A stretch of DNA of 64,000 nt from Vulcanimicrobiota bacterium (GTDB taxonomy: Bacteria; Vulcanimicrobiota; Xenobia; Xenobiales; JADMJV01): contig JAHBVR010000011.1 of the NCBI GenBank assembly GCA_019637395.1, positions 62,001 through 126,000 of the forward strand. Direction: 5' to 3'. A program made the position numbers and the translations under genes. The notes beneath the pieces were generated by a model. It was given only the letters and a program-made list of their open reading frames with translations. It was not told the origin of the DNA and made no database searches. How positions within the stretch are numbered: position 1 is the stretch's first letter; every line of letters begins with the position of its first letter. Of the stretch, positions 1-64,000 are shown one piece after another.

Positions 1-995
1 TCCGGAGCCATGTATTCCACCGTGCCCAAGAGCACGCCCGTGCTGGTCATGCGCACGCCGTCCTTGACCTTGGCGATGGAGAAATCGGTGAGCGCGATAA
101 TATCCTTGCTTTCGTCTATCAAAATGTTGCCGGGCTTGACATCGCGATGAACCACTCCGTTGCCGTGGGCATGCTCGAGCGCACTGAGCAATTGCTCCAG
201 AATGGTAATGATACGCTTGTTGGGAAACGGCCGCTTATATTCATCGATGAGCGTCTGCAGGCTGCGCGGGCTCAGGCACTCCATGACCAGGAAGACGAAG
301 CCGTCGCTCACGCAAATGTCGACCACCTGAATGATATTGGGATGGCGTAGCGAGGAGGCGACTTTCGCTTCCATCTGAAAGCGCTGCAGCACGCTGGCGT
401 CTTTGATCACCTCGGGAGCCAGAATTTTAATCGCGTAGGTCAAATCCCAACTGGCATGCCGGCCCAGGTAGACGCGGCCGACCGAGCCGCGCCCCAGTTC
501 CTTGATCAGTTGATAAGGTCCCAGTCTGCGCCCGGCCAGGTCAGCGGGCAATTCACGGCACAGATTGGCGGGCAGCACGGCCTTTTCGGCCTCATCTTTG
601 CTGAGTAATGAATTGGCTTTGAGCACCGGAGGCAACTCCAGAATATTGCTGCGAATGTGGTCGGCCTTGGGCGCCTTCTGCACCTCAAGAATCAGTTTAC
701 CCATCACGATGCGGTCCCCCAGCTGCAGGACCTGGTTCTGGATGACTTTCTCGTTGACTCGGGTCTGATTCGTCTTGGAAAGGTGCTGGATATGGTAGAC
801 TTTGGAACGATCCTCCCAGATCAGGCGGGCATGGACCCGCGAAACGGTTCCCTCGAAAAAAACGAAATGGTTGGGAGCGCAGGGCTCCTGGGCGTCGGCG
901 GCTCGCCCCAGGCGAATCTCCTCGGTGCTCAAGGGAAGGATGCGACCATAGCCGGGTCCTTCGATTACCTTGAGCTGATATCCCGAATTGAACAT
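1..995 (-). CDS. FHA domain-Ser/Thr protein kinase, 3' end outside window
   Basis: Only the N-terminal 331 residues lie in the window; the gene runs off the left edge. Residues 5-105 look like a forkhead-associated phosphopeptide-binding domain (RLGR at 28-31, SRVHARL at 52-58). A Hanks-type kinase starts near 158: a Gly-rich loop (GRGSVG, 168-173), the ATP lysine in YAIK (K190), HRDVKPGN (283-290) and GTVEYMAP closing the activation loop. The usual DFG is DFS (304-306). The start is the ATG just after AGAAGGAACG, a usable ribosome site. It is divergent from the radical SAM gene. A kinase with its own FHA domain usually signals by autophosphorylation; the substrate is unknown. Confidence 0.93.
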   Translation of the reverse strand, partial: MFNSGYQLKVIEGPGYGRILPLSTEEIRLGRAADAQEPCAPNHFVFFEGTVSRVHARLIWEDRSKVYHIQHLSKTNQTRVNEKVIQNQVLQLGDRIVMGKLILEVQKAPKADHIRSNILELPPVLKANSLLSKDEAEKAVLPANLCRELPADLAGRRLGPYQLIKELGRGSVGRVYLGRHASWDLTYAIKILAPEVIKDASVLQRFQMEAKVASSLRHPNIIQVVDICVSDGFVFLVMECLSPRSLQTLIDEYKRPFPNKRIITILEQLLSALEHAHGNGVVHRDVKPGNILIDESKDIIALTDFSIAKVKDGVRMTSTGVLLGTVEYMAP

Positions 996-1055
996 CGTTC
1001 CTTCTCTTACTTCTCAGCCGGAGGGGCGCTAACCCTTCCTCAAGAATTTCCCTCC

Positions 1056-2798
1056 GTGATTCTTCTGGTCAACCCCCCCTTTGCTTCGTTAGGGCGCCCC
1101 AACTTGGGCTTGAGCCTGCTCAAGGGCCAACTTCGGAGAGACGGACACGAATGTCGTATTTTATACGCGGATCATCGCCTGGCCGCAAGGGTGGGCCTGG
1201 AAAATTATGCCTGGGTGCATCGCGACTATGAAGCCTTAACGGGAGAATGGCTATTTTCGGGCTTTGTGCGCGCCAGCCGGGAGTGGGATTTCGGCTACCT
1301 GGAACACGCCAAACGCAATTATCCGCCCAGGGAATTAGAGTTGTTGCGGGCTGCGCTCCAACTGCTACCGGAATACTTGGAAGAAGTGTGCCGCGAGATC
1401 TTGGATTTCCACCCGAAAGTGGTCGGTTGTAGCTCCACCTTCCAGCAAAACAATGCGGCTCTGGCCATTTTACGCCGCCTCAAGGAACTGCGCCCCGAAC
1501 TGGTCACCATCATGGGCGGAGCCAACTTAGAAGGTTCCCTGGCCGAGCCCATCGAGAACTTCCCCTGGGTCGACTACACCGTGTCGGGCGAAGCCGAGGG
1601 CTGCATCAGCCGCCTCTACGAGCTGGCCTGTGAACACGGCGCTCATATTCCTCACCAGCTTTTACCGGCCGAGGTGGGCTGCCGCGGCCGTCGCCCCGGG
1701 CGTGGCCAGATCAGCCAGATGGACGATCTGGCCTATCCCGACTTTGCCGACTGCTTCGAGGGCCTGGCGGCCTGGCCGGCCCTGTCCGAAGTCCGCCCCA
1801 CCCTGACGCTGGAAGGGTCGCGTGGCTGCTGGTGGGGCCAGGTCAAGCATTGCACCTTCTGCGGACTCAACGGCAGCGGCATGAACTATCGCGCCAAATC
1901 AGCTGCACGCCTGTTGCGAGAGATTGACGAGTTGAGCCAACGCTACCAAACCCGCACCGTGGAGATGGTGGACAACATCATCGCGCCCAAGCACCTCAAG
2001 GACCTGCTGCCCGCGTTGGTAGGCCGGGATCTGCGCTTCTTCTGGGAAGTCAAGGCCAATCTCAAGGGCGCCCATTTCGAGTTGTTGCGCGCCGCCGGGG
2101 TGCACTGGGTGCAGCCGGGCATCGAGAGCTTCTCCGACCACGTGCTGGAATTGATGCGCAAAGGCCAGCGCGCCATCCAGAACATCTTCGTGCTCAAGGC
2201 GGCTCGCGAAAACGGCATCCGCCTTTCCTGGAACCTGTTGCTGCGCCACCCCGGCGAGCGCACCGAAGATCTGGTGGAACAACGGGATCTGGCTCATTCA
2301 CTGATGCACCTGCAGCCACCCCAGGCCTGTTGCGAAGTGCGTCCCGACCGTTTCAGTCCACTCTTTGGCGAAATCGAAAACCTCGAACCGTTCGAGGTTT
2401 ATTCCTACATCTATGAGTTGCCGGCCGAGGAAATACGCAAGATCGCCTACCTCTATGCCCTACCGCCCGACGATCGCCCGCCCGAATACCACCAGCGCTA
2501 CCAGGCCCTGGAACGCAAAGTGGAAGCCTGGAAAAATGCCTGGAAGTTCCCGGAAAAGCGCAGCCTGCACCGGGAAGACGGGCGCATTATCGACCGGCGC
2601 TGGCCCGGTCAGGAGCAGATCTACGAAATGAGCGCAGCCGAGATCGGATTACTGGAGGCCTGCCCCAGCCCGACTCGGCTGCTGGAAGTAGACGCGGCCT
2701 TACTCCCCAGACTTTTGGATCTGCGCCTTTGCTATCGAGACGAAACGCATGTCCTCAGCCTGGTTTTGAATAAGCCGGGCCATCAATTGACTTACTGA
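1056..2798 (+). CDS. B12-binding radical SAM enzyme, RiPP maturation type (rSAM_ocin_1-like)
   Basis: A 580-residue protein with an N-terminal cobalamin-binding Rossmann region (about 1-170) and a radical SAM barrel. The cluster cysteines are in GCWWGQVKHCTFCGLNG (C258, C266, C269). This motif, followed by DNIIAPKHLKDLLP, QPGIESFS and PDRFSPLF, matches what I know of the family that modifies ribosomal peptides (bacteriocin maturation radical SAM protein 1). I chose the GTG just before ILLVNPPF because the open frame upstream overlaps the divergent kinase and carries no domain. No precursor peptide, leader peptidase or transporter is evident beside it, so the substrate is unknown. Its 3' end overlaps the convergent NlpC/P60 gene by 7 bases. 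Confidence 0.88.
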   Translation: MILLVNPPFASLGRPNLGLSLLKGQLRRDGHECRILYADHRLAARVGLENYAWVHRDYEALTGEWLFSGFVRASREWDFGYLEHAKRNYPPRELELLRAALQLLPEYLEEVCREILDFHPKVVGCSSTFQQNNAALAILRRLKELRPELVTIMGGANLEGSLAEPIENFPWVDYTVSGEAEGCISRLYELACEHGAHIPHQLLPAEVGCRGRRPGRGQISQMDDLAYPDFADCFEGLAAWPALSEVRPTLTLEGSRGCWWGQVKHCTFCGLNGSGMNYRAKSAARLLREIDELSQRYQTRTVEMVDNIIAPKHLKDLLPALVGRDLRFFWEVKANLKGAHFELLRAAGVHWVQPGIESFSDHVLELMRKGQRAIQNIFVLKAARENGIRLSWNLLLRHPGERTEDLVEQRDLAHSLMHLQPPQACCEVRPDRFSPLFGEIENLEPFEVYSYIYELPAEEIRKIAYLYALPPDDRPPEYHQRYQALERKVEAWKNAWKFPEKRSLHREDGRIIDRRWPGQEQIYEMSAAEIGLLEACPSPTRLLEVDAALLPRLLDLRLCYRDETHVLSLVLNKPGHQLTY

Positions 2799-3607
2799 AG
2801 TTCGGGAGGGCGGGCTCCGCCGATAAAGGTCGACCAGTTGATCGGCTCCTTCTTGGCGCCTTCCTTGGCGTTGTCCGTGCCCATGGTCATGCCGTTACCC
2901 AGATAAATTTCCACGTGGCTGGCCTGCCCCGGGGGGATACCGCGATCGTTGGGCGACCAGAAAAAGACCAGATCGCCGGGCTGCAGTTCTTCTTTGGAAA
3001 CTTTGTTGTTCTTGTAGTGGGCCTGCAAGCCGCGGGCGTTCATGTGGCCGACATTGGAGCCGGCCTGGCCCAGAGCCCAACTGACCAGGCCCGAGCAGTC
3101 GAACTTGTTCGGACCGGCGGCGCCGAACACATAGGGAGCGCCTTGCTTGGACAGAGCCGCGTCCATCAGCTTCTGCACCTTGGGGTTGGCCACTTTGGGC
3201 GAGTCCCCGGTGCTGCTGGTGGAGCTGGTGGAACCGGTCGAGCCGGTCGAGCCGCCGCCCGAAACCGAGCCGCCACCGGCGCTGGAAACCGCGTCACTAC
3301 CGCCCATCAAGGAGGCGAACGGCGAAGAACCGCCGCTGGAGCGATTGGACATCAGTCCCAGCAGCAATGACATCATGCCCAACAACAACTGGTTGGTTTG
3401 CTGACTGAGAGCCAGCATCTGAGCGGCGCCGGGATCAGGAACCCCGCCGAAGTTCACCGAAGTGAGGTTGAGGCCGGGGGTGCCGACACGCTGCAAAGCG
3501 CCTGCGTTGCCGAATCCTCCCAGGCCGGGAGGAAGGGCGGTGGGAGGGAAGCCGAAGCCTCCGAGGGTATCCAGGGTTCCAGTGGTGGGTTGTTGTACAG
3601 CGAACAT
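2792..3607 (-). CDS. NlpC/P60-type cell-wall peptidase
   Basis: A 271-residue protein. The C-terminal half (about 145-265) is an NlpC/P60 fold that would cleave peptidoglycan stem peptides: DCSGLV with the nucleophile Cys, then ASHVEIYLG with the catalytic His. The first 140 residues are Gly/Pro/Ser/Thr-rich and include a hydrophobic LLLGMMSLLLGLM stretch and a Gly-Ser-Thr linker. There is no classical signal peptide although the fold is nearly always extracytoplasmic; the N-terminus is of the Ser/Thr/Pro-rich kind seen in several other proteins here. It is convergent with the radical SAM gene. Confidence 0.9.
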   Translation of the reverse strand: MFAVQQPTTGTLDTLGGFGFPPTALPPGLGGFGNAGALQRVGTPGLNLTSVNFGGVPDPGAAQMLALSQQTNQLLLGMMSLLLGLMSNRSSGGSSPFASLMGGSDAVSSAGGGSVSGGGSTGSTGSTSSTSSTGDSPKVANPKVQKLMDAALSKQGAPYVFGAAGPNKFDCSGLVSWALGQAGSNVGHMNARGLQAHYKNNKVSKEELQPGDLVFFWSPNDRGIPPGQASHVEIYLGNGMTMGTDNAKEGAKKEPINWSTFIGGARPPELQ

Positions 3608-3680
3608 AATACAGTTTTAACTTCTTCTCCATAAACAGCGATAAAACAGACGGCTCAAATTTAACAAACTGGATAAACTT

Positions 3681-5117
3681 TTGCGCGACCCTTATCATTA
3701 TCAAGGAACCTGCCCCCAGAGCGGCCGCCTGCTGCGCCTGGAGCGCACGGTAGAAGCTGAAAGGGCGGCCTTCGAGCTGATGCGGGAGTTACCCGAACTG
3801 GCCGAAGGCAAGATGTTCGGCCTCTTGCTGACGGCTGAAGGAGCTGTTTTGCGGGCTTTCTCCGGCACACAGCCACAAGCAGGCTGGGCTCCGCCCATCT
3901 ATACGCCCGCTCCCAGCCCGGTACCGGCCCAATTGGACCAACTCAAGCTCGAGCTGCAGTCCCTGGCGGCGCACCCGGCTTTCGCGCGGCTGAGCGAGCT
4001 CGAGGCGGATTGGCAGGACCGGCTTTCCCAGTTTCAACAAAGCTGCCGTCTGGCCAAAGCACGGCGCGACGATTTACGCCGCCAGGGCGGGGAGGAAGCC
4101 CGGCTGACCCTGCAAAGCCAGCGCGAGAGCACCGCGCGACGGCATCTGCGCGCCCGGCGCCGGGCGGAGCTGGAGCCGCTGGCAAACGAGGTGGCGGAAC
4201 TGCGGACTCGCATCCTTGAACTGAAGAAACAGCGCCGCCAACTCTCCGCCAACCTGCAGCGGCAAATGCACGACGAGCTATCGCAAACTCTCTCGGCCGG
4301 TCAGGGCTGGTCCCTGGCCTCGCTCTTCCCGGCCGGCCCACCCACCGGCACCGGCGAGTGCTGCGCTCCCAAGCTCCTGTTTCAAGCGGCCCGCGCCGGT
4401 CTCACGCCGGTGGCCATGGCCGAGTTTTGGTGGGGTCCCGCTCAGGGGACGCGCCGACCCGGCGAATTTTACGCCGCCTGCGCCGAACGCTGCCAACCTC
4501 TGATCGGCCCCTTGCTGGCGCGTCTTCAACCCCTGAAAATTCTCCACCAGGATGACGAGTTGCTGGCGGTCGTCAAGCCACCGGGAGTGCTGACGGTGCC
4601 GGGCCGGCAGAGCTGGAACCAGGATTGCCTGTGGCGACGGCTGCAACGGGAGTTCCCGCAAATTCTCCCGGTCCACCGGCTGGACATGGAAACCTCGGGA
4701 GTGTGCCTCTGGGCTCTCACTCCGGAGTGCCAGCGCGAACTGCAGCGCCAGTTTGCCCAAAAGCTCGTAAAAAAAACTTACCGCGCCCTGCTCAGTAGCC
4801 AGCCGGCGCAGCGCTCCGGTCGTCTGGACCTGCCCCTGGCTCCCGACCCTGGTCAACCCGGACGCTATCGCATCGATCCAGAAGGCAAACCAAGCCTGAC
4901 CGAGTTCGAGCAAATCCAGGGCGCGCTCTACCAGTTTCGGCCGCACACCGGACGCAGCCATCAAATTCGCGTCCATGCCGCTCAGGGATTACAGGCCCCG
5001 GTTCAGGGAGACCGCCTCTACGGCGGGGGCGACGGCCCCCTCCGTCTGCACGCCTCTTGTTTAGAAGTACTTCACCGAGGACAGGTGCTGCGCCTCGAAG
5101 CGGCCGCGCCCTTCTAA
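3681..5117 (+). CDS. RluA-family pseudouridine synthase with long N-terminal extension
   Basis: A 478-residue protein. The catalytic domain is in the C-terminal 220 residues: VHRLDMETSG with the catalytic Asp near residue 334, YRALL, and RPHTGRSHQIRVH. It should isomerise uridine to pseudouridine in rRNA or tRNA. The first 250 residues (GKMFGLLL, AFSG, then a charged Arg/Glu/Gln-rich coiled coil at about 90-195) resemble the extended RluA subfamily. The start is a TTG without a clear Shine-Dalgarno, so the exact N-terminus is uncertain. The specific RNA target cannot be assigned. Confidence 0.88.
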   Translation: MRDPYHYQGTCPQSGRLLRLERTVEAERAAFELMRELPELAEGKMFGLLLTAEGAVLRAFSGTQPQAGWAPPIYTPAPSPVPAQLDQLKLELQSLAAHPAFARLSELEADWQDRLSQFQQSCRLAKARRDDLRRQGGEEARLTLQSQRESTARRHLRARRRAELEPLANEVAELRTRILELKKQRRQLSANLQRQMHDELSQTLSAGQGWSLASLFPAGPPTGTGECCAPKLLFQAARAGLTPVAMAEFWWGPAQGTRRPGEFYAACAERCQPLIGPLLARLQPLKILHQDDELLAVVKPPGVLTVPGRQSWNQDCLWRRLQREFPQILPVHRLDMETSGVCLWALTPECQRELQRQFAQKLVKKTYRALLSSQPAQRSGRLDLPLAPDPGQPGRYRIDPEGKPSLTEFEQIQGALYQFRPHTGRSHQIRVHAAQGLQAPVQGDRLYGGGDGPLRLHASCLEVLHRGQVLRLEAAAPF

Positions 5118-5157
5118 AAAATTGGGAGGCCCGCGCCTTGGACCGCAGGCCTCCCAA
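5115..5157 (-). terminator. Rho-independent terminator of the Asn-rich gene
   Basis: A perfect 10-bp stem (TTGGGAGGCC / GGCCTCCCAA) with a 16-nt loop. Read on the minus strand it is followed by six T, so it terminates the Asn-rich gene. On the plus strand there is no T run, though the hairpin also sits just after the pseudouridine synthase stop. Confidence 0.8.
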
Positions 5158-5183
5158 ACCTCCCGTTGTGTGTTTCGCCGGAT

Positions 5184-5561
5184 TTAGCGGCAGCGGCTAT
5201 TGTGGTTATTATTGTGGCGATGGTGGCGGCGCCCGTTATTGTTGTTGCCGTACCAGTAATTCCCGTTGTTGTTATTCCAGCCGGCGTTGTTCCAACCGTT
5301 GTTGTTTCGGTAATTGTTATTCCAGTTGTTGGAGTAACCATAGTTCTGATTGTAGTTACAGTTGCCATTGGCGTTGGCATTGCCAGAGAATACGTAACTT
5401 TGGGTGCCGCCGTTATAGCAGGGCTGGTTCCACCCGTTATTGTAGCCGGTATTGTAGTTATAGTTGTAGTTCGAATTCCCGCCGCAGCGGGGTTTGGCCG
5501 CAACGGCGCCGCTCAGGGCCAGGGCGGCCAGGGATACGCAAGCAAGCTGGACAATACGCAT
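5184..5561 (-). CDS. Small secreted Asn/Tyr/Gly-rich low-complexity protein
   Basis: 125 residues: a Sec signal peptide (MRIVQLACVSLAALALSGAVAA, cut after AxA) and then an almost pure Asn/Tyr/Gly/Trp region (patterns such as NYNYNYN, NNGWNNAGWNNNNG), ending in Arg/His-rich RRHHRHNNNHNSRCR. Four Cys remain in the mature part. Shine-Dalgarno GAGGAG precedes the ATG and a strong terminator follows, so it is a single-gene unit. Function unknown; the composition suggests an extracellular or envelope matrix or adhesive. The hydrophobic plus-strand frames here are its antisense shadow. Confidence 0.82.
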   Translation of the reverse strand: MRIVQLACVSLAALALSGAVAAKPRCGGNSNYNYNYNTGYNNGWNQPCYNGGTQSYVFSGNANANGNCNYNQNYGYSNNWNNNYRNNNGWNNAGWNNNNGNYWYGNNNNGRRHHRHNNNHNSRCR

Positions 5562-5629
5562 GTTCGAGAGTTCTCCTCAGTTGTTGCCTTATGGGCTCGC
5601 CTCAAAAGTAACGCAATAGTAGAATTGAT

Positions 5630-6370
5630 TCATGACAACTTCTGACAATCCAACTCCTTGAACTTGCGGCGCGACAGCGCCAGCAAAACAGCACTGGGCG
5701 GAGCCAAGAAGAAACCGCTCAGAGCCGTTCCCAGACCGAGCCGGCGGCGTTCTTGTAGAGGCTCCAGCAAGAGGTTATCCAGCGCGCCTTTGAGGCGCTC
5801 CAGGAAAGACTCCACGGTGTCGCCCTCCCTCCAATAGAGGGCCGCTCCAAAGCGCAGTAAGACCGGTCCGGGCTGTGCATAGAGATGCTCATGACTGCAT
5901 AAAGGCTGGGTCCCCACAATAGCCACCGGCACGACCGGAATGCCCGGCACGTCCCGAGCCAGCACGGCCACTCCACGCTTGAACTCGCCCAACGCCATCA
6001 TGGCCGTAGGCGCCGCCTCGGGGTAAATGCCCAGGCAGGTTCCCTGCCGTAGCGCCCCCCGAGCATGGCGCAGGCTATGGCTGCCGCGCTCCACGGGAAT
6101 CGAGCCCAGCGCCCGGAGAAAATGCCCCAATACAGGAAGGCGCAAAACTTTGGCGTCGATCAGAAAGCGCACTCGCCGAGGTGAAAAGACACCCAGCAGG
6201 CCGCCATCCAGCACGGTGGGATGATTGCCGGCCAAAATCGCCCCACCCTGGCGCGGGAAATGCTCCAAACCCTCAAACGAAACGGGCCAGTAAGGCCGGA
6301 CCAGAAGGCGAAAGAAACGCTGCCCCCAGCGATACCAAAGGGCATGCTCCCCAAACAAAGCCATTCCCAT
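5630..6370 (-). CDS. 1-acyl-glycerol-3-phosphate acyltransferase-like (PlsC family)
   Basis: About 246 residues with the PlsC/LPLAT motifs: NHPTVLDGG (the HX4D catalytic motif), a second block near GSIPVERGSHSLRHA, then IYPEAAPT (EGT-like block) and IPVVPVAIVG. It should transfer an acyl chain to a lysophosphatidate or a related lipid at the inner membrane. I chose the ATG at MGMALFGEH. An earlier ATG (6424) would overlap the divergent glycerophosphodiesterase start and no ribosome site favours it. Divergent pairing with a glycerophosphodiesterase suggests a lipid theme. Confidence 0.85.
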   Translation of the reverse strand: MGMALFGEHALWYRWGQRFFRLLVRPYWPVSFEGLEHFPRQGGAILAGNHPTVLDGGLLGVFSPRRVRFLIDAKVLRLPVLGHFLRALGSIPVERGSHSLRHARGALRQGTCLGIYPEAAPTAMMALGEFKRGVAVLARDVPGIPVVPVAIVGTQPLCSHEHLYAQPGPVLLRFGAALYWREGDTVESFLERLKGALDNLLLEPLQERRRLGLGTALSGFFLAPPSAVLLALSRRKFKELDCQKLS

Positions 6371-6422
6371 GGGTGAAAGGCCGGCAGGGAAAGTCCTGCT
6401 CGCCCCTTGAACCCGGTTCGCC

Positions 6423-7181
6423 ATGTTTACTCGTCGACAAGTTCTCGCTGCAGCCGCCCTGACCCCATGGCTGGAGGCCGCCCAGGAAAGGCCCACTATG
6501 AAGCCCTGGAACGTCGCCCACCGCGGGGGCGCCAAATTGAACCCGGAAAACACCCTGGCCGCTTTCGCAAAAGCCATCCAGCTAGGCTGTGACGCCTTCG
6601 AGCTGGACATCCACTTCAGCCGCGACCGCGATCTGGCCGTTATCCACGATGATACGTTGGACCGCACCAGCCACAGGCCGGGCGTGGTTCACGACATGAC
6701 CATGGCCCAACTGAAAGAAGCCGACCCCAGCATTCCGAGTTTACGCGAGGCCTTGCGAGCCGCCCGCGGTAAAGTGCTGGTCGAAATCAAGCATCCTTCC
6801 ACAGGACCGCGCTACGAAGGGCTGGAGGCAGTGCTGCTCAAGCAACTGGCAGAGGAGGCCATGCTGGACCAGGTGGTGGTCATTTCCTTTGAACGCCAAT
6901 CATTGAAGCTGCTCCGCGAACAGAACGCCACCATCCAAACCGGCCTCTTAGTGGGCGGCCAGAGCGACGTGCCGGCCGCTCAAAAAGAGCTCGGCTGCAA
7001 CTGGATCGCTCCCCACTACGGCGTGGTCGACCGCGGCTACGTGGAAATGGCCCACGCGCTGGGTTTGCGGGTCAACACCTGGACGGTCAACGACGAAGCG
7101 AACATGCGGCGCCTGCTGGAAGCCGGTTGCGATTCCATCACCAGCGATCGCCCCGACTTGCTTAAACAGATTCTCGCTTAG
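6423..7181 (+). CDS. Glycerophosphodiester phosphodiesterase
   Basis: 252 residues of the GDPD TIM-barrel family: VAHRGGAKLNPENT, FELDIHFSRD (metal-binding Glu/Asp) and HDDTLDRT carry the catalytic His and metal ligands, with EIKHP and NTWTVND later. It hydrolyses glycerophosphodiesters to glycerol-3-phosphate and an alcohol. The N-terminus (TRRQVLAAAALTPWLEAA) has an RR followed by a hydrophobic stretch, so export by Sec or possibly Tat is likely. The 3' end overlaps the convergent mscL by 20 bases. Confidence 0.93.
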   Translation: MFTRRQVLAAAALTPWLEAAQERPTMKPWNVAHRGGAKLNPENTLAAFAKAIQLGCDAFELDIHFSRDRDLAVIHDDTLDRTSHRPGVVHDMTMAQLKEADPSIPSLREALRAARGKVLVEIKHPSTGPRYEGLEAVLLKQLAEEAMLDQVVVISFERQSLKLLREQNATIQTGLLVGGQSDVPAAQKELGCNWIAPHYGVVDRGYVEMAHALGLRVNTWTVNDEANMRRLLEAGCDSITSDRPDLLKQILA

Positions 7182-7602
7182 CCAGAATATCCCGTATCTC
7201 CGCCAACAGCACCTCCTGGGGCGATGGCTCGGGAGGGGCCGCGGCTTCTTCCGCTTCCTGGGTCTTCTTGATCCGGTTGATGGTGCGCACGCACAGGAAG
7301 ACGACGAAGGCCAGGATCAACGTATTGAAGGCCACGGTCAGGAACTGGCCATAGCCCAGCACCACCGCACCCGCCACCTTACGGGCTTCCGCCAGGGGCA
7401 AGCCCTCGGCAACCGCTCCTTTGAGCACCAGGTAGCTGTTGGCGAAGTCGACCTTGCCCAGCAGCCCTGTCAGAGGCACCACCATCTCATCCACAAACGA
7501 CTTGAGAATGCCGGTCATGGCACTACCGATAATCACACCCACAGCCAGGTCGACGGCGTTGCCCTGACCGACGAATTCCTTGAACTCTTTGAAAATTGAC
7601 AT
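7162..7602 (-). CDS. mscL: Large-conductance mechanosensitive channel MscL
   Basis: 146 residues, typical length. FKEFVGQGNAVDLAVGVIIGSA is the conserved TM1 gate helix, followed by a periplasmic loop, TM2 (FNTLILAFVVFLCVRTINR) and a charged C-terminal bundle ending EVLLAEIRDIL. It forms the pentameric pressure-relief channel in the inner membrane. It lies 11 bases downstream of the peroxidase gene on the same strand, so they may be cotranscribed. Confidence 0.97.
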   Translation of the reverse strand: MSIFKEFKEFVGQGNAVDLAVGVIIGSAMTGILKSFVDEMVVPLTGLLGKVDFANSYLVLKGAVAEGLPLAEARKVAGAVVLGYGQFLTVAFNTLILAFVVFLCVRTINRIKKTQEAEEAAAPPEPSPQEVLLAEIRDILAKRESV

Positions 7603-7613
7603 GCAGAGACCTT

Positions 7614-8591
7614 TTACGGAGAGCGCACATAGTCCTTGGGAATTTCCCCGGTCAGCGAGGTAAGAAAGTCACAAAGCTCCGCCACCTCTTGAGGGGTGAG
7701 CTGCTGGCCGCACTCGTGGCGGCCCATCAGAGCGACCGCTTCCTCCAGCTGGCGCACCTGCCCGTTGTGATAATAGGGTCCCGTCTCGCAAACATTGCGC
7801 AGGGAAGGCACTTTGAAAACTCCATCGTCGGCGGCCGCGTGGGTGGCCAGGAAGCGACCGCGATCCTGGCTGGCGAAGGCCTCTTTGCGCCCCAACTTGC
7901 GCAGCTCGGTGCCACCGAGAGCGGCTCCGTGATGGCATTCCGCGCAGCCCACCCGCAGAAAGTGTTCCAAGCCTTTGAGTTGCCGAGAATCCAGCGCCGT
8001 CTCGTCGCCTTCCAGATAGCGGTCGAAGGGAGCCGGCGTTACCAGGCCGCGCTCAAAAGCACCGATGGCCAGCATCACGTAGGCGTAGCGCACCGGCTGC
8101 GGGTCGCCTGGAAAGGCCTGGGCAAACAGTCTCCGATAGCCGGGATCAGCCAGCAGCCGCTTTTCCACTTCGAAACCGTCCGGCATGGCCATCTCCACCG
8201 GATTGGTGAGAGGGGAACCCGCCTGGCTCTCCACCGTCGGGCTGCGCCCATCCCAGAATTGCCAGGAATGCAGAGCCGCGTGGTAGACGGTGGGAGCATT
8301 GCGGGTGCCGCGCCCGCTGACGGCTCCGGGTGAAGTCGGGCGCCCGTCGGCCCCAAAACCGTAGCGCAGGTCGTGGCAGCTATTGCAGCTCATGGTGTTG
8401 TTTTGGGAGAGCCGCTTTTCGTAAAAGAGCGTCCGCCCCAGCTCGATTAAAGCCGGGCCGGGTATCTTACCCTTTTCATCCATGCGCTGCGGCAGCGGTG
8501 CAAACACCTTCTGAGCGCGTTGCAGCAAGGAAAGAGGCTGGCCCAACACGGGCAGGACCAGTCCGAGAATCAGCCAGGCTTTGCGCTTCAT
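7614..8591 (-). CDS. Dihaem cytochrome c peroxidase (MauG/CCP family)
   Basis: 325 residues with a signal peptide (MKRKAWLILGLVLPVLGQ) and two CXXCH haem c sites, CNSCH near 69 and CAECH near 217. FYEKRLSQNNTMSCNSCH and the GTRNAPTVYHA, FWDGRS and PSLRNV blocks are typical of bacterial periplasmic peroxidases reducing H2O2 with cytochrome electrons. It is upstream of mscL on the same strand and divergent from the secreted protein gene beginning at 8612. Confidence 0.94.
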   Translation of the reverse strand: MKRKAWLILGLVLPVLGQPLSLLQRAQKVFAPLPQRMDEKGKIPGPALIELGRTLFYEKRLSQNNTMSCNSCHDLRYGFGADGRPTSPGAVSGRGTRNAPTVYHAALHSWQFWDGRSPTVESQAGSPLTNPVEMAMPDGFEVEKRLLADPGYRRLFAQAFPGDPQPVRYAYVMLAIGAFERGLVTPAPFDRYLEGDETALDSRQLKGLEHFLRVGCAECHHGAALGGTELRKLGRKEAFASQDRGRFLATHAAADDGVFKVPSLRNVCETGPYYHNGQVRQLEEAVALMGRHECGQQLTPQEVAELCDFLTSLTGEIPKDYVRSP

Positions 8592-8611
8592 CGCACAGAA
8601 CTGCTCAAGCG

Positions 8612-9391
8612 ATGAAATTCGCCCTGCTGGCCATAGTACTGGTGCTCTGCGTTCCGGCCTTCGGGCAGGAAGCCTGCGACCGTCAAGCCGCGCATATCCT
8701 GGGAATCCTGCATCTCACTGAGCATAACCATCAGATCTACAAAGAAAACCTGGCCACCCTTTTCTACAACCTGCGCGAGCCCGTGCCCGAAGCCTCTTTG
8801 GAATCCATCGAGTCGCTTCGTTCCTGGCTGCGCCAGAAAGAAGAACACTACCGCGAGCAGCGCACGGTAGGCAGCAACGAACTGGGCCGCTGGCCCAATA
8901 AGCTGGAAACCGCCCTGGCTCGCCCCTACACGGATTCCCAGGCGGCTCGCCACCTGGACGAGGTGGTATCGGCCTTCCACCGGCGCTGCCAGAAGCTGGC
9001 TCAAGCCCGGCCCGGTTATCCCCGCCGCTACTACGCCACCGGCGGACTGGTCTTCGGACGATTCGGGGCTTTCTCGGAGCTGGACTATTTCTTTAATGAT
9101 CCGATTTCCGGCAACAAACCGTTGGTGACCAACGGGCTTTGCCGCGGGGTGGCTTATGACGAACTCACTTTTCAGCAGCGCGTCGAGCATCCGTTGGTGG
9201 CCGGCGCCAGCTATGAACTGACCGGCCCCGAACCCTGGGAAAAGGTCCGCCAACTGGTGCTCGCGCATTTTTACGAGCGCGGTCTGAAGATCGAAAAAAT
9301 CCCGCTGGGCTGGAAAGTGGCGCGCGGCGGCTACCCCGCCCGCCACTACGAAGACCCCACCCCCGAGGCCGAGCGCGCCAAACCCCTCTAG
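8612..9391 (+). CDS. Secreted protein of unknown function
   Basis: 259 residues. The ATG begins a clear signal peptide (MKFALLAIVLVLCVPAFG, cut near GQEA). The mature protein starts helical and charged (HILGILHLTEHNHQIYKENL) and ends in a more globular part with SELDYFFNDP and YPARHYEDPTPEAERAKPL. I recognise no family. The frame stays open upstream over the peroxidase start, but that part is antisense coding and the signal peptide fixes the start. Confidence 0.75.
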   Translation: MKFALLAIVLVLCVPAFGQEACDRQAAHILGILHLTEHNHQIYKENLATLFYNLREPVPEASLESIESLRSWLRQKEEHYREQRTVGSNELGRWPNKLETALARPYTDSQAARHLDEVVSAFHRRCQKLAQARPGYPRRYYATGGLVFGRFGAFSELDYFFNDPISGNKPLVTNGLCRGVAYDELTFQQRVEHPLVAGASYELTGPEPWEKVRQLVLAHFYERGLKIEKIPLGWKVARGGYPARHYEDPTPEAERAKPL

Positions 9392-9393
9392 AG

Positions 9394-9612
9394 CTAAAGC
9401 ACGCCCGAGGCCGAAACCTTGAGCACCGCGCTGGAGTCTTTCTCCACGAAATAGAGCTTGTTGCCCAGCAACACCCAGCAAGCCGGCTTGCCTTCCTGGG
9501 AAGTGGCCGTGACCGAACCGTTCAAACCATCGGCCCGGGTGGGACGGGCCATCGAGAGCCCCAGGCCCATTCCCAGCAAAAGCAAACACAATAACAAAAA
9601 CGCCTTACGCAT
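9394..9612 (-). CDS. Small secreted protein, unknown
   Basis: 72 residues with a strong signal peptide (FLLLCLLLLGMGLGLSMA). The mature ~50 residues (GLNGSVTATSQEGKPACWVLLGNKLYFVEKD) look like a small beta-structured domain with one Cys. The next gene on the same strand ends 33 bases upstream. No family recognised. Confidence 0.6.
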   Translation of the reverse strand: MRKAFLLLCLLLLGMGLGLSMARPTRADGLNGSVTATSQEGKPACWVLLGNKLYFVEKDSSAVLKVSASGVL

Positions 9613-9644
9613 GATCTCAATTCCGCCTTTCCTAATGGAAAGGA

Positions 9645-10367
9645 CTACGAGCCGGCGATCAGGTTCTCTTGCTCGACCTCGAGGGCCGCTTCTTTGGCCA
9701 TCTCCATGGTTTCGTCGGGAAACTCCAGGGACAGGGGCTGGCTGCGGTCGTTGCCCGAGCCGCGGATATCCAGGGGATCGGCCAGAAACGAAGCCTGCTT
9801 CATCTCCATTTTGCCGGCTTCTTGGGCCTCGGGCCCGCTCTTCATATTGGACATCTTCTTCACGCCCTGCTTCATCTGGTTCTCCAGCACGCGCTCGGCG
9901 GCTTCCAGATTGGCCTCGGGCACGTCTTCCAAAACACGCTGATAAACGGTGTCCGGATCGTCATAAGCGGCCAGTTTGGCGGCCGTCAGGCGGGCCTGCA
10001 CCTTGTCGGCCGAATCCGGCGCGCTGGGAGCTTCCGGGTGCGGACCTTGCTGGGCCACTGTCGCCTGAGCGCGCTCGTTGCCGCGTTCCACCTTCTGCTC
10101 GTGCTTGGACTCGGGTTTCAGTTCCTCGCCCAGACCGGCGTGGTGAGCCAGTTGCTCTTCCTTGCCCTGGATATTCTCGGTGTGCTTACCCTGCAGCGAT
10201 TTGCGGGCGGCGTCCGAAAGATGAACTCCCCCACTCTCTTGCTCCGGCCGGGAGGATTTGGGAGCCGAGAACCTGGTCTGGTTGGCCGACGTGCCGCTCG
10301 TCTGGCGCAGATTCTCCAGCGTACCAGGATTGAAGATGGGATTATTGCCACCGATAGAGTTTGCCAT
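9645..10367 (-). CDS. Disordered hydrophilic protein, unknown
   Basis: 240 residues, Glu/Lys/Gln/Ala-rich, with no signal peptide and no membrane segment. The N-terminus (MANSIGGNNPIFNPGTLENL) is rich in Asn, Ser, Thr and Pro, much like type III secretion-type leaders. The C-terminal half is predicted helical (QRVLEDVPEANLEAAERVLENQ). I recognise no family. The N-terminal character is shared by several other proteins in the window. Confidence 0.65.
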   Translation of the reverse strand: MANSIGGNNPIFNPGTLENLRQTSGTSANQTRFSAPKSSRPEQESGGVHLSDAARKSLQGKHTENIQGKEEQLAHHAGLGEELKPESKHEQKVERGNERAQATVAQQGPHPEAPSAPDSADKVQARLTAAKLAAYDDPDTVYQRVLEDVPEANLEAAERVLENQMKQGVKKMSNMKSGPEAQEAGKMEMKQASFLADPLDIRGSGNDRSQPLSLEFPDETMEMAKEAALEVEQENLIAGS

Positions 10368-10429
10368 AGTAGCTATTCTATCACGCTATTCCCAGGACTG
10401 GACAAGACCCGCGCGAAACCTTTCGATCC

Positions 10430-10648
10430 ATGCGCAAGTCTTGCGCTTTCTTCGCCCTCCTCACTTCGCTGGCCGCGGCCCAACCGGCCGGCCCGGGTTA
10501 ATCTGCCGAGCGCCGGGCAGCAAGGACGCCGCTTGGCCGAGTCCGGCTACACCATCGTGCTCAACCTGGGGATCAGGCCAGCGACCTGGAGGGCGGCTAC
10601 CACGGAGCCGCCTTTAAACTGCCCAACCCTATGTACGATGTGCCTTGA
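10430..10648 (+). pseudogene. Decayed small secreted-protein gene with two frame changes
   Basis: An ATG opens a signal peptide (MRKSCAFFALLTSLAAAQ) that stops after 23 codons. The likely continuation (VNLPSAGQQGRRLAESG, YTIVLNL) is in another frame, and a third piece (GDQASDLEGGYHGAAFKLP, then NPMYDVP and a stop) returns to the first frame. The middle piece resembles the start of cysteine-phosphatase-like domains (sampled as LAxxGYxxVINL) but has no catalytic HC. It looks like a broken 70-residue remnant overlapping the convergent epimerase end. Confidence 0.45.
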
Positions 10649-11672
10649 AGGCGCTGAGAACGGCTTCTTCGCGTTGAGCGGGAAGGCCGGCTCGCAACGG
10701 TGTTTTATCCTGGTCTCGCCAGGCCAGAGTATCGGCGCCCGTCTGAGTTCCAGCTCGCGTGCGCAATCCCGCCTCCCGAGCCTTGGAGTTGTCTACCCGC
10801 GAGAAGCCGGCATTATCGCTATCACTCGGGACCCATAAGGGCAGGTCCTGCCAGGGTCGGACCCCGGCCTTTTCCAGAAACTCGCTCGGGACCCAGGTGA
10901 CCTGGAGATCGGGGCCGAGGAGATTGAAAAATGTACCGAACCGAGTAGAGTCCCCGGCCACGTTCATCACACCCTCGCGCCCGGCGGCCAGGGCGTCCAG
11001 AGCAAAAATGCACAGGTCACGAGCATCGATCCACTGCACCGTCTCGTCCGGGGACTCGGGGCCGAGAATCGGTCCCGGCCGGCGCACGCGGTCAGCCCAG
11101 TAAGTGAAACGGTCGGTCTTATCGTAGGGTCCGGCGATCACGCAGGGGCGAAAAATCAAAGCCCGTGAGCCCAGTTTCTGTTGCACGGCGCGCTCGCAAA
11201 GAATTTTGCGAGCCGCGTAGTTGCCCGGCTCGATGGTGTCCACCTGGACGTCGGCGGTGGGCGCCAGCGGGGACTCTTCGCTGATCGGCTCGCGCGAGTG
11301 CTCGTAGACCGAGATGGTGGAGATAAACAGATAGCGACCGCAGTCCTTGAGCCTGGAAGTGGACTCCTCCAACCAGGCCGGCAACTGCCCGGAGGTATCG
11401 ACGACATAGTCGTAATTCTTGCCGTTCAAAGTCGAAGGCAAGGACTTATTCCGGTCGGCCAGGATCTGAGTGGCTCCCTGCACCAGACTGGAGGTATCCT
11501 CGTGCAGATGCAGCAAAGTCAGCTGGTAGCCGCGGCGCAAGGCTTCCTCAGCCAGATTGCGGCCTAAGAAGCCGGTTCCACCCAGGATCAGCAAACGGGG
11601 AGCCTCGGCCGCCTTCACGGCCGGCAGGGCGGCCAGAGCGGCCGCACCGGCTAGAAACTCCCGCCGCCTCAC
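10629..11672 (-). CDS. NAD-dependent epimerase/dehydratase-like protein with Tat-type leader
   Basis: 347 residues. MRRREFLAGAAALAALPAVKA is a twin-arginine-like signal. An extended SDR follows: LILGGTGFLGRN (dinucleotide binding), STISVYEH, then NYAARKILCE where the catalytic YxxxK would be YAARK. It resembles isoflavone-reductase/epimerase-like proteins of unknown substrate. The GTG start overlaps the stop of the GH13 gene (GTGA), so translation is coupled. An exported SDR needs a bound cofactor, which fits Tat export of a folded protein. Confidence 0.82.
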   Translation of the reverse strand: MRRREFLAGAAALAALPAVKAAEAPRLLILGGTGFLGRNLAEEALRRGYQLTLLHLHEDTSSLVQGATQILADRNKSLPSTLNGKNYDYVVDTSGQLPAWLEESTSRLKDCGRYLFISTISVYEHSREPISEESPLAPTADVQVDTIEPGNYAARKILCERAVQQKLGSRALIFRPCVIAGPYDKTDRFTYWADRVRRPGPILGPESPDETVQWIDARDLCIFALDALAAGREGVMNVAGDSTRFGTFFNLLGPDLQVTWVPSEFLEKAGVRPWQDLPLWVPSDSDNAGFSRVDNSKAREAGLRTRAGTQTGADTLAWRDQDKTPLRAGLPAQREEAVLSAFKAHRT

Positions 11673-13225
11673 AACGGCATGTAAATGCCGGCGGATTTAC
11701 CGTTCAGTTGACTGCGAATGCGCCCGTTTTCCACGGTCACCGTCTGGCCCGTGAGCAGTTCCTTGAGCACGGTGCCGTCCCGGATCTTACTCTCGGGACG
11801 CACGGGGATCTCGCGCGTCTGGCCGTCGCCAGAGTTGTTGAGCACGACCACGGCTTCGCCGCCCTCAGCCACCCGGCCAAAAGCGTAAATCTGATCGTCC
11901 TGCCACATCTCCAGGCGCTTGCCTTCGCGCAAAGCTACCGAGTCGTTGCGAATGGCGCCCAGCTTCTGGGTGTAGGCCAGCAGCTCGGGGTTGGCGCCAA
12001 ATTCCATGTCGCGGCGGCTGGTTTCACTCCAACCGGTGTCGTCGCTCTGCATGCCGACCTCGGTGCCGTAATACACGGTGGGAATACGATTGATGGTCAT
12101 CTGGAAAGCCAGCGCCAGCTTCAGCTTGTCCATGTCGCCGCCGGCCTTGGTGAGGAAGCGCTTGGTGTCGTGATTGTCCAGGAAGGATGACATCATTTCG
12201 GGATGCGGATAGTTGCGATCGCATTCTTCCATGCGATTGGCCAACTGGCGCATGGAGCCGCCTTTGGCGAAGACGTCGTCCATGGTGTAGTAGAGCGGAT
12301 AGTCGACCAGACCGTCCATGTCGCCGTTCTGGAAAGGCGCGAACTTGGTCGGGTCGCCGTGGTAATACTCGCCCACCAGGTAGAAATCTTTGCCGGCGGT
12401 GGCGTGAATCTCTTGATTGAACTTGTTCCAGAACGAAATGGGCACGTTCTTGACGGCGTCCAGGCGGAAGCCGTCCACGCCGGTCTTGGCCCAGAACTTG
12501 CCCACCTCGATCAGATATTTCTCGACCGCCGGATTCTCCTGAGCCAGGTCAGGCAGGCCGAAGATGGAGCAGTTTTCCGACTGCCACTGGTCGTTCCAAT
12601 CGGTTACGTCGCCGTTGTGGTGGAACCAGTCGTGCTTATCCGGATCGTTCTTGAAGGGGTGTTCCCAGGCCACGTGGTTGAGGGGAATGTCGAGCAGAAT
12701 CTTGAGGCCCTTTTCGTGCGCCTTCTCCACGAACTCGTTGAATTTCTCCATGGTGCCGACCCGTTCATCGACTTTGAAGTGGTCGATGGGCCAGTAGCCG
12801 TGATAGCCATCGGAGTCGACGAAGCTGGTCTGGTTGGCCATGGGCGGGGTGATCCAGATGGCCGTGGCGCCGGTATCGCGAATGTAATCGAGCTTGTCGA
12901 TGACCCCCTGGAGATCGCCGCCATGCCAGCGGTTGATGTCCTCTTTGTTGACCCCCACGTTGTTGCTGGGGTCGCCGTCCTGAAAACGGTCGGTGAGCAA
13001 GAAGTAAATGGAGTCGTCTTTCCACTGGCGCACCTTGGGGTCAAATTCGACGGGGGTGGGGTTGGGAACGCCGGAGGGCACGGCCGTGGGCATCCTCTTG
13101 GGGATCAGCTTTTCCTGGGGTTGCCGGTTCAGAACCACGTCGTCGGCCACCTCAGACTGGGCGGACAGGCTTCTGGGGGTGAACACCGGGGTGGGCAGGG
13201 CACGACCAAGACTTTGAATTTGCAC
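11669..13225 (-). CDS. GH13 alpha-amylase family hydrolase without signal peptide
   Basis: 518 residues. A (beta/alpha)8 barrel starts near 70 (SIYFLLTDRFQDGDPSNN). Family GH13 motifs: DIPLNHVAWEHP, GFRLDAVKN with the nucleophile Asp, VGEYYHG with the acid Glu, and FLDNHDTKRF with the third Asp. A C-terminal beta domain ends IYMPL. It should cut alpha-1,4-glucans. The first 65 residues (MQIQSLGRALPTPVFTPRSL) are Pro/Ser/Thr/Val-rich and are not a Sec signal, unlike the neighbouring GH13. Transcribed with the epimerase. Confidence 0.95.
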   Translation of the reverse strand: MQIQSLGRALPTPVFTPRSLSAQSEVADDVVLNRQPQEKLIPKRMPTAVPSGVPNPTPVEFDPKVRQWKDDSIYFLLTDRFQDGDPSNNVGVNKEDINRWHGGDLQGVIDKLDYIRDTGATAIWITPPMANQTSFVDSDGYHGYWPIDHFKVDERVGTMEKFNEFVEKAHEKGLKILLDIPLNHVAWEHPFKNDPDKHDWFHHNGDVTDWNDQWQSENCSIFGLPDLAQENPAVEKYLIEVGKFWAKTGVDGFRLDAVKNVPISFWNKFNQEIHATAGKDFYLVGEYYHGDPTKFAPFQNGDMDGLVDYPLYYTMDDVFAKGGSMRQLANRMEECDRNYPHPEMMSSFLDNHDTKRFLTKAGGDMDKLKLALAFQMTINRIPTVYYGTEVGMQSDDTGWSETSRRDMEFGANPELLAYTQKLGAIRNDSVALREGKRLEMWQDDQIYAFGRVAEGGEAVVVLNNSGDGQTREIPVRPESKIRDGTVLKELLTGQTVTVENGRIRSQLNGKSAGIYMPL

Positions 13226-13547
13226 GACGCGGGCACTCCTCGACTCTGATTCGCCCCAAGCATGGCCTGGAGGCCCTAAAAAACCCTGAAAGCGGGGACG
13301 GGCTAAAGAAAAAACCCGCCAGACGTCTCCAGCGGGTTCGTTCTTTTGTCAGATCAGAGTGTATAAATTGGAGCTTAGATTGTCAGATCAAGCAACTTGG
13401 GGACTTACCTTCGCGCTTATTGGGCGCTTCGATGGACTTATCTTACTCCGGGCTTTTGAAACAGGAGCAAAACACATCGCCAGATTATGAACTCTCTGTT
13501 AACCTCTTTGGCCAGTTTTGCGAACCTGTTTCAGGTATGTCTTAGAG
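13226..13547. other. Intergenic stretch with a terminator and leader of the first GH13 gene
   Basis: Between two minus-strand genes. The only clear structure is the hairpin annotated separately. The part from 13340 to 13547 is AT-richer than its surroundings (TATAAATTGGAGCTTAGATTG, TTATTGGGCGC) and probably holds the promoter of the downstream GH13 gene. I see no small gene or tRNA. Confidence 0.5.
13303..13340 (-). terminator. Rho-independent terminator
   Basis: A stem AACCCGC / GCGGGTT with a 12-nt loop. On the minus strand it is followed by TTTTTTCTTT, so it ends transcription of the secreted GH13 gene (stop 200 bases upstream). Confidence 0.75.
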
Positions 13548-15092
13548 CTAGGGCATGCGATCGTAACGGTCGTAGCCTTTGGGCATCGGGGTCACATCCG
13601 GCTTGAGCACCACCACCTGATGAGGTTGCAAGGTGATCTCGATGGACCCGCCATAGATGGTAGGAGCCAGCGAACTACCGAGTAAATCCACCATCCTGGT
13701 CACATCCTGCAGCTTACCGTCGCGCAGTTGCAAGAACTCCTCCACCGGTTGATCGGAGGGATTGGCGACCACCACGATGGTTTCTTTGGCGCTCAAGGTC
13801 TTGCGCAGGAAAGCAAAGGCCTTATCCGAGTGCAGGCGGCGAAAATCCCCGATGCGCAGAGCCGGTTCCGCCTGGTGCAGCTTGATGAGCCGGCGATGCA
13901 ACTGGAGCATCTTGTTCTGCTCGGTGGCCAGCTCCCAGCGCATAGGCGCCCGGTTGGCCGGATCGTCTCCGCCCGGCATGTCCAGCTCGCTGCCGTAGTA
14001 AATCACCGGCGAACCGGGCAGGGTGAACTGCAGAATGCGGGCCATTTCCACCTGCCAGCCCTGCTTGAGAATGTGGTTCAAGCGCGGGGTGTCGTGGTTA
14101 TCCAAAACCAACCAGGCTTTGAGCAGATGCTGATACCCGGAATCAGCCACCATGCTCTCCCACATGGCCGAGGCCACCGGCCCGCGAATCTTGCCCTCCA
14201 GTAAACGCAGCAGCACGATGCGGCCATGCATATTCATCACACCGTCCACGGCCGGATACCAGTCCTCGGGGTAATTCCAAATCTCCCCGATGATGTCACA
14301 ACCCGGGCGCGCCTCGTGAGCCGCTTTGGTAAGCTCGCTCAAATAGCGGAAACCCAGGTCAAAGGCCACGTCCAGGCGCCAACCGTCGATCTTCTCCTGG
14401 CGCAGATAGGACTGCACTACCGAGGTGGGCGAGCCGTAAATGAAGTCCCGAACCTTGGGGTTCTCCAACTGCAGTTCCGGGAGGTTTTCCACATCCAACC
14501 AGCTGACCGGCTGCCCATCCTTCATCTTGAAGAAATCAGGATGCTCCTGGAGATACGGGCTGCGCTTGCCCACATGGTTGAAAACCCCGTCGAGCATCAA
14601 GCGCATCTGGCGGCCGTGCAGATCGGCGGCCAGATCGGCCAGATCCTGGCGCGTCCCGTAGACGGGGTCGACCTTGTGATAGTCCCAGGCGTCATATTTA
14701 TGATTGGTAAGCGACTCGAAAATCGGATTCAGGTAGACGACGTCCACACCCAAACCCTGCAGATAATCGAGCCTGGAGCGCACCGAGTCCAGGTCCCCGC
14801 CCCAATAGTCCACCTCGTGCGACCACACGCCCGCGTCCTTCAGATAACTGCCCGCCACCGGATTCTCGCTCCAGGCCCGCAGTTTGCGCGGGGCGGCATA
14901 GAGCTTCTGCTCCAGGTGGCGCGAGGGCGCGAAACGGTCCACGAAAATCTGATAAACCACGGCCCCGTTGCGCCAGTCGCTCTGGCGCTCCAGGAACTCC
15001 TGACGGCGGCTTAAGTCCTGCTGGGGCAGCCACTCGGGAGCGGGCACTCCCAGAGCCATGCCGGTCAGCATCATGAAGAGAAGAGCCCGCAT
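13548..15092 (-). CDS. Secreted GH13 alpha-amylase/neopullulanase-like hydrolase
   Basis: 514 residues with a signal peptide (MRALLFMMLTGMALGVPA). Barrel: VVYQIFVDRFAPSRH, LMLDGVFNHVGK, DGWRLDVAFD (nucleophile Asp), IGEIWNYPED (acid Glu) and LVLDNHDTPR (third Asp). The YWGGDLDSVRSRLDYLQ and PIFESLTNHKYDAWDY blocks are typical of maltodextrin-degrading GH13 enzymes. The ATG overlaps the TerB-like stop (ATGA). A glycan-degrading pair with the preceding GH13: this one acts outside the cytoplasm. Confidence 0.95.
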   Translation of the reverse strand: MRALLFMMLTGMALGVPAPEWLPQQDLSRRQEFLERQSDWRNGAVVYQIFVDRFAPSRHLEQKLYAAPRKLRAWSENPVAGSYLKDAGVWSHEVDYWGGDLDSVRSRLDYLQGLGVDVVYLNPIFESLTNHKYDAWDYHKVDPVYGTRQDLADLAADLHGRQMRLMLDGVFNHVGKRSPYLQEHPDFFKMKDGQPVSWLDVENLPELQLENPKVRDFIYGSPTSVVQSYLRQEKIDGWRLDVAFDLGFRYLSELTKAAHEARPGCDIIGEIWNYPEDWYPAVDGVMNMHGRIVLLRLLEGKIRGPVASAMWESMVADSGYQHLLKAWLVLDNHDTPRLNHILKQGWQVEMARILQFTLPGSPVIYYGSELDMPGGDDPANRAPMRWELATEQNKMLQLHRRLIKLHQAEPALRIGDFRRLHSDKAFAFLRKTLSAKETIVVVANPSDQPVEEFLQLRDGKLQDVTRMVDLLGSSLAPTIYGGSIEITLQPHQVVVLKPDVTPMPKGYDRYDRMP

Positions 15093-15592
15093 CAGTTGAC
15101 AGACATAAAGATGGCCGACAGCGAAACCACTCCGCCGGGAATGCCGGCTTTCTCCAGAGTCGCAAGATGCTCGTCCGGCTTGCCTTTGTGGTTGAGCACC
15201 GCTCCGGCAAAATCCAAAACCGCCCTGGACTGATTCTCGGGCACCCGGAGCTGCTGCGACAACCGATTGTATTCGGCAGCTTCGGCTTCGGTGAAGACGC
15301 CGTCGCGATAGGCCATGCCGGCCAGATCCAGCAACAAGCTGTAGCGCAGGTTCGTCTCCGCCAGGCGTTCCAAAATTCCATCCAGATTCTCCGGCGGAAT
15401 GGCGGCCGCGGCCATCACCCGGCCGCGCGCGTCCGGTCCCAACAAATACTGAAGGCTCAGCTGGCGCACGGCGAAGACTTCCTCGGAAGTCACGGCCCCA
15501 TCCTGTCCCGCCATGGAGGCCACCACCATCATATAATCCGCACGTTCCGATTCATTGTAATCCAGCAGTTGAAGATTCACAGTTTCCTCCAC
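15092..15592 (-). CDS. TerB-like helical protein
   Basis: 166 residues, all helical. YMMVVASMAGQDGAVTSEE and LLLDLAGMAYRDGVFTEAE are the paired TerB/DjlA-type repeats with acidic D-G loops. Such domains occur with tellurite-resistance and membrane-stress systems. It is upstream of, and translationally coupled to, the secreted GH13 gene, and divergent from pspA. No signal peptide. Confidence 0.75.
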   Translation of the reverse strand: MEETVNLQLLDYNESERADYMMVVASMAGQDGAVTSEEVFAVRQLSLQYLLGPDARGRVMAAAAIPPENLDGILERLAETNLRYSLLLDLAGMAYRDGVFTEAEAAEYNRLSQQLRVPENQSRAVLDFAGAVLNHKGKPDEHLATLEKAGIPGGVVSLSAIFMSVN

Positions 15593-15677
15593 TCGTTTTC
15601 TAGCAGCCTCCGTTCCGCCCCATCACGCAGGGACCCTCCAGGTTGGGCGGAAGACCTCGCTACTGTAGGAGGGTTCT

Positions 15678-16409
15678 ATGTTCAGTCGACTCGGTAAGCT
15701 CATCAAAGGTTTTTTCAGCCTCTTTATTTCTAACCTGGAGACGGCTAACCCCAAAGCGCTGCTGGAAGCGGAAATCGTCTCGTTTCAGGAAGCGGTGGGA
15801 ACCTACAACAAGAGCCTGGCCCAACAAGCGGCTCTGGTGCAAAAAATGCAGAATCAGATCGGCAAACAGAAGTCCGAGTTTGATAAACTCAAGGGCCGCA
15901 TCACCGTGCTGGTCAAAGCCGGCAAGAACGAAGAAGCCGGACGGCTGGCTCTGCAGGCCAAGAATCTTTCCCAGTCTCTGGCCGAGCTGGAAGCCCAGTT
16001 TACCCAGACCGACACGATGTATAAAAACATGGTCAAGCAGCGCGACGTCTATATCCGCGATGCCCAACGCCGTATCGAGACCATCAAGCAAAAGCTGTCC
16101 CAGGCCGAAATCGCCGAGAGCCAGGCCAAACTCGCCGAAATCGCCACCGCCACTTCGTTTTCCATGGCCGGCAGCGGAGCCACCCTGGAGCGTCTCGAGG
16201 AAAAACTCGACGACCGCGTGGCTCAGGCACAAGGCAAGGCTCGCGTGGCCGCCGATTCGATCGCCGGTGGCGAGTGGAACGTGAAAGCCGAGGAAGAAGC
16301 GGCCCTGGAGCAAGCGGCCCTGTTTGAGCTGATGGGGGACCTGGGCGTAAGCGCGCCTGCTTCCACCCAGACCGCCTCGCCCACGGCCACCCGCCCGCTG
16401 CAAATATGA
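15678..16409 (+). CDS. pspA: PspA/IM30-family membrane-stress protein
   Basis: 243 residues of mostly coiled coil. MFSRLGKLIKGFFSLFISNLE is the amphipathic helix that binds membranes. NPKALLEAEIVSFQEAVGTYNKSL and the long Gln/Lys/Glu heptads follow, then a flexible Ala/Thr/Pro tail. It forms rods or spirals under the inner membrane when the envelope is stressed. Shine-Dalgarno GGAGG is 7 bases from the ATG. It overlaps the next gene (ATGA). No PspF or PspBC homologue is adjacent. Confidence 0.9.
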   Translation: MFSRLGKLIKGFFSLFISNLETANPKALLEAEIVSFQEAVGTYNKSLAQQAALVQKMQNQIGKQKSEFDKLKGRITVLVKAGKNEEAGRLALQAKNLSQSLAELEAQFTQTDTMYKNMVKQRDVYIRDAQRRIETIKQKLSQAEIAESQAKLAEIATATSFSMAGSGATLERLEEKLDDRVAQAQGKARVAADSIAGGEWNVKAEEEAALEQAALFELMGDLGVSAPASTQTASPTATRPLQI

Positions 16410-17023
16410 AAGCATCGGCCAAGTTTTGGCTCTGCAACCTGCTGGTTCTGTTGCTGATTCTGCCGGCCGCGGCCGACAAGGTAGAAGGAACGCTCATCCA
16501 AATCCAAAGGGAAAGTCAAACTCGCGTGCTGCTCTACTTGAAGGACGGTGAGCAAGCGGCGGAAACGGTCGAAGCCGAAGCCAGCCGTTGTGAAGACTTA
16601 TTCGCGCGCGGTCTGGGGCAGCGCTGGGTCCTCTTTTGCACGCGCACCCCTCAAGGTTCCTTGAGCCTGACTTCCGCCTCCAATACAGGCCCCGATCCCA
16701 TCACCGGCGGCGCCTTCGAGCTAATCAAACAGCAGGTCCAACTGGTCAACCAGGAAAATTGGTCGCAGGCTCTCCACAACCTGGCTTCCGCAGGCCGCCC
16801 TCCTCTCGACGCCTTTAGCGAACAATGGCGCGGCACACTGCTTTCGGAACAGCCCACTGATTGGCAGGTGCTCTACAGCAACGCGAGCCGGGTCACCATG
16901 AAGGTCGGCGGCACCCACGCCAAGAGCTCCAGGTTTCGCGCCTCCTCCCCCCGGCACACGACCTGCAACATCGACTGCCAGAGGCAGGACGGCCGTTGGA
17001 CCATCACCTCCATGACCCCTTAA
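16406..17023 (+). CDS. Secreted protein coupled to pspA, unknown
   Basis: 205 residues with a signal peptide (FWLCNLLVLLLILPAAADK). The mature part begins with a small beta domain (EGTLIQIQRESQTRVLLYLKD, then a WVLFCTRT strand) and ends with a domain resembling a ketosteroid-isomerase-like fold (WTITSMTP). Four-base overlap with pspA makes a functional link likely, perhaps sensing envelope state. No family recognised. Confidence 0.65.
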   Translation: MKASAKFWLCNLLVLLLILPAAADKVEGTLIQIQRESQTRVLLYLKDGEQAAETVEAEASRCEDLFARGLGQRWVLFCTRTPQGSLSLTSASNTGPDPITGGAFELIKQQVQLVNQENWSQALHNLASAGRPPLDAFSEQWRGTLLSEQPTDWQVLYSNASRVTMKVGGTHAKSSRFRASSPRHTTCNIDCQRQDGRWTITSMTP

Positions 17024-17056
17024 AGGAGAGTAAGGCCTGGAAACAAAGGGACCGGA

Positions 17057-17926
17057 GTGAATCTACCGACCGATGTAGCTGCTCTTTATCCCTTCGCCTC
17101 GCAGCACCATCGTCTGGGCGATGTGCGCATGCACTACCTGGACGAGGGCGCGGGCAAGCCCCTGCTCATGGTGCACGGCAACCCCACCTGGTCTTTCTAC
17201 TTCCGCAACCTGGTCCAGGAATTCCGCCCCCGCCGGCGGGTCATCGCCCCGGATCATATCGGCTGCGGACTCTCCGACAAGCCGCAGCGCTACCGCTACA
17301 CCCTGGCCCGCCACGCGGCCAACCTGGAAAGTCTGATCCTGCACCTGGACCTGCGCGACATCGACCTGCTGGTGCACGACTGGGGCGGCCCCATCGGGCT
17401 CTCGGTAGCCACCCGGCACCCCGATCGATTCGACAAAATCATCATCAGCAACACGGCCTCCTTCCGCTCTCACGACCTGCCGCGGCTGCTCTGGCTGGCC
17501 CGTCTCCCGCTTCTGGGCGAGTTCTTGATTCGCGGCTTCAATGCGTTCGTGCAGACCACGCTGCTCACCGCCACTGCCTACCCGCACCGCCTGCGGGGCG
17601 CCGTGCGCAAAGGCTATACCCTGCCTTACAACAGTTGGGCCAACCGTATCGCCACCGCGCGCTTCGTGCAGGACATCCCCATGGACTCCAGCCATCCCAG
17701 TTGGCCGGACCTGGTGCAACTCGAACAGGGCTTACCCCGCCTGAGTAACAAACCCATGCTGCTGCTCTGGGGCGAAAAGGATTGGTGTTTTACCACCAAA
17801 ATGCGCGACCAGTTCCGCGACATCTTCCCCCACGCCCATTCGATCGGCCTCCCCAAGGCCCACCACCTGCTTTACGAAGACGAGCCGGAAGCCACACTAC
17901 AGGCGGTCAAGGAGTTTCTCGCATGA
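17057..17926 (+). CDS. oleB: OleB, alpha/beta-hydrolase beta-lactone decarboxylase
   Basis: 289 residues of the haloalkane dehalogenase-like hydrolase group. VHGNPTWSF (oxyanion region with the Asn), VHDWGGPIGL with the nucleophile Asp in place of Ser, and the catalytic His in AHHLLYEDEPE. In the olefin pathway OleB decarboxylates a beta-lactone to a cis-alkene. Start GTG. It overlaps the next gene by 4 bases. The assignment depends on the oleC and oleD neighbours; alone it could be a dehalogenase. Confidence 0.9.
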   Translation: MNLPTDVAALYPFASQHHRLGDVRMHYLDEGAGKPLLMVHGNPTWSFYFRNLVQEFRPRRRVIAPDHIGCGLSDKPQRYRYTLARHAANLESLILHLDLRDIDLLVHDWGGPIGLSVATRHPDRFDKIIISNTASFRSHDLPRLLWLARLPLLGEFLIRGFNAFVQTTLLTATAYPHRLRGAVRKGYTLPYNSWANRIATARFVQDIPMDSSHPSWPDLVQLEQGLPRLSNKPMLLLWGEKDWCFTTKMRDQFRDIFPHAHSIGLPKAHHLLYEDEPEATLQAVKEFLA

Positions 17927-19560
17927 ACGTCGCCCACTTATTGAGCGAACGGGTCCAGGCCGATCCCGACGGGCGCTGCCTGATCTACAGCCAGGGCGGC
18001 ATCGACCGCGTCAAGACCTTTCGCGAGGTCGAAAGCGAATGCGACGATTACGCTCACGGTTTCCGCACCTTCGGCCTGCGCCCCGGCGACAAAGTCCTGC
18101 TCATGGAGCGTCCCGGCCCCACCTTCATCGCCCTCACCTGGGCCCTCTTCAAACTGGGCTGCGTGCCCGTCTTCCTCGATCCGGGAATGGGCGTCAAACC
18201 GCTGCTGCGCTGCATCGAACAACTCAAGCCGGACGCCCTCATCGGCCTCCGCCGCGCCCACATCCTGCGCTCCCTCCACAGCAAATCGTTCCATTCGGTG
18301 CGCCGCGCCGTGGTCACCGACGGCCGCTGGATCGGAGCCAGCCCCTTGTGGCGCGTCAGCCGGCCCGGTTCCGGTTCTTTCACTCCTCAGACCGTAAAAA
18401 AAGAGCAACTGGCCGCCATCCTCTACACCTCGGGCAGCACCGGGCCCGCCAAAGGCGTGGAATATCGGCACGGCATCTTTTACGCCCAGGTGGCCGCCCT
18501 CAAAGAAATGTTCGACTTCCAGCCCGGCGAAATGGACATGCCCGGATTCCCGCTCTTTGCTCTTTTTTCAACCGCTCTCGGCCTCACCTGCGTGTTGCCC
18601 GAACTCAACCCCAGCCGCCCGGCCAGCGTCGAGCCGGCCCGACTGGTGCGCGCCATCCAGGACTGGAAAGTGCAAAACCTGCAAGGCTCGCCGGCCATTT
18701 GGGACAAATTGGGTAAATATTGCCGTGACTACGGCATCAAATTGCCCAGCGTGCGCCGCGTGATTACCTTCGGAGCCCCGATTTCGCTTGATTTCATCGA
18801 AATGTGGCGCAAACTGATGGACGGCCGCGGCGACGTCTACACCCCCTACGGAGCTACCGAAGTCCTGCCTGTTAGTCTGATCAGCGGTGCCGAGGTGATG
18901 GAGGAGACCTCCAGCCATACCAAGGACGGCGGGGGCACCTGTATCGGCTCGCCGGTGGCGGGGGTAGAGGTGCGCATCCTGCGCACCAGCGACGAACCGG
19001 TGGCCGAGTGGAAGGAAGAACTGCTGCTCCAGGCCGGCGAGGTGGGCGAGATCCTGGTTCACGGCGAGCAGGTCACCTGGGCGTATTTTGACGACCAGGA
19101 AGCCACTCAAAACAGTAAGATCATCCAGGGCGATAAGGTCTGGCACCGCATGGGCGACCTGGGCTACCTGGACGGCCAGGGCCGGCTCTGGATCGTCGGC
19201 CGCAAATCCCATCGTGTGCAAGGCCAGGAGCACGTCTACTACCCGGTTTGCGCCGAAGGCATCGTCGACCAGCACCCGGATGTCCTGCGCAGCGCCCTGG
19301 TGGGCCTGGGCCAGGCTCCGGAACAGAAGCCCGCTATCGTCGTGCAACTGCACAAACCCAAGCTGCAAAAAGACATGGCCGAACGCAACCGCATCGCGCG
19401 CGAAGTCAAAGAGCGTCTGGCCGGGCATCCCATTTACGGCGACGTCAAAACCGTGCTCTTTCATAAGGATTTCCCCGTGGATCCTCGCCACAACGCCAAA
19501 ATAGACCGCGAAGCTCTGGCCGAGTGGGCCGAGAAACAGAAAGAGGTCAAAGAAGAGTGA
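17923..19560 (+). CDS. oleC: OleC, beta-lactone synthetase (AMP-ligase family)
   Basis: 545 residues of the acyl-adenylating superfamily. LYTSGSTGPAKGVEYRH (P-loop A3), TPYGATEVLP (A5), MGDLGYLDGQGRLWIVGRKSH (A7-A8) and RHNAKIDREAL with the C-terminal catalytic Lys. In OleC the enzyme activates a beta-hydroxy acid and closes it to a beta-lactone rather than making a CoA thioester. ATGA and GTGA overlaps bind it to oleB and oleD. Confidence 0.92.
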   Translation: MNVAHLLSERVQADPDGRCLIYSQGGIDRVKTFREVESECDDYAHGFRTFGLRPGDKVLLMERPGPTFIALTWALFKLGCVPVFLDPGMGVKPLLRCIEQLKPDALIGLRRAHILRSLHSKSFHSVRRAVVTDGRWIGASPLWRVSRPGSGSFTPQTVKKEQLAAILYTSGSTGPAKGVEYRHGIFYAQVAALKEMFDFQPGEMDMPGFPLFALFSTALGLTCVLPELNPSRPASVEPARLVRAIQDWKVQNLQGSPAIWDKLGKYCRDYGIKLPSVRRVITFGAPISLDFIEMWRKLMDGRGDVYTPYGATEVLPVSLISGAEVMEETSSHTKDGGGTCIGSPVAGVEVRILRTSDEPVAEWKEELLLQAGEVGEILVHGEQVTWAYFDDQEATQNSKIIQGDKVWHRMGDLGYLDGQGRLWIVGRKSHRVQGQEHVYYPVCAEGIVDQHPDVLRSALVGLGQAPEQKPAIVVQLHKPKLQKDMAERNRIAREVKERLAGHPIYGDVKTVLFHKDFPVDPRHNAKIDREALAEWAEKQKEVKEE

Positions 19561-20564
19561 AGATTCTGGTCACCGGCGTGGGGGGATTTTTAGGCGGAGC
19601 TCTGGCTCATCGCCTGCTGGCCCAGGGCCATCAGTTGCGGACGCTCTCGCGCCGTCCCCTGCCCGACTGGGAATCGCTGGGAGTGGAAGTGCAGCGCGGC
19701 GCTTTGGAAGACCGCCATGCGGTGTTGCAGGCCTGCCAGGGAGTCGAGCAAGTCTTCCACGTGGCCGCCAAGGCCGGCGTCTGGGGCACCTTCGCAGAAT
19801 ATTGGGAGTCCAATGTGGAAGGCACCAAGAACATCGTGGAGGGCTGCCAGACCCACGGAGTCACCCGGCTCATCCATACCAGCTCGCCCAGTTCCACTTT
19901 CGACGGCAAAGACTGCCTGGGAGCCGACGAGAGCAAACCCTACCCGGAAAACTTCCTCAACTATTACTCGGAAACCAAAGCGGCCGCCGAACAGGTGGTC
20001 AAAGCAGCCAACGGCCGGGAGGGCCTGTCCACCGTCTCCTTACGCCCCCACCTCATCTGGGGCCCGGGCGACCCGCACATCCTGCCGCGAGTGGTCAAAA
20101 TGGCCGATCAAGGCCGTCTGCGCAAAATTGGACCCGGAGACAACCTGGTCGACATCACCTACGTCGACAACGCCGTCGAGGCCCACCTGTGCGCCGCCCA
20201 CAACCTGGCTCCGGGCAGCCCCCAGGCCGGCAAAGCCTACTTCATCAGCAACGGCTCCCCGGTGCGCCTCTGGGAATGGGTCGACCAGGTCCTGCGCGGC
20301 CTCGGCCGCCCCCCGGTCAGCGGCCAGGTCAGCACCGCCAAGGCCCGCCTGGCCGGCGGCATCCTGGAGTGGGTCTACCGCACCCTGCGCCTGCACGGCG
20401 AGCCGCCCATGACCCGCTTTGTGGCCTGCCAGATGGGCACCTCGCACTACTACGATATCAGCGCCGCCGAACGCGACTTCGGCTACCGCCCGGTGGTCTC
20501 GTTCGAAGAAGCCATGCAGCGCACCCTGGCTCATTTTTCCGAGGTACTGCCGGCGCGGACTTGA
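19557..20564 (+). CDS. oleD: OleD, NAD(P)H-dependent 2-alkyl-3-ketoacid reductase
   Basis: 335 residues of the extended SDR, 3beta-HSD-like family. ILVTGVGGFLGGALAHRL is the nucleotide-binding start, HTSSPSST carries the Ser, and NYYSETKAAAE the YxxxK. OleD reduces the OleA product to the 2-alkyl-3-hydroxyacid used by OleC. The start GTG lies within the oleC stop (GTGA). OleA is not in this window, so the source of the substrate is not shown. Confidence 0.92.
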   Translation: MKILVTGVGGFLGGALAHRLLAQGHQLRTLSRRPLPDWESLGVEVQRGALEDRHAVLQACQGVEQVFHVAAKAGVWGTFAEYWESNVEGTKNIVEGCQTHGVTRLIHTSSPSSTFDGKDCLGADESKPYPENFLNYYSETKAAAEQVVKAANGREGLSTVSLRPHLIWGPGDPHILPRVVKMADQGRLRKIGPGDNLVDITYVDNAVEAHLCAAHNLAPGSPQAGKAYFISNGSPVRLWEWVDQVLRGLGRPPVSGQVSTAKARLAGGILEWVYRTLRLHGEPPMTRFVACQMGTSHYYDISAAERDFGYRPVVSFEEAMQRTLAHFSEVLPART

Positions 20565-21605
20565 TCAAAACATTCGCGTGACGATGGCGCAGGTAATGGC
20601 TCCCATGGCGGCCGAGGCCGGGATGGTGAAGACCCAGGCTCCCAAAATGCGCTTGGCCACCCCCCAGCGCACGGCCGAGACGCGTTTGCTGGCGCCCACG
20701 CCCATGATCGAGCCGGTGATGACGTGGGTGGTGGACAGCGGCATACCCATATGAGCGGTCACGTGCAGTAAGGTCGAGGAAGTCATATCCGCGGCAAAAC
20801 CGTGGACGGGTTGCATCTTGAAGATCTTGGACCCCATGGTTTTGATGATTTTCCAGCCACCGGCCGAGGTCCCCAGGGCGATCATCAGGGCGCATGAAGC
20901 TTTGGCCCAGAGCGGCACGGGAATTTCGACCGTGTCGGTGTCGACGTGCAGGTTGGCCGGGTCGGCCAGGAAGATGGCCAGGGCGATGATACCCATCACT
21001 TTTTGAGCGTCGGCCATGCCGTGCGAGTAGGCCATCAGGCAGGCGGAAACGCGCTGCATGGTGCGGAAGCGGCGATTCACCTTGCTGGGCGTGGTCTTCA
21101 TCCAGTAGATGATCCAGAGCAGCAGAGCCATTACCAGGTAACCGATCAGGATTCCCAGCAGCGGGGCGATCAGTCCGGGCGCCACCACCTTACCCACCAC
21201 GCCGTCCCACTTAGGACCGTGCGTGAGCGAGCCCTCAAAGTACGAGACGGAGCCTATCAACCCGCCCACCAGCGCATGGGAAGACGATGAGGGTAACCCC
21301 CACCACCAGGTCAGCAGATTCCAAATCAACGCGCCCACCAACGCTGCCAGAATCACCTCGACGTGACCTCGAGCCGCGTCGATATTGACCAGGCCTTTGG
21401 CCATGGTCTTGGCCACGGCGGCGCTGCCGAAAGCTCCGGCAAAGTTGAGCAGTCCGGCCATAAACAGGGCCTGCCGGGGAGTCAAAGCGCGGGTCGAAAC
21501 CACCGTGGCGATGGCATTGGCCGCGTCGTGAAAGCCGTTTACGTAGTCGAAAGCGAGCGCGATGATCACCACCACAACCAGGAGGGGGGTGACGTATTCA
21601 GGCAT
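20565..21605 (-). CDS. PiT-family low-affinity phosphate transporter
   Basis: 346 residues, about ten membrane helices. ALAFDYVNGFHDAANAIATVVSTRAL is the N-terminal PHO4 signature and FAADMTSSTLLH plus PLSTTHVITGSIMGVGA are the C-terminal ones. It imports phosphate-metal complexes by cation symport. I chose ATG 21605 because the TTG at 21614 has no ribosome site. It overlaps the end of the DUF47 gene by 8 bases, a common pairing. Convergent with oleD. Confidence 0.94.
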   Translation of the reverse strand: MPEYVTPLLVVVVIIALAFDYVNGFHDAANAIATVVSTRALTPRQALFMAGLLNFAGAFGSAAVAKTMAKGLVNIDAARGHVEVILAALVGALIWNLLTWWWGLPSSSSHALVGGLIGSVSYFEGSLTHGPKWDGVVGKVVAPGLIAPLLGILIGYLVMALLLWIIYWMKTTPSKVNRRFRTMQRVSACLMAYSHGMADAQKVMGIIALAIFLADPANLHVDTDTVEIPVPLWAKASCALMIALGTSAGGWKIIKTMGSKIFKMQPVHGFAADMTSSTLLHVTAHMGMPLSTTHVITGSIMGVGASKRVSAVRWGVAKRILGAWVFTIPASAAMGAITCAIVTRMF

Positions 21606-22224
21606 GTTTGACAACCACGTTCTCGATCACGTCGAAAACGTCCTCAAACTTATCGATAGCGTCTTCGACGTTCTCGATGATCTCTTTCCACTTGATCAGG
21701 TCGACCACGTCCTGCACGGAGGTGCAGCTCTTGAAGAGGTCGGCCACCGCCTGGCGGTTGATCTTGTCGCCCTTACTTTCGAGCTTCTTGAGCGGTTTGC
21801 GCAGGTCGGAAAGGTCCTGGAACTTGGGGAGTCGCTGAATGCCCTGGCGCAAAATCTTGGAACACTCCACCATAATGTCGGCCATTTCCAGCAACACCGG
21901 CTTGACATGGTCACAGCCGAACATCTGCATACGGTTGGCCGAGCCTTGAATCAGGTCGAGCACGTCGTCCATGGCGGAACCCATGGCATGAATATCTTCG
22001 CGGTCGATGGGAGTAACAAAGGTGGCGTTGAGGCGCACCGACAGTTCATGAAAGAGTTCATCCCCCTGGTGTTCTCTCTCGGTGATCTCATGGATTCGCT
22101 GATCCATATTGGAAAAGTCAGCCAGGAATTCTTTGAAGACCTTACAGGTGTCCTCGATCAACTCGGCTTGCTTGTCAAAGATGCTGTAGAATCTAGCATC
22201 TGAGGGGAACAGATTTAGCTTCAC
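21598..22224 (-). CDS. DUF47/PhoU-like regulator of PiT
   Basis: 208 residues of all-helical PhoU-related fold: FFxxF-type start (LFPSDARFYSIFDKQAEL), ITEREHQGDELFHEL and TPIDREDIHAMGSAMDDVLD, which carry the acidic metal-binding patches. In this family the protein sits next to PiT transporters and is thought to regulate phosphate uptake. The spacing and overlap with PiT support that. Confidence 0.93.
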   Translation of the reverse strand: MKLNLFPSDARFYSIFDKQAELIEDTCKVFKEFLADFSNMDQRIHEITEREHQGDELFHELSVRLNATFVTPIDREDIHAMGSAMDDVLDLIQGSANRMQMFGCDHVKPVLLEMADIMVECSKILRQGIQRLPKFQDLSDLRKPLKKLESKGDKINRQAVADLFKSCTSVQDVVDLIKWKEIIENVEDAIDKFEDVFDVIENVVVKHA

Positions 22225-22300
22225 GGTTTGAACCTCCCGGAGAGCGTTTGGCGCGCGCGGCTTCGGCTACCCCCCGCCTACCCCCTGCCTGAGGAAAGAA

Positions 22301-22783
22301 CTACTGAGCCGAGAATTTGGCAAAAAAGGGAGTGACCCACTGCCTCTTGTCGATGCCGGGCTTGAGGCGGGCGTCCAAAACATAGAGCCGGTTGCCTACC
22401 AGAAAAATCTGACTCCAGCCCTGTTTCTGGGGCGATCGGTAGGCCAACTCGTAGCCGCCGTTCAGAGGAGCCCAGCTCTGCTGCTGAGCGCCGGCGTCCT
22501 GCAAAATTCCCTGGCGGGTGTCGCTGATGATCTGGTCGGAGGCAAAGCGCACGGCCGCTCCGGGCAACTCGGTGCAGGCTACCGAATAGCTGCCCACCGC
22601 CACCGTGCTGGTGAAAACCTGGGTAACCACGGCCCCGATGGGGGAGTCGGTCTGGCTGCTGGATGCCTTGGGAGCACCGGGAAACACAGCGGAAAAATGA
22701 CCCTGAGGCGAGCTAAAAGGTTTCCAGGCTGGAGCGGCCAGCCCGAGCGCCCACACTGACAGAACCAGAATAAAGGTTCGCAT
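22301..22783 (-). CDS. Secreted PsbP-like protein, unknown
   Basis: 160 residues with a signal peptide (TFILVLSVWALGLAAPAW). The pattern PFSSPQGHFSAVFPGAPK followed by alternating strands resembles PsbP-like or DUF1795-type domains. It is divergent from the GspF-like gene. Role unknown. Confidence 0.6.
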   Translation of the reverse strand: MRTFILVLSVWALGLAAPAWKPFSSPQGHFSAVFPGAPKASSSQTDSPIGAVVTQVFTSTVAVGSYSVACTELPGAAVRFASDQIISDTRQGILQDAGAQQQSWAPLNGGYELAYRSPQKQGWSQIFLVGNRLYVLDARLKPGIDKRQWVTPFFAKFSAQ

Positions 22784-22853
22784 TCTGATTATTTGGGGCT
22801 GGGCCCGGCCAGTTCCTCCAGGAGTTTGCCCTGAGGATTGGAATTTCAGATAC

Positions 22854-23927
22854 TTGTTCCCTTCCCGGAAGAAGACCTACAAGGTTTCTCTGCACCAGCT
22901 GGCGAGCTTCACTCGCCAGTTCGTCACCATGCTCGACGCCGGCGTGCCCATCCAGCGGGCGCTCGAGTTCTATTCCGAAGGGGATCCCACCGATCTGGGC
23001 GAGGTGATCGACCAGGTGTGCACCCAGGTCAGCAGCGGCATGTCGCTGTCCGCCTGTATGTCCAAGTTTCCCAAGGTCTTCTCGCCGGTGTTTCTCGGCC
23101 TGGTGCAATCCGGTGAAAAAACCGGCGAACTCTCCACCATGATGGGCCGCCTGGCCAACTTGCTCGAGCAAGAGGACAGGCTGATGTCCAAAATTCGCTC
23201 GGCCATCACCTACCCGATCTTCCTGGCTCTGGTGAGCTTCACGGTCGGCTGCATTTTCATGTACGTGATCATTCCCGCGCTTGAGCCGATGTTGAGCGGC
23301 CTGGGCGTTCAGCCGCCCCTACCCACCCAGATCTTAATGACTATTGGCCACGTCATTCGCCACCCGGTCACTCTGGTGGGTGTGCCTTTCAGCCTCCTTT
23401 TGCTGTGGATCCTGGGTCCCCCCCTGATCGAGCGCCTGCGCCAGCACGAGGTTTGGGGGGAACGGCTGGACTGGCTCCCGATGCATCTGCCCATCCTCGG
23501 CGAACTCTACCAGCGCATTACCCTGGCGCGGGTTCTCTTTACCATCTCGACCACCATCGAATCCGGCCTTACCCTGCTGATGGCCATCAATCTGGGCCGG
23601 GCCGTCACCACCAACCGCTTTTTCCGTCGGGCCCTGGACATTACCCATCAGCGTCTATCGGACGGCGAAACCTTCGGCGAAGCTCTGGCCGCCAGTGGCA
23701 TCTTCCCCGACGTACTGGTGCAGATGCTCTCCGTCGGCGACGAAACCGCCTCGCTCGGCCAGGTAATGGCCAGTACCGCCAATATGTATGGAGACGATGC
23801 CGCTTACCGCCTGGAAACGGCGGTGCAGCTCATGGAGCCCATCATGCTTTTCGCCATGGGAGTCGTTTCCGGATTTTTGGTGCTGGCGGCCATTCTGCCC
23901 CTGGTCAAGATGATCGATTCACTATGA
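22854..23927 (+). CDS. GspF/PilC-like inner-membrane platform protein lacking its N-terminal domain
   Basis: 357 residues with two copies of the GspF domain: LHQLASFTRQFVTMLDAGVP and SGEKTGELSTMMGRLA in the first, ITLARVLFTISTTIESGLTL and VGDETASLGQVM in the second, each with membrane helices. It would anchor the type II secretion or type IV pilus ATPase. The usual ~50-residue cytoplasmic N-domain is missing; translation begins at a TTG right before the first repeat. It overlaps the next, metabolic gene by 4 bases (ATGA), which is odd for a secretion part. Confidence 0.87.
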   Translation: MFPSRKKTYKVSLHQLASFTRQFVTMLDAGVPIQRALEFYSEGDPTDLGEVIDQVCTQVSSGMSLSACMSKFPKVFSPVFLGLVQSGEKTGELSTMMGRLANLLEQEDRLMSKIRSAITYPIFLALVSFTVGCIFMYVIIPALEPMLSGLGVQPPLPTQILMTIGHVIRHPVTLVGVPFSLLLLWILGPPLIERLRQHEVWGERLDWLPMHLPILGELYQRITLARVLFTISTTIESGLTLLMAINLGRAVTTNRFFRRALDITHQRLSDGETFGEALAASGIFPDVLVQMLSVGDETASLGQVMASTANMYGDDAAYRLETAVQLMEPIMLFAMGVVSGFLVLAAILPLVKMIDSL

Positions 23928-25186
23928 ATCCTGTAACCCCCAGGGCCCCGGCCGGACCGGTCAAACCAGAGGCCGTGGAGCTGGCCGCGACCTACCGCAA
24001 CTTGATTCAGGGACAGGCCGAGCAAGCTTGGGAGCAAAGCCAGGCCCTGCCTGCATCGGCCTTGAGCGGGCTGGTGGGACTGGCTTACAGCCATCCCCTG
24101 GCCCTGGCTCTGGCCTTCCTGCGCGTGCTGGAGTGCGGCGGCTCGCCGGTGCTCATGCCCACTCCCGAGGAAGCCCGCGCTTACCGCCTCACCGTCACCC
24201 TGGACGAGCACGGGCTACACTCCGGTCTTCCCGACCCCGCGCTCGAGCCCCGGGCCGGAGACTTCTTCGCTTTCTCCTCAGGCTCCACCGGGCAGCGCAG
24301 ACCCTTGCGCTTTCACCACCAGAAAGCTCTGGGCAACGCCAGGGTTCACGCTCAGTCGTTGGGCATCACCGATCAGCACACCATCAGCCAGACGCTGCGC
24401 CTGCATCATCCCTTCGGAGTGGTGGCCTATATCTACACCCCGCTGGCCGTGGGCGCTCGAGTGGAACTGGGAGTTTACTTTGACGCGCTGTTCCCCGTCA
24501 AAGCGGAACAAAAGCCAACCGTGGTCCACCTCACCCCCTATCACCTGCAACTGCTGATGCGCCGCCGCGTGGAGAGCCGCTTCAAAGTCGGCAAACTCTC
24601 CCTGGGGGCCGGCCCGGTGCGCCGCCAGGAGGCTCTTTACGCCCTGGGCCTGGCTCACGAACTCTATACCACCTACGGGCTCTCGGAGGCCGGTCCGCGC
24701 GTTTCCTGCGGCCGGGTGGAGGCGGCCACTTTCGTGGACGGATGGATTGGCTATTTCCTCGAGGGCATTCAGACCCGGGTCGATGAAGATGGCTGCCTGT
24801 GGCTCAAGACTCCCTACCACGCAGAGAATCTGGCGGATTTTTTCAATACCGGAGACCGCATTGACTGCCTGCCCGACGGTTCGGCTGTCTTCAAGAACCG
24901 AATCCACGACGTTCTCCGCGTCCGCGGCCAAACTTACCCCCGCTGCTTCTACCAGCAGCGCCTGCAGAGTCTGCTGGGGCTGCCCTGTGAAGTAGCCCAG
25001 AGCGCCTACTCCGACGAACTGATCGTGTTTATCGAGACCAACCAGGAACAACCGGCCTTGCTGCGCGCCATCGAGCGTAACCTGCCCGAGTTTCGCGGCG
25101 CCCGAGTGATCTGGCGCGAAACTTTTTGCCGAACGGCTCTGGGCAAAACGGATCTCCGAACGATGCTGGAGGAGCTGCCGAGGTGA
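23924..25186 (+). CDS. Short acyl/aryl-adenylating enzyme (AMP-ligase family)
   Basis: 420 residues, short for the superfamily. FFAFSSGSTGQRRPLRF (A3 P-loop), LYTTYGLSEAGPR (A5), FFNTGDRIDCLPDGS (A7) and ALGKTDLRTMLEELP with the catalytic Lys (A10). It activates a carboxylic acid as the AMP ester, probably loading the ACP encoded on the facing strand. Overlaps on both sides (ATGA with the GspF-like gene, GTGA with the SDR) put it in one translationally coupled operon. Substrate unknown. Confidence 0.88.
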   Translation: MNPVTPRAPAGPVKPEAVELAATYRNLIQGQAEQAWEQSQALPASALSGLVGLAYSHPLALALAFLRVLECGGSPVLMPTPEEARAYRLTVTLDEHGLHSGLPDPALEPRAGDFFAFSSGSTGQRRPLRFHHQKALGNARVHAQSLGITDQHTISQTLRLHHPFGVVAYIYTPLAVGARVELGVYFDALFPVKAEQKPTVVHLTPYHLQLLMRRRVESRFKVGKLSLGAGPVRRQEALYALGLAHELYTTYGLSEAGPRVSCGRVEAATFVDGWIGYFLEGIQTRVDEDGCLWLKTPYHAENLADFFNTGDRIDCLPDGSAVFKNRIHDVLRVRGQTYPRCFYQQRLQSLLGLPCEVAQSAYSDELIVFIETNQEQPALLRAIERNLPEFRGARVIWRETFCRTALGKTDLRTMLEELPR

Positions 25187-25926
25187 AGCCGCTGGCCGTG
25201 ATCACCGGAGGAACCTCGGGCATCGGCCTGGCCACGGCCTGGCGCCTGCGCGACCGCTACCGGCTGGCCCTGACTTATGCCCACGACTCGGAGCGCGCAG
25301 CCGCGGCCGAGGCCCGGCTGGGCCCCGAAAGCCGGGCCTTCGCCTTCGATGTGGGCAGCGACGCCGAAGTCCAGGCCGGCTATCGCAACCTCAAAAACCA
25401 CTTCGGCGCCGAACCCGAGGTATTGGTAAACTGCGCCGGGGTCAAAGGCATGCAACGATTCTTCCTGCAAGGCTGTACTCTGAAGGGCTGCCAGGAACTG
25501 ATGAATCTGCACTATTTCGGCACCCTGCGCATGGTCAAACAGGTCCTTCCCGGCATGTATTCGCGCCGGCGCGGCTCCATCGTCAATCTCTCCTCGGTCT
25601 CCGCTTGTGGCGGTTACCGCGGGTTGATCGGATATTCCGAGGCCAAGGCCGCGGTGGAGTGCTTCACCAAAAACCTGGCCGTGGAAGTGGCCCACCGCGG
25701 CCTGACCGTCAGTTGCGTGCGTCCGGCCCTGGTGGAAACGGCTCTGACCGCCGAAATGGCGGTCCGGCTGGACCCCACCTCGCTCAACCAGCCGCTGGGA
25801 CGCTGGATTCAATCCGACGAAGTCGCCCAGGCCATCGCTTTTCTTTTGGAGTCAGGCGGGGTGGTCAACGGCCAGATCGTTACTCTGGACGGGGCCAACC
25901 TGGTGATGAAGGTCCCCCTGCGCTGA
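25183..25926 (+). CDS. FabG-like SDR oxidoreductase (first of tandem pair)
   Basis: 247 residues. ITGGTSGIGLATAW (TGxxxGIG), NCAG, LSSVSACGG with the Ser and GYSEAKAAVE with YxxxK give a full classical SDR site. Likely reduces a beta-ketoacyl-ACP. The GTG start overlaps the stop of the adenylating enzyme, and the 3' end overlaps the next SDR (ATGA). It is clearly a paralogue of the next gene (PLAVITGGTSGIGL against PLAVISGGTSGIGL). Confidence 0.92.
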   Translation: MKPLAVITGGTSGIGLATAWRLRDRYRLALTYAHDSERAAAAEARLGPESRAFAFDVGSDAEVQAGYRNLKNHFGAEPEVLVNCAGVKGMQRFFLQGCTLKGCQELMNLHYFGTLRMVKQVLPGMYSRRRGSIVNLSSVSACGGYRGLIGYSEAKAAVECFTKNLAVEVAHRGLTVSCVRPALVETALTAEMAVRLDPTSLNQPLGRWIQSDEVAQAIAFLLESGGVVNGQIVTLDGANLVMKVPLR

Positions 25927-26660
25927 TGCAGCCGCTGGCCGTCATCAGCGGGGGAACCTCGGGCATCGGCCTGGCCGCTGCTCGCCGGCTGGCGGGCGAT
26001 CATCGTCTGGCCTTGCTTTATGCTCGCGACAGCGAACGGGCGGCCATGGTTGAAAAAGAGCTCGGGGCCAAAGCCTTCCGCCTGGACGTGGGCTGCGATC
26101 AATCCGTGGAGGCGGGTTTCGCCGCTCTCCGCCAACATTTCGCGGAACTCCCGGCGGTGCTCATCAACTCGGCCGGAATTGCCCGCTTTCAGCGCTTCTT
26201 CGTGCAAGGCCAGGACCTCAGTCAGGCCCAAGAAATGATGAACGTCAACTATTTCGGCAGCATGCGCCTGATCCAGCAGGTTCTGCCCGGCATGTACGCG
26301 CGGCGGCGTGGCTGCATCATCAACCTCTGCTCGGTCTCGGGCCAGGGCGGAAACGCGGGCGTGATCGGCTACGCCGAATCCAAAGCAGCCCTGGCCTGTC
26401 TGACTCGCAATCTGGCCATGGAAGTGGCCCGGCGCGGCATCTCCGTGAACTGCGTCTCGCCGGGGCGAGTGGCCACCCCCATGACCGAGGAACTGCTGGC
26501 CCAATTTGCGCCGGAAACGATCAACTACCCGCTGGGCCGGGCCATTCTGCCGGAGGAAGTGGCCCGGGTGATCGAAATGTTGGTACGCATCGGGCCGGCC
26601 GTCAACGGGCAGGAACTGGTGGTGGACGGTGGCACCTCGGTGGCCCGGCTCCAACCCTAA
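25926..26660 (+). CDS. FabG-like SDR oxidoreductase (second of tandem pair)
   Basis: 244 residues. ISGGTSGIGLAAARRL, NSAG, LCSVSGQGG and GYAESKAALAC give a complete cofactor site and Ser-Tyr-Lys triad. The ATG overlaps the previous stop. Both SDRs share an unusually close N-terminus and the VNGQ near the C-terminus, so tandem duplication is the simple explanation. It is convergent with the membrane protein gene, the ends overlapping by 4 bases. Confidence 0.92.
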   Translation: MQPLAVISGGTSGIGLAAARRLAGDHRLALLYARDSERAAMVEKELGAKAFRLDVGCDQSVEAGFAALRQHFAELPAVLINSAGIARFQRFFVQGQDLSQAQEMMNVNYFGSMRLIQQVLPGMYARRRGCIINLCSVSGQGGNAGVIGYAESKAALACLTRNLAMEVARRGISVNCVSPGRVATPMTEELLAQFAPETINYPLGRAILPEEVARVIEMLVRIGPAVNGQELVVDGGTSVARLQP

Positions 26661-28012
26661 AGCCCCAGGAAGAGGGCGGCTGCGAAGCGCAGGCGCACCA
26701 GCGGCGAAACCCAGATGCCGCCCGTGCGCGAAAGAATGACCAGCGAATAAAGGGATAGCAACAAGAGAAACCGGAGCGGAGCGGGCCAGGATTTGGGCAA
26801 CCCCAGAAAGCGCAAACAGATAAAGAGCACCAGGCAATAGCAGAAGTCGGTGATCAGAGAACGCCACAGATACTCGGCGCCTCCGATGAGTCCGGCCAAT
26901 TGCACGTCTTTGATGACATGGGTGGTGAAGTTGGCCGTGAAAATCGACAGCCAGACGGCCATCTCAAAACCCCACTTGCGGCCCCAGCCATGGCTGCGCA
27001 GGTAATTGTAGATCGGCTGCAGGTAGAGGCGATTCATCAAGACGATGTAATAGGGCATGATGCAGCGGTAGAACTCTCCGAAGGAATGGGCCTTCCAGGG
27101 ATTGGTGAAGCGGCGCGGCACATCGTAACCCAGCATTAATCGGCAGCACTCGATAAAGACTCCCAGCACCATATAGCCGGTGATGCGGTGCAGACCGCCC
27201 CAAATCACGGCCAGCAGGACCTGCCAGCGGGGGTAAAGCTCGAGCAGGCTGGGAGTCAGACCGGTCACCGACAGGTCGGGAATGGGTGCCCAGGGTAGAG
27301 TCAGTCCATGCCCGTAGAATCGGCCGTGAAAAAGCACCGCCTGGATCAGATTGGTGAGTGCGATCACCGCCGAGAAAATCAGCGAGAGCACGATACTGCG
27401 CCGCACCAGCGCCTGATCTTCATCCTCCTGGCAGGGCAGATCCAGCACCGGTTGAGGATTGGGCGAAGTTTCAAAAAACGGCATGAAATAAAGCGTGAAG
27501 AAACTGCGCGGCCCGCACTGGCCGTAGTCCACCAGCAGATAAGCCAGAATGGGCAGATACCAGCAAAAAGAGATCAGGAAATACATGGTGATGCTGGCCC
27601 CCACCGGGCCGCAGTTGAAGAAGACCGGGGAGAGTAGAATCAAGCCGAAGGTGGCCAGGTGCAGAATCATCAGCTTGGGGGCCATGGGCAACTTGCGCAG
27701 CGCCAAAAACAGCAGGTAGGCCAGCAGACAACGGGCCAACAGCCCGAAATACCTCACCGAGGGATCGGCCAGATGGCACTCTCCATAGCGAGCGGTCAGC
27801 ACCATGTCGGCGTCGGGCCAGTGGGTGGGCACGAAACCCAGGAAGGGTCGAGCCAGAAAAAGGTAGGCCAGCGTGACCCAGAGCAACGATTCCAGGCGGC
27901 GAATTCCGAAGATCCGGCAGAAACAAACGCCCAGGGCAATCTCTCCCCGGCCGTAGCCGGAGACAAAGCCGAGCAGGAGCAGGCTCAACAGACCGGCGGC
28001 GCTATAGAGCAT
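26657..28012 (-). CDS. Polytopic membrane protein, MBOAT-like acyltransferase candidate
   Basis: 451 residues with about ten to twelve hydrophobic helices. A central block, NPWKAHSFGEFYRCIMPYY, then NRLYLQPIYNYLRSHG and FTTHVIKD, is reminiscent of the membrane-bound O-acyltransferase core (SFxEFWRRW, later a single conserved His). If correct it would esterify the acyl product at the membrane. It begins 3 bases after the ketosynthase stop, so it belongs to that operon. The family call is by pattern only. Confidence 0.55.
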   Translation of the reverse strand: MLYSAAGLLSLLLLGFVSGYGRGEIALGVCFCRIFGIRRLESLLWVTLAYLFLARPFLGFVPTHWPDADMVLTARYGECHLADPSVRYFGLLARCLLAYLLFLALRKLPMAPKLMILHLATFGLILLSPVFFNCGPVGASITMYFLISFCWYLPILAYLLVDYGQCGPRSFFTLYFMPFFETSPNPQPVLDLPCQEDEDQALVRRSIVLSLIFSAVIALTNLIQAVLFHGRFYGHGLTLPWAPIPDLSVTGLTPSLLELYPRWQVLLAVIWGGLHRITGYMVLGVFIECCRLMLGYDVPRRFTNPWKAHSFGEFYRCIMPYYIVLMNRLYLQPIYNYLRSHGWGRKWGFEMAVWLSIFTANFTTHVIKDVQLAGLIGGAEYLWRSLITDFCYCLVLFICLRFLGLPKSWPAPLRFLLLLSLYSLVILSRTGGIWVSPLVRLRFAAALFLGL

Positions 28013-28015
28013 CGC

Positions 28016-29152
28016 CTAGGTCACCTTTTCGATCAGCACCGACGAGTTGATTCCTCCGAAGCCCACCGATACCTTGAGGGCCCGGGACAAAGGCAGTTCC
28101 AGACAGGTGGCGGGAAACTGCAGGTGCTCAAAAGACTCCAATGAGTCAGCCGCCAGCAGCGGCGGCAGGTAGTTATGGCGCAAGAAGTCCACGTTGAGGA
28201 CGGTTTCCCACAGGCCTGAGGAGTTCAGGGTGTGGCCCAGATACTGCTTCAGAGGAACCACCCGTATCGGACAGCCGTAAACGCGATCCAGAGTCCTCCC
28301 CTCCACCCCGTCGTTGAGGGGAGTGGAAGTAGCATGAGGACACACAAAATCCACTCCCTGCACCAGACACTGGCTGAGGAACTCCCCACTCTCCAGGCAG
28401 TCGGTAAGCCGGGAAGCGTCACAATTCGTGACGCCCGCCCGCAACAAGATGTCACCCGGCCTGAGTTCCTCCTGACGGCGCGAGCCGACCAGCGCCGCCA
28501 CCATGACTTCCCCCGGCACCAGGCCGCTACGCTGGCGGCTAAAAGGCATGCAGGAGCGAGCCGGATCTTTCTCGGCACTGAGAGCTCCCAGCTTTCTGAT
28601 GGAAACGAAGCGCTCATGATTGAGCTCGCTCTCCAGTCCCACCACCAGAATGCGCTTCTCGGGGTGACGGCGCAACTCGCGTAAGGCCAGATTGAGCGCC
28701 ACCAACCCGGAACTGCAGGCGGCGTGCAGACAAATTACCTCGGAAGCGGGAACATCCAGTCCGCTGCGGGCTAGAAAACGGTCCACGAACTGCCATTCGT
28801 CGAAATCCCCCCCGGGAACGGGCCATTCAGAGAAAAAGTGCTGGCGGTGGATGAGGTAAAGCTGATCCACCTGGCCAGCCCGTAGCGCCAGCTGCTCGAG
28901 TTGCCGGCAAAACCCTCCCAGCACCCTGCCATAGCGCGGTGAAATGCGGGGATGGAGGTCGGAGGCATCCGGAAAGTCCGCGGCCGGTTGCATGATTGCG
29001 CCGGTGTGGAGAAAGGGTTCGCTCTCCTCGGGAAACAGGCCGGCCAGACTGACGATGCCGGACCGCCCCGCTTTCAGGTTCTGCCTGGCCTCGGCCAGGT
29101 GGTGGCCTATCGGACTGCAAAAGCAACTGTCCAGCAGAACCTGTTGAAACAT
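28016..29152 (-). CDS. FabF-type beta-ketoacyl-ACP synthase (active)
   Basis: 378 residues, short for a KAS II. Catalytic triad: C146 in LHAACSSGLVAL, H273 in VCPHATSTPLND, H307 in LKQYLGHTLNSSG, with the closing GFGGINSSVLIE. It extends acyl chains by decarboxylative Claisen condensation. The ATG is within the ACP stop (1-base overlap) and the membrane protein gene follows directly. With the KS-like partner and ACP it makes a type II ketosynthase set. It is not OleA-like (thiolase III), as the CHH triad shows. Confidence 0.92.
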   Translation of the reverse strand: MFQQVLLDSCFCSPIGHHLAEARQNLKAGRSGIVSLAGLFPEESEPFLHTGAIMQPAADFPDASDLHPRISPRYGRVLGGFCRQLEQLALRAGQVDQLYLIHRQHFFSEWPVPGGDFDEWQFVDRFLARSGLDVPASEVICLHAACSSGLVALNLALRELRRHPEKRILVVGLESELNHERFVSIRKLGALSAEKDPARSCMPFSRQRSGLVPGEVMVAALVGSRRQEELRPGDILLRAGVTNCDASRLTDCLESGEFLSQCLVQGVDFVCPHATSTPLNDGVEGRTLDRVYGCPIRVVPLKQYLGHTLNSSGLWETVLNVDFLRHNYLPPLLAADSLESFEHLQFPATCLELPLSRALKVSVGFGGINSSVLIEKVT

Positions 29153-29424
29153 CAGTGGTGGCTGGCGAGAAAGTCGACCACGTCCTGAATCGAGATGTCC
29201 TCAAAGCGTCGCCCGCTGCTTTTGGCCTGGGCCTGGCTGAGCAACTGGTTGATCTCGATGGTGGTACCGGTGGCTTGCTCGATCTCGAAGAAAAGGTCGA
29301 CAATGTCGATCGACTCCAGCCCCAGATCGCGCGTCAACGAAGATTCGGGGGAGGCGCTGCGCGGGATATTCTTGACCGTTTCCAGGGCCGTGTAAACGGC
29401 ATCCTCACAGCTGGAACTACTCAT
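29152..29424 (-). CDS. Acyl carrier protein
   Basis: 90 residues, the ATG set by an AAAGGAG Shine-Dalgarno 8 bases upstream. RDLGLESIDIVDLFFEIEQ is the phosphopantetheine site with S38 (the family's DSL here is ESI). The four-helix pattern is complete. It carries the growing acyl chain for the adjacent ketosynthase and reductases. The start overlaps the KS-like gene end by 8 bases. Confidence 0.93.
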   Translation of the reverse strand: MSSSSCEDAVYTALETVKNIPRSASPESSLTRDLGLESIDIVDLFFEIEQATGTTIEINQLLSQAQAKSSGRRFEDISIQDVVDFLASHH

Positions 29425-30118
29425 GGACCGGGCTCCTTTCGATATTGGGCGTAAGCGGCCCGAAGCGACCGGACGGTCCCTGACAGGCCACAATCTGTTC
29501 AGAATGTGTCACATATTGCACCCAAACGGCTTCCACCAGCTGACGCGAACCAGATAGATAGCGCGAGAATTCACCGGCTTCCTCCAGGGTAAAGAGACCG
29601 GCCACCAGGGCCGCCGGCACGACTTCGTCGGCCAGATCGGCTCGGGCCAGGCGGCAGGCTTGGGCAAACCCGTGCTCGGGAGAAAACACCGCCATCACAG
29701 GACCATGCACTTGGAAATCGATAGATAATTGGGCGGCTTTCAAGGCGGGCGTGGCGATGAAATAATCCTTGGGCGGCAAAGCCCGCTCGATGGCCGCGGC
29801 GCGTCCCCCCGGGGCAGCGCTCAACCCGGCCGATTGAGCGCGCGGGCTATAGGGCCCAAAACTCCCGCAAAGGTAGACCCCGGTGGCGGCATCCAGCGGC
29901 TGCAGTTGGCGAATCAGCGAGGTGAGCAGCACCACTCCGCGCGCCTTGAAGCGCAATTCGGAGCGAGCGCCAGCATAGAGTGAGTGCATATAGGCGTCGC
30001 TGAAGCGGCATAGAGAATACTCGCCCTGCCGGGGACAGCGGCCTTCCCTGCGTTCCGGATCGGGCGAATCCTCGGCCGTGAGGAAACGGCAATGGAGGCC
30101 TGGGGCCTGGACGTGCAC
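29417..30118 (-). CDS. Ketosynthase-like N-domain without catalytic Cys (chain-length-factor type)
   Basis: About 233 residues resembling the N-terminal half of a ketosynthase. QLSIDFQVHGPVMAVFSPEH, continuing GFAQACRLA, lines up with the nucleophile segment of active KSs, but the position of the Cys is occupied by Pro/Glu. The C-terminal ketosynthase half is absent. The size and form fit the Ketoacyl-synt_2 group found in aryl polyene and similar type II clusters. The GTG start is the only usable start codon between the upstream SDR stop and the domain. Probably a partner of the active KS. Confidence 0.72.
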   Translation of the reverse strand: MHVQAPGLHCRFLTAEDSPDPERREGRCPRQGEYSLCRFSDAYMHSLYAGARSELRFKARGVVLLTSLIRQLQPLDAATGVYLCGSFGPYSPRAQSAGLSAAPGGRAAAIERALPPKDYFIATPALKAAQLSIDFQVHGPVMAVFSPEHGFAQACRLARADLADEVVPAALVAGLFTLEEAGEFSRYLSGSRQLVEAVWVQYVTHSEQIVACQGPSGRFGPLTPNIERSPVHE

Positions 30119-30152
30119 AGTTGCAGGACTACGACGCCCGAACGGGGGACTC

Positions 30153-31535
30153 CTATGATGCGCCCAGGCGGTTGGGATTGCGAGGATGGTGCAGCGCCAG
30201 CAGATCTCGCAAGTTTTCTTCCACGCCACCCAGCATTTCCGGGTGGGTGAAAAGGTAGAATCGTCCCCGCCGCAATTCCTCGAGAGCGCGCTCGGCCACC
30301 TCCTCCGGCGCCATCCCGTGCCGCAGGGCGGCTTGCAGCAAACGCAAGTGCCGCGGTGGCGGACGATCCTCATCCAGCAAATGCACAGGCCGGTTGCGGC
30401 TGGAATGTAAGATGTGCGTGTTGACATAGCCCGGGCAAAGCACCGAAACCCCGATACCGCTGCCTTGTAGAGCGTCCCGCAAAGACTCGCTCAGGGCCAC
30501 CACAGCCTGCTTGGAGACGTGATAGCAGGAACTGGGGTGGTAGGCCAGCAGTCCGGCCAGCGAGGCGGTGTTGAGGATGTGGGCCGGCTGCCCCTGGCTC
30601 AGCAACAGAGGCACGAACACTTTGAGGGCGGCCACCACTCCCCAGAAGTTGACTCCCATGACCCACTCCCAATCGTTGGGAGTGCTCTCCAGCGGCGAAC
30701 CGCCCGCCCCTACCCCGGCATTGTTAACCAGCAGATGCACTCCTCCGAAGCGCTCCAGAGCCGCGCGCGCCAATTCTTCGACTTGCTCCACCCGGGACAC
30801 ATCGGTGGCGACGCAAAGAAACTCCGACGAGGGCAGCTCTCGAGCCGCCTGCTCCAGGTCTCCCCGGTGAACGTCGCTGAGCACCACCTTCATCCCCTGG
30901 TTCAGGCAGCGCCGGGCCAGGGCCAGGCCAATACCGCCGGCGGCACCGGTAATGACGGCTACCCGCCCCTTTTCCAGGAAGGGAAGCTCTCCGGCTGGCC
31001 CGCTCTCTCGGATAGCCGCCAGGCGCTCCCGAGCCTGGCGTTCTACCTCAGGATCCATCCGTAGGTAAAACTGCCCACGTGCCAATCCCGCGAAAAGTTC
31101 GTCGGCGCCGGCTACGGACTCCCGGCCATCCGCGAACAGCACGTGTGTTTTCCCGGGCGAAGTCGACACATACAGATTCTGGTGCAAGGCCAGCACGGCC
31201 CGCTGGGAGACGAAAAAGGGGGTGTTGGCCGGATCGGTCCAGCACACGGTCACCATGGGAACCGGTGGGCTGTGCCGAGCGATCAGGCGGTAGAGCTGCA
31301 GACATCCCCCCAGGTGGAGGTCCATCGTTCCTCTCCAGTCCGGCCAACTCGTCTCCCATGGATTCCCACCCCGGCACCACCGGGTCGCGTTGACGACCAG
31401 ACGGAGTGGGCCTTCCACCCGCTCAGGATCCGCCACCACCCGCATTCCGCGTTGCAGGCAGGCCTTGGCCAAACTGGCCCCCACTCCGTTCTCGGCCCCC
31501 AGGACCACGGCCACGGCGCCCCGCAAATCGTCCAC
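30153..31535 (-). CDS. Fused pseudo-SDR/SDR dehydrogenase
   Basis: About 460 residues in two SDR units. The first (about 1-185) has VVLGAENGVGASLAKAC (cofactor Gly pattern), but the Ser-Tyr-Lys triad is gone (FFVSQRAVLAL where YxxxK should be). The second (about 190-460) is complete: VITGAAGGIGLALARR, NNAG, NTASLAG, CYHVSKQAVVAL. Both units end alike (ARGQFYLRMDPE and RRGRFYLFTHPE), which points to an internal duplication. The start is a GTG after a GAGGG site; the longer open frame upstream runs through an intergenic repeat. First gene of the KS/ACP operon. Confidence 0.82.
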   Translation of the reverse strand: MDDLRGAVAVVLGAENGVGASLAKACLQRGMRVVADPERVEGPLRLVVNATRWCRGGNPWETSWPDWRGTMDLHLGGCLQLYRLIARHSPPVPMVTVCWTDPANTPFFVSQRAVLALHQNLYVSTSPGKTHVLFADGRESVAGADELFAGLARGQFYLRMDPEVERQARERLAAIRESGPAGELPFLEKGRVAVITGAAGGIGLALARRCLNQGMKVVLSDVHRGDLEQAARELPSSEFLCVATDVSRVEQVEELARAALERFGGVHLLVNNAGVGAGGSPLESTPNDWEWVMGVNFWGVVAALKVFVPLLLSQGQPAHILNTASLAGLLAYHPSSCYHVSKQAVVALSESLRDALQGSGIGVSVLCPGYVNTHILHSSRNRPVHLLDEDRPPPRHLRLLQAALRHGMAPEEVAERALEELRRGRFYLFTHPEMLGGVEENLRDLLALHHPRNPNRLGAS

Positions 31536-31537
31536 GA

Positions 31538-31632
31538 CCCTCGGTTCTGGGGGGGACTGCCGTCTCCCCCCAGGCCCCCCCTGCTCACCCTCGGTTCTGG
31601 GGGGGACTGCCTTCTCCCCCCAGGCCCCCCCT
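31538..31632. repeat. Two-unit GC-rich direct repeat between divergent genes
   Basis: Two 45-base units (31538-31582 and 31588-31632) that differ at one base, set 50 bases apart. Each contains CTGGGGGGGACTGCC then TCTCCCCCCAGG, so each can fold as a G-run/C-run hairpin. They sit in the divergent promoter region between the SDR fusion and the gene at 31673, probably in the 5' leader. REP-like dispersed repeat or regulatory element; no other copy was noticed in the window. Confidence 0.85.
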
Positions 31633-31672
31633 CGCAAGGTCGAGGGCGGAGGCCGGTCGAACCACAGGCTTC

Positions 31673-32563
31673 ATGCGCCTGCTGACCATGCTGCTGCTAG
31701 CCCTGACGGCCCTGTCAGCCTGGCGTGTCACTTGCCTCCGCCCGACCCGCGAGATTTTCATTCAAGGGCGTCTGGCGCTGGCTGCGGGCGAACCCGTAAA
31801 GGGCGCCAAAGTGGACGTCATCCTGATTTTCCCGGCGACCAAGCTGAAAATTACCCCGCAGGGCCGCCAGCTCGTGGCGTTGCGGACTCTCGGCGCGGGC
31901 GAGCAGTGGCATGCGCGCCCTGACGCTGCCCGCTCCTACGCCATCAAATGGAGACCCGGCGGCGACTTTGAGATCATCATAAAGCTGCCGTGCCCGAGCA
32001 AACCGCGACGTTGCCGGCTGATCTACCGGCTGGCCGGGGCCGAACTCCACAGCCCCCGTTTCCTCCTGCAAGAGGAGAAAACCGCGAGCGACCGCTGGGC
32101 CGGCTTCTGTCCCGCCCAGCTCCTCTCGGCACTGCCGACGTCCGCCCCACCTTCGGCCGCGCCCGACCTGCCTCCAGCTGAGCCGATTGAGCAGGAAGAG
32201 ACACCTGAGCAGGAAATGAGCGAGAGCGGCATACCTCTAGCTGAGGGTCAAGAAATTCACCGCACCGAGTTCACGCTGCAGCACATCAATACCCTATCCC
32301 CGATGGCCTTGCGGATGCGCTATCAGTTGCTGCGCTACCTGGAGCAGCATCCCGACTTGCCCACCCGGACCCGGCAGGTTGGAACTCTGGTTCGGGACAT
32401 CCTGGACCGGCGCCTGGCCTTGCTGGGGATTTTGCGTAGCGGGGAGGCGGTCTGGGTTCGCCCCGGGGAGGGGCTGAAGCTCCTCCGGAGCGACCCCGAC
32501 GAACACGAAGCCGAGGAGACGGTCGAGATCCATCAGGAAAGTGCTCCCCGATTTGAGGACTGA
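31673..32563 (+). CDS. Membrane-anchored or secreted protein of unknown function
   Basis: 296 residues. MRLLTMLLLALTALSAWRV is a signal anchor or signal peptide. The following ~130 residues look beta-rich (REIFIQGRLAL, KVDVILIFP, FEIIIKLPC), then a Pro/Glu-rich linker (PPAEPIEQEETPEQEM) and a C-terminal helical unit with paired Arg/Leu (ALRMRYQLLRYLEQHP). The next gene begins 4 bases after the stop, so they are probably cotranscribed. No family recognised. Confidence 0.65.
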   Translation: MRLLTMLLLALTALSAWRVTCLRPTREIFIQGRLALAAGEPVKGAKVDVILIFPATKLKITPQGRQLVALRTLGAGEQWHARPDAARSYAIKWRPGGDFEIIIKLPCPSKPRRCRLIYRLAGAELHSPRFLLQEEKTASDRWAGFCPAQLLSALPTSAPPSAAPDLPPAEPIEQEETPEQEMSESGIPLAEGQEIHRTEFTLQHINTLSPMALRMRYQLLRYLEQHPDLPTRTRQVGTLVRDILDRRLALLGILRSGEAVWVRPGEGLKLLRSDPDEHEAEETVEIHQESAPRFED

Positions 32564-32566
32564 ACG

Positions 32567-33274
32567 CTGAAACGAGCATTGGTTACCGGGGGAAATCGTG
32601 GCATCGGGCGGGCCATCGTGGAGTCGCTATACCCGAATCATCGGGTGGCTTTTACCTACCACAGCCGGCGCCAGCAAGCCGAGGACCTGTGCGCCGCTTT
32701 GGGTCCCCAAGTGGTCTGCGCTCCTATGGATCTGCGCCAGCCTGAAACCATCGGCCAGGCTCTGTCCGGTTTTCTGGCCGACGGTGGCTTCGACGTGGTG
32801 GTTCATAACGCCGGCATCGTTTCCGATGCAGCGCTCTATTTCATGAGCGAAGAGCAGTGGCACTCGGTGCTGCAAGTCAACTTGAACTCGTTTTACTACA
32901 TCAACAAAGCCGTGCTACCGCACATGCTGCGCCAGCGCTGGGGACGCATCATCTCGGTGGTCAGCCGCTCCGGCGAGACGGGCGTGCCGGGCCAGACCAA
33001 TTACGCCGCCGCCAAGGCCGCTCTGGTGGCCGCCGGCAAATCCCTGGCCAAGGAGGTGGCCGTCAAAGGAGTGCTGGTCAACGCGGTCAGCCCCGGAGTG
33101 ATCGAGACCGAAATGACGGCGAATCTGCCGGTGGAGGAACTGAACCGGCGCATTCCGCTGGGCCGTTTCGGTCGCCCCGAGGAGGTGGCCTCGGTCGTCC
33201 GCTTTCTGGCCTCTGAGGAGGCCTCCTACATCACCGGCGAGGTGATCCGCGTCAACGGCGGCTTCTATACCTGA
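32567..33274 (+). CDS. FabG-type 3-oxoacyl-ACP reductase
   Basis: 235 residues. KRALVTGGNRGIGRAIVESL is the cofactor-binding start, NAGIVSDA, SVVSRSGETG and NYAAAKAALV with the catalytic Tyr and Lys, VNAVSPGVIETEM, and ASYITGEVIRVNGGFYT at the end. I start it at CTG 32567, since GAGG lies 9 bases upstream and the typical KRALVTGG N-terminus is then complete; a TTG at 32579 is the alternative. It reduces the beta-ketoacyl-ACP of the cluster. Convergent with the MaoC gene. Confidence 0.93.
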   Translation: MKRALVTGGNRGIGRAIVESLYPNHRVAFTYHSRRQQAEDLCAALGPQVVCAPMDLRQPETIGQALSGFLADGGFDVVVHNAGIVSDAALYFMSEEQWHSVLQVNLNSFYYINKAVLPHMLRQRWGRIISVVSRSGETGVPGQTNYAAAKAALVAAGKSLAKEVAVKGVLVNAVSPGVIETEMTANLPVEELNRRIPLGRFGRPEEVASVVRFLASEEASYITGEVIRVNGGFYT

Positions 33275-33663
33275 CGCGAAGGCAGCAGCACCAGTGCCCG
33301 ACCCACCGTGGTTTTTTGCTCTCCCGATTCAATCCAGAGGTAAAGCTCCAGCAGGCAATCATCCTCCTGGCGGTATTTCTTGGTCACCCGTCCCAAACAC
33401 CGGATCTCTTGTCCCGGGTAGTCCATTTTTTGATAAGAGGCGGAAAAGTGGCGGATCTGTCCTGCGACGCCGAGCCAGTCGTGCAGCAATTGACCGAAAA
33501 ACGCGGCTTTCAGAGCACCCGGCACGATCACCCCACTCAAACCATGCTCTTGGGCACAAGCCGGGTCGTAGTGAATCGGGTAGAAGTCCCGGGAGGCGGC
33601 CGCCCACATCACCAACTGGCGAGAGCTGCACTTTTTGAGCAGCGGGGGCAATCGCTGGCCCAC
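33265..33663 (-). CDS. MaoC-like hotdog dehydratase (C-type half)
   Basis: 132 residues. ASRDFYPIHYDPACAQEHGLSGVIVPGALK is the (R)-specific hydratase/dehydratase motif with the catalytic Asp and His. The GTG start has GAGG 8 bases upstream; the frame continues upstream as YFEDVEV, a natural MaoC beginning, with no usable start codon, so the real start may be an unusual ATT. It lies directly downstream of the second hotdog gene. A HadB-like half. Confidence 0.82.
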   Translation of the reverse strand: MGQRLPPLLKKCSSRQLVMWAAASRDFYPIHYDPACAQEHGLSGVIVPGALKAAFFGQLLHDWLGVAGQIRHFSASYQKMDYPGQEIRCLGRVTKKYRQEDDCLLELYLWIESGEQKTTVGRALVLLPSRQV

Positions 33664-33688
33664 CTCGACGTCCTCGAAATAAAGCTGG

Positions 33689-34120
33689 CTAATAAAGCAC
33701 CTGCGTATCGTAGACCCGGGCCACCAACTGTCCGGACTGGTTGGTAAAAGTGGTTTCCCGCCGGCACATCACCGTCGCTCCGAGCGGGCCGGATTGCTCC
33801 CAAAAATCCAGATTCCTGGCCACGGCCGTCAGCACATCTCCAGCGCAAACGGATACTCCGTAATAGTGATATTCAGTGCCGCCATTGAGCACACGGCCGG
33901 TCTGTTCGCGGGGGGTCACGGCCGTTCCCAAGAACCCCTCAGGGGCGGGCAAACTACGAAAGCCTCGAGCCCGGGCGCAGGCCTCGTCGTAATAAACCGG
34001 ATCGGTATGGCCGACGGCCCGAGCGAAGAGGCGGATGCCCGACTTGTCCACCTCATAGACGACTGGAGGCTCCTCGATCCCGAGAGTGTCGCGCATAGTC
34101 TGAGTGATTCTCGACTCCAT
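33689..34120 (-). CDS. FAS1-type/MaoC N-terminal dehydratase half (HadA-like)
   Basis: 143 residues. The ATG is set by a GGAG before MESRITQTMRDTL. IRLFARAVGHTDPVYYDEAC, LPAPEGFLGTAV and LNGGTEYHYYGVSVCAGD match the N-terminal hotdog domain that pairs with a MaoC half to form a heterodimeric (3R)-hydroxyacyl-ACP dehydratase. With the downstream half it likely forms one enzyme, as in the mycobacterial HadAB pair. Confidence 0.83.
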   Translation of the reverse strand: MESRITQTMRDTLGIEEPPVVYEVDKSGIRLFARAVGHTDPVYYDEACARARGFRSLPAPEGFLGTAVTPREQTGRVLNGGTEYHYYGVSVCAGDVLTAVARNLDFWEQSGPLGATVMCRRETTFTNQSGQLVARVYDTQVLY

Positions 34121-34176
34121 CTGGCTCCTTCCGAGGAACTGCAGGACGGTCTCCAAGGCCCCAGAAAACCGCACCT

Positions 34177-34467
34177 ATGGACAGCACCACCACCCGCTCC
34201 GTGCGCCGGCGCCTGGACTTGGAGCGAGCGATGCCGCGCCAAGTGCTCGAGGAATGCCTGGAAATCGCGCTGCAAGCCCCCACCGCTTCCAACCAGCAGA
34301 ACTGGCATTTTCTAATCCTTACGGAAGAGAAGCCCAAAAAGCAACTGGCCGCCCTCCACCGCAAAGCCTTCAAGACCTACGCCAGCCAGGCGGCGGCGAC
34401 CTCTTCCGCCTACCCTGACGTCGATCCGCTGGCCCGCGTCAGCAGTTGGAATCGCTGGGGCCATTGA
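34177..34467 (+). pseudogene. 5' fragment of a nitroreductase-family gene
   Basis: 96 codons. SVRRRLDLERAMP, LEIALQAPTASNQQNWHF and AALHRKAFKTY match the first ~85 residues of FMN-dependent nitroreductases (about 200 residues in full). After LARVSS, where SARYLAE normally follows, the homology stops and the frame ends (WNRWGH). The next recognisable coding, a FadN-like piece, begins within 30 bases in another frame. It looks like a deletion junction, not a small intact gene. Confidence 0.6.
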
Positions 34468-35429
34468 AACCCCGCCCCCTCTGGGAAAACGCCGCCTGCC
34501 GGCTGTCCGACCTGGGTCAAGGCATGGTGCTGGCCGAATTCCTCTCTCCCGAAATCCAGGAAACGCATTTCGAAGCCCTCTCCCGGGCTCTGCGGCAGGC
34601 CAGCCGGGGATTGCTGCTGACCTGCACCGGACCTGACTTTGCTCTGGGAGCCAGTCTGAACACCCTGGCGGGAAACATCGAGAGAGAGGAGTGGGCCGAG
34701 CTGGATCGGCGCGGGTGCCGGTATCAGCAAATCAACCTCAGCCTGCGCCGCTCTCCCGTCCCGGTGGTGGCGGCTTTACGCGGCTACGTGCTGGGGGCCG
34801 GTTGCGAGATCGCCCTGCATTGCCACAGCCTGGTGGCCGCGGCCGACACCCGCTTGGGCCTGGTGGAGACGCGCGCCGGACTGCTGCCGGCGGCGGGAGG
34901 CACCCAGGAAATGACCCGGCGGGCCGACACCCCGGCCCAACTGGTCCGGTTTTTCTCCCTGCTGGCCCGAGGCCGGCTGGCGGCCGACGCCCGCGAAGGG
35001 CTGGCCCTGGGCTATCTCGACTCCAGCCGAGACCGCCTGTGTGACGACCCCTCCCTGCTGTTGCCTCAGGCACTCGAGAGGCTGCACCAGCTAGGCCGCC
35101 ATCACCAGCCCTGCCAGGCCACCGAGGTGCAGGTGCTGTGCAGCTTCTCGGAGCTGTGCGCCGAGCTGGAGAAATGGGATCTGAGCGCCTACGACCGGCA
35201 ACTGGCCCGTACCGTCGCCGGGGTGATGTGCGCCGGCCAGGAACCCGGCAGCCGGGTCAGCCTGGAACGGCTGTTGGATCTGGAGCGTGAGGCGTTACTC
35301 CGGCTGGCGGGCCAGGCCCGCACCCGGGCGCGGATTCGGCACCTGCGCCAGGCCGGGCTGGTGGCCGAGCGCAGAGACCAATCCGCTCCCAGGGAATCCA
35401 AAAAACATAGCAGGCAGCCATTTTCCTGA
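34464..35429 (+). CDS. Crotonase-domain protein, C-terminal piece of a FadN-like multifunctional enzyme
   Basis: About 320 residues. KPRPLWENAACRLSDLG, VPVVAALRGYVLGAGCEIALH, GLVETRAGLLPAAGG and LLDLEREALLRLAG match the enoyl-CoA hydratase part and C-terminal helical region of FadN-type 3-hydroxyacyl-CoA dehydrogenase/hydratases (about 800 residues). The dehydrogenase N-terminal half is absent, while both crotonase Glu residues (GCE, GLVE) remain. The family end (RIRHLRQAG) is followed by unrelated codons reading through the convergent membrane gene. Possibly still an active hydratase; the start (TTG) is uncertain. More likely a truncated remnant. Confidence 0.65.
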   Translation: MKPRPLWENAACRLSDLGQGMVLAEFLSPEIQETHFEALSRALRQASRGLLLTCTGPDFALGASLNTLAGNIEREEWAELDRRGCRYQQINLSLRRSPVPVVAALRGYVLGAGCEIALHCHSLVAAADTRLGLVETRAGLLPAAGGTQEMTRRADTPAQLVRFFSLLARGRLAADAREGLALGYLDSSRDRLCDDPSLLLPQALERLHQLGRHHQPCQATEVQVLCSFSELCAELEKWDLSAYDRQLARTVAGVMCAGQEPGSRVSLERLLDLEREALLRLAGQARTRARIRHLRQAGLVAERRDQSAPRESKKHSRQPFS

Positions 35430-36090
35430 AGTCGTTGAGAAACATGAGCTGGCTGGCGCCCACTTGCAGGCAGGCCAATCCCAGCACGATCACAGCCCGC
35501 GGCCAGCCGGCGTAGAAGAAAGCCAGGGGCGCGCAGAGTTCCAGCAGCCAGGCCAGGGCGGCCAGGGTGCCGGCCAACCAGGTATGCTGTAGCAGCAGCA
35601 GGTGCGCCCCGTTGAGCTGGCCCCCATAGCCAGCCCGCGTCAACAGCAAAATATGCTGGAAGTTCTCGCCGCTGGCGAAAGCCAGGCCGGAGTGGCGCAA
35701 CTTGGCCAGGCCGGCGTTAAAGAAAACCAGGCACCAGAGCAGCCGGCACAGGGGCAGAGGCGATTTGTCCTCCCGAGCCGTCCCGGCCCAGGCCCCCAGA
35801 CATAACCAGATCAGATGATAGCCGTGATGAGTATTGCCGAAAAACCAATCCAGACTGAGCAAATAAGTGCCCAGCACGAAAGCCAGAACGCTGCTCAGGC
35901 GCTGGGCCAGCCCCAGGCAGGAAGTCGCCAGCGTCAGCAGCCAGAAACGCCGCAGCCAGGGCAGCCAGGACCCCGGAGCCGGAAAAGGACCGCCATATAA
36001 GGCGGCCGCCACCCCGGCGTAGTCGTCCCAGCGGGTCCTCAGGAAAAGAACCAGCAGACTCCCATAAAAGGCGATGCGGTAAGCTCTCAC
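35257..36090 (-). CDS. HTTM-family membrane protein (C-terminally altered)
   Basis: 277 residues, six to seven membrane helices. FFNAGLAKLRHSGLAFASGE and LMFLNDFRKMAACYVFWIP are the HTTM (vitamin K gamma-carboxylase-like transmembrane) hallmarks. After WIPWERIGL the remaining 38 residues are Pro/Gly/Ala-rich and unrelated, and they overlap the end of the crotonase fragment. Its start overlaps the preceding gene (ATGA). Often associated with an extra small membrane or lipoprotein partner, as here. Confidence 0.7.
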   Translation of the reverse strand: MRAYRIAFYGSLLVLFLRTRWDDYAGVAAALYGGPFPAPGSWLPWLRRFWLLTLATSCLGLAQRLSSVLAFVLGTYLLSLDWFFGNTHHGYHLIWLCLGAWAGTAREDKSPLPLCRLLWCLVFFNAGLAKLRHSGLAFASGENFQHILLLTRAGYGGQLNGAHLLLLQHTWLAGTLAALAWLLELCAPLAFFYAGWPRAVIVLGLACLQVGASQLMFLNDFRKMAACYVFWIPWERIGLCARPPARPGAGAESAPGCGPGPPAGVTPHAPDPTAVPG

Positions 36091-36491
36091 GGCGCCCCCA
36101 CCTCAAACTCGACCCGGCTGGAGAACACCTGAACGCGCAGTTGTTCTCCGTCGCGCTCGAGGCGCACTCTCTGTTTGCGCAGTTGCAGACGCTCGCCGGC
36201 GGCTAGAGGCCAGCGCCGCGCATAGTCGCGCATCCGCTCCTGCATTCGTTCCGGCTGGCGCGCCTGCGCCTGCAGGCGTTGAAAATTGAGCGGCCAGAGC
36301 AGAGTGGCAGAACGGACCTCATGCCTGCTCCCGTCGGCGCTGATGCGAAAAAGCCCGTATTGGGTGAAGGCTCCCAGGCGCAGGGGAGCGGAATACATTG
36401 GAAAGTTGGAGAATGGCCAGGAATCGATGTCCAAAATCGCGCATCCCAGCAACGGTAAAACCAGAAGCCCGATACACAAGCGCGCCCGCAT
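36087..36491 (-). CDS. Lipoprotein partner of the HTTM protein
   Basis: 134 residues. MRARLCIGLLVLPLLGC ends in a lipobox (LLGC), so Cys17 is probably lipidated. DSWPFSNFPMYSAPL is typical of small proteins encoded beside HTTM genes. The stop overlaps the HTTM start by 4 bases, supporting a shared function. Role unknown. Its start lies within the divergent hydrolase gene if that begins at 36427. Confidence 0.65.
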   Translation of the reverse strand: MRARLCIGLLVLPLLGCAILDIDSWPFSNFPMYSAPLRLGAFTQYGLFRISADGSRHEVRSATLLWPLNFQRLQAQARQPERMQERMRDYARRWPLAAGERLQLRKQRVRLERDGEQLRVQVFSSRVEFEVGAP

Positions 36492-38775
36492 CGGCCTATC
36501 TTATCCTTTCGTCCAGGCAACCCTGTGCCTGATCCTGCTGCTGGCCGCCGCGCTGGCCTGGCGGTTCTGGCCCCGCTCCCGCCTGCGAGCCGGCAGCGAA
36601 GAGCTGATAGAGAACCTGATCGAGCGGGCCATCACCGAGCACAAACTACCGGGAGCGGTCGTGCTCGTCGGTCATCGGGGCCGGATCGTCTACCGGCGAG
36701 CCTTCGGCCAGCGCGCGCTGGAGCCGGCCCGGGAGGCCATGACGGTCGACACCATCTTCGATCTCTCCAGCCTGACCAAGGTGCTGGCCACGGCCACCAG
36801 CATCATGCTGCTCTCGGAACGCGGCCAGCTCTTGCTGAGCGACCCGCTCGGCAAATTTGTTCCTCACCTTCAGGATCCCCTGGCCCGTTCCATCACCTTG
36901 GAACAGTTGCTGACCCACACTTCAGGCTATCCCGCCCAACTGGACCTGAGCAAACCCTGGCAGGGTAGAGAAGGCGCTTATGAAGAGCTGCAAAAGCAAA
37001 TTCTACTGGATCAACCCGGTAGCCGCTACCGCTACTCGGACATCAACTACATCGCTCTCGGCTTTGTAGTGGAAAAGGTGGCCGAGCAAGACCTGGCCAG
37101 CTTCACCCACGACCAGCTCTGGGTTCCTCTGGGAGTGGCCGAGACGACGCGCTTCTGTCCCCCTGAAAGCCTCACTCCCATCGCCCCCACGGAATGGCGC
37201 GACGGAAAGATGCTGCGCGGCGGCGTGCACGGCCTGCAGGCCGCCCGCATGGGGGGAATCGCCGGCAACGGCGGTCTTTTCTCGCGAGCGGACGACCTCG
37301 CCCGCTACTGCCAGATGATTCTCGACGGCGGCCGCTGGCATGGCCGCCAAATCCTGGGGTCCAACACTCTGGCCCGCATGGTCCGGCCGGTGGTCGTGTC
37401 CGAAACAGGCGCCAGCCGCGGCCTGGGGTGGGATCTCGACTCCCGCCTGGCCGTCAGCCGCGGCGACTTCTTTCCGCGCGGATCCTTCGGCCACACCGGT
37501 TACGCCGGCAGCTCCATCTGGATCGATCCGGGTAGCCAGACTTACGTCATCTTCCTCAGCAACATGGTGCACCCCCGAGGTCAAGGCGACGTGCGCGAGT
37601 TAAGGGCGCGCCTTTTTAGCCTGGTGGCGGCCAGCCTCGAGGATGCCGACCCCCAGGCCTGGTCGCGCGGCGAAGAAGAGTATGCCGCCCGGCTCCAGGT
37701 TGGCCTGCAGCTCTTCCGAAACCAGCGAGCCGCCCTGAATTCCCAGCCCGGGCTCGACTCGCCCCCGGTGCAAAACGGCCTGGAGGTGCTGGGCGAGCGC
37801 AACTTCGCCGAACTGCGCGGCAAGCGCAACGGCCTGCTCGGACCTCCTTCCACCCTGAAACGCCTGCGCGCAGCCGGCCTTGAAGTGGTGGCCTTGCAGT
37901 CTCCCCCCACCACGCCGCAACTGGAGCAGGTCCAACAGCTCGTCATCGACCTGGCCGCACCCGGTACTCGCTTCGATCCCCAACTGGTCGAGCTGCGCAA
38001 CTGGCTGCTGGTGGCCGCACCCATCCGCCTGCCCGTGCTGCTCCTGGACCACCCCTGCTGGTTGGGCGGAGAGCATCTGGAAGGGCCGGTGGCCAACGGC
38101 CGTCCCGGCCGCGCGCCCGACGCCGTGTGGATGCCGATGCTGCCCACCCAGCCGGCCATGACTCTGGGCGAGCTGGCCGGCTGGCTCAATCAGGAGAGCC
38201 AGTTGGGAGTGCGGCTGCAAGTTGTGCCGGCCCGGGGTTGGAAACGCTCCGCCCGCCTGGAGGAGATCGGGCAGGTCTTGGAATCGACCGTTTCCGGCCT
38301 GGACAATCTCACCACCTTGCTCCTCTATCCGGCCCTGGGGCCACTGGAAGAGACCAACCTGTCGGTCGGCCGGGGTACCGAGCGGCCCTACGGCTGGGTA
38401 GGTGCTCCCTGGATCGACTCGCTGCAACTGGCCGGGATGCTCAACCACCAGGGCGTGCCCGGCATGCGCTTCGCCGCTCACCAGCGGCGCCCGCGCTCGC
38501 ACGCCTTCGCCGGCCAGGTCTGCGGAGGAGTGGACCTGCTGCTGGTCGATCGCTCCCAGGTGCATAGCCAGCGGGTCGGCCTGGAAATCGGTTGCGCGCT
38601 ACGCCGCCTCTATCCCCAACAGTGGCGCTGGTCTGACTGGAGTTCATCCTTTCAGGAAAGCGCCACCATCCGAGCCTTGCAGCGCAGCCCCAGGCCTCCG
38701 GAAATCGAAGCCGCCTGGCAACCCGCCCTGGCCGAATTCCGCAAGCGGCGCCAGCCTTATCTGCTCTACAAATAG
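36427..38775 (+). CDS. Serine hydrolase (beta-lactamase-like) fused to degenerate DUF1343 domain
   Basis: About 782 residues. After a positively charged N-terminus and a membrane helix (LCLILLLAAALAWRF), a class C/PBP-like hydrolase covers about 55-410: SSLTK (Ser-xx-Lys), YRYSDINY (YxN-like) and GHTGYAG (KTG-like). A DUF1343 (NamZ exo-N-acetylmuramidase) domain follows: LGERNFAELRGKRNGLL, HPCWLGGEHLEGPV, GRGTERPYGWVGAPWID and VCGGVDLLLVDRSQ. The family's FGPEHG motif is not found and NVSEGRGT is NLSVGRGT, so this half may be non-catalytic. The start is doubtful: ATG 36427 has AGGA but overlaps the divergent gene by 65 bases. Confidence 0.82.
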   Translation: MSKIAHPSNGKTRSPIHKRARIGLSYPFVQATLCLILLLAAALAWRFWPRSRLRAGSEELIENLIERAITEHKLPGAVVLVGHRGRIVYRRAFGQRALEPAREAMTVDTIFDLSSLTKVLATATSIMLLSERGQLLLSDPLGKFVPHLQDPLARSITLEQLLTHTSGYPAQLDLSKPWQGREGAYEELQKQILLDQPGSRYRYSDINYIALGFVVEKVAEQDLASFTHDQLWVPLGVAETTRFCPPESLTPIAPTEWRDGKMLRGGVHGLQAARMGGIAGNGGLFSRADDLARYCQMILDGGRWHGRQILGSNTLARMVRPVVVSETGASRGLGWDLDSRLAVSRGDFFPRGSFGHTGYAGSSIWIDPGSQTYVIFLSNMVHPRGQGDVRELRARLFSLVAASLEDADPQAWSRGEEEYAARLQVGLQLFRNQRAALNSQPGLDSPPVQNGLEVLGERNFAELRGKRNGLLGPPSTLKRLRAAGLEVVALQSPPTTPQLEQVQQLVIDLAAPGTRFDPQLVELRNWLLVAAPIRLPVLLLDHPCWLGGEHLEGPVANGRPGRAPDAVWMPMLPTQPAMTLGELAGWLNQESQLGVRLQVVPARGWKRSARLEEIGQVLESTVSGLDNLTTLLLYPALGPLEETNLSVGRGTERPYGWVGAPWIDSLQLAGMLNHQGVPGMRFAAHQRRPRSHAFAGQVCGGVDLLLVDRSQVHSQRVGLEIGCALRRLYPQQWRWSDWSSSFQESATIRALQRSPRPPEIEAAWQPALAEFRKRRQPYLLYK

Positions 38776-38780
38776 AAAGT

Positions 38781-39863
38781 TCACGACCGGGGACGAACGC
38801 TGCGCCCACTTGGGGGGTTCAGCAAATCGTCTTTTTCCAGGCCACTGGCGTAGTCCGGCATCTTCCCCTGTTGGTAGTCCCGCAGCCACCTATCCAGACG
38901 CTGTAGACGCGGCCAGAACAAAGGACGCTGACCGCTCCACAGGTGGAAGCGCAACAGCAGCGCCTGAGGGTCGCGCGGCAAGGACTGCAGGTTCAGTACA
39001 AAATCCTCCATCTTGTCGCTGGTCAAGCCGCGCGGCATCAAATAGAAATCCACGTTGGAAGCGTAGACGGCGCTGACCCGCAGGTTGCGCCGGCGGCACC
39101 AGCGCGCCACGCTGGGGAAAGCCCGCCGCCCGGCAAAATCTCCGACCAGCGGAATGATCCGGTTCTCAAGCTGCATCCGGCGCACTCGCGCATAAGCATC
39201 CGGGCGGGCCAGAAAGCACTCCGGATCGGACAGCACCTCACCCAAAGTAGGAAACTTTTCCTGCTCGGGCGCTCCGGGCCGGTAACGAAAGGCCAGTTGG
39301 AGGCCTTCCTTTAGAAAGACTCTCTGCATCTGGGCCAGGAACAGTTCGTCCTGGCTGCCGATCGACAACAGCCGGCGGCCCCGGCTCTTTACCTTGTCCA
39401 GCCAGCTCTCGTCGAGCGGCTGCCGGTCCACTTCCTGGAGCCAATCCGGAAAACGAGAGCCCTGGGGAGGGCGCCGGCCGCACAATCCGGCCAGCCACTG
39501 CTGAGGCGTGGGGCACTCCTCGAAGAGAACCTTGTAGTAAAGATGCTGCAACAGGTTGCCGCGCCGGATGTCCACGATGAAGGCATAGTCCGGTTGCAGG
39601 CGGGCCAGATAGGTGAAGTTCTGCTCAGGGCCCACTCCCAGGTAGACCCCGCCACTCACGTCCAGGGCGCGCACCAGGGAGCCGTAATCGCTCTCGTTGG
39701 AAATCCAGTTGTCAGACAAAAAGGGCTGAGGAGCTTCCGAAGCGTCGCTGACCAGGGCGCGCCACTGCTCCTCGCTGAGCGGCTGGCGGCGCGGCCAGAG
39801 CCACCAGAGACTGACTCCCAAAATCAGGACGGCGGTCAGAGCGAGGCGGCGTTTCAAGATCAA
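38781..39863 (-). CDS. Conserved secreted/anchored protein, unknown (NFTYL-type)
   Basis: 360 residues. MILKRRLALTAVLILGVSLWWLW is a signal anchor. QPFLSDNWISNESDYGSLVRAL, GGVYLGVGPEQNFTYLARLQ and DYAFIVDIRRGNLLQHLYYK form a strongly patterned core that I recall as a conserved but uncharacterised bacterial family with a Rossmann-like look. The C-terminal part has PLVGDFAGRRAFPSVARWCR and YASNVDFYLMPRG. Function unknown. Convergent with the hydrolase gene. Confidence 0.7.
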   Translation of the reverse strand: MILKRRLALTAVLILGVSLWWLWPRRQPLSEEQWRALVSDASEAPQPFLSDNWISNESDYGSLVRALDVSGGVYLGVGPEQNFTYLARLQPDYAFIVDIRRGNLLQHLYYKVLFEECPTPQQWLAGLCGRRPPQGSRFPDWLQEVDRQPLDESWLDKVKSRGRRLLSIGSQDELFLAQMQRVFLKEGLQLAFRYRPGAPEQEKFPTLGEVLSDPECFLARPDAYARVRRMQLENRIIPLVGDFAGRRAFPSVARWCRRRNLRVSAVYASNVDFYLMPRGLTSDKMEDFVLNLQSLPRDPQALLLRFHLWSGQRPLFWPRLQRLDRWLRDYQQGKMPDYASGLEKDDLLNPPSGRSVRPRS

Positions 39864-39900
39864 ACAAGATTCCCCGCCGCTCTCCGAGAATCATCCTACA

Positions 39901-40347
39901 GTGACGTTACTCTATCGCTTGGGATGGTTTGTCCTGGCCCTGTCCTTTTTCGGCCTGGGATTGTGGCTGCGGGGAGTCGGCCCTGTGCGCCGGATCTACC
40001 TGGGGGGACGCCTGCTGCCCTACCGGAACCTGCAGAGCGATTCTCACGCTCAGGTCTATTTCCCGCGCCTGGGCCTCTTCTTCGACTTCCAGGGCCGTCT
40101 CTGGCGGCGGGATCAGAATGGATTCGTCCAACCCGCCGTTGATCCGCAGGCCCGCTACCGTTCACGTATCGAGCGCGACGGTCTGGTTACCCTGGAGCTA
40201 AGCCTGACCAGTTGGGGCCATCCCGGCCCCTGCACGATACGCTTTTCTCAACCCGGAGCAGCCACCCGGGTGGCGCGTGAAGTAAAACTGAGCGGACCCT
40301 GGCGTACGCTTTCCGGGCGCTTTGGAGACCTGGGCGCTGGAGATTAA
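39901..40347 (+). CDS. Small membrane-anchored protein, unknown
   Basis: 148 residues; GTG start. LGWFVLALSFFGLGLWLRG is a single N-terminal helix; the rest is a compact beta-rich domain (LGLFFDFQGRLWRRD, LVTLELSLTSWG, CTIRFSQPG). It is divergent from the 38781-39863 gene with a 37-base gap. No family recognised. It overlaps the convergent 40344-40796 gene by 4 bases. Confidence 0.6.
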   Translation: MTLLYRLGWFVLALSFFGLGLWLRGVGPVRRIYLGGRLLPYRNLQSDSHAQVYFPRLGLFFDFQGRLWRRDQNGFVQPAVDPQARYRSRIERDGLVTLELSLTSWGHPGPCTIRFSQPGAATRVAREVKLSGPWRTLSGRFGDLGAGD

Positions 40348-40796
40348 CCGCCGTATTCGACGATGTCGGCGCCCTCAGCGCCCTCGGCTTCGTCGTTGGC
40401 CAGACCCTGCAGCGTCCAAGAAGTCCTGGTGGGCGGCTGCACCGGGAAGTTTGGCATACCTCCCAACTGTGGAGGGGCGGCGGCCATGGCCAGCTCAGGC
40501 GCCAGCAACGCCAGAACCCGGCTCAATCCAGAAACCTCGCGGTAAAGAGCTTTGCGTCCGGGAAAACCTGGCTCCAAAGCAGCGCGACCCCACTGGGCCA
40601 GGTCAGCCGCCGACTCCAGAGCGTGCGGATCAACCACCGATGATTCCGGACCCTCCGGCAGATCGCAAGCCACTTCCACTTCCATTTCTTGTTCAGGCGG
40701 AAGCGGCAGAGGAACGGCCGCCTGCCAGGGAACCGCGTAGCCGGCCCAGAGACCGAGAGAGCTGACGCATAAGACTTTGAATAGGAACTTCTTCAT
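40344..40796 (-). CDS. Secreted protein associated with the prepilin genes, unknown
   Basis: 150 residues with a signal peptide (KKFLFKVLCVSSLGLWAGYA). The remainder is acidic and Pro/Ala-rich (LPLPPEQEMEVEVAC, ANDEAEGAEGADIVEYGG), likely flexible. Start ATG 40796 has GAGG about 5 bases upstream. It follows the PilX-like gene by 7 bases, so it is likely the last gene of that operon. Confidence 0.55.
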   Translation of the reverse strand: MKKFLFKVLCVSSLGLWAGYAVPWQAAVPLPLPPEQEMEVEVACDLPEGPESSVVDPHALESAADLAQWGRAALEPGFPGRKALYREVSGLSRVLALLAPELAMAAAPPQLGGMPNFPVQPPTRTSWTLQGLANDEAEGAEGADIVEYGG

Positions 40797-40803
40797 GCTC
40801 ACC

Positions 40804-42123
40804 TCAAGTATCGAACATTACGCGATGGTAGTATAATTGAGAGTTCTCCAGCACGACCTCGTAGCCCTTGACCCCGCCCCACATCACGGAGTCCGTAAGC
40901 TTGACTCGCATGGCTTTGCCCGAGGCGTGCAAGGCCACCTTGCTGTTTTGCTCGACGATGAACTTGCAGTCCTTGAAGTTGGGGGCGCCGCTGCCCACGA
41001 AGAAGACGCGCATGGTGCGTGGACCCTTCTGAGCCTGATCCGCCAGGGTGGCGGGCGCGAGAGGAGCCTCGGGAGAAACTGTCTTGAGAGTGTGATCCCA
41101 GTTGACGCTACTGTGGGTGGCCGTGAACGTCTTCCCCAGATAAATATCGCAGGGATGGGCTCCGCTGACCGCAGGCACGGTCACGTTGGCGTTGGTCAAG
41201 GTAATATTGTTAGCGAAATAGTACTCCCCTGGAGCCAGGTTCAGGTTTCCGCCCGTCACGGAAAGAGATTTATACGCGCCCGGCGCCAAACTGGCCGTGC
41301 CGGCGCCATACACTTTGTCCTCCATGGACCCGAGCGTGGGGTTGGCGGGGGGGTGGTAGCGGGGAACCCGGGTCGGACTGGTGGCCGGGGCCTGCGTCCG
41401 GCCGGAAGGAATGGGGGTGGCGACGGTGCTGGTGACGTTCAACACGCTTCCGGGACCGGAAGGACCCAAACCGGTGGGACCCCAATAAACGTTGGCGTTT
41501 ACCCAACTGGCGCCGCCGATATTGAGATGATTGGGCTGGATACTATTGGTGACCACTCGGCCCTGACCGGACCGGGTCAGAGTATAAGTGCCGGCTGGAT
41601 CTACCGGCGCTCGGATATACCAGGCGTCTACCACCGAGTCGGTGATGGTCACCTTCTCGGTTCCCACGATGGCGAAGTTGCAGGCCTGCCCACCGACGTA
41701 AGCCTTGGAGAACAGGGACGAAGTAAAGCGTCCGGGGTAATCGCGATAATCCGCTTTCACTTTGATGTAAACCATATAAGGAGGTACATAGCGGCCGTCA
41801 GGAGCCGGATTGCTGAAGGTGCCGGCGTAATTATTATAGATGGTCAACTGGTAAACCAGTTCTGGATCGGTCTCCCAAGCGCCCGACTCGGCCGGATCCA
41901 CGGAATAAAGCAGGTTCGTGGAAAGCTTGTCGAGCGCCCGCTGCATGATGGCGTAAGAACAATAGTTGGTACGCCGGTTTGACTGCGCCCGTGAAGCCTG
42001 GCGCATACTGGTGTTGAGTAACTCGCCGGCACCCGCCGTCATCAGCACGAACACCGAGGTGATCAGCAGAACCAGGGCCACCAGAGCCATCCCCGTTTTA
42101 TCTTGCGGTTTGCGAAAGTTCAT
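40804..42123 (-). CDS. PilX-like prepilin-associated protein with beta-helical C-domain
   Basis: 439 residues. TGMALVALVLLITSVFVLMT is the hydrophobic N-helix of the PilX/T2SS-type large minor-pilin group; no clear cleavage Gly-Phe is seen. The remainder is beta-rich with alternating T/V/N (IYNNYAGTFSNP, NLNIGG, ANNITLTNANVTVPAV), suggesting a beta-helical or pectin-lyase-like tail. Probably a tip or surface protein of a type IV pilus-like machine, encoded with the two genes upstream. Confidence 0.72.
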   Translation of the reverse strand: MNFRKPQDKTGMALVALVLLITSVFVLMTAGAGELLNTSMRQASRAQSNRRTNYCSYAIMQRALDKLSTNLLYSVDPAESGAWETDPELVYQLTIYNNYAGTFSNPAPDGRYVPPYMVYIKVKADYRDYPGRFTSSLFSKAYVGGQACNFAIVGTEKVTITDSVVDAWYIRAPVDPAGTYTLTRSGQGRVVTNSIQPNHLNIGGASWVNANVYWGPTGLGPSGPGSVLNVTSTVATPIPSGRTQAPATSPTRVPRYHPPANPTLGSMEDKVYGAGTASLAPGAYKSLSVTGGNLNLAPGEYYFANNITLTNANVTVPAVSGAHPCDIYLGKTFTATHSSVNWDHTLKTVSPEAPLAPATLADQAQKGPRTMRVFFVGSGAPNFKDCKFIVEQNSKVALHASGKAMRVKLTDSVMWGGVKGYEVVLENSQLYYHRVMFDT

Positions 42124-42129
42124 AGCAGC

Positions 42130-42732
42130 TCAGTTCCTTATGAAGATCTGGGTCTTGACCTGGAAGCCGTATTTTCTCCCATAGTTAGAGGGCAACTCCA
42201 TTTTCAAATCCAGCGCCATGATCGAGGCATCGTTCGTCAACTCGAACAACGCCACGTTCCGAGCCACAATCTTACTGGGCGTCGAGGAGGTGTTACCCAA
42301 ATAAGTATCCAGCAGGTCCACAGGAGGGGGAAAGGCCTTGGGGATCGGAAGGAGCGTTACGTTGCGAGCAATACATTGCACGTTACTCTCCACTTTGACA
42401 AAATAACAAACCAACTTGGGCCAGTACATTCGCCCGGCCGGATCATAGGACACCTCCCCGCTCACCGGGTCGCGAGGATTGGCAAAGACCACCCCCCGGT
42501 TGACCGAACCATTGGTGGAATTTCCAATGTTGAAGGATGCATCGTTGGTCTCGGAAAACTCGTCGCTCAGTCTGCGCATGGCCAGGATAGCATCTTTCTG
42601 CAGAGTCGTCTTGGCCTCGGTCACCAGCAGATAACGTACGCCCGCCTTGACCAAAGCCAGAATTCCCAACGCGCAAATGCTGGCCACCGAACAGGCGATC
42701 ATCATCTCCAAAAGGGTGTGACCTTTCTTCAT
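42130..42732 (-). CDS. Type IV prepilin-like protein (PilW/GspJ group)
   Basis: 200 residues. MKKGHTLLEMMIACSVASIC fits the type IV prepilin leader: short charged piece, Gly, then TLLE with the Glu at +5, and a hydrophobic helix. The body contains ordinary beta strands. The leader would be removed by a prepilin peptidase (not in the window). The start overlaps the upstream gene by 4 bases (ATGA). Confidence 0.82.
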   Translation of the reverse strand: MKKGHTLLEMMIACSVASICALGILALVKAGVRYLLVTEAKTTLQKDAILAMRRLSDEFSETNDASFNIGNSTNGSVNRGVVFANPRDPVSGEVSYDPAGRMYWPKLVCYFVKVESNVQCIARNVTLLPIPKAFPPPVDLLDTYLGNTSSTPSKIVARNVALFELTNDASIMALDLKMELPSNYGRKYGFQVKTQIFIRN

Positions 42733-43448
42733 TTCTTGCCCCGCTTTCGGGCTACCAAAGTCATGCCGGGCACTTCTCCTTCGAAGACGTTGTTGCGGAT
42801 CCGAAAAGTAAATTGTCGGGAAGTCCTCCGAAAACGACCGGCGGGAAAATAAAGCATGGCACGTTCCGGCGCAATTGGCATGGCCAACTTCACGTCAATG
42901 GTGCAGACGCCCTCCGCGCCGAATTTGCAGACAAAACTCGCCCGCCGGCTGAGCTTCTGCCAGGTCCCTTTGGAATCTTTGGACCAAACCTCACCCTTGT
43001 TGCTGACCACCCAGCGGAGCTGCGGCAGCCACAGACGCGGGGTCAATTTATCGTAAATATCGGCCTGAACGGGCTTGCGACTGAGAATCTTGACCTGGCC
43101 GGTGAGATGAAGGTGATAGTTGCGATCCGAGAGTGCCCAACGAAGGAGAAAAAACCCGCCCGCCAGACAGGCCAGCAGCACCAGGGCGAGCCAACCCAGC
43201 TTGCGCTTGTCCAGGTGTTTCCAGTCAATGGACTGCCACCAGTGCGCCGGTTTCTCTGGTGGCGGCGGACCCGCGGTGAAATCGCGAGTGACGACGTGCC
43301 GGGGGACATCGCTCCCATCTTCCTCCAGGCTCTCGAGAGTGAGTCCACGTCGCTCCAACTGAGCGCGCGCGACTGCCTTGTCAGCGGCCTCCAATAACCC
43401 GTTGCGAGGCTCCCCTTCCCTGGTTCTCGCTGAGAAGCGATAGCGCAT
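42729..43448 (-). CDS. Membrane protein with a GspF-type N-domain, unknown
   Basis: 239 residues. Residues 1-45 (RYRFSARTREGEPRNGLLEA, LERRGLTLESLEE) match the cytoplasmic N-terminal domain found before the GspF/PilC repeats. A single membrane helix (WLALVLLACLAGGFFLLRW) and a periplasmic beta domain (YHLHLTGQVKIL, GVCTIDVKLAMP) follow. No GspF repeats are present. The fusion of a GspF-type domain to a one-helix protein is unusual and may regulate the platform protein. First gene of the prepilin operon. Confidence 0.65.
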   Translation of the reverse strand: MRYRFSARTREGEPRNGLLEAADKAVARAQLERRGLTLESLEEDGSDVPRHVVTRDFTAGPPPPEKPAHWWQSIDWKHLDKRKLGWLALVLLACLAGGFFLLRWALSDRNYHLHLTGQVKILSRKPVQADIYDKLTPRLWLPQLRWVVSNKGEVWSKDSKGTWQKLSRRASFVCKFGAEGVCTIDVKLAMPIAPERAMLYFPAGRFRRTSRQFTFRIRNNVFEGEVPGMTLVARKRGKK

Positions 43449-43524
43449 TTGCGGTATCTTCCGCCCTCAGGTAAAAGATCCTGGACTGGAGGATCGAGAA
43501 GTCACGTAAAGAAACACCCGGTAC

Positions 43525-43920
43525 ATGCGTCGCGGTTTCAGTCTCGCCGAAAGCTTAATCGCCTGCACCCTGGTATCAGGAATCGCCGTAGCTCTGTTCG
43601 GTGTGTGGGCCCAGCACGCGCGCGCCGCCGCTCACAGTCGCGACATGATGGTGGCCAGCGCTTTCGCCGAGCAAGTGATGGAAGGCGAACTTTCCAAAGG
43701 CTACACCAGCGAAGAAGAACCCACGGTCGGAGTCTTCACCGTCACTCACCTGGTCGACGACCAACCCATCGTCACCGAGTATCGCCACCGCATCTACGTC
43801 CAGGAGAGCACCGACCCCGCCCTACCCGGTTTCAAGACCGTGCGCGTGGAAGTGGCCTGGGAACACTCCGGGAGCTGGCACAGTTTTTCCTTAAGAACCC
43901 AGCTGAGCTGGCAGGGCTAA
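43525..43920 (+). CDS. Type IV prepilin-like protein (PilV/GspI group)
   Basis: 131 residues. MRRGFSLAESLIACTLVSGI is a prepilin leader (RRG|FSLAE). The rest, with EHSGSWHSFSLRTQLSWQG at the end, fits a minor pilin. It is divergent from the GspF-domain gene, 76 bases away, which makes the two halves of a pilin locus with a shared promoter region. Confidence 0.8.
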   Translation: MRRGFSLAESLIACTLVSGIAVALFGVWAQHARAAAHSRDMMVASAFAEQVMEGELSKGYTSEEEPTVGVFTVTHLVDDQPIVTEYRHRIYVQESTDPALPGFKTVRVEVAWEHSGSWHSFSLRTQLSWQG

Positions 43921-43936
43921 CGGCGGCCATTTCGTT

Positions 43937-44152
43937 ATGAACACTCACCTGAGAATAGAAGGCATGAGCTGCCAACACTGCCAGTCGGCCGTGGAGCGCT
44001 GTCTGGCCCAAGTGCCGGGCGCTGTCCAGGTACGGGTGGATTTAGTCAGTCACTCCGCTTGGGTCAGCGGCGATTGCGATCAGCAAGCGTTGCGCGAGGC
44101 CGTCGAAGATGCCGGCTTCACCGTACTGGCCATTTCCCCCACGGACTTATGA
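43937..44152 (+). CDS. HMA-domain copper chaperone-like protein
   Basis: 71 residues. LRIEGMSCQHCQSAVERCL is the HMA metal-binding motif (GMxCxxC) and the fold (beta-alpha-beta-beta-alpha-beta) is complete, as in CopZ. It would carry Cu(I) or a similar thiophilic ion. 16 bases after the minor pilin stop; no P-type ATPase is near. Confidence 0.9.
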   Translation: MNTHLRIEGMSCQHCQSAVERCLAQVPGAVQVRVDLVSHSAWVSGDCDQQALREAVEDAGFTVLAISPTDL

Positions 44153-44167
44153 TAGACACAATTTAGC

Positions 44168-44194
44168 AATTGAACGTTTACGGAAAGTTCAATT
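44168..44194. promoter_or_regulatory. Inverted repeat upstream of the 44285 gene
   Basis: AATTGAAC, an 11-base spacer and GTTCAATT form a perfect 8-bp palindrome; ATTGAACG appears again 60 bases further on (near 44254). It lies about 90 bases before the ATG of the next gene, so it may be an operator or a transcript hairpin. No T run follows, so it is a poor terminator. Confidence 0.4.
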
Positions 44195-44284
44195 CGTTCA
44201 CATAGTGGCAACTCTATTTCTTCCCCTGCAAGTTGGAGCCGTGGGTAATATTGAACGGGTAAACCAATAGCAGGAGGCAAATAT

Positions 44285-44722
44285 ATGCAGATTGGGCTCA
44301 ATCCTCAGGCGGGAAGTTTCTCCCGGGCCCAGCTTCTAAAAGGACTGCCCGATACCGATCCGCGCCGAAAAATTCTCGATCGACTGGGGGGGAATGACGT
44401 TCAGGGTATGCTCCGCTACGCCGACGATTACTCATCTTCCGGCTACATGTCGGGCCTCGGCCTGGCTAGCGGAGCGGTCTCCACAGTCGCGTTGGCCGGC
44501 GTCACCAGTGGATTCCTTACTCAAATGATGGAACGGGGGTTGGCTCCCGCGTTAGACTCAGTGATGTCGATGCCGGGAATGATCTGCCTGCTGGCGGCCG
44601 GCGGTTTGGCGCTGGGCGGAATGCTGTATGAACGCCACCGCGAAAGTCGGTTGGCGGAAGCTCGTCAAACGACCATCCAACTGGCCAATGACATGAGCGG
44701 CTGGAATCTCTCGGGTCGCTAG
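44285..44722 (+). CDS. Small membrane protein, unknown
   Basis: 145 residues. The ATG follows AGGAGG (8 bases). The N-terminus (MQIGLNPQAGSFSRAQLLKG) is not a Sec signal. Two hydrophobic stretches (YMSGLGLASGAVSTVALAGV, MICLLAAGGLALGGML) are probable membrane helices, with a charged C-terminus (RHRESRLAEARQTTIQLAND). No family recognised. Confidence 0.65.
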   Translation: MQIGLNPQAGSFSRAQLLKGLPDTDPRRKILDRLGGNDVQGMLRYADDYSSSGYMSGLGLASGAVSTVALAGVTSGFLTQMMERGLAPALDSVMSMPGMICLLAAGGLALGGMLYERHRESRLAEARQTTIQLANDMSGWNLSGR

Positions 44723-44745
44723 TCCCCAACGGAGTCGCGACGGAG

Positions 44746-45405
44746 CTAGTTCCCCCGAAAGAGCTTGTTTTCGATGGCGCTGGCCAGCCAGCCCAGCACC
44801 AGACCTTCGATTGCGCCGATAGCCACTCCCATGAAGCCTTTACCCACGATGAAGGAAAGCACGCCCCCGGCCAGGGCGCCAAGCACGGCCCCGGCCCGGC
44901 TGGCTTCAAAGTAGAAGCAAAGGAGATTGGAAAGACCCAGGGCGGCTCCAATGAGCACCCCCAAAAACAGGTCGTAGCACATCGTGTAACCCATCATCTG
45001 GGAGCCGTGCTTGTCGATCTTGGGATTTTTGCGATAAGCCAGACGGGTCATATCGTCTACTTGCGACTTGCGGAAAGCGCACATCATGGCGCCGGTCAGT
45101 AAGCCCGCGGGGATACCGGCGCGTAGTCCGTGTCCGATGTTGGCCTGGGTCTGGGGAATTTTGCGAGCTTCGTAGCGCGAGGCCAGATCCTTGAAGCGAC
45201 CCTTGGTGGGATCTCCACCCTTGCTGGGATTAAGAGGCTGAACGCGGATGTCCAGGTTGGCCTGCCAGGGATTCTCCTCGACCGGCTCGGCGGGCGCCGC
45301 GGGCGGGGGCGGTGGAATATCGGTCGGCATGGCCTGCCCACAACTGTAACAGTTCGGTTCCCCTTGTTTATTGAGGTTCCCACAGTTTGGACAGGCTACG
45401 TACAT
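44746..45405 (-). CDS. Zinc-ribbon membrane protein, unknown
   Basis: 219 residues if it starts at the ATG of MYVACPNCG. CPNCGNLNKQGEPNCYSCGQ is a zinc ribbon (two CxxC). A Pro/Ala linker (IPPPPPAAPAEPVEE), a basic stretch and four hydrophobic segments follow, with FLGVLIGAALGLSNLLCFY and GFMGVAIGAIEGLVLGWLAS in the C-terminal half. Ribbon plus membrane fold is common in unassigned regulatory proteins. Convergent with the preceding gene. Confidence 0.7.
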   Translation of the reverse strand: MYVACPNCGNLNKQGEPNCYSCGQAMPTDIPPPPPAAPAEPVEENPWQANLDIRVQPLNPSKGGDPTKGRFKDLASRYEARKIPQTQANIGHGLRAGIPAGLLTGAMMCAFRKSQVDDMTRLAYRKNPKIDKHGSQMMGYTMCYDLFLGVLIGAALGLSNLLCFYFEASRAGAVLGALAGGVLSFIVGKGFMGVAIGAIEGLVLGWLASAIENKLFRGN

Positions 45406-45623
45406 GCGAGTCAATTCTGACTTAGGAGTGGAGACCCCTTCGTTCTCGTACAAAACGAGCTGTTCCGAAGCGCATGGTGCAGCCGGTATTTCTGGTCACA
45501 ATTCCGGGGGGTCGGATACTGGCGGGTTATTATCGAAGTCCGTAGCTCTAAGACTTGAGTCGGCTTACATTAGGTGAGACAGACCCACCCTCTTGCTGGT
45601 GGAGAATTGGATGGAACCTACTC

Positions 45624-46040
45624 ATGAAGACTTACCTGAAGCCGATGATGATGACTGCCTTACTGGCCCTGCCTCTGCTCGGTGTAGCCAGCGCCGGCCC
45701 CGTGAGCGACCTGCAGGATCGCCGCGCCGATATCCGCCAGGCTCTGCGCGACCACCGCGACGACTTGAATACGGCTATCCGTATCCACGATACGGACGGA
45801 ATCATCAACGCCAAGGCCCGCATTCGGGAAGATGAAGCCCAGCTCAAGGCCAATACGGACGAGCTGGCCCGCCTGAATGCCCATCCCAAGGATGAGCCGG
45901 AAACCGAAACTTACATGATCAAGAAGACGGTCGTCACCACCGCACCGGCCAGCCCGTATAACTCCGAGTTCGCGCCCCAGTTCAAGGTGCGCTACGACTC
46001 GGTGACGGGCAAGCCCTATTACGTCCGCGTCTACCCGTAG
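45624..46040 (+). CDS. Small secreted protein, unknown (pair with 46224 gene)
   Basis: 138 residues. Start ATG fixed by a signal peptide (MKTYLKPMMMTALLALPLLG, cut after VASA). The mature part is a charged helix (DRRADIRQALRDHRDDLNTA, EDEAQLKANTDELARLN) followed by an extended tail (VRYDSVTGKPYYVRVYP). It shares the signal peptide and the Arg-rich helix pattern with the next gene. A terminator follows. No family recognised. Confidence 0.72.
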   Translation: MKTYLKPMMMTALLALPLLGVASAGPVSDLQDRRADIRQALRDHRDDLNTAIRIHDTDGIINAKARIREDEAQLKANTDELARLNAHPKDEPETETYMIKKTVVTTAPASPYNSEFAPQFKVRYDSVTGKPYYVRVYP

Positions 46041-46058
46041 GACTGGTCGGCCCGCAGT

Positions 46059-46086
46059 AAGCCCCGCTCCGCCGGGGCTTTTTTAT
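46059..46086 (+). terminator. Rho-independent terminator
   Basis: AAGCCCC / GGGGCTT stem with an 8-base loop, followed by TTTTTTATTT, 18 bases after the preceding stop. Confidence 0.9.
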
Positions 46087-46223
46087 TTGGGCTAAGGTCT
46101 TAGACCAACGATTACTTGAGTCCGAAACTGCAAAGGACGAAAAACCGTGTTCTCAACCCGATCTCCGGCCTATCATGATAAAGAACCCGGCGCCGTGTCT
46201 GGCGCAGAACGGATGGAATTATT

Positions 46224-46550
46224 ATGAATACTTCTCTCAAACCAGTCCTGCTGACAGCCCTGATAGCTCTGCCCCTGCTGGGCGTAGCCGAAGCGCAGAG
46301 CCGGCGCGAACTCCGCCAGGACCGCCGCGAATACCGCCAGGCCGTGCGCCGCGGCGACTGGGCCGCAGCCAACCAGAAGGCCCGCGAGATTCAGCAGGAC
46401 CGGTATCGCCTGCAGCGACGTAATTGGAATAGCGGCAACTATTACAATAACCGCTGGAATAACAACGCTTGGAATAATAACAACAATTACTACTACCGGA
46501 CTAACCCCTATAACAACGGTTACTACTACAACAACTACCGACGCTGGTAG
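46224..46550 (+). CDS. Small secreted protein with Asn/Tyr-rich tail
   Basis: 108 residues. Signal peptide (MNTSLKPVLLTALIALPLLG, cut after VAEA), an Arg/Gln-rich helix (RRELRQDRREYRQAVRRGDW) and then an Asn/Tyr/Trp-rich tail (NNRWNNNAWNNNNNYYYR). The tail composition resembles the 5184-5561 protein, while the first half matches the 45624 gene, so it seems to link the two. A terminator follows directly. Extracellular role unknown. Confidence 0.75.
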   Translation: MNTSLKPVLLTALIALPLLGVAEAQSRRELRQDRREYRQAVRRGDWAAANQKAREIQQDRYRLQRRNWNSGNYYNNRWNNNAWNNNNNYYYRTNPYNNGYYYNNYRRW

Positions 46551-46552
46551 AC

Positions 46553-46580
46553 AGGCCCCCGCTCTGGGGGCTTTTTCCTT
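46553..46580 (+). terminator. Rho-independent terminator
   Basis: GCCCCC / GGGGGC stem with loop GCTCT, followed by TTTTTCCTTTTT, immediately after the Asn/Tyr-rich gene stop. Confidence 0.9.
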
Positions 46581-46599
46581 TTTGAGGTAGAATCTCAAA

Positions 46600-48780
46600 G
46601 TGGAAGCCCCGACGCTCGGTCATCCAGATTTCTCATTGCGCCTTTATGCCCTGGCACGGGCCGGCCAGCCTGAGCTCAGGGAGGGGCGTGCCCTTTGGCC
46701 GGGATTGCCATTTTGGCCTCTGGTCTGGAGCCTGAATCGGGCAGGCGTGAGCGACACCTCCCCTGGACCGGCTCGACTGGCCCGCCTCTGGCAGCGCTGG
46801 AACGGCCGGCACCGGGCCAGCCGACGTCATTCTCGCCATGGCTGTTGCATCGGAATGGTCGACGCTTTGACCTGGGAAGCTCGCCTGACCTGGCTGCTGC
46901 TTTTGCTGGAAGGGCACGGGGAGCGGGCTATCGATCCCTTATTGGAACTGCTGCGTCGAGGAGACGAGGAGATCCGCCAGTTAGCGGCGGTCGGCCTGGC
47001 TCAGTTGGGCCGCCAGGTCTTGCCCGACCTGCGGGAACGCTGGCGCTCGGCCGGCCTGGGCGAAAAGCAGGCGATCTGCCAAATTCTCTGGTACCTGGGA
47101 CCGTTGGCTCACGGCTGCCTGGACTGGGCGCGGAACTTCGACCATCCTTGGGCACGCGCGGCCTTTTACGCCATGGAGGAGCATGGCTGGCCAGCCTTGT
47201 TGGCCACCGGGAATGCCCCCATCTGGTTGGACCAGCGTAGCCTGGAGAGCGTAGGCGCGCTGGTCTTTTCCACCCATGAAGCAGATCGTTCTCGCGCCCT
47301 GGCAGCCCTGGGCGGCTGGGGACCGGCCGAGGGCCAAGCTCGGCAGTTGCTGGAGGTGCTGGCGCGCGACCCGGTGGGTTCAATCGCTCAAGCCGCCCTG
47401 GAGGCATTGTTGCAGCAAGCGGGGCCCATCAGTCAAGGCACCCTCCAGTATGCTTTGCTGCAAGCCGGCGGGAAAAACCGTTCCGCTGCTTTGAAACGGC
47501 TTTTCGGAAGCGCGCCCGAAATCGGAAGTCTCGCACAGCAGCGCGGTTTGATTCGAACGTTACGATTCTGGTCCGTCGATTGGAGCGAGCAGCTACTCGA
47601 TCACCTCGAGCTCTATGGCTTGCCCGACCCCGAATCTGCCCATCGCTTGCTGCCCCTGGACAGCGAGAAGGCTGTCAGAGTCTATCTCCAGTTGGAGGGG
47701 GATGTGCAACCCCTGCTGACACTGGCTCGCCAAGGTCCGATAGAACTCGCCCGACTGATCTTTCATCGCCTGTGGAAGGAGCAAAACTGGGACGGATTGG
47801 CCGTCTGTCTGGAGCGGTCCGAATTCCTTGAAATCTTCCTGCACCAGGACATCCTGGGCGAAATACTGCGGCTCCGGGAGTTCGACCATGCCTCTCGACT
47901 GGTGCTGGCCCTGCACAGGCTGCGGAAGTCCGAGCGACAATCGATAAGCGAGTGGGCTGGTGCCGTACTCCAGTCGTTGGAAGTGGCCCGGCTGGATTGG
48001 CCGGAGTGGGGTCGGTTGGGCCCCGAGCAACAGGAGCGAAAGCTGCGCATCATGGAGTGGCAGCGGACCATGCCCGAAGGGTTGGTGCGAGCCGTGCGCC
48101 GCGGTGTGTCACCGGGCCGCCGCTTTTTGGATTTGTTGGCCGAGCATCATGTGGAGGCCCGGGACATCCTGTTGCAGGGACTGGCCCGTTGCCCTTCCGC
48201 TGCGCGTGCCGAATTCATCGATCCTCTTCGCCGCTTTGGAACTGCGACTTGGTGCGCACTGCTCGAGTTGCCGTGTATCGAGGAATTCGACCGTGTGCTG
48301 GCTCCCCAACTTCACAGTCCGGAAGTCCAGGACTCCCTGCTGGCTCGCGGCCCCCAAGCCGGCGCGAGCTTTTCCCCCATATTGCGCATGACCGCGGCCG
48401 AAAGCCTGCTCAACTCCAAGGCTCCCGCCGATGAAGGGCGGCTGGCCTGGGCGCGGGAGCTGATCGCCTTTCCCGAATCCGCCACCTGCGCTCTCTACTA
48501 TCTTCTGCGCTGTTTCCGGGACGAAGGCCGGCAGCGACTGCTGGAGCTGCTCGACCACGAAAATCCCAGAATGCGCTATCAAGCTCTGGCTGCGGCCCGC
48601 TTCACCCTGGCCGATTGGCCCCAACTCCTGCTCAGCCGCCCCTCCGATCCCGACCCCGATATTCGCCGCCATATCCTGGTGTGGCTGGCGAGCAAGGGAG
48701 ACTTGACCGATGAGGAATCAGCTCAGGTCAAGAGGCTGCTGGAGCCTCCGCTGCGAAGGGACGAGCCTCGGGAGGACTGA
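46600..48780 (+). CDS. HEAT-repeat protein
   Basis: 726 residues; GTG start. Repeated helix pairs with LLRRGDEEIRQLAAVGLAQL, ALAALGGWGPAEGQARQLLE, ARDPVGSIAQAALEALLQ and the final DPDPDIRRHILVWLASKG are HEAT-like. Long alpha-solenoid with no enzyme motif; probably a protein-binding scaffold. The next gene begins 3 bases after its stop, so it leads an operon of two or three genes. Confidence 0.85.
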   Translation: MEAPTLGHPDFSLRLYALARAGQPELREGRALWPGLPFWPLVWSLNRAGVSDTSPGPARLARLWQRWNGRHRASRRHSRHGCCIGMVDALTWEARLTWLLLLLEGHGERAIDPLLELLRRGDEEIRQLAAVGLAQLGRQVLPDLRERWRSAGLGEKQAICQILWYLGPLAHGCLDWARNFDHPWARAAFYAMEEHGWPALLATGNAPIWLDQRSLESVGALVFSTHEADRSRALAALGGWGPAEGQARQLLEVLARDPVGSIAQAALEALLQQAGPISQGTLQYALLQAGGKNRSAALKRLFGSAPEIGSLAQQRGLIRTLRFWSVDWSEQLLDHLELYGLPDPESAHRLLPLDSEKAVRVYLQLEGDVQPLLTLARQGPIELARLIFHRLWKEQNWDGLAVCLERSEFLEIFLHQDILGEILRLREFDHASRLVLALHRLRKSERQSISEWAGAVLQSLEVARLDWPEWGRLGPEQQERKLRIMEWQRTMPEGLVRAVRRGVSPGRRFLDLLAEHHVEARDILLQGLARCPSAARAEFIDPLRRFGTATWCALLELPCIEEFDRVLAPQLHSPEVQDSLLARGPQAGASFSPILRMTAAESLLNSKAPADEGRLAWARELIAFPESATCALYYLLRCFRDEGRQRLLELLDHENPRMRYQALAAARFTLADWPQLLLSRPSDPDPDIRRHILVWLASKGDLTDEESAQVKRLLEPPLRRDEPRED

Positions 48781-48783
48781 ACC

Positions 48784-49260
48784 ATGTCCAACAGCTTTCT
48801 GGTCTTTCTGGTGTTGTTGCTGGCCGGCGGAGGCGGAGCTTACTGGTATATCCATAAAGATGACAACCGGCTGCGCCTGGACACCTGCACCCTGCGCGGC
48901 AAAAGCGGTGTGATCGAAGACGGAGCCACCATCGAGGCCCTGGACAACCTCAAGCTCAACGTCACAGTGCGCGGTTGCACCGCGGACTCTTCGCAAATGT
49001 GCAAAGCAAATGTCAGAGCCAATATCGAGGGCCCCTCCAAATCGGTCAAATTCATGGCCTATTCATCCAAAGGACTGCTCCAGGAGCTGAACACCATGGA
49101 GCCCTTTACTTTCCGCAAAAACTCGGCCATCACATCCATGGAAGTGCCGGCCGAAGCCGAGGGCTGGGCGCCTGGAGAGTACACGGTCACGGTCGTGGCC
49201 GAAGACTTGAACGCCAACAAGAAGGTTGAGAAAAAATTCAAGTTCACTTCCAAGTTTTAA
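48784..49260 (+). CDS. Membrane-anchored protein, unknown
   Basis: 158 residues. MSNSFLVFLVLLLAGGGGAY is an N-terminal anchor; the rest is a two-Cys beta domain (CTLRGKSGVIEDGATIEALD, LNVTVRGCTADSSQMCKANV) ending KKFKFTSKF. Its stop overlaps the start of the deacetylase gene by one base. Immunoglobulin-like look (YTVTVVAEDLNAN). No family recognised. Confidence 0.65.
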   Translation: MSNSFLVFLVLLLAGGGGAYWYIHKDDNRLRLDTCTLRGKSGVIEDGATIEALDNLKLNVTVRGCTADSSQMCKANVRANIEGPSKSVKFMAYSSKGLLQELNTMEPFTFRKNSAITSMEVPAEAEGWAPGEYTVTVVAEDLNANKKVEKKFKFTSKF

Positions 49261-50189
49261 TGCGCTGGGTATCCGTCCTGCTGCTACTGTTGACTTTGAC
49301 CTGCGCGGGCGAACCGGCTCACTGGGACGGGTTGATCGAGCACGCTCCCAGCACAAAGGAACAGGCCGATGGGTTGAGTGCGCGCTTGAATCAGGCGTAT
49401 GCGGCTGAAGTTCAGCGACTGGGCGGCCCGCCGTGGTGGCTGGATTCAGTTCGCTCCCACTGTCAGGAGAACCTGAAGGCCGCCGGCGAACATTCTGAAG
49501 CGCCACCTCTGTCCCAGGCCGGCCGCCGCTTCATCGCCGACTACGCGCTCGAACAGCAACGCCTGGCCAGATTGCAGGGCCGCTATCCCTCAGAAATCCG
49601 CTGGACTCGCGAGGAAACGGTGGGCTGGGAGATGCCCGACCGTAGCTTTCAGCTCACCTTCGACGACGGCCCCAAGGCCGGCATCAGCCAGGCCATTCTG
49701 GCCAGTCTGCGTCAATACCGATATCCGGCCACTTTTTTCGTACTCGGCAAGCGTTTGGCGGAAGCCGGCGACAAGCGCCCGGACTATTCGGGGTTTGTGG
49801 TAGCCAGCCACAGCCACGACCACGCCAACCTCGTGCAATTGAGCCCGGCCGACCTGAGCGCCGAATTCAGCCACACTGAAAAGCAGGCTCAGCGCTCCGG
49901 CTTGAAGCTGGCTCGCCTCTTCCGCGCACCCTACGGTTCACGGGCCCAACGGGAGCTTACCTTGATGAAAAAACTCGGACTGCGCTCGACGCTCTGGAAC
50001 GTGGACAGCCAGGACTGGCAGGCCGACATGCAGACCCGTCCCGGCCGCATTGCCTCGCGCACTCTGGCGCTGATGCTGCTGCACCGCCACGGCATCGTGC
50101 TCATGCACGACGTCCAGCCCCAAACCCCGGCCGAACTCGCCCGCCTCCTCCCGGTCATCCCCCGGCTGGGCTTCCGCATCTCTCCCTGA
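49260..50189 (+). CDS. Polysaccharide deacetylase (NodB/CE4 family)
   Basis: 309 residues with a signal peptide (MRWVSVLLLLLTLTCAGEPA). NodB motifs: TFDDGPKAG (catalytic Asp and metal Asp), HSHDHANL (metal His pair), RAPYGSRAQ, WNVDSQDW and LMHDVQPQ (His base). It removes N-acetyl groups from a surface glycan or peptidoglycan. The first ~120 residues are a helical extension without a known domain. Coupled to the anchored protein upstream. Confidence 0.94.
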   Translation: MRWVSVLLLLLTLTCAGEPAHWDGLIEHAPSTKEQADGLSARLNQAYAAEVQRLGGPPWWLDSVRSHCQENLKAAGEHSEAPPLSQAGRRFIADYALEQQRLARLQGRYPSEIRWTREETVGWEMPDRSFQLTFDDGPKAGISQAILASLRQYRYPATFFVLGKRLAEAGDKRPDYSGFVVASHSHDHANLVQLSPADLSAEFSHTEKQAQRSGLKLARLFRAPYGSRAQRELTLMKKLGLRSTLWNVDSQDWQADMQTRPGRIASRTLALMLLHRHGIVLMHDVQPQTPAELARLLPVIPRLGFRISP

Positions 50190-50288
50190 CCGGCATGGCA
50201 TCTTGTTTACATGTTCGATCTTAACTCCAGGGTACAGCTCGCTTAGTATGCGGTAGAAATACATAGATCAGCACAGGAGCCGACCAAA

Positions 50289-50960
50289 ATGTCTATTACC
50301 GCCAGTTCGCCGCGCCTTATGGTGGGGGTTCCCACCGGATATCTGTCACCTCAGATTCCCCCGCCCAACACCTACCACGTCAATTCGGTAGGCATCGAAA
50401 TCGAGCCCGGCCTCGGCATCAGCCTGGACGGCAAAGCCATCCTGGTCGGACCCAAGGATGTCACCGACAAGTTCGACATCATCGGCCATCTCTCCGACGG
50501 CACCATGCCGCAGCGTGACTTCCAGGTGACCCGCCAGGGCCTGCAAACGCTGGTCAATGGCTACTACGACAACCAGGACTACAGCCTCAACCAGTCGGGC
50601 AACTCGGTCGACATCAAAGGTAAAGAAGACGTGCACAACGTGCAGGCCAACTACCGCGCCGACGGCATCGACGTACTCAGCAAGTACGCCGCCCGGGCCT
50701 ACACCGTCAACGTCAACGGCCCGGAAGCCACCGTCGTCTCGGGCTTTGCCGATGCCCCCAAATACAAGATCACCCAGGAAGGCAACACCACCAGGGTGGA
50801 CGCGGGCTTCGAAGAAGGCAACTTCACCTTCACCCGCAAGGACGACGGCAGCATCTTCATCGACGGCCAGCTCAAGCCTCAGGACTTCGACATCAAGCGC
50901 GAAGGCGACAAACTGGTGCTGCAGGGCTACTACCCGCAGCAGCGCTACGTCATCGGCTAA
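50289..50960 (+). CDS. Beta-repeat protein, unknown
   Basis: 223 residues. Shine-Dalgarno CAGGAG 10 bases upstream. After an unsignalled N-terminus (MSITASSPRLMVGVPTGYLS) the protein repeats a short strand unit: DF/Y + five to six residues + G + two or three + V + G + Y + xx + Q + xY (for example FQVTRQGLQTLVNGYYDNQD and FDIKREGDKLVLQGYYPQQ). Probably a small beta-solenoid or OspA-like sheet. No family recognised. Confidence 0.68.
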   Translation: MSITASSPRLMVGVPTGYLSPQIPPPNTYHVNSVGIEIEPGLGISLDGKAILVGPKDVTDKFDIIGHLSDGTMPQRDFQVTRQGLQTLVNGYYDNQDYSLNQSGNSVDIKGKEDVHNVQANYRADGIDVLSKYAARAYTVNVNGPEATVVSGFADAPKYKITQEGNTTRVDAGFEEGNFTFTRKDDGSIFIDGQLKPQDFDIKREGDKLVLQGYYPQQRYVIG

Positions 50961-50969
50961 GGTCACACG

Positions 50970-51799
50970 AATACCAGTCCCGTCTTTCTGGACAAGGAGA
51001 GCTGGGGGAAATGCCCGGACTCCGGCGCAGAGAGAAAGACCTGGTGGTCCGAGTGCACCTTCTGGACGGGGACAAGGCGTCCATCATCGTCCATTTGGAG
51101 CACGAGGCCCAGAACCATCAGAATATGCCAGAGAGAATGTTCATGTACTTTCGCCGTTTGCTCGAATTACATGACACGGACCAGATTTACCCGATCTGTG
51201 TCTTCTCTGCCCGAGCCAAGAGCCCCCGGCCGACGGAATACAAGATCCAGTGCCATGATCTCACTACCGTGACCTTCTGTTATCGGACCGTTGAGCTGGC
51301 CCACCTAGACTGGCGGGCCTTCCTCAAAAAGCCCAACCCCGTGGCCAGCGCCCTGATGGCTCGAATGGCCATTCGGCCCGAAGACCGCCCTCAAGTCAAG
51401 GCCGAATGCTTGCGTATGCTGGCGAATCTGAGGGTAGACTATGACAAGGCCGCGATCATCGGCCACTTCGTGGAGAGTTACCTGAAGCTCACTGCTGAAG
51501 AAGTGAGGACATTCGAACGCATAGTAGAACTACTACCTCAAGAAGAGAAGGAGACGGTCATGACCTACACCACCAGTTGGCACCGCGAGGGACGTAAAGA
51601 AGGACGCCTCGAGGGGCGCAAAGAGGGACACCACGAGGCGAGTCGAGAGATCGCCCTTCGGTTGCGCGCTTCGGGAGTAGACCTGCAGACAATCGCAAGC
51701 TGTACAGACCTCACCATCTCCGAGGTTGAGTCGCTCACAGAGAAGAGTCCCGCGAGGATACGGCAATCAGCTGACCAGATGCCTCAAGAAGGGTCGTAA
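50970..51799 (+). pseudogene. Truncated, frameshifted Rpn/PD-(D/E)XK transposase-type gene
   Basis: The intact frame from 51011 reads EKDLVVRVHL, IIVHLEHEAQ and ERMFMYFRRLLELHD, then a charged tail with GRKEGRLEGRKEGH, typical of the RpnA-type recombination nuclease family. The preceding codons in another frame (VFLDKESWGK) match the family's segment just before it, and the ~50 N-terminal residues of the family are absent. So the gene is 5'-truncated with at least one frameshift. Only a remnant. Overlaps the convergent SUKH gene by 33 bases. Confidence 0.7.
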
Positions 51800-52873
51800 T
51801 CGATTGAAATCGAGGACGACCTTCTTATTATGCAAGGCTTCCTTGGACTGAGCGGCCACCTGGTTGTCCGGCTGTAGTTCGAGGGCGCGCAACAAAATCG
51901 CCATGGCCTCGGCCGAGAAGCCCTTTTTGTGGGCCAGGAAGGCGGCCTCGGTGAGTCGCTTGGCGGCCGCCTTCTCCTCTCCCTGGGAGTGCAACGTGAC
52001 GGCCAGGCGCACGGTATCGGCCACTGACTCGGGCAGGCAGACCAGACTGTCCACTTCCAGCGCGTCCGGCGTGATGCGCACGTTCAGATAGACGGTCCAA
52101 TTAGGGGGGACTTCCAAGACGATGCGCAGGCAATCGAAATCGGTGGCCTCAACGCGCACGAAGGCCTGTTTCAGCGCGGCCTCGATATGGCCCTGATTGA
52201 GTCCGAAGGGCAGCATACACTTGGGGCCCATGCGCAAGCCATGCTTGCGGTAGACGTTCAGGCAGCGATCCAGCGGGCTGGTGCCCAGAACTTCGGATTC
52301 CTGAAGAATCGGGAACTTGGGAAAAAGCTCCCTGTGCCACTGCGTGGCCTTGCGCCCGAGCGCGAGGTGTAGCTTTTGCCCCTGCACGAAAGCCTTGCCC
52401 ATCCCATTGTCCAGCGAGGTCGAGAGCCAGCGCAGCCAGCTTTCGAAGTCGGGGAAAAAGGCCGGCCGGAAGGGCTGGTCGCGCAGGTATTGGATGACCG
52501 AACCGGGTGGATTGCCGAAGGTACCGGCCAGATCGACGCACAGATAATCTTCGGAACCGCTGTCCAGCAGCGGAATCCAGGCGGAACTCCACCAATTGGT
52601 GGTACCGGGGGGGCTGGGGCGTTTCCAATCGCCGACCACCGCAGCCATTTCCAGCGCTTCCAGCATGGAGCCGCCCGGGCAGTGAGGGATCTCCCAGGTA
52701 CAATCCCAGAGTAAACCAGCCGGCAACCAGTGAAAGAACTCTTGGAGAACAGGCGGTGTCTGAATACCCTGGCCTAACAACGCCGCCAGACGCGTCTGAT
52801 CGTTTCCAGCCGGCGGCAAATCGGGGATTTGCGTACGCAGGCTCTTGTCCAGTTGGGCCAACCAGGAATTCAT
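51767..52873 (-). CDS. SMI1/KNR4 (SUKH)-like protein with helical tail
   Basis: 368 residues. The N-terminal ~155 look like a SUKH domain: FFHWLPAGLLWDC, SAWIPLLDSGSEDYLCVDLA, GSVIQYLRDQPFRP and SWLRWLSTSLDNG. The C-terminal part contains a TPR-like helix pair (KGFSAEAMAILLRALELQPD). SUKH proteins are often immunity proteins of polymorphic toxins, but no toxin gene is adjacent. 61 bases after the P450 gene on the same strand; Shine-Dalgarno GGAGG. A non-immunity role is equally possible. Confidence 0.72.
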   Translation of the reverse strand: MNSWLAQLDKSLRTQIPDLPPAGNDQTRLAALLGQGIQTPPVLQEFFHWLPAGLLWDCTWEIPHCPGGSMLEALEMAAVVGDWKRPSPPGTTNWWSSAWIPLLDSGSEDYLCVDLAGTFGNPPGSVIQYLRDQPFRPAFFPDFESWLRWLSTSLDNGMGKAFVQGQKLHLALGRKATQWHRELFPKFPILQESEVLGTSPLDRCLNVYRKHGLRMGPKCMLPFGLNQGHIEAALKQAFVRVEATDFDCLRIVLEVPPNWTVYLNVRITPDALEVDSLVCLPESVADTVRLAVTLHSQGEEKAAAKRLTEAAFLAHKKGFSAEAMAILLRALELQPDNQVAAQSKEALHNKKVVLDFNRLRPFLRHLVS

Positions 52874-52934
52874 GGGATATCAGCTTCCTCCAGGAGGGTG
52901 CCTTTGATCTTCCCGCGAGCGGGACCTCCATGGT

Positions 52935-54755
52935 TCAGCTTTTGCGCAGGCGAATCTTGACCGTTTCGTCGTGGCTGTGCACCGAAAGGTCGGAGCCAAG
53001 CTCGATGGGCGCCTGGGATGTGGCCGAAAGGTCGAAAGTCTGCGCAAAACGGCACATCATCAGGTTATTTTCCAAGCGACCCAGTGCCTGACCGATACAG
53101 GAACGCTTGCCTACGCCGAAAGGAGACATGGCGGGAGTGGTGCCGTTGAAGCGGTCGGGATGGAACTCGTTGGCCGGGTAGCCGGTGGCGTCCACGCCCC
53201 AAACCTGCTCATCGCGTTGATTGACGTATAGATTGGTCACCAGGGTGGTGCCCTTCTCAATGTGGACGGGCTTCTCGGCCGGCCCTACGGTCATATCTTC
53301 TTTGGCTTCACGCATGAACAGGTAGAAGGGCGGATAGAGACGCAGAGACTCGTCGGTGACGTTGTCGGCCTGCTTGAGCGAACCCAACTCCTTGACGGTG
53401 GGCACCCGGGCGCTCACTTTGGCGTCGATCTCCTGCTGCAGCCGGGCATATTCCTGAGGATTGCGAGCCAACATCAACAGCGACCAACCCATCAGGGTGG
53501 CCGTCGTTTCGTGGCCGGCCTCCAGAAGGGAAAGCACCTCGTGGCGCAACCGCTCCGCGTCCATCGGCTGGCCGGTGGAGGGATCGACGGCTTCGATCAG
53601 GCCGGTCAACATGTCGCTGGGACGCTCCTGGCTGTGGCGGCGTGCTTCGATCAACGTATCGACACCATTAAGCGTCTTATAGGCGTTGCGCAACTCGCCC
53701 ATGCCGGGCAACTTGCTCAGACTGATGCCGGTGGGATTGAGAGATTCCTTGGTCAGCCACTCGATCTGGGTAGAGAAAGCTTTCTGCATCTTGCTCAGCT
53801 CGTCGTCGCCGAGCTGGCTGCCTAGAAATACCTGTAGGGCCACGTCCAGCACGGCTTTCTGCATTTCCTGACGGGGATTGATTTCCAGCTCCCCATCGGG
53901 GGAGGCAGCCACGCGAGCTTTCAGATCCTCGATGTGGCGGTCGAAGATCTGGCTCAGCTTACCGACCATAGCATCGCTGTGCACAATCTTACCGCTCAGG
54001 TGCGGGCGCAGCGTCTCCTGGATGAACTTCCAGTCCTCACCGCCGCTCAGAAACATGTTCTTTTTGCCGATCAGAAAGCTGGCCCCGTGCCCCTGCATCT
54101 CAGACTTCTTCCAATTGTCCTCGCCGGCGTCGGTATTGAGCAGCGCCTGGCGCAACACATCCTGGCGGGTATCGAAGAGCAGGTGGCCCTTGGTGGGCAA
54201 ATCCACCGTGAAGGAGGGGCCGTGCTTGGCGTGGGCCTCGCGCAAGAAAGCCGCCGGGCTATCGGTAAACTTCATAGCCCGCAGGGCGAAGGAAATCGCG
54301 CCCACCTGCGGGGTATCGGGGATGGCCGCCAGCACGGCAGGCTGTCCGGCCAGCGACAGAGCTGCCTGGACGCCCAGTTTCTGTCCCTGTTCGGCCCATT
54401 GCTCCTGCTTGAGTTCGCGGCGGGCTTCGGCTACCATCTGGTTCAATTCGTCCAGGCCGGCCACCGGCTGCCATTCTCCGCCGGGCAAACGCATACGCAG
54501 CGGCTGATGGGTATTGGCCAGCTCAATGGCCTTTTCGATCTTGGTTTCGCTCCAACCCGTGCGCCAAAAGCTGGGACCGCGCTGCAGCTCCAGACCCATC
54601 TGGCCAGCCAGCTCGACCAGCGAGGGACTCGGGTTTGGGGTAGTACGGCGCGTGGTTTTGGCCGGCGTATCCTCGCTTTGAGGAGCCGGTCTGGCTTCTG
54701 ATTGCTGCTGCTGAGCTCTCAAAAACGGGCAGCGGGAGGCGGCCGAGACGTTCAT
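52935..54755 (-). CDS. Cytochrome P450 with N-terminal extension
   Basis: 606 residues; the P450 core covers about 135-600. Haem ligand motif FGVGKRSCIGQ (Cys), ExxR in DESLRLYPP, and LLEAGHETTATLMGW in the I helix with the proton-relay Thr. It should be a soluble monooxygenase that needs ferredoxin or reductase partners, none of which is near. The first ~130 residues (MNVSAASRCPFLRAQQQQSE, QMGLELQRGPSFWRTG) are an unusual, partly disordered extension. Substrate unknown. Confidence 0.92.
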   Translation of the reverse strand: MNVSAASRCPFLRAQQQQSEARPAPQSEDTPAKTTRRTTPNPSPSLVELAGQMGLELQRGPSFWRTGWSETKIEKAIELANTHQPLRMRLPGGEWQPVAGLDELNQMVAEARRELKQEQWAEQGQKLGVQAALSLAGQPAVLAAIPDTPQVGAISFALRAMKFTDSPAAFLREAHAKHGPSFTVDLPTKGHLLFDTRQDVLRQALLNTDAGEDNWKKSEMQGHGASFLIGKKNMFLSGGEDWKFIQETLRPHLSGKIVHSDAMVGKLSQIFDRHIEDLKARVAASPDGELEINPRQEMQKAVLDVALQVFLGSQLGDDELSKMQKAFSTQIEWLTKESLNPTGISLSKLPGMGELRNAYKTLNGVDTLIEARRHSQERPSDMLTGLIEAVDPSTGQPMDAERLRHEVLSLLEAGHETTATLMGWSLLMLARNPQEYARLQQEIDAKVSARVPTVKELGSLKQADNVTDESLRLYPPFYLFMREAKEDMTVGPAEKPVHIEKGTTLVTNLYVNQRDEQVWGVDATGYPANEFHPDRFNGTTPAMSPFGVGKRSCIGQALGRLENNLMMCRFAQTFDLSATSQAPIELGSDLSVHSHDETVKIRLRKS

Positions 54756-54996
54756 TCCACTCAGAATGCACCCCGGCCATTAAATCTTTATGAAAATGGG
54801 CTTCCGGATATAAAACTCTACGCAGGCTACCCGGACCTCGAGGTCAGTTTTGCCCAAAGTCTGACCGAATTGAAGTCGAGCCCCCGGAACCCTAAGTCCA
54901 GCGATTCTCATGAATTGAGGTAAAAGGCCCATGTCCAACCCCTTTGAAGGCAATGCGAAAGGCCGTTCCGGCATTGCCGCCAGGAGAGGCAACTAA

Positions 54997-55776
54997 TTAT
55001 TTGTGGCCCCCGGCCAGGTTGAAGTGGCCGGTCTGGATTTTGTTGCCCACGCAGATACTGCCGAAGAGCCCGATTGCCAGTCCCACAGCACCGCCTCCCA
55101 AGCCGCCCACAGCATAACCGGCGGTGGCGCCGCCGGCGGCCGAGAGGGCGACGGGCCAGTGGCTGGCCATGTTGGCGTAAAAGTTAGGTTTGTCACCAAA
55201 ATGCTTGGCGTTGGGCAGGTTCAGGAAGGCATCGGGGGCGATGGTTTGGCGGCCGAAGCCGAAGGCCCTGGTCGTCTGAGCTTCGACCGGGTTAGGACAG
55301 GCGCGCAAGGCCTTGTCCACCAGTTCGCTGCAGAAGAACGAGTTCTCGTCCTGGTAGTTGAAGCCTGAGTCATAAGGGCGGCCCAGTTGGGCGCGGGCGA
55401 AATCCAAGGCGGCCTCGCGGTCGGCGGGGGTTTTGTAGTCAGGCCGAACCACCGCCACCTTGAGCGGGCCGTGCAGGTACTCTTCCAAATTGGTGCGAAC
55501 CACGCCGGCGCCGGAGGGGTCGCCGGTAGTAGCTTCCAGCAGCATAGGCTTGCCGTCTTGCCAACCTTCAAAGATGGCGGCGTGGGTGAAGGACGAGCGG
55601 AAGGCCAGGCGTTCCAGGCGCTGCCAGTTGGGGTAAGCATTGTTGGTTTCCAGGATGACGTCACCGGGCTGAACATTGTCCAGAATTTCGCGGCGGGTCT
55701 CTTCGGACACAGATTTGCTGGTGGTAGGAACGCGGATGTCCAGCACGGACGTGATGTTAAAGGCCTGAATTCTCAC
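54997..55776 (-). CDS. YiiX/YebB-like NlpC/P60-superfamily hydrolase with membrane tail
   Basis: 259 residues. VQPGDVILETNNAYPNWQRL, SSFTHAAIFEGWQ (catalytic His) and DENSFFCSELVDKAL (catalytic Cys) define the permuted papain-like YiiX group that acts on cell-wall or lipid substrates. The C-terminal ~50 residues contain a Gly/Ala-rich membrane segment (GGATAGYAVGGLGGGAVGLA). The N-terminus (MRIQAFNITSVLDIRVPTTS) is unsignalled. Confidence 0.78.
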   Translation of the reverse strand: MRIQAFNITSVLDIRVPTTSKSVSEETRREILDNVQPGDVILETNNAYPNWQRLERLAFRSSFTHAAIFEGWQDGKPMLLEATTGDPSGAGVVRTNLEEYLHGPLKVAVVRPDYKTPADREAALDFARAQLGRPYDSGFNYQDENSFFCSELVDKALRACPNPVEAQTTRAFGFGRQTIAPDAFLNLPNAKHFGDKPNFYANMASHWPVALSAAGGATAGYAVGGLGGGAVGLAIGLFGSICVGNKIQTGHFNLAGGHK

Positions 55777-56024
55777 TTGCTTCGCTCTCCTCTGGCGGGG
55801 TGCCCTCTGGGCTGTATCAAGAGTTTAGCTCAAGCGATTTAAGAAATTCTGAAAGAGCTATCCTGGATTCACAAATGAGGAAGCGTGGTTGTACCGTCGA
55901 CTGAGAGTTACGAAATTCTCCAGCCATCCAGGCACGGGCCGACTCTCCCCAGGTGGAGCGCCATTTGAGGACTGCTCCACCCACGCATTACAAGAGGCTA
56001 TCGACGAGCATAACCCACTGGACC

Positions 56025-56687
56025 TTAAAAAAGTCCAGGCAGAATGCGGCTGCGCACCCGCCGGCGGTAGTCCGCGTAGCCGTCCAGGTGCTCCAGCAAG
56101 AACCTCTCCTCCCAGCCGATGCGCACCACAAAGCACAACCACACGGCCGCCAGCGCCCCGGCCGCCCAGGGCGACACCAACACGCATGGAATAGCCGAGA
56201 AGACCAGCAGAAAACCCAAGTATCCCGGATGGCGCAGGCGCCCATAGGGGCCGCGATCGACCACCCGATGGGAGAACTCGCTCTGGTGGCGGACCATGGC
56301 TTCAAAGAACGGATTGGCCTTCTGACTGGCCACGAAAAGGCGCAATCCCGCCAGGTAAAGCACGCTCCCGGCCAGCGCCCAGGGCCATTCCAAGGGCCGA
56401 GCCTGCCGGCCCGAGTCTATTCCTGCCAGGATCAGCATAGCCAGCACACAAAGCTTCAACAGGCTGACCAGGCGATAGTCCCAGGCGGGAGTGCCTTCCA
56501 GATCGTGGCCTCGGCGGGCGAACAGAATCGGATTGTCCCGCTGCAGCCGATAGGCGGCCCAGACCCAGCCGGTCACCATGGGCAGCACGCAAGCATAAGC
56601 GGCCGGCCAGTCCCACCTTCCCGCCGGAATCAGCAGAAAGAACAGGAAGAACAAGCTCACCAGCAAGCCCAGCACCAACCACTTCAT
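56025..56687 (-). CDS. Isoprenylcysteine methyltransferase/PEMT-like membrane methyltransferase
   Basis: 220 residues, five membrane helices. RGPYGRLRHPGYLGFLLVF is the SAM-binding methyltransferase motif (RHPxY), with ALAAVWLCFVVRIGWEERFL and YADYRRRVRSRILPGLF at the end. Methylates a membrane or lipid substrate, unknown here. The start was set at MKWLVLGLLVSL; frames open upstream overlap the divergent gene. Divergent from the secreted helical protein at 56739. Confidence 0.85.
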   Translation of the reverse strand: MKWLVLGLLVSLFFLFFLLIPAGRWDWPAAYACVLPMVTGWVWAAYRLQRDNPILFARRGHDLEGTPAWDYRLVSLLKLCVLAMLILAGIDSGRQARPLEWPWALAGSVLYLAGLRLFVASQKANPFFEAMVRHQSEFSHRVVDRGPYGRLRHPGYLGFLLVFSAIPCVLVSPWAAGALAAVWLCFVVRIGWEERFLLEHLDGYADYRRRVRSRILPGLF

Positions 56688-56738
56688 GAAGTACGGCTTC
56701 GGAGGTTTTCTCGAGGGACCTACACGAAGGCAGGTCCT

Positions 56739-57299
56739 ATGTGGTGGAAGACCCTTTTGCTCTTGGTGGGCCTCACCTGGGGGACGGCGGCCCAGGAATT
56801 GCCCCAAACCAAAACGCCGCTGCCCTCGCGGCTGGAGATCGCCAACGCCGGCTGGGCCCGTTTTGAAGGCTGGTGCGCGGCCAACGTGGTCAGCTACACG
56901 CCGGCCGCCCAAGACCAGATGGCCAGGCTCTACCGCTCCATCCGCGACGAAATCACCGCCAATCAGTCGGAACGCCTGCCGGCTCCGGCCATCGCCCAGT
57001 TGGAGACCGCCTACACCCGAGTGACCGCCTGGCTGGAACTGCGCGCCCCGTTGGCCGGAGCGAGCGCCGGCCCCTGGCTGGCTCAGCTGGCCGACCTCAA
57101 ACACGAGTGCGTAGACAACTGGGGCGGCGCGGCCGATCCCGATCTCAGCAAATACTGGCCCGAGGCCTTCCAGGACAAGAGCGACAAAGCCGAAGCAGCC
57201 GCGCTCAGCGAAGCCTCCAAACAGGTGCGCAAAGTCCAGGAGCCCTCGCGCCAACGCCTGCAGCAGTTCATGTTGAAAGTAAGCGAGCAACTGAAATGA
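56739..57299 (+). CDS. Secreted helical protein, unknown
   Basis: 186 residues. The ATG begins a signal peptide (WWKTLLLLVGLTWGTAAQ). The mature part is helical (RLYRSIRDEITANQ, AEAAALSEASKQVRKVQEPS). The stop overlaps the start of the HEAT/DUF1963 gene by 4 bases (ATGA), so they were probably cotranslated. No family recognised. Confidence 0.65.
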   Translation: MWWKTLLLLVGLTWGTAAQELPQTKTPLPSRLEIANAGWARFEGWCAANVVSYTPAAQDQMARLYRSIRDEITANQSERLPAPAIAQLETAYTRVTAWLELRAPLAGASAGPWLAQLADLKHECVDNWGGAADPDLSKYWPEAFQDKSDKAEAAALSEASKQVRKVQEPSRQRLQQFMLKVSEQLK

Positions 57300-58934
57300 G
57301 CTTTCTGGACGAAGAGGCCCTGGAACTTTATGTGCTGCGCAATCGGCTGGCTTTGATCGTAGAACTCAGTCAAGCGGCCTTCCAGCAGGGCTCGGCCGCC
57401 GACCAGGAAGCCTGGTTGGCCCGATTGACGCAACTCACCGGCCTGGAAACCGAGAACCTGCGGCGCTGGTACGGCCTGGCCTGGATCGACGCCCTTTTTG
57501 ACATGCTGAGCCATCCCAAAGTCCGCCACGAAGCGGGCACGGCTTTGTGCCACCAGGAAGACCTGGGCGAGCGCTGCCAAGAACTGGTAGCGCTGCTTCC
57601 CGAGCTGGGGATTTACGCGGCCCGAGCCCTACAAAAGGGGCTGCCTCTCTCTCGCCGCCTGGAAATCGCCCGCCCCCTGGAAGACCATATGGCTATAGAG
57701 GTGTTGGGTGATAAAGAAGCCGATCGCGCCACTCTCGAGTTCCTCCTGCAGAGGCTGGCCTCGGACCGGCCCATTCACGCCGACCTGGCTCTGATAACGC
57801 CAGTGTTTACCACCCGGAACTCTATCGGGAGGTGGTCCTTTCCCATCTTCGCAACCAGCCGCCGGACAGCAGCCTGGCCGTGCTCTACCACCTGGAAGGG
57901 GAAGAACTCCGGGAATTCATCCCACTTCTCCAACGCCATCTGGCCCTGCCTGGCGACCACCGCTCCAAGTCCCTGCTCTTTCTGGGCCGACTCGGTGTCG
58001 TCGAGGCCGCCGCCTATTTGCGCGACCCCGACCCTCACGTGCGCAGCCAGGCGGTGCGCCTGGCCAGTCCCGAACAGGCTGAGCAGGTGGCCGAGTTGCT
58101 CTCCGACCCCGACCAATACCCGCGTCACACCGCCGCCGAGCGCCTGCTGGAGTGGGATCTGAGCGCCTACGCCGAGCCCCTCTCGGCTCTCAGCGATGAC
58201 GACAACAGCGGACTGCGCCGCGCTCTTAAGGCCGCCTTCAAACGCTGGAATTACAAGCCGCCCAAAAAGGCCAAACTGACCGTCGAACAACAGTTGCGCC
58301 AATTGGGAGAAAAGGGGGCCGCGCTCTGGGAAGCGGCTCTGCCTTCGCTACGCGCTCAGGTTAGCAAAGGGCCTCCGGCTCCAGGAGCCTCCCGGCTAGG
58401 CGGGCGGCCGGACTTGCCCGAAGACCAGAAATGGCCTTCCGGGATGAGCTTTGCCGCCCAGTTCCAGGTGACCGGATTGGAAGGCTTCGACGGCTGGCTG
58501 CTCTTCTTTGTCGACCCCGATCTGGAAGAAGGTTGCGTCCTGCAAATCCCCGCCCATACCGAGCTGAAGCCCAGGGCGACTCCAGCAGGCATCCAGGAGT
58601 TCCCTTCGCTGGCCCTCAAACTAAAAAAAGAGCTGAGTCTGCCGGGACTTTACAGCGAACTGGCCTTTCAGCTCGAACGTCCAACCCGCAAGCTCTATCA
58701 GCGGATCTTGGAGGACGCCGGCCAGGGACCCGGAGACATCCAGCACCGTCTGTTGGGAAATGCAGCCTGGGTCCAGGGGACTTACTGCAGGGCAACGAGT
58801 CGGCCTATCTGCTCGCCCAAATCGATTCCGAGCCCAAGCACCGCCTCTTCTGGGGCGATTCGGGTCGGCTCTTTTTCTTGGCCCCCCGCGACGCCGCCCT
58901 GAGCGAAGCCGAGATGGAAGCGCAAAGCTACTAA
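57296..58934 (+). pseudogene. HEAT/DUF1963 protein gene with two single-base frame changes
   Basis: Three frames join into one ~546-residue product. Segment one (MSFLDEEALELYVLRNRLAL) is helical to near 57793. There a missing base shifts to the frame with HPELYREVVLSHLRNQPP, HEAT-type repeats (GVVEAAAYLRDPDPHVRSQA) and the DUF1963 start (SRLGGRPDLPEDQKWP). A second missing base in a G-run near 58778 shifts to the frame with LLQGNESAYLLAQIDSE, which completes the DUF1963 C-terminus. Both changes remove one base, so they may be sequencing errors in homopolymers or true decay. Confidence 0.72.
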
Positions 58935-58940
58935 ACCTGG

Positions 58941-58967
58941 CGCAAGCTCTCTACAAAAGAGCTTGCG
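58941..58967. terminator. Bidirectional hairpin between convergent genes
   Basis: A perfect 10-bp stem, CGCAAGCTCT / AGAGCTTGCG, loop CTACAAA, lying just after the DUF1963 gene and before the end of the convergent gene at 59025. No T run on either strand, so termination is only probable. Confidence 0.5.
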
Positions 58968-59024
58968 GCCCTGGGTAAAGGATGCTGCGAGTGCTCTCGG
59001 GACCCCACCCGCCGCGGAATTTCT

Positions 59025-59522
59025 TCAGGAGAAGTGAGCGAAAAGCGCCGCCGCTGCGCGGATAGTCTGACTCGAAGGCATTCCCTGAGTCAAGGCGGCC
59101 TGCCGGCTCTGAGGGGACAGATTCAAGTCTTGGCTGTGCGGGTCCTCGGCCGCCCGCCGCGGGCGGCGGTCAAACAAAGGCAGTTCCAAAGGCGGTTCGG
59201 ACGGAACGAAGCTGGCCGGCTCGGATCGCGGCGAGTCCGGGAGGGCTTCCGGCTGCTTCTGCGAGGCTTTGGCTTCCGGTTGGAAAAAGTGATGCTTGGG
59301 TTTGTCGCGCAACATTCCCTCGAGGTTTTCGGCCAGTCGCTTGGAACCGACGATTCCAGCCGTGGCCAGGCGCTGCGCCTCGGCTGGCGCGGGAGCCTGC
59401 ACGGACGGTTGAATATGCGCCGTCTGTTCGCGCTGCAGGCGCAGGGCCTGCTGCTCGGCGGCCAGGCTACGCGCCTGCTCCCACCGGTCGTCTTGAGTCT
59501 TAGGCTGGATCAGAAGGCTCAA
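59025..59522 (-). CDS. Disordered protein, unknown
   Basis: 165 residues, Ala/Gln/Pro/Glu/Arg-rich, no signal peptide or membrane segment (SLAAEQQALRLQREQTAHIQ, SEPASFVPSEPPLELPLFD). Possibly mostly unfolded. Follows the Thg1 gene on the same strand, 80 bases downstream, so it might be part of that transcript. No family recognised. Confidence 0.5.
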   Translation of the reverse strand: MSLLIQPKTQDDRWEQARSLAAEQQALRLQREQTAHIQPSVQAPAPAEAQRLATAGIVGSKRLAENLEGMLRDKPKHHFFQPEAKASQKQPEALPDSPRSEPASFVPSEPPLELPLFDRRPRRAAEDPHSQDLNLSPQSRQAALTQGMPSSQTIRAAAALFAHFS

Positions 59523-59602
59523 AGTCCTCCCATGATAACCGACTCAGATTACCCAACCGAACTCGAATTGTTGCCGGAAAACTCCGATTCTTCCGCCGCA
59601 TT

Positions 59603-60355
59603 TCAGCGCCCGTTCATAAACTTGCGCAAAAACTCCGTATAGGCCGGCCCCAGCGGCAGTTGCTCGTCACAAAAGACGCGCCGGCGGGTGGCCCGGCTCT
59701 CGGCTCCGGTGAGCGGATTGCGCCCGAGCTTTTCGTATTCTTGCCAGTAAAGCCCGCTGCCGCGCTTCTGCCAGCCCGGCAAGTCGTTGAAGTTGACTCC
59801 TCGCTGGAAGAGCAATTCGTTCTTAAAAGCGAAATTACGCCCGTGCAGCTGGCGGGTGGCTGCGCGCACGCTCATGCCTTCCTGGCGCAACTTCCAGTAA
59901 CACCAACCGTTGAGGCAGCAGCGCGTGGCGTCGGCCTGACGCCATTGGAAGTAATCCACCACCACTTCTTCGTTGGCGGCTACGCACAGCCGGCTATCGC
60001 AATGCACCTCCTGCTGAAAAGCCAGGCTCAAGACAGCGCTGGCGGTGGCCGCCGAGATTGATACCAGCTTCTCTTGCTCCCGGTCAAACAGCCGGGTGTT
60101 GCGGTCGAGCAAGATGGAGATCTCGTCGCTCTCGGTGTAGACGTAGAGGGCGTGCATCTCCTCCAGCAGGCGTCCGGCGGCCTGCACCATGGCCTGATGA
60201 AAGACCGGATCGAAGGGCTTCTCGAAGCGCTTCTCGGTCAACTTGGAGAAATTGCGGCCATCCACGCGCAGAATCGGCCAGGCCTGCGGCAGCACCTGCT
60301 GGGAATGATAAATTTCCAGGCGGCGCATGCGCTCGTCCAACTGATCGAATTTCAT
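59603..60355 (-). CDS. Thg1-like 3'-5' RNA polymerase (tRNAHis guanylyltransferase family)
   Basis: 250 residues. RVDGRNFSKLTEKRFEKPFD carries the first metal Asp (D32) and TESDEISILLDR the second site (D77, E78). Thg1-like proteins add nucleotides to the 5' end of RNA in the 3'-5' direction, activating a 5'-monophosphate with ATP or GTP. Bacterial forms repair truncated tRNA 5' ends. The ATG overlaps the RtcA-kinase stop (ATGA): translation of both is coupled, which strongly supports a shared RNA-repair role. Confidence 0.93.
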   Translation of the reverse strand: MKFDQLDERMRRLEIYHSQQVLPQAWPILRVDGRNFSKLTEKRFEKPFDPVFHQAMVQAAGRLLEEMHALYVYTESDEISILLDRNTRLFDREQEKLVSISAATASAVLSLAFQQEVHCDSRLCVAANEEVVVDYFQWRQADATRCCLNGWCYWKLRQEGMSVRAATRQLHGRNFAFKNELLFQRGVNFNDLPGWQKRGSGLYWQEYEKLGRNPLTGAESRATRRRVFCDEQLPLGPAYTEFLRKFMNGR

Positions 60356-61749
60356 AACCGCAGCACCTCGCTAAATCCTTCTTCTAAAGTCGGGGGCTGC
60401 AGGCGGCTGTGCACCACCTTGAGCCCCACCTCCGGCACCCGGGCCGCGCCCTCGCGAGTGGCATTGCGCTCCCAGCAAAGCTCCCGGGGCGTATCCACAA
60501 ACACGGCCCGAACCGGAGCCCCCCACTTGCGGGCCGCTTCGATCAAAGGCTGGCGGTCTTCGATGGCCGGATTGGTGTTGTCCACCACCACTGCTTCCCC
60601 CGCCTGCAGGGCCTTCTCCAGCAGTTGCATTTGGCGGCGCTGCCGGTTGGAATTGTTGCGCAGCAAATCCTTGCTGACCAGCCGGTGCTGGGGCAGGTGC
60701 GAACGCGCGTAAGTGCTCTTACCCGAAGCCTGCAGGCCCACCATGACCACCACCTCGTAAGGCAAAGTGGTCAACAACGAATCGAAGCGCCGGATGCGCG
60801 GCCCCAGAAAAGCCGCCGCCACCTCCAGGTTGGCCAGGCAGTGCGGTGACAACTCCTGACAGCGCATACGCCCACCCACCAGCGCCAGCAGGGGAACCAG
60901 CTGGTCGGCCAGATACTCTTCCACCGGCTCGGTTCGCTCCATTTTCTCACGCAGGCGAAACACGGCCGCTTCAGCCACCTGCTCGGAACTCTTGCCTTTC
61001 TCGCCCAGCACCCCCACCCCACAGCGCAGCCGCTCATCCTCGGCCCATAGCGTAAGCGCAGTACCGGTGCTGGCGCTCCTGGCATACTCCACCTCCACGG
61101 GCGCTTCCAGCAAGGCCCCGGCCCTTTCAGCCAGGCGCTCGGCCACGCGCCGCTCGCTCAAATCACGGGCGGCCACGGCCCGACCGCCCAAGTTCCGCCA
61201 CTGCGGGGGCGCGGCCAGATCCAAAGGAGTGGTGAGGTCACCGGGCTGGCTGCGAAAGCGCCACAGGCCCTGCCCCTTGGGGAAAAATCCTCGTTTCTTT
61301 TCGACGGTCTCGATAGGAGCCAGCTCTCGGTAGAGAGGCAGGGTCACCTCTTCCAGGTAGTCGAGCGGAGGCGACCAGGACACGTCGCTGCCGCCGCGCA
61401 CCTCCACCTCGCAAGGGCCCGGGGCGGCCGCCAGAGCCCAGAAAGTTGCCTGCAGCAGCAAAGTCATGGAGCCGGCCGTGTCGATATCGACCTGGAAGCT
61501 CCCCCTCCGGAGCGGGCCCGGTTCAAAGCTCAACTCGGTGGAGTGGAGAGCGTCTCCGCGCAGGCGGGCATTACACAGTTGGGCGGCCAACCGAACGGCG
61601 GCCAGATGCTGCGCCTGCAGGCCCGGACGGCTGCGGCCGGCGCGAATGTGCGTCAGCCGAAAAGCCTGTCCGGTACGGGCGGCCAGAGCCAGAGCGGTGC
61701 GCAGAATCTGTCCACCGCCCTCATGAATATCCCCGCGCAACTCGATCAC
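60352..61749 (-). CDS. RNA 3'-phosphate cyclase (RtcA) fused to a PNKP-type 5'-kinase
   Basis: 465 residues. Residues 1-330 are RtcA: ELRGDIHEGGGQILRTALAL, SRPGLQAQHL, FFPKGQG, EYLADQLVPLLAL and SPHCLANLEVAAAFL with the catalytic His (H303). It converts an RNA 3'-phosphate to a 2',3'-cyclic phosphate through an AMP intermediate. Residues 333-465 form a P-loop kinase most like the kinase half of animal PNKP: VGLQASGKST (Walker A, 338-346), KDLLR with the likely base D361, VVDNTNPAIEDR and QPPTLEEGFSEVL. It should phosphorylate a 5'-OH end. The GTG is chosen because VIELRGDIHEGGGQ is the standard N-terminus; no good ribosome site is seen. Confidence 0.9.
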   Translation of the reverse strand: MIELRGDIHEGGGQILRTALALAARTGQAFRLTHIRAGRSRPGLQAQHLAAVRLAAQLCNARLRGDALHSTELSFEPGPLRRGSFQVDIDTAGSMTLLLQATFWALAAAPGPCEVEVRGGSDVSWSPPLDYLEEVTLPLYRELAPIETVEKKRGFFPKGQGLWRFRSQPGDLTTPLDLAAPPQWRNLGGRAVAARDLSERRVAERLAERAGALLEAPVEVEYARSASTGTALTLWAEDERLRCGVGVLGEKGKSSEQVAEAAVFRLREKMERTEPVEEYLADQLVPLLALVGGRMRCQELSPHCLANLEVAAAFLGPRIRRFDSLLTTLPYEVVVMVGLQASGKSTYARSHLPQHRLVSKDLLRNNSNRQRRQMQLLEKALQAGEAVVVDNTNPAIEDRQPLIEAARKWGAPVRAVFVDTPRELCWERNATREGAARVPEVGLKVVHSRLQPPTLEEGFSEVLRL

Positions 61750-61963
61750 GGGCAAGAGGGTAGCCGGGATGGAAAATTGCGTCAACCACAAGAGCGCAGG
61801 GCAATCTCGACTCCGGCAAAAACCGCGCGCCAGCATGTCATGCAACATCCCGATCAACGAGCCGAGGAGGAACGCCTGCGGGGCCGAGCGGTTGCCCAGC
61901 CCCGAGCAGCCTCTAGCGGGGATGGAATTGAACTCTTTTGCCGAACCAGGCGTAGCTCGCCGT

Positions 61964-62437
61964 ATGCCTGAAGATGATTTTCCGATAGGGGTTCCCGGGC
62001 TCGAAGAACCCCGGCCGAAAGGCACAAGTTGCCTGCTGCTGCTTGCCCATCCGCTGGTATTCACAGGGGGGTTCTTTGCCGCGCTGATACTGTTACCGAA
62101 TTTCCTACCACCCAGAGCCCAAGGCCAATTGACCGCCTGCAAATCCAATTGCAAGAACCTCGCCACCGCCCTGGAGATGTATGCCAGCGACCATCAGGGC
62201 CTCTATCCGGGCAATCTGGATCGATTAATTGCCGGCAACTATTTGAAGGTGATTCCCACCTGCCCTTCCGTCAGCCGGGTAACCTATACGGACTACCGGG
62301 TCTCTCCGAAACAAACTTACTTCCACTTTTCCTGTGTGGGAAATAACCACGCCCGCGCTTATACCGGTTTTGCAAGCAAGAGCAGCGACGACCTGCCCGC
62401 CTACTCGTCCGAGAAGGGGCTGGTGGACCATCCGTGA
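61964..62437 (+). CDS. GspG-like pseudopilin with altered N-terminus
   Basis: 157 residues. NFLPPRAQGQLTACKSNCKN, ATALEMYASDHQGLYPGN, YLKVIPTCPSV and NNHARAYTGFASKSSDDLP match type II secretion pseudopilin-like proteins. The usual leader (G|FTLIE...) is replaced by GTSCLLLLAHPLVFTGGFFA, so a membrane helix is kept but the peptidase cleavage and N-methylation motif is not. The start is uncertain (ATG 61964 or 61922; neither has a good ribosome site). Probably a divergent accessory protein. Confidence 0.62.
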   Translation: MPEDDFPIGVPGLEEPRPKGTSCLLLLAHPLVFTGGFFAALILLPNFLPPRAQGQLTACKSNCKNLATALEMYASDHQGLYPGNLDRLIAGNYLKVIPTCPSVSRVTYTDYRVSPKQTYFHFSCVGNNHARAYTGFASKSSDDLPAYSSEKGLVDHP

Positions 62438-63000
62438 TATGGCTCCTTTTGCATCTGGCCATCCTGGCAATGGTGGCGTCAGCGCCTCACCCCCGCACCC
62501 ACGAAAGCGAACTGATCTTGTTGATGGCCTCGCTGGGCTTCGACCTGGTCTGGTTGCTGCAGCGGCGCCTGCCCGAGTATCGCACGGCCGCCACCTTGCT
62601 CTTCAGCCTGGTGATCGGAGCCACTTCCGCGGTCTTTCTACTGGGCGGCAGCCTGGTGTCGCTGGCTTTCCTCTGGCCCTCGTTGATGCTGCGCTTGGAG
62701 GACCATCCCGTGACGCCACGGCGGGCCGCCTTGATCGCCTGCATCCTGGCGATGGCGATGCTGGCTCGCGATCATTCTCTAGACTTCTTTCCGTTCGGTC
62801 CGGTGCTTTTGAGCTTGCTCCAGTTCCGATCGGGGCGGTTGGCCGCCTGGGCCAATACAGCCGCGCTGGCCTGGTTGGTGGGCCCGCTCCTCGAAGCCGG
62901 TTACTTTCCGGGAGTTCCGGCTCCCGCTCAATTGGTCCGCACGGCCGTGCTCATGACCTTGCCCCAATTGGGCCTGCGGAGGTTGAATCGTGAGTCGTAA
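62434..63000 (+). CDS. Multi-pass membrane protein, unknown
   Basis: 188 residues, about five to six hydrophobic helices (LLLHLAILAMVASAPH, TAATLLFSLVIGATSAVFLL, AALIACILAMAMLARD, AALAWLVGPLLEAGYF). GTG start overlapping the preceding stop by 4 bases. No family recognised. Confidence 0.62.
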   Translation: MIWLLLHLAILAMVASAPHPRTHESELILLMASLGFDLVWLLQRRLPEYRTAATLLFSLVIGATSAVFLLGGSLVSLAFLWPSLMLRLEDHPVTPRRAALIACILAMAMLARDHSLDFFPFGPVLLSLLQFRSGRLAAWANTAALAWLVGPLLEAGYFPGVPAPAQLVRTAVLMTLPQLGLRRLNRES

Positions 63001-63079
63001 CAACCACGCCGGCTTGACCACCAGCAGCAACAACTTCCCGCAGTCCAACGGCGCCGGGGGCCTGCTCGAACACCCCTGA
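62990..63079 (+). CDS. Possible 29-residue small ORF
   Basis: GTG with a perfect GGAGGT 6 bases upstream, overlapping the end of the membrane protein gene in another frame. The product (SRNNHAGLTTSSNNFPQSNG, then AGGLLEHP) is Ser/Asn-rich. The ribosome site and coupling make it plausible, but at 29 codons it is only a candidate. Confidence 0.3.
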   Translation: MSRNNHAGLTTSSNNFPQSNGAGGLLEHP

Positions 63080-63095
63080 ACCAACAAACACGAAA

Positions 63096-63127
63096 ACGTC
63101 CGTGGCGAACACAATCGCAACGGACGT
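63096..63127. terminator. Hairpin between convergent genes
   Basis: ACGTCCGT / ACGGACGT stem with a nested GCGA/TCGC pair and loop ACACAA. Lies after the small ORF and the membrane gene, before the convergent 63152-63667 gene. No clear T run. Confidence 0.5.
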
Positions 63128-63151
63128 CTACGGGGGGATTCTGTTCTATTC

Positions 63152-63667
63152 TCAGGCGCCGGGAGCGTAACCTGGAAGGCCATTGTGAATCGGGACAGGC
63201 CCGGCCGACTGAGTTTCGGGCGGGGTGACCGGCGCCGGCGGACGATTCGGGGCAGCTTCACCAGCGGGTCTTTGAGTATTCCCGTCGGCGGCTCCCGCCG
63301 GGCGATTGGAGGCTGCTTCACCCCTGGAATTTTGGACGTTCCTGTCGGCGGAGCCGAAACTTCTGTTGAGTCCTTCCAACATTCCCGTCGGGATGTCCTT
63401 ATTCGGCTTCTGACGAGCCTCGGAGCTGATGCGAGACCGATCGGCGGGGTTGAGGCTCTTCTTGCGACGGGCCTTACCCGCCTTGCTGGCTTTGCCCGCC
63501 TTACCGCTCTTCTTGGCCGAACCGGCCTTCTTCTTTTTCTTAACACCGCCGGCGCCTCCGCTGCCGGAGGTCCCTCCGATGCCACCAGTACCGCCGGTAC
63601 CTTCTTCAGCCACCGAGCTTAGCGACCGAATGTCCGAACCGGAATTGCTGCGAATACTGCTAATCAT
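63152..63667 (-). CDS. Low-complexity basic/Gly-rich protein, unknown
   Basis: 171 residues from the ATG of MISSIRSNSGSDIRSLSSVA. A Gly/Thr/Ser run (GTGGTGGIGGTSGSGGAGG), a Lys/Ala/Gly run (KKKKKAGSAKKSGKAGKASK) and two related Ala/Asn/Arg/Pro stretches (EAASNRPAGAADGNTQRPAG and EAAPNRPP). Disordered, no signal peptide. The AAGGAG site is 11 bases from the ATG. No family recognised. Confidence 0.6.
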   Translation of the reverse strand: MISSIRSNSGSDIRSLSSVAEEGTGGTGGIGGTSGSGGAGGVKKKKKAGSAKKSGKAGKASKAGKARRKKSLNPADRSRISSEARQKPNKDIPTGMLEGLNRSFGSADRNVQNSRGEAASNRPAGAADGNTQRPAGEAAPNRPPAPVTPPETQSAGPVPIHNGLPGYAPGA

Positions 63668-63840
63668 TATCAATTTGCTCCTTGCCGTTTTGCTTGACCC
63701 CAAATTACCACGGCCAGGTGGTGAAAAGGTCACCGCGACGCGCCTCTTGTTACATGGAAGTTAACTTGTCTCAGCAGTTTTCAGCTTTTTTTCAGAGCGA
63801 GCATATAGGGTCGGGCCCTGAAGCCCGCGAAGGCCACCGC

Positions 63841-64000
63841 ATGCTACTGCTCATCGACTATTCCAGTATGCTCTATCGCGCCTACCACTCCACGCCCGCG
63901 ACGGTGCCCATGAACGCAGTGCACGGCTTCTTAGGCTCGCTGGCCCGCATAATCCAAGACCGCAAACCCTCGGGTCTGGCCGTCTGTTGCGACAACGACT
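63841..64000 (+). CDS. 5'-3' exonuclease (PolA N-terminal type), 3' end outside window
   Basis: First 53 codons of LLLIDYSSMLYRAYHSTP, then NAVHGFLGSLARIIQDRKPS and GLAVCCDND. The IDxxxxxYRAYH beginning and NAVHGF block are characteristic of the 5'-3' exonuclease fold of DNA polymerase I or stand-alone exonucleases (metal-binding Asp near the start). Runs off the right edge, so it cannot be decided whether it is polA. Confidence 0.85.
   Translation, partial: MLLLIDYSSMLYRAYHSTPATVPMNAVHGFLGSLARIIQDRKPSGLAVCCDND

What the first reader, a model, noticed from the sequence alone, without database searches (positions are those of the whole stretch)
59603..61749. RNA-end repair module: RtcA-PNKP-type kinase fusion coupled to a Thg1 3'-5' polymerase
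One polypeptide joins RNA 3'-phosphate cyclase (catalytic His H303) to a PNKP-type 5'-kinase (Walker A 338-346, D361, DNTNP), and its stop overlaps the start of a Thg1-like gene with all metal residues (D32, D77, E78). Seen directly: motifs, fusion and ATGA overlap. Known: RtcA makes 2',3'-cyclic phosphate, PNKP kinases phosphorylate 5'-OH, Thg1 proteins rebuild 5' ends in the 3'-5' direction from 5'-monophosphates. Inference: after a toxin or nuclease cut (5'-OH and 3'-P), the kinase makes the 5'-monophosphate that Thg1 needs and RtcA prepares the 3' end, which is a complete end-healing logic. RtcB is not in the window. I do not know this fusion as a described system.
Basis: partly seen in the sequence, partly recalled or inferred. 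Interest (0 to 1): 0.85.

Follow-up and report, generated by a model that had tools for sequence, protein, structure and literature searches.

The report
Fused RNA-end cyclase-kinase beside reverse polymerase
A bacterium carries, as two overlapping genes, an RNA 3'-end cyclase fused to an RNA 5'-end kinase, followed by a polymerase that rebuilds RNA 5' ends backwards; the kinase-polymerase partnership was predicted in 2010, the fusion to the cyclase seems to be a new local variant, and a relative shows the kinase decaying where the polymerase is missing.

Summary
Window 60352-61749 (-) encodes a 465-aa protein: complete RtcA-type RNA 3'-phosphate cyclase (2-320) plus a polynucleotide-kinase domain (333-465). 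Its stop overlaps by 4 nt (ATGA) the start of a Thg1-like gene (TLP), 59603-60355. Sequence and fold searches rank PNKP and CthPnkp kinases above metabolic kinases.

The core, kinase plus Thg1, is not new: Anantharaman, Iyer and Aravind (2010) named a PNK-family kinase as Thg1's most persistent bacterial neighbour and proposed that it makes the 5'-phosphate Thg1 needs. I found the pair, without RtcA, in a congener, on Deinococcus and Embleya plasmids and, in reversed order, on a viral contig. Fusion to RtcA was found only in this genus.

New here: a natural experiment. A congener that lacks Thg1 keeps RtcA (86% identical) while its fused kinase has lost the residues after the catalytic Asp, the DNTNP motif and the lid. 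The kinase therefore serves Thg1 rather than RtcA.

tRNA-His already encodes G-1, so the likely role is 5'-end repair of damaged tRNA. No activity was tested.

The parts
60352..61749 (-). RtcA-polynucleotide kinase fusion, 465 aa, GTG start
60790..61749 (-). RtcA domain (residues 1-320): RNA 3'-phosphate cyclase with insert domain; catalytic His303
   Evidence: TIGR03399 297.8 bits; PDB 4o89 E=1e-55, E. coli RtcA 1qmh E=2e-49
60355..60789 (-). PNKP-type 5'-kinase domain (residues 321-465): Walker A 338, D361, DNTNP 390, lid ERNATRE 427
   Evidence: (PNKP E=2e-13, CthPnkp E=5e-12), AlphaFold2 pLDDT 87, Foldseek TM 0.83-0.88 to PNKP
59603..60355 (-). Thg1-like protein (TLP), 250 aa, D32/D77/E78
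   Evidence: closest solved structure: M. acetivorans TLP 5axk
60352..60355 (-). 4-nt ATGA stop/start overlap of the fusion and Thg1
   Evidence: equivalent 4-nt overlaps in L005, L006, L034 and, with the gene order reversed, L040

Best explanation
This is a 5'-end RNA (most likely tRNA) repair module of the known PNK-Thg1 kind, with RtcA newly joined to the kinase. The kinase phosphorylates 5'-OH ends left by RNA-cleaving toxins or nucleases. The translationally coupled TLP adenylylates that 5'-phosphate and adds missing nucleotides 3'-to-5' against the opposite strand. The fused RtcA treats 3'-phosphate ends of damaged RNA, making 2',3'-cyclic phosphate for the separate RtcB pathway. Shown here: domain identities, conserved catalytic residues, gene overlap, recurrence of kinase + Thg1 without RtcA, and decay of the kinase where Thg1 is absent. 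Inferred: RNA substrates, toxin damage as trigger, and that RtcA shares the substrate pool rather than the same reaction chain.
For: (a) The kinase is polynucleotide type by sequence and by fold. (b) Kinase + Thg1 pair: fusion form in the window and L005; stand-alone kinase + Thg1 in L006, on a Deinococcus taeanensis plasmid (L034), on an Embleya linear plasmid (L035) and on a viral contig with the order reversed (L040). Window, L005, L006, L034 and L040 have 4-nt overlaps. (c) G135 (97% complete) has no Thg1; its fusion keeps RtcA at 86% identity, but the kinase is 61% identical over what remains and lacks the LLRNN..RRQM stretch, DNTNP and the ERN.RE/VPEVG lid. In L005, which has Thg1, the kinase (79%) is as conserved as RtcA (77%). 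(d) The Deinococcus pair lies with Hen1 and two RlaP RNA-repair nucleotidyltransferases. (e) tRNA-His has an encoded G-1:C73 pair, so Thg1 is not needed for G-1. (f) Bacterial and archaeal TLPs prefer repairing 5'-truncated tRNAs (PMC6471195). (g) The PNK-Thg1 link and mechanism were proposed from gene neighbourhoods in 2010 (PMC2904730). (h) RtcB is present in 6 of 6 genomes of the family.
Against: No biochemical data. The best kinase match by sequence is a DNA-repair PNKP, so DNA is not excluded. Only 6 of 19 loci in the Thg1 clade have the kinase next door. The natural experiment rests on one clear genome (G135) and one ambiguous one (G138). dS values are near or above saturation. The kinase clade also occurs without adjacent Thg1 (L037, L038). 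G139 has Thg1 with neither kinase nor RtcA beside it.
Confidence: 0.62

Rival explanations
1. RtcA and kinase are joined only for co-expression or co-localisation: two independent enzymes on RNA ends, RtcA serving RtcB elsewhere and the kinase serving Thg1, with no shared substrate.
For: The parts separate freely in relatives: kinase + Thg1 alone in G137 with two RtcA genes elsewhere, RtcA with a decayed kinase in G135. RtcB and Hen1-Pnkp loci lie on other contigs.
Against: The fusion is maintained at 77-79% identity in both domains between the window and L005, with dN/dS about 0.1 for each, so both halves are under selection in one protein.
Confidence: 0.2
2. The fusion is a 5'-adenylation machine: the kinase makes 5'-phosphate, RtcA (whose E. 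coli homologue adenylylates 5'-phosphate ends) makes A5'pp5'-RNA, and Thg1 uses that activated end for 3'-5' addition, or a ligase uses it.
For: [quoted passage not shown] An ATP-activated 5' end is also the TLP intermediate (PMC6471195). Fusion would channel kinase product to RtcA. The 2010 paper also raised ligation via 5'-App.
Against: TLPs activate their own substrate, so RtcA would be redundant. RtcA's best-known activity is on 3'-phosphate. The pair occurs without RtcA in other lineages, and RtcA is retained without working kinase or Thg1 in G135.
Confidence: 0.12
3. Thg1 here performs ordinary tRNA-His maturation (G-1 addition) and the neighbours are incidental.
For: It belongs to the family named tRNA-His guanylyltransferase.
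Against: tRNA-His encodes G-1 opposite C73. Thg1 is found in only 4 of 149 genomes of the phylum. The closest solved relative is an archaeal TLP.
Confidence: 0.03
4. The C-terminal domain is a metabolic P-loop kinase.
For: Pfam AAA_33 is broad, and gluconate kinase and O-phosphoseryl-tRNA kinase folds also match.
Against: Ranks 1-13 are PNKP or CthPnkp with TM 0.79-0.88 and E down to 1e-12; the best metabolic match is E=4e-7. The DNTNP motif matches PNKP.
Confidence: 0.03

Closest known systems
PNK-Thg1 conserved bacterial gene neighbourhood (Anantharaman, Iyer and Aravind 2010, Biol Direct 5:43, PMC2904730)
   Same: PNK-family P-loop kinase directly next to Thg1; same proposed chemistry (the kinase supplies 5'-phosphate)
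   Different: Here the kinase is the C-terminal half of an RtcA fusion; RtcA is not mentioned in that paper
RtcBA / RtcR RNA-repair operon (PMC7790460)
   Same: RtcA of full length with catalytic residues; RtcB exists in the genome
   Different: RtcB lies on another contig; no RtcR, Rsr or Y-RNA gene recognised next to the fusion; RtcA is fused to a kinase
Bacterial Hen1-Pnkp and Pnkp1-Rnl-Hen1 RNA-repair systems
   Same: Kinase domain of the CthPnkp/PNKP type; 5'-OH healing logic
   Different: No phosphatase, ligase or Hen1 at this locus; a separate complete Hen1-Pnkp cassette is on contig C22
Thg1-like proteins (BtTLP, MaTLP)
   Same: Thg1 and Thg1C domains, three metal-binding carboxylates
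   Different: Closer to MaTLP than to BtTLP; linked to a kinase, whereas the more distant plasmid and phage Thg1 genes inspected are not

Membership tests
RtcA RNA 3'-phosphate cyclase | Full-length RTC domain with insert, above the equivalog cut-off | tested here: met
   TIGR03399 297.8 against 250 bits; PF01137 and PF05189
RtcA RNA 3'-phosphate cyclase | Catalytic histidine and N-terminal E/R/Q-H motifs aligned to E. coli RtcA | tested here: met
   alignment to 1qmh; positions
RtcA RNA 3'-phosphate cyclase | ATP-dependent cyclisation of 3'-phosphate RNA | not testable with these tools
   needs an enzyme assay
PNKP-type polynucleotide 5'-kinase | Walker A, general-base Asp, DNTNP and lid arginines; fold closest to PNK | tested here: met
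PNKP-type polynucleotide 5'-kinase | Kinase activity on RNA 5'-OH | not testable with these tools
   needs an enzyme assay
Thg1-like protein (TLP) | Thg1 catalytic and C-terminal domains, three carboxylates | tested here: met
Thg1-like protein (TLP) | Not required for G-1 of tRNA-His | tested here: met
   encoded G-1:C73
Thg1-like protein (TLP) | Templated 3'-5' addition to 5'-truncated tRNA | not testable with these tools
   needs an enzyme assay
PNK-Thg1 neighbourhood (2010) | PNK-family kinase adjacent to Thg1 in one predicted operon | tested here: met
   4-nt overlap
PNK-Thg1 neighbourhood (2010) | Conserved across phylogenetically distinct lineages | tested here: met
   L005, L006, L034, L035, L040
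PNK-Thg1 neighbourhood (2010) | MACRO or RNA-ligase gene (only a subset of the published neighbourhoods) | tested here: inconclusive
   none recognised by eye beside the pair in the window or L005; not every neighbour was scanned; optional feature
RtcBA/RtcR operon | rtcB adjacent to rtcA | tested here: not met
   RtcB is on contig C23, not C3
Hen1-Pnkp RNA-repair system | Kinase-phosphatase-ligase Pnkp with Hen1 | tested here: not met
   absent at this locus; present on C22

The most novel reading that the evidence does not exclude
One polypeptide repairs both ends of the same broken RNA. The kinase primes the 5' end for the TLP while RtcA protects or activates ends, either capping the 3' end as cyclic phosphate during 5' rebuilding or making the AppRNA intermediate that the TLP extends. 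That would be a coordinated, ligase-free route for restoring tRNA acceptor stems.
Probability: 0.14. Interest if true: 0.75.

Novelty: new variant of a known kind. Interest (0 to 1): 0.5.

Why it matters
The in vivo role of bacterial Thg1-like reverse polymerases is unsettled (PMC6471195). This locus gives a two-gene system, with natural mutants in one genus, in which the 2010 proposal that a polynucleotide kinase feeds Thg1 can be tested directly. The decay of the kinase where Thg1 is missing is genetic evidence for that coupling; gene neighbourhoods alone did not supply it. The RtcA fusion adds the question of how 3'-end and 5'-end repair are coordinated.

Tried and rejected
RtcA-kinase fusion outside the genus: none in phages, plasmids or viral contigs, and other RtcA genes of the phylum lie in frames of stand-alone length without a kinase. 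L007 and L008 are GrpE loci, false hits. More distant plasmid and phage Thg1 genes showed no kinase nearby. AlphaFold2 of the whole fusion failed (pLDDT 51) and was not used. No Rfam match or tRNA in the window and no PADLOC match. Burroughs and Aravind 2016 (NAR), which I recall as the main review of RNA-repair systems, is not held, so I could not check whether it lists this fusion.

Full report
What is there. The minus strand of 59603-61749 encodes a 465-aa protein, RtcA (about 2-320) joined to a PNKP-type kinase (333-465), and then a 250-aa Thg1-like protein that starts within the fusion's stop codon (TTATGAAA). RtcA passes the equivalog cut-off, keeps the catalytic histidine (H303) and aligns over its length to solved RtcA structures. 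Thg1 has both Pfam domains and the three carboxylates; the closest solved structure is the M. acetivorans TLP.

Is the kinase a polynucleotide kinase? By sequence the best solved relatives are mammalian PNKP (2e-13) and the kinase of C. thermocellum Pnkp (5e-12). An AlphaFold2 model of the domain (pLDDT 87) matches the same two groups at ranks 1-13 (TM normalised to the query 0.79-0.88), with gluconate kinase well behind. RNA versus DNA cannot be decided this way.

Where else does it occur? Thg1 is in only 4 of 149 genomes of the phylum, all in this family. Within the genus: the window genome G000 and G136 (locus L005) have fusion + Thg1. G137 (L006) has a stand-alone kinase overlapping Thg1, with RtcA genes elsewhere. 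G135 has the fusion but no Thg1. In G138 the fusion runs off a contig end and carries an in-frame deletion that removes the catalytic Asp; its start is also frame-disturbed, so it is ambiguous. The sister genus G139 has Thg1 alone. Outside the phylum the kinase-Thg1 pair, without RtcA, is on a Deinococcus taeanensis plasmid (4-nt overlap, with Hen1 and two RlaP genes nearby), on an Embleya linear plasmid and on a viral contig in reversed order with a 4-nt overlap (L040). More distant viral Thg1 genes have kinases 54 bp (L073) and about 0.9 kb (L060) away. In the Thg1 tree, the six close kinase-linked members are scattered through one 19-member clade (support 0.96). The RtcA-kinase fusion itself appeared nowhere outside the genus, within the collections searched.

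A natural experiment. In G135 the RtcA half is 86% identical to the window (dN 0.09), yet the kinase half is 61% identical over the part that aligns (dN 0.32). It has lost the stretch after the catalytic Asp, the DNTNP motif and the whole lid, and Thg1 is missing from that genome. Between the window and L005, which both have Thg1, the kinase (79%) is as conserved as RtcA (77%). dS is near or above 1, so ratios are rough; the loss of motifs is the firm part. On a second Deinococcus plasmid (L039) only a Thg1 remnant survives and the kinase is not found either. The simplest reading is that the kinase works for Thg1, not for RtcA.

Genome context. RtcB is on contig C23 and is present in all six genomes of the family. 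A complete Hen1-Pnkp cassette is on C22. tRNA-His encodes G-1 opposite C73, so the TLP is not needed for its textbook role.

Mechanism. TLPs act on 5'-phosphate ends and prefer 5'-truncated tRNAs (PMC6471195). Cleavage by many RNases leaves a 5'-OH (established knowledge), which the kinase can convert. The TLP then rebuilds the 5' end. RtcA turns 3'-phosphate into 2',3'-cyclic phosphate, which RtcB uses, but RtcB needs the 5'-OH that the kinase removes (competition of a 5'-kinase with RtcB is reviewed in PMC13247085). The three activities therefore do not form one ligation pathway. More likely RtcA and kinase work on opposite ends or on different fragments. A second possibility is that RtcA adenylylates the 5'-phosphate (Chakravarty and Shuman 2011; title seen), making the TLP's activated intermediate. 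This is not excluded, but the pair does without RtcA elsewhere.

Prior art. Anantharaman, Iyer and Aravind (2010, PMC2904730) reported that the most persistent bacterial neighbour of Thg1 is a PNK-family kinase and proposed that it supplies the 5'-phosphate. RtcA does not occur in that paper's text. I found no paper describing the RtcA-kinase fusion, but a 2016 review of RNA-repair systems that may cover it is not held.

Verdict. Real, coherent and under selection; a new variant (RtcA-fused) of the known PNK-Thg1 module, with an informative natural mutant. Function is inferred, not shown.

Noticed in passing
G000 contig C22, locus L031 7235-11460: The same genome has a complete Hen1-Pnkp RNA-repair cassette (TIGR04074 578 bits, TIGR04075 1267 bits), separate from the fusion locus.
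   Followed up: yes
L034 7158-12784 (Deinococcus taeanensis plasmid): A possible RNA-repair island: PNK-type kinase, Thg1, HAD-like DUF705 fragment, Hen1 and two RlaP nucleotidyltransferases, possibly coordinating 5' and 3' nucleotide restoration.
   Followed up: partly
L036 8013-9771 (Thiodictyon plasmid): Thg1 overlaps an RlaP nucleotidyltransferase gene a few kb from BREX genes.
   Followed up: partly
L039 6001-6381 (Deinococcus sp. QL22 plasmid): Thg1 remnant; kinase, Hen1 and RlaP of the related Deinococcus plasmid island are not found in the surrounding 12 kb.
   Followed up: yes
window 36286-38775 +: Single ORF joining a beta-lactamase-type serine hydrolase to a NamZ exo-N-acetylmuramidase.
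   Followed up: no
L005 about 3545-4585 and L027 about 5730-6750: Upstream of the fusion, relatives have a cysteine-rich TPR-type protein gene of about 350 aa that was not found in the window or the adjoining 19 kb.
   Followed up: partly
window 61955-62437 and L005 1967-3505, L027 6774-8698: Small pseudopilin-like genes (LTACKSNCKNLATALEMY motif), repeated in tandem beside the locus in the relatives.
   Followed up: no
L037 5758-6468, L038 5917-6447: Relatives of the Thg1-linked kinase on actinobacterial plasmids with no Thg1 found nearby; partner unknown.
   Followed up: no
L073 5849-7595: Viral Thg1-kinase pair followed by two metallophosphoesterase-like genes, possibly a 3'-end healing counterpart.
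   Followed up: no
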